Shown here: positions 1 to 33,789 of the stretch, in pieces
Position numbering within the stretch: the stretch's first letter is position 1
How the letters are laid out: each line of letters opens with the position of its first letter
From: Alphaproteobacteria bacterium 65-37
GTDB taxonomy: Bacteria > Pseudomonadota > Alphaproteobacteria > Reyranellales > Reyranellaceae
Reading direction: 5' to 3'
Assembly: GCA_001897995.1 (NCBI GenBank)
Contig: MKRV01000316.1
Span: forward strand, 1-33,789
DNA: 33,789 nucleotides
Translations under genes and position numbers: made by a program
Notes under the pieces: model-generated
Databases searched by the model: none
What the model saw: the letters and a program-made list of their open reading frames with translations, nothing else
What the model was told of the DNA's origin: nothing

Positions 1-95
1 CTCCCCGTTGCTACGCAACGGGTCCCTTCCTCTCCCACTGCGTGGGAGAGGACTGATGAACGATGTGTCCACTCCCTAGCATTCAAATGGGGAGG
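1..95. repeat. Palindromic intergenic repeat, cut by the window edge
   Basis: Two perfect hairpins are visible: CCCGTTGC/GCAACGGG at 4-22 and CCTCTCCCAC/GTGGGAGAGG at 29-51. The right end (81-95, ATTCAAATGGGGAGG) resembles, in reverse complement, the terminal repeat of the element at 29417-29544. The left part continues outside the window. Confidence 0.6.
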
Positions 96-107
96 CGAGC
101 TGGGCTC

Positions 108-146
108 TTGCCCTTCGCCTGCCAATTACTATACTATCAGTACAGT
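108..146 (+). promoter_or_regulatory. Desaturase promoter with overlapping operator-like inverted repeat
   Basis: A -35-like TTGCCC (108-113) lies 16 bp before a -10-like TATACT (130-135). An inverted repeat, ACTATAC-N5-GTACAGT (128-146, one mismatch per arm), covers the -10. The nearby TetR gene suggests a TetR operator; this is inferred from position. A good AGGAG ribosome binding site (154-158) follows, 5 nt before the ATG. Confidence 0.5.
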
Positions 147-163
147 TAATAGCAGGAGCCGGC

Positions 164-1117
164 ATGGCACCTCTGACCGCAGGTCCCGCCGCCATCAGGG
201 CGCTCTCGGTGCAGACGGATGCGCCGGCGGCGCTGCGCATTGCCAGCCAGTTCGGCCTGATCGGGGCGATGGCCTTCCTGATCCAGGGAGCGGTCTCTGG
301 CTACGGTGCCTTGGCGGCGCTGCCGTTGCTGGCGTTGCAAGGCTTTTTCATCGCCTTCCTGTTCATGGCGCTGCACGAGACCGCCCACAAGACGGCCTTC
401 AAGACGCGCGCCCTCAATGCCGTGGTCGGCCAGATCTGTGGCGTGCTGATCGGCCTGCCGTACGAATACTATCGGCTGTTCCATTGGGACCATCACCGCC
501 ACACCCAGGACCCGACAAAGGATCCCGAGCTCGTGGTAGCGTCGCGCACCGATTCGCTGCCGCATCGGGCCCTCGCCTTCACGGGCTTGTTGCAGCTCGG
601 CGCCCGGCTGCTGCTGATGCTGCGCCACGCCGTCACCGGACAGGTGACGGCGCCCTGGATCCCGGAAGACAAGCGCGGGGGGATCGTCCTCGAGGCCCGC
701 CTCTACACCCTGCTCTATCTCGGCCTCGCGGCGGGATCGGTGGCGCTGGCCACGTCACTGCTGCTCTGGGTCTGGATCCTGCCGGTGCTGATCGGCCAGC
801 TCTTCCTCAGGCCTTATCTCTACACCGAGCATACCGGCTGCGGCCGCTCGCCCAATGCCTTCGAGAATACCCGCACCACCGCCACCAACGGGCTGGTGCG
901 CTGGTTCGCCTGGAACATGCCCTACCATGCCGAGCACCATGCCTATCCGTCGGTCCCCTTCCATGCCCTGCCGGCGCTGAACCACCTGGTCGCGGCGCGG
1001 ATCGTCCATCGCGGGCAAGGCTATCGCCGCGCCGTGCCGGAGGCCTGGCGCGCCCTCAGCGGGCCGTCAGAAGAGACGCCACCAGCTTCCGCGCATAGTC
1101 GGCGGACAACGGCCTGA
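164..1117 (+). CDS. Membrane fatty acid desaturase
   Basis: A 317-residue integral membrane di-iron desaturase. The three histidine boxes of the family are visible: H71-x3-H75 (LHETAH), H107-x2-HH111 (HWDHH) and H255-x2-HH259 (HAEHH), which bind the two irons on the cytoplasmic face. Hydrophobic segments lie around residues 30-70 and 180-215. The ATG follows an AGGAG at 5-nt spacing. The substrate (acyl lipid, acyl-CoA or carotenoid) cannot be told from sequence. The 3' end overlaps a convergent TetR gene by 62 bp, and an operator-like repeat covers the promoter, so the pair probably forms a regulatory unit. Confidence 0.85.
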   Translation: MAPLTAGPAAIRALSVQTDAPAALRIASQFGLIGAMAFLIQGAVSGYGALAALPLLALQGFFIAFLFMALHETAHKTAFKTRALNAVVGQICGVLIGLPYEYYRLFHWDHHRHTQDPTKDPELVVASRTDSLPHRALAFTGLLQLGARLLLMLRHAVTGQVTAPWIPEDKRGGIVLEARLYTLLYLGLAAGSVALATSLLLWVWILPVLIGQLFLRPYLYTEHTGCGRSPNAFENTRTTATNGLVRWFAWNMPYHAEHHAYPSVPFHALPALNHLVAARIVHRGQGYRRAVPEAWRALSGPSEETPPASAHSRRTTA

Positions 1118-1646
1118 AGCCGAACAGGAAGCGATAGAACAGCGTGCCGTAGATGCGGTCGTAGAGATCGCCGGCGGCAATGCCAGACGTGATCGATCCG
1201 TCCTTCTGCCCGCGCTGGATGATCGCCGTCGCGGTGCGGCGCCGGATGTCGAGATAGCGCTCGGTGAAGAGCTGCCCCGAGCCGTTCTTGGCAATGCATT
1301 CGGAGATGACGGCGAGCTGGACGCGGCCGAACTCGCCCTTCAGCGCCTCGGCATAGGCGGCGGCATGGCGTTGCAGGGTGGTGATCGGATCGCCGTCCTC
1401 GTCGAGCGGCAGCATCAACGAGGCGTGGCGCAGGAAAGCGTCGATCAGCAGCGCCTCGCGCAACGGCCACCATTTGTAGATCGTCATCTTGGAGACCTTG
1501 GACGCCCGCGCGACCTTGTCGATGGTCGCGGCCGCGAGCCCTTCGCCGGCGATCAGCGCATAGGCGGCCTCCAGCACGGCGACCTCGGCGGCGGCGGATC
1601 GCGGCCGGCCGCGGCGCGCCGGTTGCTGGTTGCTCCTCTCGGTCAT
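1056..1646 (-). CDS. TetR/AcrR family transcriptional regulator
   Basis: A 196-residue TetR-type repressor. The N-terminal helix-turn-helix is clear at about residues 20-65, with AATIDKVARASKVSKMTIYK containing the recognition helix, preceded by a basic RRGRPRS stretch. The rest is a helical ligand-binding domain of normal length. It converges on the desaturase and overlaps its last 62 bp, so both strands are coding here. The likely target is the inverted repeat at 128-146, with a fatty acyl ligand as an unproven possibility. Confidence 0.85.
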   Translation of the reverse strand: MTERSNQQPARRGRPRSAAAEVAVLEAAYALIAGEGLAAATIDKVARASKVSKMTIYKWWPLREALLIDAFLRHASLMLPLDEDGDPITTLQRHAAAYAEALKGEFGRVQLAVISECIAKNGSGQLFTERYLDIRRRTATAIIQRGQKDGSITSGIAAGDLYDRIYGTLFYRFLFGFRPLSADYARKLVASLLTAR

Positions 1647-1704
1647 GGCCCGACGACCATCGGCTTCGGCGATTGCGTCGAGGCGCTGCCCGTCACATTC
1701 ATAT

Positions 1705-1821
1705 CCCTCTCCCCCTTGGGGGAGAGGTTAGGTGAGGGGGCGGCCGCAATCGCAGGGTCCTGTGATCTCTGCGTCCTTCGCTTCCCCCTCACCCAGCCTC
1801 TCCCCCGAAACGGGGGAGAGG
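1705..1821. repeat. CCTCTCCCCC-type palindromic repeat, copy A1
   Basis: Two outward hairpins built from CCTCTCCCCC/GGGGGAGAGG flank an inner inverted pair GGTGAGGGGG/CCCCCTCACC. The same layout recurs at 4248, 9271 and 11722, so this is a dispersed REP- or MITE-like family of about 85-120 bp with 10-bp terminal inverted repeats and no coding capacity. Confidence 0.85.
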
Positions 1822-2145
1822 AGAATGAAAGAGGTGCCTGCGCGAGCATGATCCGTCGATAGAGGGCGGTCCGGCGCGCTCCCAGCGAAATCTCATCCAC
1901 AAGATCGGCTCCCCCAATTGACTCGGCCTCCCCCCGGTGAAACGATTTCCGCGACTGAGGGCTTTGCTCCGAGAACGAGGCGCCGCGGGTTTGTTCCCTG
2001 CGTTCGCGTCACGGCCGAGAGTAGAACAAGCGACCGTCACGGACGCTGGGGCCAGCCCGTCCTTACCTGGAGATACATCCGGGAGACTCCTCCGGGGCTT
2101 CGACGCGCTTGCAGTCGCGAAGAAGGAAAGAAGGAGGACGTTTTC
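1822..2145. other. Non-coding leader before the EF-G-like gene
   Basis: No convincing gene. The frame upstream of the EF-G-like gene stays open to 1918, but its translation has no family resemblance and the ribosome binding site lies at 2131. A modest hairpin (GGACG, CTGG/CCAG, CGTCC) sits at about 2041-2062. I see no clear promoter. Confidence 0.5.
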
Positions 2146-4221
2146 ATGGCCGACCCCAGAACAGAAACGATCATCGGCGGCAGACCAGGTAGCGGCGCGC
2201 ACCGCGTGGTGGCGCTGTGCGGGCCGTACCTTTCGGGCAAGACCAGCCTGCTCGAAAGCATCCTCTTCGCCACCGGGGCCATCGGCCGGCGCGGTTCGAC
2301 GCGAGCCGGCACCTCGATCGGCGACGGCTCGGCCGAAGCGCGCAAGCGCAGCATGGGCACCGAGATCAACATCGCGTCGGTCGACTATCTCGGCGACCAG
2401 TGGACCTTCCTCGACGTCCCGGGCTCGATCGAGTTCCAGAACGATTCCTTCGCCGCCCTCGCGGTGTGCGATGCCGCGGTGGTCGTCTGCGAGCCCTCGC
2501 CCGACCGCGTCGTCACCCTGGCGCCGCTGCTGAAATACATCGAAGACCATCACCTGCCGCACATCATCTTCATCAACAAAATCGATTCCGCCGAGGTCCG
2601 CGTGCGCGACATGCTGTCGGCGCTGCAGGCCGTCTCGACCCGCAAGCTGGTGCTGCGCCAGGTGCCGATCCGCCGGGCAGCCGCCGACGGCAGCGACGAG
2701 ACGGTGGGCTATGTCGACCTCGTGAGCGAGCGCGCCTACCGCTACAAGTCGAGCGGCGCCTCGGACCTGATCGAGATGCCCGCCGAAGTGCTGCCGCGCG
2801 AATCGGAAGCGCGCCGCGAGATGCTGGAAACCTTGTCGGAGTTCGACGACACGCTGCTCGAGCAGCTGATCGAGGATGTCGCGCCGGAAAAATCGCTGAT
2901 CTATCGCGATCTGCACGACGAGTTCGGCTCCGACCAGATCGCGCCCGTGCTGCTGGGCGCCGGCGACCGCGAGAACGGCGTGCGCCGCCTCCTGAAGGCC
3001 TTGCGCCACGACACGCCCTTCGTCGAGGTGACGGCGAAGCGCCGCGAGCTGCCCTCGAACGGCGTGGCGCTCGCGGAATGCTTCAAGGTCCTGCACCAGA
3101 GCCATGCCGGCAAGCTTTCGCTCTGCCGCATCTGGTCGGGCACACTCAGCGAAGGCCAGTCGGTCGGCGGCCAGCGAATCGGCACCCTGCTGCGGCCGTT
3201 CGGCCAGCGCCTCGACAAGGTGGCCGAGGCCAAGGCCGGCGAGATCGTGGCGCTGGCCAAGGTCGATGCCCTGTCGGCCGGCCAGACCCTCTCGGCCGGC
3301 GGCATCGCCGCCTCGGCCGATTTCCCGGCGGCCGATCCGCCGGTCTTCGCTTTGTCGCTCGCCGCCAAGAACCGCAACGACGAGGTCAAGCTCTCCGGCG
3401 CGCTGCACAAGATCGTCGAGGAGGATCCCTCGCTCTCCTTCGAGGCGCGCGGCGAGACGCACGAGCTGCTGCTCAAGGGCCAGGGCGAGATGCATCTCAA
3501 GGTGGCCGTCGACAAGCTCGCCAGCCGCTACAACGTCGCGGTCGAGACGATGGCGCCGCGCGTCGCCTATCGCGAGACCATCCAGGCCGGTGCGCAGCAG
3601 CACGCCCGCTACAAGCGGCAGACCGGCGGTCACGGCCAGTTCGCCGACATCAAGGTCGAGATCAAGCCGTTGCCGCGCGGTTCGGGCTTCCGCTTCGTCG
3701 ACAAGGTCGTGGGCGGCGTGGTGCCGCGCAACTTCATCCCTGCCGTCGAGGACGGGCTGGTCGACTATCTCAAGGAAGGCCCGCTCGGCCAGCCGGTGGT
3801 CGATCTCGAAGTGACGCTGTTCGACGGCCAGTACCACTCGGTCGACAGCTCGGAAATGTCATTCAAGATGGCGGCGCGCATCGCCATGAGCGAGGCGATG
3901 CCCAAGTGCAAGCCGGTGCTGCTGGAACCGATCCTCAAGGTGACGGTGATCGGGCCGAGCGAATCGACGCCGCGGCTGCAGCGGCTGATCTCCGGGCGGC
4001 GCGGCCAGCTCCTGGGCTTCGACACGCGACCCGGCTGGAATGGCTGGGACGAGGTCTCGGCCCTCATGCCCGAAGCGGAGATCGCCGACATGATCGTGGA
4101 GATCCGCTCGGTCACGCAGGGGGTCGGCAGTTTCCGCATCGAATTCGACCATCTGCAGGAACTGGTCGGACGCACCGCCGACCGCATCGTCGAGGAGACG
4201 AAGAAGCACGCGGCGGCGTGA
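2146..4221 (+). CDS. Elongation factor G-like translational GTPase (divergent paralogue)
   Basis: 691 residues, the length of EF-G, with GTPase domain, domain II and EF-G-type domains III-V. The P-loop is GPYLSGKTS (26-34), G3 is DVPG (90-93) and G4 is NKID (144-147). In canonical EF-G the residue after DTPG is the catalytic His of DTPGHVDF; here the motif is DVPGSIEF, so Ser94 stands in its place. The switch I RGITI-type motif is also altered to MGTEINIA. It is therefore a paralogue, not the housekeeping fusA, and it stands alone with no ribosomal protein genes. The start was chosen for AAGGAGG at 2131-2137, 8 nt before ATG. Cellular role unknown. Confidence 0.85.
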   Translation: MADPRTETIIGGRPGSGAHRVVALCGPYLSGKTSLLESILFATGAIGRRGSTRAGTSIGDGSAEARKRSMGTEINIASVDYLGDQWTFLDVPGSIEFQNDSFAALAVCDAAVVVCEPSPDRVVTLAPLLKYIEDHHLPHIIFINKIDSAEVRVRDMLSALQAVSTRKLVLRQVPIRRAAADGSDETVGYVDLVSERAYRYKSSGASDLIEMPAEVLPRESEARREMLETLSEFDDTLLEQLIEDVAPEKSLIYRDLHDEFGSDQIAPVLLGAGDRENGVRRLLKALRHDTPFVEVTAKRRELPSNGVALAECFKVLHQSHAGKLSLCRIWSGTLSEGQSVGGQRIGTLLRPFGQRLDKVAEAKAGEIVALAKVDALSAGQTLSAGGIAASADFPAADPPVFALSLAAKNRNDEVKLSGALHKIVEEDPSLSFEARGETHELLLKGQGEMHLKVAVDKLASRYNVAVETMAPRVAYRETIQAGAQQHARYKRQTGGHGQFADIKVEIKPLPRGSGFRFVDKVVGGVVPRNFIPAVEDGLVDYLKEGPLGQPVVDLEVTLFDGQYHSVDSSEMSFKMAARIAMSEAMPKCKPVLLEPILKVTVIGPSESTPRLQRLISGRRGQLLGFDTRPGWNGWDEVSALMPEAEIADMIVEIRSVTQGVGSFRIEFDHLQELVGRTADRIVEETKKHAAA

Positions 4222-4247
4222 GGCCTCTCTCCTTTTTCCTTCATCCT

Positions 4248-4365
4248 CCTCTCCCCCGCTTCGGGGGAGAGGTTGGGTGAGGGGGAAGTGAGGCATGCAG
4301 AAATCATACAGGCGCGCGGTTGTGGCGCCCCCTCACCTACCCTCTCCCCCGAAACGGGGGAGAGG
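4248..4365. repeat. CCTCTCCCCC-type palindromic repeat, copy A2
   Basis: Same layout as the copy at 1705: terminal CCTCTCCCCC hairpins with GGGGGAGAGG partners and an inner GGTGAGGGGG-type arm. It begins 26 bp after the EF-G-like stop and may act as a 3' end for that transcript. Confidence 0.85.
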
Positions 4366-4487
4366 AACATGAATTGAGGGGAAAACATTGAATCACATCC
4401 GGGTGAGGGTGCGGCTTGGCGGCTTCACGCTTGGCGCTGCACTGCCCATAGTCTTCCGGTTCGATCCCCCAACTGGAGAGCATATCC

Positions 4488-4922
4488 ATGTTCAAGAGAC
4501 GGTCTCTGATGGCGGGCAGCCTGGCGATGGCTGCCGCGACATCACTGACCCGCGCCGCGGTTGCCCAGGCTGGGCGCCCGACGCTGGTGTTCGTCGGCCA
4601 CGAGCTTTGAGGCGGCTGCAAGATCTGGCGTGCCCAGTCCGAGCCTGAGCTTCTCAAGTCCGACGCTTTCAAGAAGATCGACTATGTCGTCGTCCATCCA
4701 GCCAACGCCGACCTGATCCTGGTCGACGAGAGCTGGCCGGCCGCGGCACGGCCCATCCGGGCAGCTTTCCTGGCGAGCGACGAAGGCAAGAGCCGGCCGA
4801 ACGCCACGCCGCGCTTCATTCTCTACAGGGACGGCAAGGTCGTCCTGGCCGTGTCCGGCAATGCCGGCTGGAAGGAGAAGATGTGGCCGGCGATTCAGGA
4901 AGCAACTGGTACCAAGGCCTGA
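4488..4922 (+). CDS. Thioredoxin-like exported protein with in-frame TGA (candidate selenoprotein, UxxC)
   Basis: The frame from ATG 4488 (GGAGAG at 4474-4479, 8-nt spacing) runs to TGA 4920-4922 and is broken only by TGA at 4608-4610, codon 41. Read as selenocysteine, it gives a 144-residue protein with a Tat-like signal (FKRRSLMAGS) and U41-G-G-C44, a UxxC in place of a thioredoxin CxxC. The 103 codons after the TGA stay open and align throughout with the next gene, where Ser42 occupies the U position and Cys45 the resolving Cys. If the TGA were a true stop, only a signal-peptide stub would be made. A possible SECIS hairpin follows. The alternative is a recent nonsense mutation (pseudogene). 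No sel genes are visible in this window. Confidence 0.55.
4608..4645 (+). promoter_or_regulatory. Possible bacterial SECIS hairpin after the in-frame UGA
   Basis: Directly after the UGA, GGCU (4614-4617) can pair with AGCC (4642-4645), and CUGG (4625-4628) with CCAG (4634-4637), leaving a 5-nt apical loop CGUGC (4629-4633). The loop starts 19 nt after the UGA and has G at its second position; as I recall, bacterial SECIS elements have a loop 16-37 nt downstream with a G in the first two positions. GC-rich DNA forms hairpins easily, so this is supportive only. Confidence 0.4.
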
Positions 4923-4949
4923 AGCATCACAGCCTGATTTGCCTGTATA

Positions 4950-4977
4950 GTCTCCCCGGGGCTTTTCTCGGGGAGAC
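4950..4977 (+). promoter_or_regulatory. Hairpin that hides the ribosome binding site of the next gene
   Basis: GTCTCCCCG (4950-4958) pairs perfectly with CGGGGAGAC (4969-4977) around a 10-nt loop. The right arm is the GGGGAGA Shine-Dalgarno sequence of the gene at 4985. Folding would block initiation. It may also serve as a weak terminator for the upstream gene, though a T-tract is lacking. Confidence 0.5.
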
Positions 4978-4984
4978 GCATTCG

Positions 4985-5422
4985 ATGATCGACAGACGCA
5001 AGCTGGTTGCGGGCGGCCTCACGCTCGCGGCCCTGTCGTCGTTTGGCCAGATGGCGGCGGGACAGACGGCGACCAAGCCACTGCTGATCTTTGCCGGCGA
5101 CGAGACCTCGGCGGCCTGCAAGACGTGGCGGACCGACTGGGAGCCGCTGTTCAAGCAGGCACCAGTCTTTGCCAAGCTCGACTACCGGGTCGTCTTCCCC
5201 GCCACCCCCACCCTGCTGCTGAAGCCGGCCAGCTGGCCGGCCGACCTGCGCTGGGTGCTCGACGCCTTCCTGATGAGCCAGGTCGGCGTCGACCAGGGCG
5301 CCGAAACGCCGCGTTTCTTCCTGATCCAGAACGGCCAGATCATCCTGACCACGGTCGGCGTCAATTCCTGGCGGGACGTCATGTGGCCGACCCTGCTGGA
5401 TGTCACGAACTCCAAGCCCTAG
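4985..5422 (+). CDS. Thioredoxin-like exported protein, SxxC paralogue of the upstream gene
   Basis: 145 residues with a Tat-like N-terminus (DRRKLVAGGLTLAAL) ending near an AGQTA cleavage region. By eye it aligns from end to end with the preceding TGA-containing gene: shared features are CK-x-WR, EPL, LDY-x-VV-x-PA, SWPA, TPRF and MWP. The thioredoxin motif is S42-A-A-C45, so only the resolving Cys is present. The start follows GGGGAGA at 4970-4976. A tandem duplication is likely. Function unproven; a periplasmic redox or metal-handling role fits the neighbourhood, which includes MsrP. Confidence 0.75.
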   Translation: MIDRRKLVAGGLTLAALSSFGQMAAGQTATKPLLIFAGDETSAACKTWRTDWEPLFKQAPVFAKLDYRVVFPATPTLLLKPASWPADLRWVLDAFLMSQVGVDQGAETPRFFLIQNGQIILTTVGVNSWRDVMWPTLLDVTNSKP

Positions 5423-5454
5423 AGTCGGACGGTGGCACGAACGGAGGGTCTTCG

Positions 5455-5967
5455 ATGACCAGCGACCTCTTCCGCCGTCAGCTCGCCAGCTACGCCTCGG
5501 TCCATCGCGACCGGCGCAACAAGGCGACGCACTTCGTCGGCATTCCCATCATCGTCTTCTCCTTGCTGCTCATCCTTTGCCTGTGGCGCTTCGAGCTGGG
5601 CGGCCGCGATTGGTCGCTGTCGCTGGCGGTCGCGATCGTGGCGGTGCTGGGCTGGATGGCGCTCGATCTCGGCGTCGGCGCCCTGATGGGCCTCCTCATG
5701 GCGCCGGCCTGGTACGCCGCCGAAGCGCTCGCCGGCACGCTCGGCTCGCCGGCGGCGGTCTGGGGTGCCTTCGCCGTCCTGTTCGTCGGCGGATGGATCC
5801 TGCAGTTCCTCGGCCATCACTACGAAGGCAAGCGTCCGGCGCTGATCGACAATATCTTCCAGGCCTTCATCGGTCCGATGTTCCTGGTCGCCGAAACCTT
5901 GGTGGTGCTGGGTCAACGTCCCGATCTTGCAGAGGCCATGGGAGAAGCCAACGTCACGGTGCGGTGA
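5455..5967 (+). CDS. DUF962 / Mpo1-like membrane protein
   Basis: 170 residues with four hydrophobic segments (about 28-45, 58-75, 80-95, 103-120). The family signatures are present: HRDRRNKATHFVGIP near residues 18-32 and LQFLGHHYEGKRPAL near 124-138. Yeast Mpo1 (YGL010w) of this family is an iron-dependent 2-hydroxy fatty acid dioxygenase, and the conserved His residues match. Whether the bacterial protein shares that reaction is not known. It follows the SxxC gene by 32 bp, with GGAGGG before the start, and may be in the same operon. Confidence 0.8.
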   Translation: MTSDLFRRQLASYASVHRDRRNKATHFVGIPIIVFSLLLILCLWRFELGGRDWSLSLAVAIVAVLGWMALDLGVGALMGLLMAPAWYAAEALAGTLGSPAAVWGAFAVLFVGGWILQFLGHHYEGKRPALIDNIFQAFIGPMFLVAETLVVLGQRPDLAEAMGEANVTVR

Positions 5968-6046
5968 GCAGGGTTGATTTGCCGATTAGGCGCCGCGCCG
6001 CCATGTCAAGGAAGCCAAGCACACGGGGTAATGCAGGAGTGAGACG

Positions 6047-7021
6047 ATGCTAATCAAGCGCAGGCACGGCTGGGAACTGCCGGAAGCCAAGGCTACCCCG
6101 GAAAGCCACTATCTGCAGCGCCGCGAGCTGGTGCGCTCCATGGGACTCGGGATGGCGGCGGGAGCGGCGGCAATGGCGCTGCCGGCGACGGCCTTCGCGC
6201 AAGCCAAGGCGGCCGATCCCTCGGCCGGCCTCTATCCAGCCAAGCGCAACGACAAGTACGGCGTGCCGGCGCCCATGACGGCGGAGAAGCTCGCCACGAC
6301 CTACAACAATTTCTACGAGTTCGGCACCGACAAGAGCATCTGGCGCGACGCCCAGAAGCTCGAGGTCCGGCCCTGGACGATCAAGGTCGACGGCATGGTG
6401 GAGAAGCCGTTCGAGATCGGCATCGACGACCTGCTGGCCAAGGTGCAGCTCGAGGAGCGCGTTTACCGCCATCGCTGCGTCGAGACCTGGTCGATGATCG
6501 TGCCGTGGAGCGGCTTTCCCGTGCGCGCGCTGGTCGAGCTCTGCAAGCCGCTGGGCGGCGCCAAGTTCGTCGTGATGAAGACGCTCAGCAAGCCGTCGGT
6601 CATGCGCGAGCAGCGCGACCTGCTCTATCCCTGGCCGTATGTCGAGGGCCTGGCGATGGACGAGGCGATGAACGACCTCGCCTTCATCGCCACCGGCCTC
6701 TACGGCAAGCCGATCCATAAGCAGAACGGCGCGCCGCTCCGGCTGGTGGCGCCGTGGAAGTACGGTTTCAAGAACGTGAAGTCGATCGTCAGCGTCGAGT
6801 TCACCGACAAGCGGCCGGTCTCGTTCTGGGAGAAGCTGCAGGCCAGCGAGTACGGCTTCTGGGCCAATGTGAACCCGCAGGTGCCGCACCCGCGCTGGAG
6901 CCAGGCGACCGAGAAGCCGCTGGGCAGCGACGAGCGCATCCCGACCCAGCTCTACAACGGCTATGCGGAGTTCGTGTCGAGCCTCTACGCCGACCGCAAG
7001 GCGGAAAAACTCTTCATGTAG
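6047..7021 (+). CDS. msrP: Protein-methionine-sulfoxide reductase catalytic subunit MsrP
   Basis: 324 residues, the YedY/MsrP molybdopterin enzyme that repairs oxidised methionines of periplasmic proteins. A twin-arginine signal (RRELVRSMGLG followed by an AFAQA cleavage site) directs folded, Mo-loaded export. Cys144 in RHRCVETWSM is the expected Mo ligand, and the WSGFP and PLRLVAPWKYGFK segments are typical. The usual haem partner MsrQ is not next to it: the flanking genes are DUF962 and a solute-binding protein. It therefore needs another electron donor or a distant msrQ. The ATG follows GGAGTGAG. Confidence 0.92.
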   Translation: MLIKRRHGWELPEAKATPESHYLQRRELVRSMGLGMAAGAAAMALPATAFAQAKAADPSAGLYPAKRNDKYGVPAPMTAEKLATTYNNFYEFGTDKSIWRDAQKLEVRPWTIKVDGMVEKPFEIGIDDLLAKVQLEERVYRHRCVETWSMIVPWSGFPVRALVELCKPLGGAKFVVMKTLSKPSVMREQRDLLYPWPYVEGLAMDEAMNDLAFIATGLYGKPIHKQNGAPLRLVAPWKYGFKNVKSIVSVEFTDKRPVSFWEKLQASEYGFWANVNPQVPHPRWSQATEKPLGSDERIPTQLYNGYAEFVSSLYADRKAEKLFM

Positions 7022-7034
7022 CCACCTCCCCGGC

Positions 7035-7051
7035 GCGAGGGTTACCCTCGC
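7035..7051 (+). terminator. Hairpin after msrP
   Basis: GCGAGGG (7035-7041) pairs perfectly with CCCTCGC (7045-7051) around TTA, 13 bp past the msrP stop. There is no T-tract, so it is either an RNA 3'-end stabiliser or a weak terminator. Confidence 0.45.
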
Positions 7052-7056
7052 CACTG

Positions 7057-7115
7057 CCTCGGTGTATTGGCCTACGATGGGCCGGCCCGGTAGAACGGGC
7101 ACCGATACGCCGAGG
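7057..7115 (+). promoter_or_regulatory. Structured leader before the solute-binding protein gene
   Basis: CCTCGGTGTAT (7057-7067) pairs with ATACGCCGAGG (7105-7115), 11 bp with one G-U pair, and encloses GCCCG/CGGGC (7085-7089/7096-7100). The outer arm ends 5 nt before the GGAGG ribosome binding site (7121-7125), so folding could affect initiation. It matches no riboswitch I know. Confidence 0.4.
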
Positions 7116-7129
7116 TTCGTGGAGGAAAC

Positions 7130-8101
7130 GTGAAACTCAACCGCCGTTCTACTCTTGCCGGTGCCGCCGCACTGGCCACTGCCCCCCTCGCCAGAACGGC
7201 CTTCGCCCAGGCCTATCCGAACAAGCCGATCAAGATCGTGGTGCCCTTCGCCGCCGGCAGCGCCACCGACATCACGGCGCGCGGGCTGGGCGCCAAGCTG
7301 CAGGACATCCTCAAGCAGCCGATCGTGATCGACAACAAGCCGGGCGCCAGCGGCCAGCTCGGTGCCCAGGCGGTCGCGACGGCGCCAGGTGACGGCTACA
7401 CGCTGCTGATGGGCACCAACACGACCAATGCCGCCAACGGCGCCCTGTTCAAGAAGCTGAGCTACGACATCGACAAGGACTTCGCGCCGATCATGCGCTG
7501 CGTGACCGGCGTCAATGCCCTGGTCGTGAACAACGACCTGCCGGTGAAGAGCGTGGCCGAGCTGATCGACTATGCCAAGAAGAACCCCGGCAAGCTCAAT
7601 TACTCGGAAGCCAGCGCCTCGCAGCGCCTGTCCGGCGAGATGTTCAACAAGCTGGCCGGCGTGAAGATCGAGCGCGTGCCTTACAAGGCGAGCCCACAGG
7701 CGCTGGGCGACGTGGCCTCGGGCCAGGTGCAGCTCATGTATCCCGACCTGCCGCAGGCCCTGACCCAGATCGAAGCCGGCCGCGTGCGCGGCCTGGCGAC
7801 CACCGGGCCCAAGCGCACCACGGTCACACCCGATCTGCCGGCAATCGCCGAGACGGTGCCGGGCTACACGCTGGTCTACTGGCTGGCCGTCTTCGCGCCG
7901 GCCGCCACGCCCAAGGACATCCAGAAGACCCTGGCCGACGCCATTGCCGAAGCGCTCAAGGACCCCGCCACCGCCAAGGCGATGACCCAGGGCCGCATGG
8001 AGATCTCCCCGCTCGCGCTCGACGCCTTCGCCGACTACGTGAAGAGCGAGACGGCGTGGTGGACCAAGGAGATCAAGGCAGCCGGCATCGAGCCCGAGTG
8101 A
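7130..8101 (+). CDS. Tripartite tricarboxylate transporter (Bug family) substrate-binding protein
   Basis: 323 residues, starting with GTG after GGAGG at 4-nt spacing. An export signal (KLNRRSTLAGAAALA, cleavage near AFAQA) precedes the Bug family opening YPNKPIKIVVPFAAGSATD, where the ligand carboxylate is held. The second hallmark, PGASGQLGAQAVATAPGDGY, lies at about residues 70-89. Such proteins bind small organic acids in the periplasm; no TctAB membrane genes are nearby, as is common for orphan Bug genes. The acyl-CoA genes downstream suggest an organic acid that is activated to a CoA ester. Confidence 0.92.
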   Translation: MKLNRRSTLAGAAALATAPLARTAFAQAYPNKPIKIVVPFAAGSATDITARGLGAKLQDILKQPIVIDNKPGASGQLGAQAVATAPGDGYTLLMGTNTTNAANGALFKKLSYDIDKDFAPIMRCVTGVNALVVNNDLPVKSVAELIDYAKKNPGKLNYSEASASQRLSGEMFNKLAGVKIERVPYKASPQALGDVASGQVQLMYPDLPQALTQIEAGRVRGLATTGPKRTTVTPDLPAIAETVPGYTLVYWLAVFAPAATPKDIQKTLADAIAEALKDPATAKAMTQGRMEISPLALDAFADYVKSETAWWTKEIKAAGIEPE

Positions 8102-8131
8102 GCGCCCCGAGTAAGAGGCGGCCCGAATAAG
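8093..8131 (+). repeat. Stop-codon-spanning imperfect repeat
   Basis: CCCGAGTGAG (8093-8102, containing the stop), CCCGAGTAAG (8106-8115) and CCCGAATAAG (8122-8131) are near-copies, each carrying a stop triplet. See the related cases at 17143, 28189 and 29999. Confidence 0.6.
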
Positions 8132-8161
8132 CGCCCAGAGGCAATGGTTGGAGTGAGCGTC

Positions 8162-8923
8162 ATGAGCAAGGTGATCATCGACAAGGCCGGCCCGGTCAAA
8201 ACCATCTGGATGAACCGGCCGGAGAAGCGCAATGCGCTGGACAGCGAGCTGCTGCGCGAGATGATCGAGGCGTTGCGGGCCCCGGTGGCGCCCGAAGACC
8301 GCGTGGTGGTGATCCGCGGCAAGGGCGACGTCTTCTGCGCCGGCCTCGACATGGCAGAGCGCCGCAGCACGATCGGCGCGGGCGAAGCCAGCGGCATCGA
8401 GGTGATGCTGCGCGCCATCGAGCTCTGCCCGCTGCCCGTGGTGGCCGTCGTCCAGGGCGACGCCATTGCCGGCGGCAACGAGCTGGCGCTGCATTGCGAC
8501 CTGGTGGTGGCCAGCCAGAAGGCGCGCTTCGGCATGTCGCTGGCCCAGGTCGGGCTCGCCCCCAACTGGTTCCTGGCCAAGAAGCTGATGGAAGTGCTGG
8601 GGCCGGTGACGACGCGCGAGATGCTGCTGCTGGGCGATCCGCTGCCCTCGACCAAGCTCTATGCGCTGGGGTTGATCGCCCGTTGCGTCCCCGCTGCCGA
8701 ACTGGAAGCCGAGGCGGCGAAGGTGGTCGACCGTCTGGCCGCCAATGCACCGCTGTCGCTGAAGGCCATGAAGGCGCTGACGGTGAAGCAGCTCGAGTTC
8801 CGCGACGGCATCACGCACGACGATGTCGACCAGCTGGTGCAGGCAGCGATGAAGAGCCAGGACGCGCAGGAAGGCATGAAGGCGCGGCTGGAGAAGCGCA
8901 CCGCCAACTTCCAGGGCCGCTGA
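8162..8923 (+). CDS. Enoyl-CoA hydratase/isomerase (crotonase) family protein
   Basis: 253 residues of the crotonase fold. FCAGLDM (about 59-65) and the IAGGNELALHCD segment (about 103-114) give the two oxyanion-hole regions. The Glu of GNELAL corresponds to Glu144 of rat hydratase, but the place of Glu164 is Leu (SLAQVG instead of PEILLG), so simple water addition is doubtful and an isomerase, hydrolase or lyase is possible. The ATG at 8162 is preferred over the one at 8144 because GGAG sits 8 nt before it and the crotonase fold starts at once. Likely co-transcribed with the Bug gene. Confidence 0.88.
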   Translation: MSKVIIDKAGPVKTIWMNRPEKRNALDSELLREMIEALRAPVAPEDRVVVIRGKGDVFCAGLDMAERRSTIGAGEASGIEVMLRAIELCPLPVVAVVQGDAIAGGNELALHCDLVVASQKARFGMSLAQVGLAPNWFLAKKLMEVLGPVTTREMLLLGDPLPSTKLYALGLIARCVPAAELEAEAAKVVDRLAANAPLSLKAMKALTVKQLEFRDGITHDDVDQLVQAAMKSQDAQEGMKARLEKRTANFQGR

Positions 8924-8927
8924 TCCC

Positions 8928-9302
8928 GTGTCGATCCGGCTCCGCCTCGACAAGCCCTGGCGGCCGCTCGCCGCTCCCGAGATCGCCCGCCTGCCCGGCC
9001 AGCTCGGCGTCTACCAGATCGCCGACGCCACGGGCACGATCCTCTTTATCGGCCAGGCCGGCGCGCGCTCGACCTTCGGCCTGCGCAGCGAGCTGCAGCG
9101 CGAGCTCGCCGAACGCGGCGCGGGCTGCCAGTTCCGCGTCGAAGTGAACATGCAGTACCGCTCGCGCTGGTTCGAGCTCCTGATGGTGCACAAGGCCGAT
9201 CACGGCGCCCTGCCGCCCGACAACGCCCGCAACCCGCCGCCCAATCTGGGGCGCCTCAGCCCGTCTTCCTCCTCTCCCCCGCGAAGGGGAGAGGCCGGGT
9301 GA
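8928..9302 (+). CDS. Small protein of unknown function, GIY-YIG-like N-terminal pattern
   Basis: 124 residues from a GTG 4 bp after the crotonase stop, so translation is probably coupled. The segment LGVYQIADATGTILFIGQAG (about 26-45) resembles the GVY...YIG opening of GIY-YIG domains, with later R and E residues, but I cannot confirm catalytic residues. The last dozen residues (SSSSPPRRGEAG) and the stop codon are encoded by the palindromic repeat at 9271, so the original C-terminus was probably replaced. Function unknown. Confidence 0.65.
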   Translation: MSIRLRLDKPWRPLAAPEIARLPGQLGVYQIADATGTILFIGQAGARSTFGLRSELQRELAERGAGCQFRVEVNMQYRSRWFELLMVHKADHGALPPDNARNPPPNLGRLSPSSSSPPRRGEAG

Positions 9303-9358
9303 GGGGGCAGTCACCGTCGATCCCCCTCACCTAGCCTCTCCCCCTGAAGGGGGAGAGG
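9271..9358. repeat. CCTCTCCCCC-type palindromic repeat, copy A3
   Basis: Terminal CCTCTCCCC/GGGGAGAGG arms and an inner GTGAGGGGG/CCCCCTCAC pair as in the other copies. Its first 32 bases code for the C-terminus and stop of the preceding gene. It ends 26 bp before the acyl-CoA dehydrogenase start. Confidence 0.85.
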
Positions 9359-9384
9359 AACATGATTTGTCGAGAGGCCAGTAG

Positions 9385-10551
9385 ATGGATTTCGAACCGA
9401 ACTCCGAGCAGCAGATGCTGATCGACCAGGTCAGGCGCTATGTGCGGGAGGAGATCATTCCGCTCGAGGCCAAGCTCGACCCCGATGCCTCGGAACTGGC
9501 GCCGGAGGACCATGCGCGGCTGGTCGAGAAGACCAAGGCGATGGGCCTGTTCGGGATCGACATTCCCAAGGAGTTCGGCGGCCCGGACATCGACATCGTG
9601 ACCCGCACCCTGCTCGCCATCGAGATGGCGCAGCACCGCGCCGGCCTCTACGTGCCCTGCTACGGCACGTTCGGCGGTGCGGGCCTGGCGCAGATCTTCG
9701 AGGCCAACGACGACCAGAAGGAGCGCTATCTCTATCCGACCCTGCGCGGCGAGAAGAAGGCGTTCTTCGGCCTCACCGAACCGTCGGGCGGCAGCGACCC
9801 GGCGCGCGCCATCCAGACCAAGGCCGAACGCAAGGACAATGGCTGGGTGCTGAACGGCGCCAAGATCTTTATCTCCAATGCCGACCGCGCGCAGTACGGC
9901 ATCGTCTTTGCCCGCACCGACGCCTCGAAGGGCCGCGCCGGCATCACCTGCTTCATCGTCGATTCCGACACGCCGGGCTTCCATGTCCGTCGTGTCGTGC
10001 ACACGCTGCGCTCCTCGCACTACGCCACCGAACTCGAGTTCAAGGACTGCTGGGTGTCCGACCATCAGGTGCTCGGCGAGGTGAACAAGGGCTTCGCGGT
10101 CGCCAACGACCGCCTGACGCGCCAGCGCATCCCCTACGCCGCGGGCTGCATCGGCGTCGCCATCGCCGCGCACGAAATGGCGATCGAATGGGCCAAGATC
10201 CGCACGACCTTCGGCGAGAAGCTCGCCAACCGCCAGGCCGTGCAGTGGATGCTGGTCGACAACGAGATCGACATCCGCACCGCCCGCCACTTCACCCTGG
10301 AAGCCGCCGAGAAGGCGCGGCAGGGCGTGCCGTTCCGCACCGAAGCGGCGATCGCCAAGCTCACCGCCTCCGAAGGCGGCGGCCGCGTCGTCGACCGCGC
10401 CATGCAGATCCATGGCGGCATGGGCATGACCAAGGACCTGCCGCTCGAGCGCTGGTACCGCGAGATGCGCATCCGCCGCGTCGGCGAAGGCCCGAGCGAA
10501 GTGCAGCGCATGGTGATCGCGCGCGAGATCCTGGGCAGCAGCCTGCGATGA
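9385..10551 (+). CDS. Acyl-CoA dehydrogenase
   Basis: 388 residues of the FAD-dependent acyl-CoA dehydrogenase fold: helical N-domain, central beta domain with FFGLTEPSGGSDPA (about 129-142), and C-terminal helices with FGEKLANRQAVQWMLVD and QIHGGMGMTKDLPLERWYRE. Glu368 in VGEGPSEVQR occupies the position of the catalytic base of medium-chain enzymes. It introduces an alpha,beta double bond and passes electrons to ETF. Its stop overlaps the next gene's start (ATGA), so the two proteins are made together. The substrate is unknown but probably the CoA ester made by that CoA transferase. Confidence 0.93.
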   Translation: MDFEPNSEQQMLIDQVRRYVREEIIPLEAKLDPDASELAPEDHARLVEKTKAMGLFGIDIPKEFGGPDIDIVTRTLLAIEMAQHRAGLYVPCYGTFGGAGLAQIFEANDDQKERYLYPTLRGEKKAFFGLTEPSGGSDPARAIQTKAERKDNGWVLNGAKIFISNADRAQYGIVFARTDASKGRAGITCFIVDSDTPGFHVRRVVHTLRSSHYATELEFKDCWVSDHQVLGEVNKGFAVANDRLTRQRIPYAAGCIGVAIAAHEMAIEWAKIRTTFGEKLANRQAVQWMLVDNEIDIRTARHFTLEAAEKARQGVPFRTEAAIAKLTASEGGGRVVDRAMQIHGGMGMTKDLPLERWYREMRIRRVGEGPSEVQRMVIAREILGSSLR

Positions 10552-11705
10552 GCACACCCAGCAGAGACACGCCGACGAGCAGCGCGCCGACGGGCCCGCT
10601 CGCCGGCATCACCGTCGTCGAGTTCGGCCAGAACCTGGCCGGCCCCTATTGCGGACAGATCCTGGCCTTCCTCGGCGCCGAGGTGGTCAAGGTCGAACGG
10701 CCCGAGGGCGACGATGCGCGCAAATGGGGGCCGCCGTTCGTCGAGGGCGACGCGACCGGCTTCATTGCGCTCAACCGCGGCAAGAAGTCGATCACCTGCG
10801 ATCTCGCCGATGCCCGCCAGCGCGAGGCGCTGATCGAGCGGATCGGCGCCGCCGACATCTTCGTGCACAACGTCAGGGCCGACGTGCCGGCCAAGTTCGG
10901 CTTCGACGGTCCGACCCTCACCAAGCGCTTTCCGCGCCTGATCTATGCCGATCTCGGTGCCTTCGGCCATGCCGGCCCGTGGAAGGACCGGCCGGGCTAC
11001 GAGCCGATCATCCAGGCGGTCGCCGGCCTGATCTCGCTGAACGGCGATCCGAGCGGTCCCGAGGCGCGCATCGGCGTCTCGATCATCGACCTCTCGACCG
11101 GCATGTGGACGGCGATCGGCATCCTGGCGGCGCTGGCCAAGCGCACGGCGACCGGCCAGGGCAGCCTGGTCAACACGTCGTTGTTCGAGAGCGGGCTGAT
11201 GTGGGCGTCGAACCACGTCGCGGGCTGGTCGGTGACCGGCCGCATGCCGCCGCGCCAGGGCACCGGCCATCCCTCGCTCACGCCCTACCAGGCCTTCGAG
11301 TGCAGCGACGGGCCGCTGATGATCTGCCCCGGCAACGACCGGCTGTGGCGCAAGTTCGCCGAAGCGCTGGGCCATCCCGAATGGCCGGACGAGGAGCGCT
11401 TCAGGACCAATGTGCAGCGTGCTGAGCGGCGCGAGCTGCTGCTCGGCATGATCGCCGACATCATGAAAAGGGAAAGCCGCGCCCACTGGGCGGCCAAGCT
11501 CGACGCCCTGGGCGTGCCCAATGGGCCGCTGAACACCGTGCCGCAGGTGATGGAGCTGGCGCAGGTGGCAGCGCTCGGCATGTTCACCCAGCCCTACGCC
11601 GACTCCAAAGCCCTGTTCCACGGCCTGCCGCTCAGCATCGACGGCGAACGGGCCGGCGGAGAGGCCAAGGCGCCCAAGATCGGCGAGCACAACGGCAAAG
11701 TGTGA
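10548..11705 (+). CDS. Class III CoA transferase (CaiB/BaiF family)
   Basis: 385 residues. The family opening GPLAGITVVEFGQNLAGPYC is followed by LGAEVVKVERPEGDDAR and the LNRGKKSITCDL segment. Asp181 in SIIDLSTGM is the expected catalytic Asp that forms the mixed anhydride with the acid. The ATG overlaps the dehydrogenase stop (ATGA). The pair would activate an organic acid by CoA transfer and then desaturate it, with the Bug protein upstream as possible uptake component. The in-frame extension upstream of 10548 lies inside the dehydrogenase gene and is not used. Confidence 0.92.
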   Translation: MSTPSRDTPTSSAPTGPLAGITVVEFGQNLAGPYCGQILAFLGAEVVKVERPEGDDARKWGPPFVEGDATGFIALNRGKKSITCDLADARQREALIERIGAADIFVHNVRADVPAKFGFDGPTLTKRFPRLIYADLGAFGHAGPWKDRPGYEPIIQAVAGLISLNGDPSGPEARIGVSIIDLSTGMWTAIGILAALAKRTATGQGSLVNTSLFESGLMWASNHVAGWSVTGRMPPRQGTGHPSLTPYQAFECSDGPLMICPGNDRLWRKFAEALGHPEWPDEERFRTNVQRAERRELLLGMIADIMKRESRAHWAAKLDALGVPNGPLNTVPQVMELAQVAALGMFTQPYADSKALFHGLPLSIDGERAGGEAKAPKIGEHNGKV

Positions 11706-11721
11706 GGGAACGTGTCATGTT

Positions 11722-11805
11722 CCTCTCCCCCATCGGGGGAGAGGTTAGGTGAGGGGGCGTTCTTCGCTTCCCCCTCACCCGGCCTCTCCCCCAAGGGGGG
11801 AGAGG
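11722..11805. repeat. CCTCTCCCCC-type palindromic repeat, copy A4
   Basis: Shortest complete copy, with terminal arms CCTCTCCCCC and GGGGGAGAGG and an inner GGTGAGGGGG/CCCCCTCACC pair. It lies between convergent genes, where it could end both transcripts. Confidence 0.85.
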
Positions 11806-11837
11806 AGGAATGAGGGTACGCGCCCACTCCGCTCAGA

Positions 11838-12716
11838 TCAGTGCGCGAAGCTCAGGCAATAGTCCCGCACCTGGTCGAGCGGGATGCGGGCGTGGCTCTG
11901 CACGATGATGAACTTGCCACCCGGGTCGGTTCCGTTGGGCAACTTTACCAGCCGCTCGAAATCATCGGCGCCCCAGACGCAGGACTTTTCCGAGAAAAGC
12001 TGGACGTCGGACACGTAGCAGGTGTCCCACTCGGCGTGATAGTCGAACAAGGTGCCGTTGATCTCGGCGGCGCTGGTGTAGAGCGAATACTCCGTCCAGG
12101 CCGTGGCGAACGGCGACCGCAGCCTTCCCCAGACCAGCGACCACAGGGGATCGAGGAACGTGCCGCGCAGCCGCTCCATCGTCTGGGCCGCCAGGTCGCT
12201 GTGCAGGATGTTGGGTGTCACCGACAGGCCGTGCGCCTTGGGATCGTAGGGAACGCCGATCACCTTGGCGGCCTGCTGCCACCAGCCGTGATGGCGCTTG
12301 GGCTCCCAGCGCGACAGCGCCCGATCGTGCTCGATGAAGGTCCGCGAATCGAAATCGCCGACACAGCAGACGTCGGAATCGAGGGTGAGGTAGCCACCAA
12401 ATTTCAGCAGGGCCGGCACATGCAGCTTCAGCACCTGCTGCCGATACCACCCGGTCAGCAGGTAGAAAGGGCTGAAGGCCGGGAAGAAGTCGCGCTCCGG
12501 ACGAACCGACACATCGATGTTGGGGAAGCGCGGCAGGCTTTGCCGCAGTAGGCTGGCGTCGCTGCTCGGCGCGATGATCAGCAGCTCGAACGGCTTGCGG
12601 TCCTTCCAGTGCTTGGCCAGGGATTCGATCAGAAGACCGGCACGCTCAAGGTCGCCCCGGCGCGTGATATTGCGCAGAGCGAGCGGAAGGATGCCTTGGC
12701 GAATCTCTGAAAACAT
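11838..12716 (-). CDS. DUF6492-type glycosyltransferase-like protein
   Basis: 292 residues, no signal peptide. The layout suggests a GT-A-like fold: an N-terminal segment that reads as a nucleotide-binding half, then YLTLDSDVCC at about residues 108-117 with a DSD in the place of the metal-binding DxD motif, preceded by GWYRQQVLKLHVP, which I associate with DUF6492 proteins. Later conserved-looking features are HHGWW and TEYSLYTSAAE. It probably transfers a sugar to a surface polymer, but donor and acceptor are unknown. It stands alone between the catabolic genes and the RNA candidate. Confidence 0.65.
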   Translation of the reverse strand: MFSEIRQGILPLALRNITRRGDLERAGLLIESLAKHWKDRKPFELLIIAPSSDASLLRQSLPRFPNIDVSVRPERDFFPAFSPFYLLTGWYRQQVLKLHVPALLKFGGYLTLDSDVCCVGDFDSRTFIEHDRALSRWEPKRHHGWWQQAAKVIGVPYDPKAHGLSVTPNILHSDLAAQTMERLRGTFLDPLWSLVWGRLRSPFATAWTEYSLYTSAAEINGTLFDYHAEWDTCYVSDVQLFSEKSCVWGADDFERLVKLPNGTDPGGKFIIVQSHARIPLDQVRDYCLSFAH

Positions 12717-12875
12717 CTGTCCTGTTCGGGCCTGACCCTACATATGGTTCCGAGTAGCAGCCACATCAATTGGTGGCCGTTGCAGGAAGCAGGCCCAATC
12801 AGCGGCACTTCGCCCCACGATCACGAGACAACGATAAAGCGCTGGATGCGCTGCGTGTCGGACAACGGTGTGATC

Positions 12876-12906
12876 AAAAAAAGACGCCGGGCACTAAGGC
12901 CCGGCG
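12876..12906 (-). terminator. Rho-independent terminator, minus strand
   Basis: On the minus strand CGCCGGGC pairs with GCCCGGCG around a 6-nt loop (12885-12906), followed 2 nt later by seven T (12876-12882). This is the best intrinsic terminator in the window. It ends the RNA candidate and possibly the lsrB transcript. Confidence 0.9.
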
Positions 12907-13000
12907 AGTCAAACAGGGAGGCTTCACGTCTGGGAGACGTGGGATCATGAGGATCCCGAGTTTCGAACGCGATCAGCCGAAACCTTTCGTGTCGAAGACC
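12876..13000 (-). ncRNA. Candidate AbcR-like small RNA
   Basis: In a 407-bp gap without a gene, the minus strand has three hairpins in a row and then a terminator: GTTTCG/CGAAAC (12960-12983), GGGATC/GATCCC (12941-12957), CACGTCT/AGACGTG with loop CCC (12925-12941), then an unpaired CCTCCCTG, then the terminator at 12885-12906. The loop context reads CUCCCA, the anti-Shine-Dalgarno motif I associate with AbcR (alpha-r15) sRNAs, and the neighbour is lsrB, next to which AbcR genes lie in rhizobia as I recall. The 5' end is not defined; no clear promoter was found. Confidence 0.5.
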
Positions 13001-13055
13001 TGCCTCTAAAGTAGGCTTGGACCGGGAGAATGGTAGGGGTGAAGTATTGGACACT

Positions 13056-13076
13056 GGCATGCGAGATACGCATGCC
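13056..13076. other. Perfect hairpin between lsrB and the RNA candidate
   Basis: GGCATGCG/CGCATGCC, 8 bp around a 5-nt loop, 48 bp past the lsrB stop. On the plus strand it is followed by TTTC. It may end the lsrB message before the small RNA starts. Confidence 0.5.
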
Positions 13077-13123
13077 TTTCACTCGCTATGCATTCCTGCA
13101 GATCTTAGCTGCTCAAAAGCTGC

Positions 13124-14014
13124 TCAAAACCGGGTCTCGGCGACCTTCCGCAGCAGGAAATCCCGGAATACGGCGATGCGCTTGGAATGGCGCAGCTCCT
13201 CCGGGTAGGTGAAATACACATCGGTCGTACGGACATTGAGGTCCGGCAGCAGCATCTCGAGCTTGGTCGATTCGCGCGCCAGATAGTCGGGCAGCGAGGC
13301 GATCCCCAGCCCTGATTCGACGGCGCGGAAGATGCCGTAGACGTTGTTCACGCGCAGCACGACGGTGCGGCCGGTCTGGTCGACATTGCCCTCGCGCAGC
13401 AGCCAGTTCACGTCCTGCACCGGCGAACGGGCATCCTCGCCGAAAATGATCAGTCGGTGCTGGTCGAGCTCCTCGATCGAGGCGGGTTTGCCGTACTTCT
13501 GCACATACCCGTGCGAGGCATAGACATGGCTGCGCACGGTCAGCAGATGGCGCTGCACCAGCCCCGGCTGGCGCGGCATGACCATGCGGATCGCCACGTC
13601 GGCCTCGCGCATGCCGAGATCGAGCTCGTTGTCGGAGAGCACCAGGCTGACGTCGATCTCGGGATAGAGCGAGATGAACTCGTGCATCTGGGCGGTCAGC
13701 CAGGTCGAGCCGAAGCCGATCGTCGTGGTGATCTTCAGCCGGCCGGCCGGCTTGTCCTGGTTGGCACGCAGCAGCGCTTCGGCGGTGTTGACCCGGGCGG
13801 CCATGTCGCGCGCCGTGCGGTAGAGCAGCTCGCCCTGCTCAGTCAGGATCAGGCCGCGGGCATGGCGATGGAACAGCATGACGCCGAGCTGCTCCTCGAG
13901 GGCGCCGATCTGGCGGGAAATCGCCGACTGGCTGAGCTTCAACGACTCGCCGGCGTGCGTGAAGCTGCCGGCATCTGCCACGGCCTGGAAGATCCGCAGC
14001 TTGTCCCAGTCCAT
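13124..14014 (-). CDS. lsrB: LysR-type regulator, LsrB/VtlR-like
   Basis: 296 residues. The opening MDWDKLRIFQAVADAGSFTH and a helix-turn-helix with LKLSQSAISRQIGALEEQLG closely match what I recall of LsrB of Sinorhizobium/Agrobacterium and VtlR of Brucella, and the gene follows trxB as in those bacteria. LsrB acts in redox and envelope stress, and VtlR activates the abcR2 sRNA. The start at 14014 was chosen over 14038 because GGGAGGCGAGGAA precedes it and family members begin there. It lies 27 bp after trxB, so one operon is likely. The RNA candidate downstream would be a natural target (inference). Confidence 0.8.
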   Translation of the reverse strand: MDWDKLRIFQAVADAGSFTHAGESLKLSQSAISRQIGALEEQLGVMLFHRHARGLILTEQGELLYRTARDMAARVNTAEALLRANQDKPAGRLKITTTIGFGSTWLTAQMHEFISLYPEIDVSLVLSDNELDLGMREADVAIRMVMPRQPGLVQRHLLTVRSHVYASHGYVQKYGKPASIEELDQHRLIIFGEDARSPVQDVNWLLREGNVDQTGRTVVLRVNNVYGIFRAVESGLGIASLPDYLARESTKLEMLLPDLNVRTTDVYFTYPEELRHSKRIAVFRDFLLRKVAETRF

Positions 14015-14041
14015 TTCCTCGCCTCCCGTGGGCTGCACTGC

Positions 14042-15106
<1,065 letters not shown>

Positions 15107-15190
15107 TCACAGCTGCCCGGCGAATTCTCGCAACTTTATTGCGCGCGTGGCATGGTTCTGGCATAGACCGCGGCCAACGGAGGAAGACGG

Positions 15191-15667
15191 ATGGCTCGCG
15201 CAAAGCTCGATCGAATCGACCGGCGCATACTCAGTGACCTGCAGTCCAACGGCCGAATGACCAACGTGGAACTGGCGGAACGCGCCGGCATTTCCGCGCC
15301 TCCCTGCCTGCGCCGCGTGCGCGCCCTGGAACGGGCCGGCATCATCAAGGGCTACCATGCCGATCTCAGCCCCGAGGCGCTGGGCTACAGCGTGTCGGTC
15401 TTCGCGCTGGTCGGCCTCAGCAGCCAGGCCGAGACCGACCTCAAGTCGTTCGAGGAGCTGATCGCCAAGTGGGACGAGGTCCGCGAGTGCCACATGCTGG
15501 CGGGCGAGGCCGACTTCCTGCTGAAGATCGTGGCCGAAACCTGGGACGAGTATCAGAAGTTCCTGACCACGCGCCTCACCTCGGCGCCGAATGTCAGCCA
15601 CGTGAAGACCATGATGGTCTTCCGCACCGCCAAGCAGGTGCCGGGCGTGCCGATCTCGACGGAATAA
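15191..15667 (+). CDS. Lrp/AsnC family transcriptional regulator
   Basis: 158 residues, full length for the family. The N-terminal helix-turn-helix (LDRIDRRILSDLQSNGRMTN, then LAERAGISAPPCLRRVRALE) is followed by the linker strand IIKGYHADLS and the RAM ligand-binding domain with FLLKIVAETWDEYQKFL. Such proteins form octamers that respond to amino acids. It is divergent from trxB; the same lrp | trxB-lysR order occurs in rhizobia as I recall. AACGGAGGAAG precedes the ATG. A direct repeat TGGCAT-N5-TGGCAT, 11 bp apart, lies about 30-50 bp upstream and could be a self-regulation site. Confidence 0.93.
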   Translation: MARAKLDRIDRRILSDLQSNGRMTNVELAERAGISAPPCLRRVRALERAGIIKGYHADLSPEALGYSVSVFALVGLSSQAETDLKSFEELIAKWDEVRECHMLAGEADFLLKIVAETWDEYQKFLTTRLTSAPNVSHVKTMMVFRTAKQVPGVPISTE

Positions 15668-15688
15668 GGGCTGCCGCCCGAGGTCTTG

Positions 15689-16111
15689 TCAGCCGCGCAG
15701 GGGATTTACGATCTCGATCCCGGCGAAGTCCTTCTCGTTGTCGGTGACGACAATGCAACGATTGGCTTCGGCGACGGCCGCAACAATAGTGTCTAGGCCA
15801 CTCCGGGGGCGCCCGGCCGCCCTGCCCGCGGCCATCAGTCGGGCCCAGACAAGACCAGCTTTCTCGTCGAAGGGAAGGACGCGGCCCGCGAAAAGGCTTT
15901 GGGGACCTCGCACGCCGGAGAACCAACCATCGAGCGCTTCGCGCCTCCTGCCCTGGGGCATTTCCAGGATGCCCTTGCGGACCTCGGCCACCGTCAACGA
16001 AGAGATGAAGAGATCCTCGTCCGCCTGCTCTGCCATCCAGGCAACAAGAGAAGAGGATGGAGTGGGCTTGGTAAAATTGCTGATGATGTTGGTGTCGAGC
16101 AAATAGCGCAT
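15689..16111 (-). CDS. vapC: VapC-type PIN-domain ribonuclease toxin
   Basis: 140 residues. The PIN acidic residues are in place: Asp6 (YLLDTN), Glu43 (LTVAEVRKG), Asp107 (SGLDTIVAA) and Asp124 (VVTDNEKDF), which hold the metal ions for RNA cleavage. The form with ISNF and PLRG at the end resembles FitB/VapC of plant-associated Proteobacteria. Its ATG overlaps the stop of the antitoxin gene (TGATG), so the toxin is made after the antitoxin. It converges on the Lrp gene with a 21-bp gap. Confidence 0.9.
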   Translation of the reverse strand: MRYLLDTNIISNFTKPTPSSSLVAWMAEQADEDLFISSLTVAEVRKGILEMPQGRRREALDGWFSGVRGPQSLFAGRVLPFDEKAGLVWARLMAAGRAAGRPRSGLDTIVAAVAEANRCIVVTDNEKDFAGIEIVNPLRG

Positions 16112-16413
16112 CAGAGGTCGACCTTGCGCCCTTCCTCGCGAGGACGTGTCAGGTCGAGCTCGGAGCCAGCCAAGGGCGATTCGAGCAACGCTTTCAGAAT
16201 GCCACCCTTGCGAGGCCCTACTCCCGAGATCGTCCCGCTGACGGCGGCCCGCAGGCGGTCGGCCTCGGGGCCGCCCTCGGCCAGGCACCGGGCGACTGAA
16301 CGGACCAGATCGCGATCGGTATCGCGGCCAATCACCTCGAAGCGCACCATGCCACGCTTGGACAGCCGGTCCCGGTAGTTGTCGATGGCCCGTCTCTGGG
16401 AAGTTTTCTTCAT
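16111..16413 (-). CDS. Antitoxin of the VapC-type pair (RHH-like)
   Basis: 100 residues. The piece KRGMVRFEVIGRDTDRDLVR followed by SVARCLAEGG looks like a ribbon-helix-helix: a beta strand, then two helices. The C-terminal part (GGILKALLESPLAGSELDLT) would wrap the toxin; LDL-type endings are typical of such tails. The gene starts at ATG 16413 after GGAGG and overlaps vapC by one base. I recognise it mainly by position and size, so the VapB subfamily is open. It probably represses its own promoter through the palindrome at 16431. Confidence 0.8.
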   Translation of the reverse strand: MKKTSQRRAIDNYRDRLSKRGMVRFEVIGRDTDRDLVRSVARCLAEGGPEADRLRAAVSGTISGVGPRKGGILKALLESPLAGSELDLTRPREEGRKVDL

Positions 16414-16430
16414 GCCAGGCCTCCATGATG

Positions 16431-16466
16431 TAACCGGTAATATATCCAGAATTTCGACGCCTTCAA
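16431..16466 (-). promoter_or_regulatory. Toxin-antitoxin promoter and operator
   Basis: On the minus strand TTGAAG (16461-16466) lies 16 bp before TATATT (16439-16444). A palindrome T-N-ACCGGT-N-A (16431-16440) touches the -10 and would cover the start of transcription. A second short palindrome, GCCTT-C-AAGGC (16459-16469), lies over the -35. Confidence 0.6.
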
Positions 16467-16557
16467 GGCGACCCTTGCCAACCTCTTGCCGAAGCCGCGC
16501 CGGCCGGGTAGCCTGCTATAAATACACAGCGTTGTCATAAAGACTGCAGGAGCCGGC

Positions 16558-17139
16558 TTGGCCATGAAGAACCTCTTCCAGGCATCACGCGTCCTGCTGC
16601 TCGACATGGCGTCGACCCTGCTTTTCCTCGGCGTCTATCTGGCGACCGGCAATCTCTTCCTCGCCGTCGGTCTCGGCATGGCGCTGGGGCTCGGCCAGAT
16701 CGCCTGGCATCTCTTGCACCGCGAGCCGGTCGAGGCGCTGCAGTGGCTGAGCGTGGTGATCATCCTGGCTTCGGGTACGGCGACGTTCTTCACCAACGAC
16801 CCGCTGTTCGTGATGCTGAAGCCCAGCCTCATCTACGTCGTGGTCGGGGTCGTGATGCTGAAGCGCGGCTGGATGAACCGCTACCTGCCGCCGATCGCGC
16901 AGGCGACGGTCCCCGACCTCGCGGTCAAGTTCGGCTACGTCTGGGCTGGCCTGATGTTCTTCTCGGCGGCGCTGAACATCGCGCTCGCACTCGCCTTCGA
17001 GCCCGCGACCTGGGCTGCCGTCAAATCGGCCTGGGCGATCGGCAGCAAGATCGCCCTGTTCCTCGTCCAGTATGCGGTGATGAAGTCGACCGGCGTCCGC
17101 CGCGCCAAGGCCGCGATGGCGGCGGCAGCAGCCGGCTGA
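16558..17139 (+). CDS. yciB: YciB/IspZ-type inner membrane protein
   Basis: 193 residues with about five membrane segments. The pieces GTATFFTNDPLFVMLKPSLI and IY-x-VVGVVML match the FFHND.F..K...IY region of YciB (septation protein A family), which influences envelope shape and division; the biochemical role is not settled. I place the start at TTG 16558, because AGGAG sits 5 nt before it in the same context (CAGGAGCCGGC) as the desaturase start. ATG 16564 would give 191 residues with an 11-nt spacing. A TATAAA is seen at 16517-16522, but no matching -35. Confidence 0.75.
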   Translation: MAMKNLFQASRVLLLDMASTLLFLGVYLATGNLFLAVGLGMALGLGQIAWHLLHREPVEALQWLSVVIILASGTATFFTNDPLFVMLKPSLIYVVVGVVMLKRGWMNRYLPPIAQATVPDLAVKFGYVWAGLMFFSAALNIALALAFEPATWAAVKSAWAIGSKIALFLVQYAVMKSTGVRRAKAAMAAAAAG

Positions 17140-17142
17140 GCC

Positions 17143-17170
17143 GGCTTACTTGAACTGGCTTACTTGAACT
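17143..17170. repeat. 14-bp tandem duplication over the greA stop
   Basis: GGCTTACTTGAACT occurs twice without a gap (17143-17156 and 17157-17170). On the minus strand each unit carries the last greA codons and TAA. The second stop is out of frame with the first. Confidence 0.85.
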
Positions 17171-17633
17171 GGACAGTGACCACTTCGTAGGACTTGGCCC
17201 CGCGCGGGGTCTGGACCTCGACCGTGTCGCCCACGGTCTTGCCGATCAGCGCCTTGCCGATCGGCGAGGTGACGGAGATGCGGCCCTTGGTGAGGTCGGC
17301 TTCGTAGGGGCCGACGATCTGGTACTTCACCTGCTCGTCGGTGTCCTCGTCGGCCAGTTTGACCGTGGCGCCGAACTTCACGACCTTGCCCGTGAGCTTG
17401 GAGAAGTCGATCACCTCGGTGCGCGAGATGATGTCCTCGAGCTCGGCGATCCGCCCCTCGATGAAACCCTGCCGTTCGCGCGCCGAGGTATATTCGGCGT
17501 TCTCCGAAAGATCGCCATGCTCACGCGCCGCCGCGATCGCCTTGATGATCGACGGGCGCTCCACGCTCTTCAGCACTTTCAATTCGTCCTCGAGGCTCTT
17601 CAGCCCCTCGGCCGTCATCGGAACCCTATCCAT
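17160..17633 (-). CDS. greA: Transcription elongation factor GreA
   Basis: 157 residues, the normal length. The N-terminal coiled coil carries the acidic tip in AAREHGDLSENAEYTSAR (about 37-54), which reaches into the RNA polymerase channel to trigger transcript cleavage in backtracked complexes. The C-terminal FKBP-like domain ends in SPIGKALIGKTVGDTVEVQT. The start MDRVPMT was chosen for AAGGACG and family length. It lies downstream of carA-carB with a 93-bp gap holding a hairpin, so it may share their transcript. Confidence 0.95.
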   Translation of the reverse strand: MDRVPMTAEGLKSLEDELKVLKSVERPSIIKAIAAAREHGDLSENAEYTSARERQGFIEGRIAELEDIISRTEVIDFSKLTGKVVKFGATVKLADEDTDEQVKYQIVGPYEADLTKGRISVTSPIGKALIGKTVGDTVEVQTPRGAKSYEVVTVQFK

Positions 17634-17676
17634 CGTCAAATCGTCCTTGATGAATCGTACGGCGTCAACTTCGAAG

Positions 17677-17696
17677 GCAACCCGGAACCGGGTTGC
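17677..17696 (-). terminator. Hairpin between carB and greA
   Basis: GCAACCCGG/CCGGGTTGC is a perfect inverted repeat with 2 bases between the arms. No T-tract follows on either strand. It may reduce read-through from carB into greA or protect the message. Confidence 0.45.
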
Positions 17697-17726
17697 ATCC
17701 TGCAAGTTGTCCGGGTCCGGAGCGCT

Positions 17727-20972
<3,246 letters not shown>

Positions 20973-20979
20973 GGGATCT

Positions 20980-22164
<1,185 letters not shown>

Positions 22165-22368
22165 TCTGAATGTGTCCGTTCGTGAGGCCCGCGCCCTAGC
22201 CCTCAGTGGCCGTGGCATCCGCGAACCGCGCGGGTTGTAACCAAGCCGCCGCAGAGGGTCAAGGTATGGCAGGTTGCTAATTCACAAGCATTTTCAATAG
22301 CTTATTTGCTTTGCCAACAGCGTCGCAGGCGATTAGGTTCCGCCCTTCGACCCAATGGGACTGAAACA

Positions 22369-22824
22369 ATGCTGCGCGACAAGCTGAACGAGGCCATGAA
22401 AGAGGCCATGCGGGCCCGCGACACGGCGGGCCTCGGCACGATTCGCCTGATCCTCGCCAAGCTCAAGGAAGTGGATATCGCCGCCCGCACCGAGACCAAT
22501 CGCGAGGGCGTGCCGGACGACCGCATCCTCTCGATGCTGCAGGGCATGATCAAGCAGCGCCACGAGTCGGTCGCCCTCTATGAGAAGGGCAACCGCCCCG
22601 AGCTGGCCGACAAGGAAAAGGCGGAGATCACCGTCATCGAGCGCTTCCTGCCCCAGCAGCTGGACGAGGCTGCCGTCGAGGCGGCCATCCGCGAGGCGAT
22701 CGCCGCGACCGGCGCCAGCTCGATAAAGGACATGGGCAAGGTGGTGGGTCAGCTCAAAGCCAAGTATGCCGGCCAGATCGACTTCTCCAAGGCTTCGGCC
22801 GCGGTGAAGAAGGCGCTCGGCTAA
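22369..22824 (+). CDS. yqeY: GatB/YqeY domain protein
   Basis: 151 residues, the YqeY family related to the tail domain of amidotransferase GatB that contacts tRNA. The opening MLRDKLNEAMKEAMRARD and the end KVVGQLKAKYAGQIDFSKAS are typical. The molecular role of the free-standing protein is unknown. It commonly sits before dnaG and rpoD, as here. The ribosome binding site is weak. The frame extends 21 codons upstream without family resemblance, so ATG 22369 is preferred. Confidence 0.92.
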   Translation: MLRDKLNEAMKEAMRARDTAGLGTIRLILAKLKEVDIAARTETNREGVPDDRILSMLQGMIKQRHESVALYEKGNRPELADKEKAEITVIERFLPQQLDEAAVEAAIREAIAATGASSIKDMGKVVGQLKAKYAGQIDFSKASAAVKKALG

Positions 22825-22851
22825 CTCGACGGACGCTGGCAGGTCCGGTTC

Positions 22852-23229
22852 GTGCCCCACGATCCGATCCTGGCCGAGCGCGTTCGTCACCTGCTGGCCG
22901 ACCGCGCCGACTTCCACGAGAAGCGGCTGATGGGCGGCATCGCCTTCATGGTGAAGGGTGGCATGTGCTGCGCCGCGAGCGGCCGCGGCGGCCTGCTGGT
23001 GCGAGTCCAGCCCGACAAGCAGCCCGCCCTGCTGGCAGCGCCGGTGGTGGTGCCGATGACCATGGGCGGCCGCCAGGTGAAGAGCTTCCTCCGCGTGATG
23101 CCCGACGGCTACCGCACGCCGGCGAGCCTGAAGAAGTGGGTGGATCGCGGCCTGGCGGCGGTCGCCGAGCTCAAAGACAAGCCTCCACCCAAAAGAACAG
23201 TCAGGAAGCGGCTCTCTCATGAGCGCTAA
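22852..23229 (+). CDS. TfoX/Sxy N-terminal domain protein
   Basis: 125 residues from GTG. KRLMGGIAFMVKGGMCCAAS (about 25-44) and the pair of strands LLVRVQPDKQP and VKSFLRVMPDGYRT are those of the TfoX N-terminal domain. The C-terminal helix-hairpin domain of full TfoX is absent; a basic tail (PPPKRTVRKR) follows. TfoX acts in competence in gammaproteobacteria, but single-domain forms in alphaproteobacteria have no known role. It begins 27 bp after yqeY, probably in the same operon. Confidence 0.82.
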   Translation: MPHDPILAERVRHLLADRADFHEKRLMGGIAFMVKGGMCCAASGRGGLLVRVQPDKQPALLAAPVVVPMTMGGRQVKSFLRVMPDGYRTPASLKKWVDRGLAAVAELKDKPPPKRTVRKRLSHER

Positions 23230-23241
23230 CTTGCAGAAATG

Positions 23242-23349
23242 CCTCACCCTGAGGAGCGAACGAAGTGAGCGTCTCGAAGGGTGCGAACGAGCACCACGCC
23301 TGAGGCCCATCCTTCGAGACGGCCGCTGCGCGGCCTCCTCAGGATGAGG
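23242..23349. repeat. Long imperfect palindromic repeat (CCTCACCCTGAGGAG type)
   Basis: The outer arms CCTCACCCTGAGGAG and CTCCTCAGGATGAGG pair with one mismatch, further arms CGTCTCGAAGG/CCTTCGAGACG pair inside, and the inner right arm carries GGCCGC-TGC-GCGGCC. Elements of this look are widespread between genes in Bradyrhizobium and relatives as I recall. It separates the yqeY/TfoX genes from dnaG. Confidence 0.8.
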
Positions 23350-23438
23350 AGATATTGTTGCTCCCCCCCCAAAGTTAGCGCCCGTCATCCCCGCTATCCC
23401 CTCTGGCCTAAGTCTGCCGTGGGCGCCATTTTAGGACG

Positions 23439-25319
23439 ATGGCCTTCCCCCCGGGCTTCCTAGATGAACTGCGTGCGCGCCTCAGCCTGTCCGACCTGGT
23501 CGGACGCAAGGTCGTGCTGAAGCGTCGGTCGGGCTCGGAATATGCCGGCCTCTGCCCCTTCCACAACGAGAAGACGCCGTCCTTCACCGTCAACGACAAG
23601 AAGGGCTTCTTCCACTGCTTCGGCTGCGGCGCGCACGGCGATGCCGTGGGCTTCGTGATGAAGACCGAGGGGCTGTCGTTCCCCGAATCGGTCGAGAAGC
23701 TGGCGCGCGAAGTCGGCATGCCGGTGCCGCGCGCCACGCCGGCGGAGCGCGAGAGGGTCGAGCGCGCCGCGACCTTGCAGCAGGTCGTCGAGCTCGCGGC
23801 GGCCTGGTTCCAGAAGCAGCTGCGCCTGCCGGTCGGCCGGCAGGGCCTCGACTATCTGCGCGGCCGCGGCCTCAGCGACCAGACGGTCGACGACTTTCGT
23901 CTGGGCTTCGCGCCCGACTCGCGCGACGGGCTGCTCTCGGCACTGAAGCGCGAGAACGTGCCGATCGAGAAGATCGTCGAAGCCGGCCTCGCCATCCAGC
24001 CCGACGACAGGCGCGAGCCCTACGATCGCTTCCGGGGCCGCGTGATGTTCGTCATCAATGACCGCCGCGGCCGCGCCATCGCCTTCGGCGGACGCGTCAT
24101 GGGGGCGGGCGAGCCGAAGTATCTCAACTCGCCGGAGACGCCGCTTTTCCACAAGGGCGCCAACCTCTACTGCCTCGACCGTGCCCGCGAAGCGGTGACC
24201 AAGGACCAGCCGGTGATCGTGGCCGAAGGCTACATGGACGTGATCGCGCTGCACGGCGCGGGCTTCACCGGTGCCGTGGCGCCGCTCGGCACCGCCCTCA
24301 CCGAAGGCCAGCTCGGCGAGCTGTGGAAGCTCGCCGACGAGCCCTATCTCTGCTTCGACGGCGACAATGCCGGCCGCCGCGCCGCCGCCCGGGCCGCCCA
24401 GCGGGCGCTGCCTTTGCTGCGGGCGGGCAAGAGCCTGCGCTTCCTCGCTCTGCCGGCGGGCGAGGACCCCGACAGCCTGATCCGCGCGCGCGGTGCCGAT
24501 GCCATCCGCCGGGTGCTCGATCTGGCGCGCCCCCTGTCGGACATCGTCTGGGACATGGCGACGGAAAACCGGCCGATCGACACGCCGGAGCGGCGGGCGA
24601 GCCTGCAGCGCACCGTCGAGCAGCAGGTCGCCGAGATCGCCGATCCGGTGGTTCGCGACTACTACAAGACCGAGATGCGCAGCCGCCTCGGCAAGCTGCG
24701 CCGGCCCGCGGGCGGCCAGGCCTGGCAGCCCGGGGCGCGCCGGCCGTTCCGCCGCCCGGGCGATCCGCCCCCGCCGCCCTTTGCCGCCGGTGCGGCGGCG
24801 CGGCACGCGGGCTTCGACCTCGACGGCTCGCGCCAGGAGCGCGCCCTGCTCGGCGCCCTGCTGGAACGTCCGGCCCTGCTGCACGTTCTCGCTGAAGAGG
24901 TGGCCCATCTGCCGATCTCCAGTCCGGAGCTGAACCGGCTGCGCTGCGGCCTGCTCGACGCGCTTGCCCTGATGCCGTCGGGCATCGATCCGGCGGCCGA
25001 CGACGCCACCGACGGCGAAATGCCTCTTGAAGCGAGGCTGATCGAAGATCATCTGAGGCGCACCGGACTGGGGCAGGCGGCCGAGCAGGCGCGGGCCAAA
25101 GCCCGGGAAGTCTTCCGGGACGATCCGGCGGATGCCGATGGCTGGGTCGGCCAATGGCGGCGCGCGGCGCGCCACCTGACCCAGCTGACGGCCGATCCCG
25201 AGGAACTGAAGCAGGCCGAAGCGGCGCTGGCGGAAGACTGTACCGAAGAGAATTTGCAGCGGTTACAGGCCATCCTGGACCGCATGCGACGGGAAAGCGC
25301 AGATCACGGGCCGGGGTGA
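23439..25319 (+). CDS. dnaG: DNA primase
   Basis: 626 residues. The N-terminal zinc ribbon has C39-x2-H42 and C60-x2-C63 (CPFH, CFGC). The RNA polymerase core follows with FRGRVMFVINDRRGRAIAFG, and the TOPRIM metal sites are AEGYMD (about 263-268) and DGDNAGRRAA. A Pro/Ala/Gly-rich linker (about 425-455) leads to the C-terminal helicase-binding helices that contact DnaB. It makes the RNA primers of chromosomal replication. The ATG is preceded by AGGA. It is followed by rpoD, the usual order. Confidence 0.97.
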   Translation: MAFPPGFLDELRARLSLSDLVGRKVVLKRRSGSEYAGLCPFHNEKTPSFTVNDKKGFFHCFGCGAHGDAVGFVMKTEGLSFPESVEKLAREVGMPVPRATPAERERVERAATLQQVVELAAAWFQKQLRLPVGRQGLDYLRGRGLSDQTVDDFRLGFAPDSRDGLLSALKRENVPIEKIVEAGLAIQPDDRREPYDRFRGRVMFVINDRRGRAIAFGGRVMGAGEPKYLNSPETPLFHKGANLYCLDRAREAVTKDQPVIVAEGYMDVIALHGAGFTGAVAPLGTALTEGQLGELWKLADEPYLCFDGDNAGRRAAARAAQRALPLLRAGKSLRFLALPAGEDPDSLIRARGADAIRRVLDLARPLSDIVWDMATENRPIDTPERRASLQRTVEQQVAEIADPVVRDYYKTEMRSRLGKLRRPAGGQAWQPGARRPFRRPGDPPPPPFAAGAAARHAGFDLDGSRQERALLGALLERPALLHVLAEEVAHLPISSPELNRLRCGLLDALALMPSGIDPAADDATDGEMPLEARLIEDHLRRTGLGQAAEQARAKAREVFRDDPADADGWVGQWRRAARHLTQLTADPEELKQAEAALAEDCTEENLQRLQAILDRMRRESADHGPG

Positions 25320-25348
25320 GTGAAGATATCTGACCTGCGGCTGAATAA

Positions 25349-25384
25349 GGGGCTTCCCCCTATCGCGGGTTGCGCTTAAGCCCC
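25349..25384 (+). promoter_or_regulatory. Alternative hairpins in the dnaG-rpoD gap
   Basis: GGGGCTT (25349-25355) can pair with AAGCCCC (25378-25384), or AGGGG with the nearer CCCCT around CTTC; the two pairings exclude each other. A TATAGT (25386-25391) lies just downstream without a clear -35. A further hairpin, ACGGCC/GGCCGT, is at 25448-25464 in the rpoD leader. Confidence 0.35.
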
Positions 25385-25496
25385 ATATAGTAGAAGGGTA
25401 GTGTGCGGGGCAGCCCTCCCCGCCCTTCCCTTCTCGCAGCCAGATTCACGGCCAGATTGGCCGTTACTACCCGTTTGTCGCATCCAAGGACCCGTA

Positions 25497-27530
25497 ATGG
25501 CGACCAAAACCGCAACTGTAGCCCCGCCTGAAGCCACCGACGCCCGCGAAGACGGCCCTGATGCGCCGCTGCTCGATACGCTCGGCGCCGAACTCAAGAA
25601 GCTGGTTCAGAAGGGCAAGGAGCGCGGCTACATCACCTATGACGAGCTGAACGCCGCGCTGCCGCCCGATGAAGTGTCCTCCGAGCAGATCGAGGACACG
25701 ATGGCGATGCTGTCCGAAGCGGGCGTCAACGTCGTCGAGGCCGAAGAGCAGGAAGAAACCGCCACCAACCCGGCCGAGCCGGCGAAGACCGCCGTGGTCG
25801 CCGCCGAGGCGACCGGCGAGGACGAGGAACTCGGCCGCACCGACGATCCCGTCCGCATGTATCTGCGCGAGATGGGCAGCGTCGAGCTCTTGAGCCGCGA
25901 AGGCGAAATCGAGATCGCCAAACGCATCGAGGCCGGCCAGGACAAGATGATCGGCGGCATCTGCGAGAGCCCGATGACGATCACCGCGCTGCTGCACTGG
26001 CGCGATGCGATCAACGAGGGCCGCATCCTGCTGCGCGACGTCATCGATCTCGAAGCGACCCAGGGTGGCGGCGCTCCCGGCGAGGGCAAGGGCGCCATTC
26101 CCGCGGGCCAGCCGATCGTGGCTCCCACCGGTCCGCAGCTTCCGCGTCCGCCGATGCCGAAGCTCGTGCGCCCGCCCGCTCCGGCCGTTGCCGGCCCGGC
26201 CGGCGAAGGCGGCGGCGAAGCGACGCCGGGTGAAGGTGGCGAGGAGGACGACGAGAACGCCCTGTCGCTCTCGGCGCTCGAGGAGAAGCTCAAGCCCGAA
26301 GTCCTGCGGACCCTCACCAAGGTCTACAAAGTCTACATGGAGATGTCGAAGGTCCAGAACCGGCGCCTGTCGACTCTCAGCCGCGGCCAGAAGCCGAGCC
26401 CGGAATTCGAGAGGAGCTACGAAAAGCACCGCAAGAAGATCGTCGAGCTGGTGCGCACGGTTCACATCAACGCCAACCGCATCGAGCAGCTCAAGCTCTC
26501 GCTCTACGACTTGAACCGCAAGCTGATGCTGCTCGAGGGCAAGCTGCTGCGCCAGGCCGAGACCTTCCGCATCCCGCGCCAGGACTTCCTCGACAACTAC
26601 CTCACCCACGAGATCGACCCGAACTGGCTCGAGAAGGTCGGCAAGCTGTCGGGCCGCGGCTGGAAGGACTTCGCCAAGAAGCGCGCCCCCGAGATCGAGA
26701 AGATCCGTGCCGAGATCAAGGAGATCTCCGATCACGCCGGCGCGCCGATCTTCGAGTTCCGCCGCATGTGCAAGACCGTGCAGGACGGCGAGCGCGAGAT
26801 GATGCGGGCGAAGAAGGAGATGATCGAGGCCAACCTGCGCCTCGTGATCTCGATCGCCAAGAAATACACCAACCGTGGCCTGCAGTTCCTCGACCTGATC
26901 CAGGAAGGCAACATCGGCCTGATGAAGGCGGTCGACAAGTTCGAGTACCGCCGCGGCTACAAGTTCTCGACCTACGCCACCTGGTGGATTCGCCAGGCCA
27001 TCACTCGCTCGATCGCCGACCAGGCGCGCACCATCCGTATCCCGGTGCACATGATCGAGACCATCAACAAGCTGGTCCGCACCAGCCGCCAGATGCTGCA
27101 CGAGATCGGCCGCGAGCCGCAGCCCGAGGAGCTGGCCGAGAAGCTCGGCATGCCGCTCGAGAAGGTGCGCAAGGTGCTGAAGATCGCCAAGGAGCCGATC
27201 AGCCTCGAGACGCCGATCGGCGACGAGGAGGATTCCCACCTCGGCGACTTCATCGAGGACAAGAACGCCGTGATCCCGCTCGAGGCGGCGATCCAGGGCA
27301 ACCTGCGCGAAAGCACGACGCGGGTCCTGGCGACGCTGACGCCGCGCGAGGAGCGCGTGCTGCGCATGCGCTTCGGCATCGGCATGAACACCGACCACAC
27401 GCTGGAGGAAGTCGGCCAGCAGTTCTCGGTGACCCGCGAGCGTATCCGTCAGATCGAAGCCAAGGCGCTGCGCAAGCTGAAGCATCCCAGCCGTTCGCGC
27501 ATGCTGCGCTCCTTCCTCGACCAGGGCTGA
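25497..27530 (+). CDS. rpoD: Housekeeping sigma factor RpoD (sigma-70)
   Basis: 677 residues. Region 1.1 lies at about 20-85, region 1.2 begins at [20 protein letters not shown], and a Pro/Gly-rich insert (about 187-251) sits in the non-conserved region. Region 2 (from about 443: [20 protein letters not shown], then the -10 reading [14 protein letters not shown]) and region 4 ([20 protein letters not shown], reading the -35) are intact. The start was set at MATKTATV, since the open frame upstream is non-coding in character. It directs RNA polymerase to most promoters in growing cells. Confidence 0.97.
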
Positions 27531-27538
27531 GGATCGGC

Positions 27539-28186
27539 GTGGCTGCGGCTATTCGCGAGTTCGCGGCGCGCGAACTCGCGGCAGACCGTTTCATTCACCT
27601 GCTCGGCATCGTGCTGGGCCTCGTCGGCGCGATCGTCCTGATCGTCATTGCCGCGATCTGGCGGCGGCTGGGCGACCTGCCGCCCATCCTGATCTATGCC
27701 GCCGGCCTGGTCGCCATGCTGGGCTGCTCGGCCGCCTATAATGTCTTCCATGGCAGCCGATGGCGCAGCTGGCTGCGCCGCTGCGATCATGCCGCGATCT
27801 TCGCCATGATCGCCGGCACCTATACGCCGTTCACCCTGCTCGGCCTCGAAGGAACCTGGTCGATCGCGCTGACGGCCGTGATCTGGGGCGTGGCAGGGCT
27901 CGGGATTGCGATCAAGCTCTGGCAGCCCGGCCGCATCGAGAAGGTCTCAGTGGCGCTCTATCTGGCGCTCGGCTGGATCGGCGTGGTGGCCGCAGGGCCG
28001 TTCATAGCGGCCTTCGATCCCGTCATCCTGAGCCTGCTGGCGGCGGGCGGAATCCTCTATTCGTCAGGCGTCGTGTTCCATGTCTGGCACCGCCTGCCCT
28101 ACCAGAATGCGATCTGGCACGGCTTCGTGCTGGCCGCGGCGGCAGTCCACTACGCCGCGGTGATGGGCATCGTGGTCGAGGCCTGA
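27539..28186 (+). CDS. Hemolysin III / PAQR-like membrane protein
   Basis: 215 residues with seven hydrophobic segments. Family features: ADRFIHLLGIVLGLVGA at the start, AAYNVFHGS, RRCDHAAIFAMIAGTYTPFT, and HxxF with AAAVHYAAV near the end; these His and Asp residues bind zinc in related PAQR proteins. The cellular role in bacteria is unclear and the hemolysin name is historical. It starts at GTG, 8 bp after rpoD, with GAGGAT overlapping the rpoD stop, so it is probably read with rpoD. A 12-bp perfect hairpin lies in codons 6-14. Confidence 0.88.
   Translation: MAAAIREFAARELAADRFIHLLGIVLGLVGAIVLIVIAAIWRRLGDLPPILIYAAGLVAMLGCSAAYNVFHGSRWRSWLRRCDHAAIFAMIAGTYTPFTLLGLEGTWSIALTAVIWGVAGLGIAIKLWQPGRIEKVSVALYLALGWIGVVAAGPFIAAFDPVILSLLAAGGILYSSGVVFHVWHRLPYQNAIWHGFVLAAAAVHYAAVMGIVVEA
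27554..27580 (+). other. Perfect 12-bp hairpin just inside the hemolysin III gene
   Basis: CGCGAGTTCGCG and CGCGAACTCGCG are exact inverted copies around GCG. It lies 24 bp after the rpoD stop and 15 bp after the GTG start. It could protect the rpoD 3' end and slow translation of the next gene. The coded peptide is REFAARELA. Confidence 0.7.
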
Positions 28187-28188
28187 GG

Positions 28189-28226
28189 CCTCACTCCCGC
28201 CACCTCACTCCCGCCACCTCACTCCC
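28189..28226. repeat. 14-bp tandem repeat over the stop of the minus-strand gene
   Basis: CCTCACTCCCGCCA occurs at 28189-28202 and 28203-28216, then partly (CCTCACTCCC) from 28217. On the minus strand each unit holds GGGAGTGA, with the used stop at 28219-28221; the downstream TGA copies are out of frame. Confidence 0.85.
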
Positions 28227-28521
28227 GATCGGCGATCCGCACCAGCGACGGCAGGAGCTCGCTCACCGTCGAGTGCAGCTGGCGCACCTCCTCGAGCACG
28301 GCCGCGAGGTTCTCCTGCACGGCCGCGCAGTGACGGGACGCTTCGCTGCGCACGTCGTCGAGGCCGGGATCGATTCCGTAAGGATGGCCGAGGGCACGGC
28401 CGCATTCGCTGAGCACGTTCAAAAGAGCCGTCGATGCGTCGGGTTTGCCGACCGGCTGCACGAAATCGCGAGCGGCGTGTTCGATCCGTTCCAACGCCGT
28501 GACAAGGCCATGCACCTCCAT
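28219..28521 (-). CDS. Small helical protein of unknown function
   Basis: 100 residues, no family recognised. It appears all-helical, with heptad-like stretches at the C-terminal end (NLAAVLEEVRQLHSTVSELL) that may form a coiled coil, and two Cys. There is no signal peptide. I chose ATG 28521 because AAGGAG lies 6 nt before it; an upstream ATG (28539) has no such site. Convergent with the hemolysin III gene and followed on its own strand by tandem stop repeats. Confidence 0.6.
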   Translation of the reverse strand: MEVHGLVTALERIEHAARDFVQPVGKPDASTALLNVLSECGRALGHPYGIDPGLDDVRSEASRHCAAVQENLAAVLEEVRQLHSTVSELLPSLVRIADRE

Positions 28522-28618
28522 GGGCGTCTCCTTGGTCATCAACGAGTTGTTGCGATCAAGAAGATGCTGGCATCGTGCGGCCCCCGACACAAGCCGAGTC
28601 GAGCGGAAAAAATACAAT

Positions 28619-29272
28619 TCAGTCCATGCGGCCCGCGAGCCACGACGTCTGGCGGCGCAGGAAGGCCTCCAGCCGCGCCGCGTAGTCGGGCACGACGGCT
28701 CCCTTCACCGAGGGCCGCACCGCCAGCGCGTGCCGCCAGGCCTGGACCTTGGGCAGGCCGGTGAAAGTGCCGAGATCGACAAAGCGGTCGAAGACGTCGA
28801 AGTAGCGAAAGGCCGGCGCGAACACCGCATCGACGATGCTGAAGCGGGCGCCGGCAAAATACGGCCCCTCCCCCAGTTCGGCCTCGAGCCGCTGGAACTT
28901 GGTCCGCAGCGACGCCGCCCGGGCCTCGAAGGCGGCGCGATCGGGTGTCGTCTCGATCGTCCAGATGTCGGCCAGGATCGAGGAACCCATCTCCATCCAG
29001 GCGCGGTGACGGGCACGGATCAGCGGATCGGCGGGATGCAGCGCGGGTTCCTGCGTGTCCTCCAGGTATTCGACGATGACGGCGCTCTCGAACAGCACCT
29101 CGTCCCCCACCTGGAGGAGCGGCACCTTGCCGAGCGGCGACATCGCCGTGAACCAGTCGGGCTTGGCGGCGAGGTCGACATCGCGGCGCGCGAACGGCAC
29201 GCCCTTCTCGGCCAGCACGATCGCCGCGCGCTGCACGTAGGGGCAGAGGTCGAACGAAACCAGGGTCAGCAT
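28619..29272 (-). CDS. Glutathione S-transferase family protein
   Basis: 217 residues. The thioredoxin-like N-domain has C10-P-Y-V in SFDLCPYVQRA, as in omega-like and SspA-like GSTs, where Cys rather than Ser or Tyr is active; KVPLLQ with the cis-Pro and FESAVIVEYLED form the glutathione site. The all-helical C-domain has FSIVDAVFAPAFRYF (N-capping box). It may act as a thiol transferase or dehalogenase-like enzyme. ATG 29272 was preferred for GGAGAGA in front; ATG 29284 would add four residues. Divergent from marR and probably repressed by it. Confidence 0.9.
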   Translation of the reverse strand: MLTLVSFDLCPYVQRAAIVLAEKGVPFARRDVDLAAKPDWFTAMSPLGKVPLLQVGDEVLFESAVIVEYLEDTQEPALHPADPLIRARHRAWMEMGSSILADIWTIETTPDRAAFEARAASLRTKFQRLEAELGEGPYFAGARFSIVDAVFAPAFRYFDVFDRFVDLGTFTGLPKVQAWRHALAVRPSVKGAVVPDYAARLEAFLRRQTSWLAGRMD

Positions 29273-29286
29273 GGCTCTCTCCATAA

Positions 29287-29330
29287 AGATGCAATTGCAT
29301 CTATCTGGGAGCCCGCCGGCCGCCTGTCAA
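29287..29330 (-). promoter_or_regulatory. GST promoter with perfect MarR-type operator
   Basis: On the minus strand a consensus -35 TTGACA (29325-29330) lies 17 bp before CAGATA (29302-29307). A perfect 16-bp palindrome, AGATGCAATTGCATCT (29287-29302), covers the expected start of transcription. The -35 overlaps that of the marR promoter on the other strand. Confidence 0.7.
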
Positions 29331-29352
29331 TGTTGATGCAGGTGCATATATC
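29324..29352 (+). promoter_or_regulatory. marR promoter with second operator
   Basis: CTGTCA (29324-29329), 17 bp, TATATC (29347-29352). A second operator, ATGCA-GG-TGCAT (29336-29347), lies between -35 and -10 and shares the ATGCA half-sites of the palindrome at 29287. One regulator could shut both divergent promoters. Confidence 0.65.
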
Positions 29353-29366
29353 GTTACTCTGTCGCC

Positions 29367-29552
29367 ATGCCCGCTCCGGCCACTTCCCCATCGAGGGGAT
29401 CCACAGATCATTCCCGCCTCCCCATTCAAATGAGGAGGTGTCGTCGTCTTACGACGACGGAGGGGTCATACGCGGCGGATGCTTCGCGGCGGATGACCCC
29501 TCCGCCCGCGAAGACGCGGGCCCCTCCCCATCTGAATGGGGAGGACGGATGA
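29367..29552 (+). other. Upstream reading frame, probable relic of the original marR start
   Basis: A 61-codon frame starts 14 nt after the -10 box, runs through the inserted element and ends in TGA that overlaps the present marR ATG (ATGA). Leaving out the 128-bp element joins its first 16 codons in frame to marR with no stop. It may now act only as a coupled leader frame. Confidence 0.4.
29417..29544. mobile_element. 128-bp MITE-like element with 15-bp terminal inverted repeats
   Basis: The left end CCTCCCCATTCAAAT (29417-29431) and right end ATCTGAATGGGGAGG (29530-29544) are inverted copies with one mismatch. Inside are GTCGTCGT/ACGACGAC (29440-29458), an 11-bp pair GGAGGGGTCAT/ATGACCCCTCC (29459-29503) and CCCGCG/CGCGGG (29505-29520). 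No target duplication is seen. The right end supplies the marR ribosome binding site. A related end is at 81-95. Confidence 0.7.
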
Positions 29553-30001
29553 TGGCTTCTTCGCCGTCCGAGCCGGTCGTACGCGCCTGGGCCCGCCTCG
29601 AACGTGCCCATCGCGCCGCCCAGACGGCCGTCGAAGCCCGCCTCAAGGAGGCCGGCCTGCCGCCGCTTGCCTGGTACGACGCGCTGCTCGAGCTGGAGCG
29701 CGCCGGCGCCGACGGCCTGCGGCCGTTCGAGCTGCAGCGCGAGATGCTGTTCGCCCAGTACAATCTTTCGCGCCTGATCGATCGGCTGGTGGCGGCAGGC
29801 TATGTGGTGCGCAGTGCAAGTGCGGAGGACGGGCGCGGCCAGGTGCTCGGCCTGACGCGGGAAGGCCGGGCCATGCGCAAGCGCATGTGGCCGGTCTATG
29901 CTGCCGCCATCGAGGACGCCGTGGGCCGGCATCTCTCCCTGGCGGAAGCCACGACACTGGCCGATCTGCTGGGCCGGCTCTACAGTCGCCCGACAAAGTG
30001 A
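29549..30001 (+). CDS. MarR family transcriptional regulator
   Basis: 150 residues with a winged helix: RPFELQREMLFAQYNLSRLI (helix-turn-helix, about 56-75), DRLVAAGYVVRSASAEDGRG (wing), VLGLTREGRAM. The dimer helices are at both ends. The start is ATGATG at 29549 or 29552; its ribosome binding site GGGGAGGA (29538-29545) belongs to the inserted element, which may have separated the gene from its first 18 codons. It probably represses itself and the divergent GST gene through the two ATGCA operators, with an electrophile or aromatic as inducer (inference). Confidence 0.88.
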   Translation: MMASSPSEPVVRAWARLERAHRAAQTAVEARLKEAGLPPLAWYDALLELERAGADGLRPFELQREMLFAQYNLSRLIDRLVAAGYVVRSASAEDGRGQVLGLTREGRAMRKRMWPVYAAAIEDAVGRHLSLAEATTLADLLGRLYSRPTK

Positions 30002-30040
30002 TCGAGCAGGATCGGTGTGATCGAACAGGGTATCGAACGG
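29999..30040 (+). repeat. Imperfect tandem repeat beginning at the marR stop
   Basis: TGATCGAGCAGG (29999-30010, starting with the stop), TGATCGAACAGG (30018-30029) and TATCGAACGG (30031-30040) are near-copies placed between marR and the next gene. Confidence 0.6.
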
Positions 30041-30042
30041 CA

Positions 30043-30411
30043 ATGAAGGATATCGTCGAAGCCTTGCGGGCCGAATGCAACGGCCACGAAGGCGACCTGC
30101 GATGGCAGGCCGCCGACGAAATCGAGCGGCTGCGGCAGGCCGCGGCGGCGGTCTGGGAACTCATGGCCAGCGCCCCGAAGGACGAAGGCCCCCTGCTGCT
30201 GTTCTGTCCCGGCCTCGCCGGCAACGTCGCCGACGAGATCGTGGTCGGCACCTGGCGCTTCGATGCCAACCGGCGGTCGCTCGGCTATTGGGTGAGCGAC
30301 GTCGGTCAGCTCGATCCGGGTTTCGCCGACACCGGCCCGTGGATCGAGTACCGCGAGCTGCAGCCGCAGCGCTGGGCGCGGCTGCCGGAACGGCCGGCGA
30401 AGACGAAGTAG
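30043..30411 (+). CDS. Small protein of unknown function
   Basis: 122 residues, family not recognised. The N-terminal half is helical (MKDIVEALRAECNGHEGDLR, then EIERLRQAAAAVWELM), and the second half looks like beta strands with aromatic residues: LLLFCPGL, EIVVGTWRFD, LGYWVSDVGQL, WIEYREL and RWARLPE. The second half resembles small proteins found in phage-like or plasmid-like contexts in which a field of text-like strands ends in PTHWMPLP, but I cannot assign it. It lies 41 bp after marR and is followed by a strong terminator. Confidence 0.6.
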   Translation: MKDIVEALRAECNGHEGDLRWQAADEIERLRQAAAAVWELMASAPKDEGPLLLFCPGLAGNVADEIVVGTWRFDANRRSLGYWVSDVGQLDPGFADTGPWIEYRELQPQRWARLPERPAKTK

Positions 30412-30435
30412 GCTGAGGCCCGCGGTCCAAAAAAG

Positions 30436-30460
30436 AAAGGCGGCCGCGAGGGCCGCCTTT
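30436..30460. terminator. Bidirectional rho-independent terminator
   Basis: AAAGGCGGCC pairs perfectly with GGCCGCCTTT around a 5-nt loop. On the minus strand it is followed by TTTCTTTTTT (30429-30438, partly in the stem), so it ends the OmpA-like gene; on the plus strand the stem itself ends in TTT and closes the gene at 30043. Confidence 0.85.
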
Positions 30461-30480
30461 CGCTCGAAAAGAAGGTCGGA

Positions 30481-31116
30481 TCAGGTGCGCGGCGGCAACG
30501 GCAGCTTGGCGTCGGTCAGGAGCTTGACCAGCGTCGGAATGCCGGCGGCGTAATCGCCGGCGTCGCACTTGGCGATCGCCTGCGGGCCCGGGCCCGAAGC
30601 GTCGGTGCGATCATAGTCGCGCCACTTGGCTGCCAGGGCGCGGCAGTAGGCGGCGTCGTCCATCGGCGTGGCCGCCGCCATCGGTGCACCGACGATGACG
30701 ATCTCGACGCGGCGGTTCTGCGGCTCGCGAACATTGTCGCCGGTCTGCACCAGCAGGCCCTGTTCGCCGCGGCCGACCACGCTGATCGCGCCGTCAGGCA
30801 CGCCTTCCTTCACCAGCGCGGCCTTCACCGCGTTGGCGCGACGCAGCGAGAGCGCCATGTTGTACTGCTCGGAACCCGACGTATCGGTGTGGCCGGTCGC
30901 GGTGATCCGGGCGCTCGACCTCGTCTTGAAGGTGGTCGCTGCCTGCTGAACCGTGTTCAGCGCCTGCGCCGACAGGTTCGAGCGATCCCAGTCGAAGAAC
31001 ACCAGGAACGACGGCGGTGCGACAGCCGCCGGAGGTGCCGTCGTGGCAGGCTGGGGGTCGTCGCAGGCACTCAACAGCAGGGCGGCCGTAGCGGCCACCA
31101 CGAGTTTTCTGAGCAT
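30481..31116 (-). CDS. OmpA-like lipoprotein
   Basis: 211 residues. A lipoprotein signal with lipobox LLSAC (Cys18) and Asp at +2 and +3 follows the start; DD after Cys can favour the inner membrane in enterobacteria, but the rule is uncertain here. The OmpA C-terminal peptidoglycan-binding domain spans about 40-140: FLVFFDWDRSNLSAQA, then GHTDTSGSEQYNMALSLRRA and NRRVEIVIVG, whose Asp and Arg bind diaminopimelate. A C-terminal extension of about 60 residues with two Cys is unassigned. The start follows GGGGAGAAGGATC. Likely ties the membrane to the cell wall. Confidence 0.9.
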   Translation of the reverse strand: MLRKLVVAATAALLLSACDDPQPATTAPPAAVAPPSFLVFFDWDRSNLSAQALNTVQQAATTFKTRSSARITATGHTDTSGSEQYNMALSLRRANAVKAALVKEGVPDGAISVVGRGEQGLLVQTGDNVREPQNRRVEIVIVGAPMAAATPMDDAAYCRALAAKWRDYDRTDASGPGPQAIAKCDAGDYAAGIPTLVKLLTDAKLPLPPRT

Positions 31117-31204
31117 GATCCTTCTCCCCTTGGCTACGATAGCCAAAGGGATCATGGGCGTCGCGCAGGATACCTGCAACTATCGGGCGTATATCGCACA
31201 ATTA

Positions 31205-31238
31205 GTTCGCAGCGAGTGAAATTTCACTCGCTGCGAAC
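31205..31238. other. Perfect 34-bp palindrome
   Basis: GTTCGCAGCGAGTGAAA is followed directly by its exact reverse complement. It lies 30 bp past the stop of the amidohydrolase gene and 88 bp upstream of the OmpA-like start on the same strand. No T-tract follows. It could be a terminator-like 3' end or a protein-binding site. Confidence 0.85.
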
Positions 31239-31268
31239 GCAGCCGGGCTCGCGGGCCGACGGCCTGCC

Positions 31269-32372
31269 TCAGGCGGCGATCTTGTAGAGCTCGGCGACGT
31301 TGTCCCGCAGGATGCGCTTCTTCAGCTCCGGCGAGAGATGGGCGGTCTGCTCGGCGATGACGTCCTGGCTCCACGGCCATGTCGAGTCGCTGTGGGGGAA
31401 GTCGTTGGCCCACATCAGCTGGTTCGGCGCCATGTGCTCGGCGAACTGAAAGGCCGTCCAGTCGTCCTGGAAGGTGAGCGCGATGTGCTCGCGGAAATAT
31501 TCCGACGGCAGGCGCTGCAGCTCCTTGCCCTTCATCCAGAAGCGATGCCGCTTGTAGGCGTGGTCCATGCGATACATGAAATGCGGCGCCCAGCCGGCAT
31601 CGGCTTCGACGCAAACCACGCGCAGCTTGGGATGGCGCTCGAACACGCCGCTGAACACCAGCATGCCCATGATGTCCTGGCAGCCGCGGATGATCGAAAG
31701 GAAGCCGTTGGTCTTGGGACCGCGCGGCTTGGCCAGCGAGTTGTCACCGCTCGACGTCAGGATGTGGAACGACAGCGGCATCTCCAGTGCGACGGCCGCT
31801 TCCCAGAACGGGTCGTAGGCTTCGTGGTCGTAGTCGAGCTCGCCGGGATTGCCGGGCATCATCACGCCGCGAAAGCCCATCGCCTTGATGGTCTCCAGAT
31901 CGGCGATGCCCTCCTTCACCGACCGCATCGCCGTCTGGCCAAGACCGATCAGGCGATCGGGGGCGTGCGAGACGTAGGTCTGGAGCCAGCGATTGTAGGC
32001 GTCGAAGCAGGCCTTCTTGTAGTCGAAGTCCTTGTGATTGCAGATCAGCATGCCGACGGTGGGATAGATGATCTCGGCGCCCACGCCGTCACGGTCCTGA
32101 TCGGCGATGCGCAGGCTGGGATCCCAGCCGCTGCGATGCAGGTCGCCGAACTTGGCGCCGCCCAGCCGGATGTCCTGCGGCGCCAGGCCGGCAGCGGCCA
32201 CCAGGCCCATCGGCACCGGCGTCTGCATGCCGTCGACCAGGTAGATGTCGCCCATGCCGTCCTTGTGGACGATGCGCGGTGCCTTCTCGCGCCACGCCGG
32301 ATCGATGTGGTCGATGTAGCAATTGGGCGGTTCCGTGATGTGCGAATCAGCGGAAATCGGGCGCCATTCCAT
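31269..32372 (-). CDS. Amidohydrolase family protein (amidohydrolase 2 type)
   Basis: 367 residues of the metal-dependent TIM-barrel hydrolase/decarboxylase family. SADSHITEPP at the start carries a metal-ligand His (H11), MPLSFHILTSS a second, and WANDFPHSDSTWP near 312-324 the conserved Asp; other family features are FRGVMMPGN and FERHPKLRVVCVEADAGW. Members include decarboxylases such as ACMSD and many uncharacterised actinobacterial and alphaproteobacterial proteins; the substrate cannot be given. The start follows AGGAGGAAA. A stand-alone gene with a perfect palindrome behind it. Confidence 0.9.
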   Translation of the reverse strand: MEWRPISADSHITEPPNCYIDHIDPAWREKAPRIVHKDGMGDIYLVDGMQTPVPMGLVAAAGLAPQDIRLGGAKFGDLHRSGWDPSLRIADQDRDGVGAEIIYPTVGMLICNHKDFDYKKACFDAYNRWLQTYVSHAPDRLIGLGQTAMRSVKEGIADLETIKAMGFRGVMMPGNPGELDYDHEAYDPFWEAAVALEMPLSFHILTSSGDNSLAKPRGPKTNGFLSIIRGCQDIMGMLVFSGVFERHPKLRVVCVEADAGWAPHFMYRMDHAYKRHRFWMKGKELQRLPSEYFREHIALTFQDDWTAFQFAEHMAPNQLMWANDFPHSDSTWPWSQDVIAEQTAHLSPELKKRILRDNVAELYKIAA

Positions 32373-32508
32373 GGGTTTCCTCCTGTGTTCGTTGGGAAAA
32401 TGGTAGGCAGAGGCGGCATGGCGCGGCAAGCCGCCGCGTGGCCCCCGTTTCGGCGAGCGGCAGCCCGGTTGAACGGCCGGAAGCGCTGTGGCATACCCCC
32501 GGCCGCAC

Positions 32509-32583
<75 letters not shown>

Positions 32584-32700
32584 TCTCTCACAGCGACATT
32601 GCGAAAACGGGCCGTGTTTCGGCGTTGCCGCCTACACCGTGCACGCGGTGGGTTGCTCGCGAGGATAGCGGGCACGGCGACGGCCGGGAGACGCCGGCGG

Positions 32701-33255
32701 TCAGCCCGTCGACGCCCCACGCGCGTTCGGTCGGTCGATCATCTCGAGGATGGTATCGGCGGCTTCGGCTGGCGTGGTCGCTCCGGTGTCGATACGAATC
32801 GCCGGCGAAGGCATGGCCTGCATGCTGGCGTCCATGGACGCTCGAAGGTTGCGGAGAATTTCCGGGGATCGAAGCTTGCCGAATGCCGCACGGGTTGGAT
32901 CGACGAGCCGACGCTCCTGCTCGTCCGCGCCCACACCCAACGCCACATAGAGCACTTCACCGCCGGCCGCTTCGACCAAGCGAGACACCCGGCCTGGAAA
33001 GTCGAAAGCGACGGTAGGCTCGGGGGCAAAGGTGAAGATCAGCGATTGCCCCGCTTCAGCGGCTGTCGAAATCGTCTCCAACCAAAAACGTTCGCGCAGC
33101 ATGACAAACGCCTTCGATCCGAAGGGGAACACGGCCGCAACGGCGTCGACGATCAGATGGTTGTGGAACAGCGGCAAGCCGGTCCGCTCGGCAACCAGGC
33201 GAGCGATGGTCAGCTTCCCAGAAGCCACCGGCCCATAGAGGAATATCAGCTTCAT
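32701..33255 (-). CDS. P-loop ATPase/kinase-like protein
   Basis: 184 residues beginning almost directly with the Walker A motif GPVASGKLT (8-16). Further down are HNHLIVDAVAAVFPFGSKAF and VLYVALGVGADEQERRLVDP, the latter with the Arg pair typical of small nucleotide kinases. The layout resembles the AAA_33/shikimate-kinase-like group that phosphorylates small molecules; the substrate is unknown. The ATG at 33255 was chosen over 33282 because the fold begins there. It converges on the tRNA gene with a 117-bp gap. Confidence 0.75.
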   Translation of the reverse strand: MKLIFLYGPVASGKLTIARLVAERTGLPLFHNHLIVDAVAAVFPFGSKAFVMLRERFWLETISTAAEAGQSLIFTFAPEPTVAFDFPGRVSRLVEAAGGEVLYVALGVGADEQERRLVDPTRAAFGKLRSPEILRNLRASMDASMQAMPSPAIRIDTGATTPAEAADTILEMIDRPNARGASTG

Positions 33256-33600
33256 GATGCGGCAGCCTATGCCTTGCGCCACCAGCTTTCCAACGATCCC
33301 AGGCCAACGATCCCAGGTCGTCGTCGATCGATGAATTCATGACTCGGTCATGAAACAGCTTCGGCCTTCCGCCGAGCATTCGATGTCGGCGATCCGCCGA
33401 CATCCTCGACTTTCATTGGGGAAACGTGGCGAGAAATTTCCGTTCGGGGTCCCGACGTGCTTCACGAGCGCACCACGCCTGCTCTATGTTTGGATGGCCG
33501 GCGGGAATCGGAACACGGAAGGGACCGACCACCGCCCCTGCTGACGGCAGAGTGCGCGGCGAAGAGCTGCAGCACTCATCTCCTTCGGAGGAGACACACA
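33256..33600. other. Intergenic region with one hairpin
   Basis: No gene is seen. GATGTCGGC/GCCGACATC forms a perfect 9-bp hairpin at 33382-33404 with a 5-nt loop. The divergent promoters of the two flanking genes should lie here, but I could not identify clear -35 and -10 boxes. Confidence 0.5.
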
Positions 33601-33789
33601 TGACTGGAATCACGGGCATCGACCACGTCGCCATCACTGTCGCCGACCTGGACGCGTCCTGCGCCTTCTACGATCGGCTGTTCGGAGCACGAGTCGCTGC
33701 CGAATACTCTTCGGGCGCGACCGTCCTGGTGCGGCAGATCACGGTTGGCGCGGCCCTGCTGAGCATCCACCAGCAGGGCAACGGGGTCT
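33601..33789 (+). CDS. VOC family (glyoxalase-like) protein, 5' part
   Basis: The first 63 codons are inside the window; the rest lies beyond it. ITGIDHVAITVADLDASCAF and YDRLFGARV are the first beta-alpha-beta unit of the vicinal oxygen chelate fold, with His8 of DHVAITV as the expected metal ligand. Members include glyoxalase I, dioxygenases and resistance proteins, so no reaction can be given. TTCGGAGGAGA lies 7 nt before the ATG. Confidence 0.85.

Follow-up and report, generated by a model that had tools for sequence, protein, structure and literature searches.

A predicted exported selenoprotein of the thioredoxin fold, with a UxxC motif whose UGA codon is conserved across the presumed genus Reyranella

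The gene on the forward strand at positions 4488-4922 of a 33,789-nucleotide stretch of DNA (the window, meaning the whole stretch analysed) almost certainly encodes an exported thioredoxin-fold selenoprotein, in which selenocysteine (Sec) is inserted at codon 41 under the direction of SelB and a hairpin, and which would act as an extracytoplasmic thiol(selenol)-disulfide oxidoreductase. Computed support for this proposal comes from a conserved UGA codon, an open and constrained reading frame, genes for SelA, SelB and tRNA-Sec, a SECIS hairpin, a Cys replacement and a predicted fold, and these same lines of evidence (UGA conservation, machinery, SECIS, Cys form, predicted fold) bear out a sequence-only reading of this DNA that had proposed a candidate thioredoxin-like selenoprotein with UGA in a UxxC motif.

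In the proposed mechanism, SelB with Sec-tRNA(UCA) would bind the hairpin just behind the UGA, and Sec inserted at codon 41 would yield the active site Sec-Gly-Gly-Cys where the first active-site helix begins, and Pro108 would occupy the cis-Pro position. Once exported via a twin-arginine-type signal, the protein would serve as an extracytoplasmic thiol(selenol)-disulfide oxidoreductase. We infer that the protein contains Sec, is exported and is redox active; judging from fold, motif and signal, its most likely chemistry is selenenylsulfide/thiol-disulfide exchange at Sec41-Cys44 outside the cytoplasm.

The UGA gene and its conservation

The frame begins with ATG and spans 4488-4922, which corresponds to 144 residues if UGA 41 is Sec. 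As had been claimed, TGA occupies codon 41 (4608-4610), Cys occupies codon 44 (4617-4619) and 103 codons are open after the TGA, up to the gene's terminal TGA at 4920-4922. The putative Sec at residue 41 is the first residue of a UGGC motif; Cys44, its partner in UxxC, is invariant in family alignments A1 (33 rows) and A2 (70 rows), as is Pro108 (4809-4811) of a TPRF motif, at the putative cis-Pro place of thioredoxin folds. Other invariant positions in the family alignment are W47-R48, W83-P84 and, together with P108, R109-F110. A Shine-Dalgarno-like GGAGAG (4475-4480, forward strand) lies 7 nt before the ATG, so the ribosome binding site noted earlier stands. The export signal noted with it is less firmly placed: the N-terminus (MFKRRSLMAG...AVAQA; 4488-4571, forward strand, with nature and cleavage site both predicted) resembles a twin-arginine signal, but the Pfam TAT_signal model matches it at 14.9 bits, below the cut-off of 22.7. 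The same model matches at E<=0.5 in 36 of the 70 alignment members. The region 4200-5500 gave no Rfam match above cut-off and showed neither a promoter nor a T-run terminator. A strong hairpin that has no T-run occurs at 4950-4978, between the UGA gene and the adjacent paralogue, which carries Ser in place of Sec; the 55-base stretch that holds it (4931-4985) has a free energy of -23.3 kcal/mol.

A search of 101 genomes, comprising the source genome (G000), 60 others of the same genus (probably Reyranella) and 40 from elsewhere, found the UGA gene in 57 of the 61 genus genomes, as 56 intact loci plus one gene split over two contigs (in G017), and gave no match in any of the 40 genomes outside the genus. 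Codon 41 is TGA in all 56 intact loci. The four genus genomes that have no UGA gene are G001, G021, G034 and G045, and the first of these carries a Cys form in the same slot; thus a search of homologues for TGA or Cys at this position, which the sequence-only reading had proposed, returned both. Among 385 genomes drawn from the class, 10 had a match and five of these had the UGA gene, four of them belonging to the genus and the fifth (G247) to another genus of the same family.

All 56 intact loci stay open from the TGA through to their final stop, which comes two codons early in L066 and one codon late in L077. The piece in G017 (locus L127) goes out of frame 57 codons past the TGA, close to a contig end. 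Among the 1509 pairs, out of 1540, whose dS falls within 0.2-1.2, dN/dS behind the TGA has a median of 0.29 and reaches at most 0.70. The terminal stop codons of the 56 genes are TAG in 37, TGA in 18 and TAA in one; since 18 of these genes themselves end in TGA, UGA still means stop in these genomes, and a reassignment of this codon was rejected. A DNA pattern combining the UGA and the SECIS has one exact match in the window and, when up to three mismatches are allowed, two matches against 0.03 expected. A slightly looser pattern occurs in 60 of 65 genus genomes, being missing in G001, G021, G034, G045 and G445, and in none of the 65 when read backwards. Chance was rejected on the genus-wide TGA and these pattern counts: the TGA, the frame and the DNA just behind the TGA are kept across the genus more than chance would allow.

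The family also extends to named records. A protein-alignment scan of named contigs with A1 found no relative, because the pattern held Cys in place of Sec, and a scan of named records with the DNA pattern returned 83 stretches; of the 80 loci listed, 71 scored above 100 bits with the A1 profile (61 with UGGC and 10 with UGPC) and the remaining nine resemble chance matches. Hosts include Reyranella massiliensis 521, R. soli, R. aquatilis, Enhydrobacter aerosaccus ATCC 27094, Vineibacter terrae, Reyranella sp. CPCC 100927 and many MAGs. Since R. massiliensis 521, R. soli, R. aquatilis and V. terrae have records that carry no MAG label, the question of why Sec would be kept at codon 41 is open to experiment.

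In the protein database, the query has 51 matches, none of which covers more than 63% of it; 49 of the 51 are 77-91 residues long, and the 15 that were examined are all pieces from one side of the UGA, 14 of them starting behind it. This is thus a lineage where the examined database pieces cut the gene at the UGA. Such pieces are what would be seen if an ordinary thioredoxin-like gene had become a pseudogene by a fresh nonsense mutation, the competing explanation named at the outset, but TGA in 56 of 56 intact orthologues, the low dN/dS behind it, the invariant codons just behind it and the Cys form in the same slot make that explanation vanishingly improbable, and conservation over the genus excludes a fresh mutation. 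The same pieces, by their lengths and starts, also suit a model in which the UGA truly terminates translation, which then resumes downstream, giving a signal stub and a second piece. This is extremely improbable, as the second piece would miss the first strand of the fold and the beginning of its active site, and its predicted start varies from species to species.

A predicted SECIS hairpin and the selenocysteine machinery

The hairpin proposed to direct Sec insertion lies at 4622-4639 on the forward strand, with pairs 4622-4623/4638-4639 and 4625-4628/4634-4637, a bulged U at 4624 and an apical loop CGUGC at 4629-4633, in which CGT is present in 56 of 56 intact orthologues and G23 and U24 fall at 4630-4631. 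With nt 1 set at the U of UGA, the helix begins at nt 15, which is 11 nt past that codon, the upper stem comprises nt 18-21/27-30, and the apical loop (nt 22-26) begins 18 nt after the UGA. An earlier claim of a hairpin with a G in its apical loop therefore stands, while its start, given as 19 nt after the UGA, is corrected to these two distances. The published rules for bacterial SECIS elements call for a loop of 3-9 nt, a G in the first two loop positions, a stem of 4-16 bp and a spacing of 16-37 nt (PMC13188914). Compared by hand, the hairpin agrees with these rules (loop CGUGC, a 4-bp upper stem, a spacing of 18 nt); this comparison with bacterial SECIS elements, another check that had been suggested, came out in favour of the hairpin, and covariation is also seen.

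The codons that encode this element are unusually constrained. Codons +4 to +9 after the TGA read AAG ATC TGG CGT GCC CAG in 56 of 56 loci, so that all five degenerate positions in this stretch are invariant against 2 of 47 elsewhere, where positions were counted if the residue is kept in at least 50 of the 56 loci (Fisher 8e-6, for a stretch chosen after viewing the data). The Arg codon within it is CGT in 56 of 56 UGA genes and at the same place in only 1 of 24 distinct Ser paralogues, which have CGC in 19, CGG in four and CGT in one (p=4e-19, uncorrected for relatedness); further downstream, CGT makes up 9% of other Arg codons (23 of 243). The Cys form in G001 reads AAA ATG TGG CGC GCG CAA over the same six codons, with four synonymous changes and one non-synonymous change, suggesting that the constraint on the SECIS codons is lifted where Sec has been lost. 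Beyond the 56 loci, G017/L127 has AAA as codon +4, and L168 and L084 have GTC as codon +5.

The structure is also kept among more distant members. An RNAalifold consensus of 37 distinct sequences contains pairs 15-32, 16-31 and 18-30 to 21-27 and leaves base 17 bulged, although pair 18-30 is broken in L162 and the two outer pairs hold in just 8 and 13 of the 37 sequences. Compensatory changes occur in five of eight pairs, and cells in which both sides changed and still pair number 21 against 5.9 in shuffled alignments and at most 9 in slid ones, the eight pairs having been named after viewing the sequences; for further pair types, one of five pair-count measures, 29 of 500 shuffles reached the observed value. 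Because some of the 37 sequences came from a search with a DNA pattern in which the loop and most of the upper stem are fixed, the invariance of these elements in the 37 rows is partly a product of how the rows were selected. The 56 orthologues and nine further members (L084-L091 and L104) were found by protein similarity and not by the DNA pattern, and in these nine G23-U24 is kept in all and the upper stem pairs, with a C-G pair of the upper stem changed to U-A in L091. Four of the nine have U as base 17, and the other five do not retain the bulged U17. The free energy of the hairpin is -15.7 kcal/mol over 48 nt, -10.8 over 42 nt and -4.3 for the 24-nt core, set against a criterion of <= -7.5, and its stability is no better than that of synonymous-codon shuffles, 53% of which are as low for the 24-nt core and 54% for 42 nt.

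In E. coli, U17 and G23 are SelB contacts, along with U24 (PMC8659212). The element described here resembles the SECIS of E. coli fdhF and those of the FdhA genes of the source genome in being a hairpin directly behind the UGA, with U17, G23 and U24 present in the main family and in both of these FdhA genes. It differs from the formate dehydrogenase SECIS in its upper stem (CUGG/CCAG) and 5-nt loop, and base 17 varies in the UGPC paralogues.

The genome of origin (7.15 Mb in 319 contigs, 91% complete) encodes a tRNA-Sec with anticodon TCA on contig C47 (74.5 bits, cut-off 47), SelA on C105 (561 bits), a SelB that is split between two contig ends (269 bits on C47, cut-off 242, and 189 bits on C105) and two FdhA genes with in-frame TGA, one on C105 near selA, where the TGA is single, and one on C245. 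The latter, a second FdhA-type gene with an in-frame TGA, lies at C245:49518-52496. When the sequence-only reading's call for selA, selB, selD and tRNA-Sec was followed up, the machinery was thus found in large part, with SelB split, but SelD over its cut-off was not found in this draft of 319 contigs and 91% completeness; it was found in the other 13 of 14 genomes tested. Its absence may reflect incomplete assembly. The selD neighbourhood of G022, where the selD match lies at C1:748870-749796 (L256), matches contig C119 of the source genome in part, but not in selD. As a side observation, in seven of the 13 relatives the selD match falls within an open frame of 746-767 codons, as if domain-fused, and in the other six within a shorter one.

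Across the genus, tRNA-Sec of at least 70 bits was found in 58 of 62 genomes (not in G007, G019, G040 and G043, which are 60-89% complete) and SelB over its cut-off in 59 of 62 (not in G019, G040 and G046, which are 89, 60 and 96% complete). The five genomes that lack a full-score tRNA-Sec or SelB (G007, G019, G040, G043 and G046) all carry the UGA gene. In control genomes, the tRNA-Sec and SelB models matched in 14 of 14 known genomes but exceeded the cut-off in just five and two, respectively; because controls rarely pass the cut-off, only matches above it were counted.

That SelD was not found would fit a model in which the UGA is read as an ordinary amino acid, by a near-cognate tRNA or local recoding, rather than as Sec. 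This is very unlikely, considering that genes for SelA, SelB, tRNA-Sec and FdhA with UGA are present, that the loop of the hairpin carries the bases described for E. coli, and that the position is occupied by Cys in G001 and, in distant homologues lined up by eye, by the first Cys of CxxC.

Cys and Ser forms, predicted fold and family

Forms of the protein that have residues other than Sec at this position provide a natural experiment: the Sec form is found in 57 of 61 genomes, and the same slot can instead hold a Cys or a Ser form. Between the EF-G gene and msrP, G001 carries a Cys form (CGFC, with TGC at the codon; 53% identity), and G021 only a Ser-type form. Distant homologues, lined up by eye, have CxxC at the position, for example CEPC in the source genome, and CPPC. 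In the window, a neighbouring paralogue (4985-5422, forward strand) has Ser at the Sec position (SAAC) and no UGA. The sequence-only reading had matched the 103 codons behind the TGA to this paralogue over the whole length, and the match holds (4985-5416 against residues 1-143, 41% identity), with the paralogue carrying Ser, not Cys, at the TGA position. All 24 distinct Ser-type paralogues caught by a motif pattern that leaves the Sec position free have Ser there, and the second Cys of the motif is retained. Other family forms include a UAAC copy in G008 and UGPC paralogues at L085-L091. The UGPC loci (L085-L091 and L118, L124, L126, L129, L143, L162, L169, L173, L176 and L185, lists that are partly the same genes) are diverse selenoprotein paralogues with the same SECIS core, and G037 has two.

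An AlphaFold2 model predicts a thioredoxin fold with a mean pLDDT of 87.7, blocks of residues 31-140 reaching 96-98; it contains a helix at 42-50, behind residue 41, and P108 stands just before a strand at 109-114. All 50 PDB matches listed by Foldseek are thioredoxins or thioredoxin-like proteins. The model thus predicts a thioredoxin fold in which UxxC lies at the first active-site helix and a Pro precedes the third core strand. At the level of family models, the protein has no NCBIfam match at E<=0.1 and no Pfam domain above cut-off, with PF00085, PF13098 and PF13899 absent at E<=1; over 70 members, weak matches occur to PF13899 in 11 (best E 0.016) and to PF13098 in four (best E 0.06).

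A 2026 catalogue of prokaryotic selenoproteins comprises 119 families and subfamilies, of which several are UxxC thioredoxin-like (PMC13188914). The comparison covered, in the greater part of its table, the rows filed under NCBIfam and Pfam thioredoxin models, and the families there that have NCBIfam models do not match this protein (PMC13188914). With no NCBIfam match and no Pfam domain above cut-off, the protein fits none of the families in these rows. By this comparison of sequences with NCBIfam and Pfam thioredoxin models, the protein represents a putative new selenoprotein family of a known sort (UxxC, thioredoxin fold), and if this is true it would add a family to the 119 families and subfamilies of the catalogue. 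Since the fold is shared, there may be distant kinship to the catalogued thioredoxin-like selenoproteins.

Among known systems, Sec thioredoxins (PF00085) and thiol:disulfide interchange selenoproteins (PF13098), as represented in the catalogue (Table 1, PMC13188914), share with this protein the UxxC motif, the predicted fold and a presumed thiol-disulfide chemistry. It differs from them in having neither an NCBIfam match nor a Pfam match over cut-off, in its own invariant positions W47-R48, W83-P84 and P108-R109-F110, and in its own gene neighbourhood. SoxS, a periplasmic thioredoxin of Paracoccus pantotrophus (3d4t, 3dml), is also among the closest known systems. In a literature search that mostly covered papers outside subscription, nothing was found on a Reyranella selenoprotein or selenocysteine, and the literature found on MsrP with thioredoxin and on SoxS contained no selenium link.

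Gene neighbourhood and possible role with MsrP

Gene order around the UGA gene is kept as EF-G, the UGA gene, in some loci the Ser paralogue, in some a DUF962-like gene, and MsrP. In the window, the gene directly upstream is EF-G-like (ORF limits 1918-4221, forward strand, with the true start probably inside; NF009379, 968 bits, cut-off 513). Downstream, a gene for a hydrophobic protein that has no NCBIfam match and that we take to be DUF962-like (5455-5967, forward strand) is followed by msrP (6047-7021, forward strand; NF003767, 421 bits, cut-off 207), which encodes the catalytic subunit of protein-methionine-sulfoxide reductase. In the 44 of 61 UGGC loci that have at least 2.6 kb downstream, MsrP is present in 43 (not in L168), the Ser paralogue in 27 and the DUF962-like gene in 24, and EF-G lies upstream in 25 of the 26 UGGC loci, of 61, that have at least 2.9 kb upstream (not in L160). 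Neither MsrP nor EF-G was found near any of the 10 UGPC loci in named records, whose flanks vary in length.

Gene order weakly suggests that the protein may work with MsrP in the redox repair of proteins. The locus resembles the MsrP/MsrQ system of periplasmic methionine sulfoxide repair in having msrP downstream in 43 of 44 UGGC loci. It differs in that the known donor to MsrP is the haem protein MsrQ (PMC8076862), and the MsrQ-like gene of the source genome lies elsewhere in that genome (NF003831, 111.7 bits, below the cut-off of 130). The idea that MsrP here works without its usual donor, with the UGA protein as a substitute, was considered and is unsupported, since a Ferric_reduct gene is present in 15 of 15 genomes. 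A broader proposal, rather doubtful at this stage, is that Reyranella and its nearest relatives possess an extracytoplasmic selenoprotein redox system specific to their lineage, in which the UGGC protein would form the core, often with the Ser paralogue and nearly always with MsrP, jointly repairing oxidised envelope proteins, plus scattered UGPC and UAAC sisters with other partners.

An imperfect palindromic intergenic repeat of ~135 bases also occurs in the window, at 4240-4373 and at 1689-1832, and a query holding this repeat has 88 matches in the source genome, including the query itself as well as partial and reverse matches.
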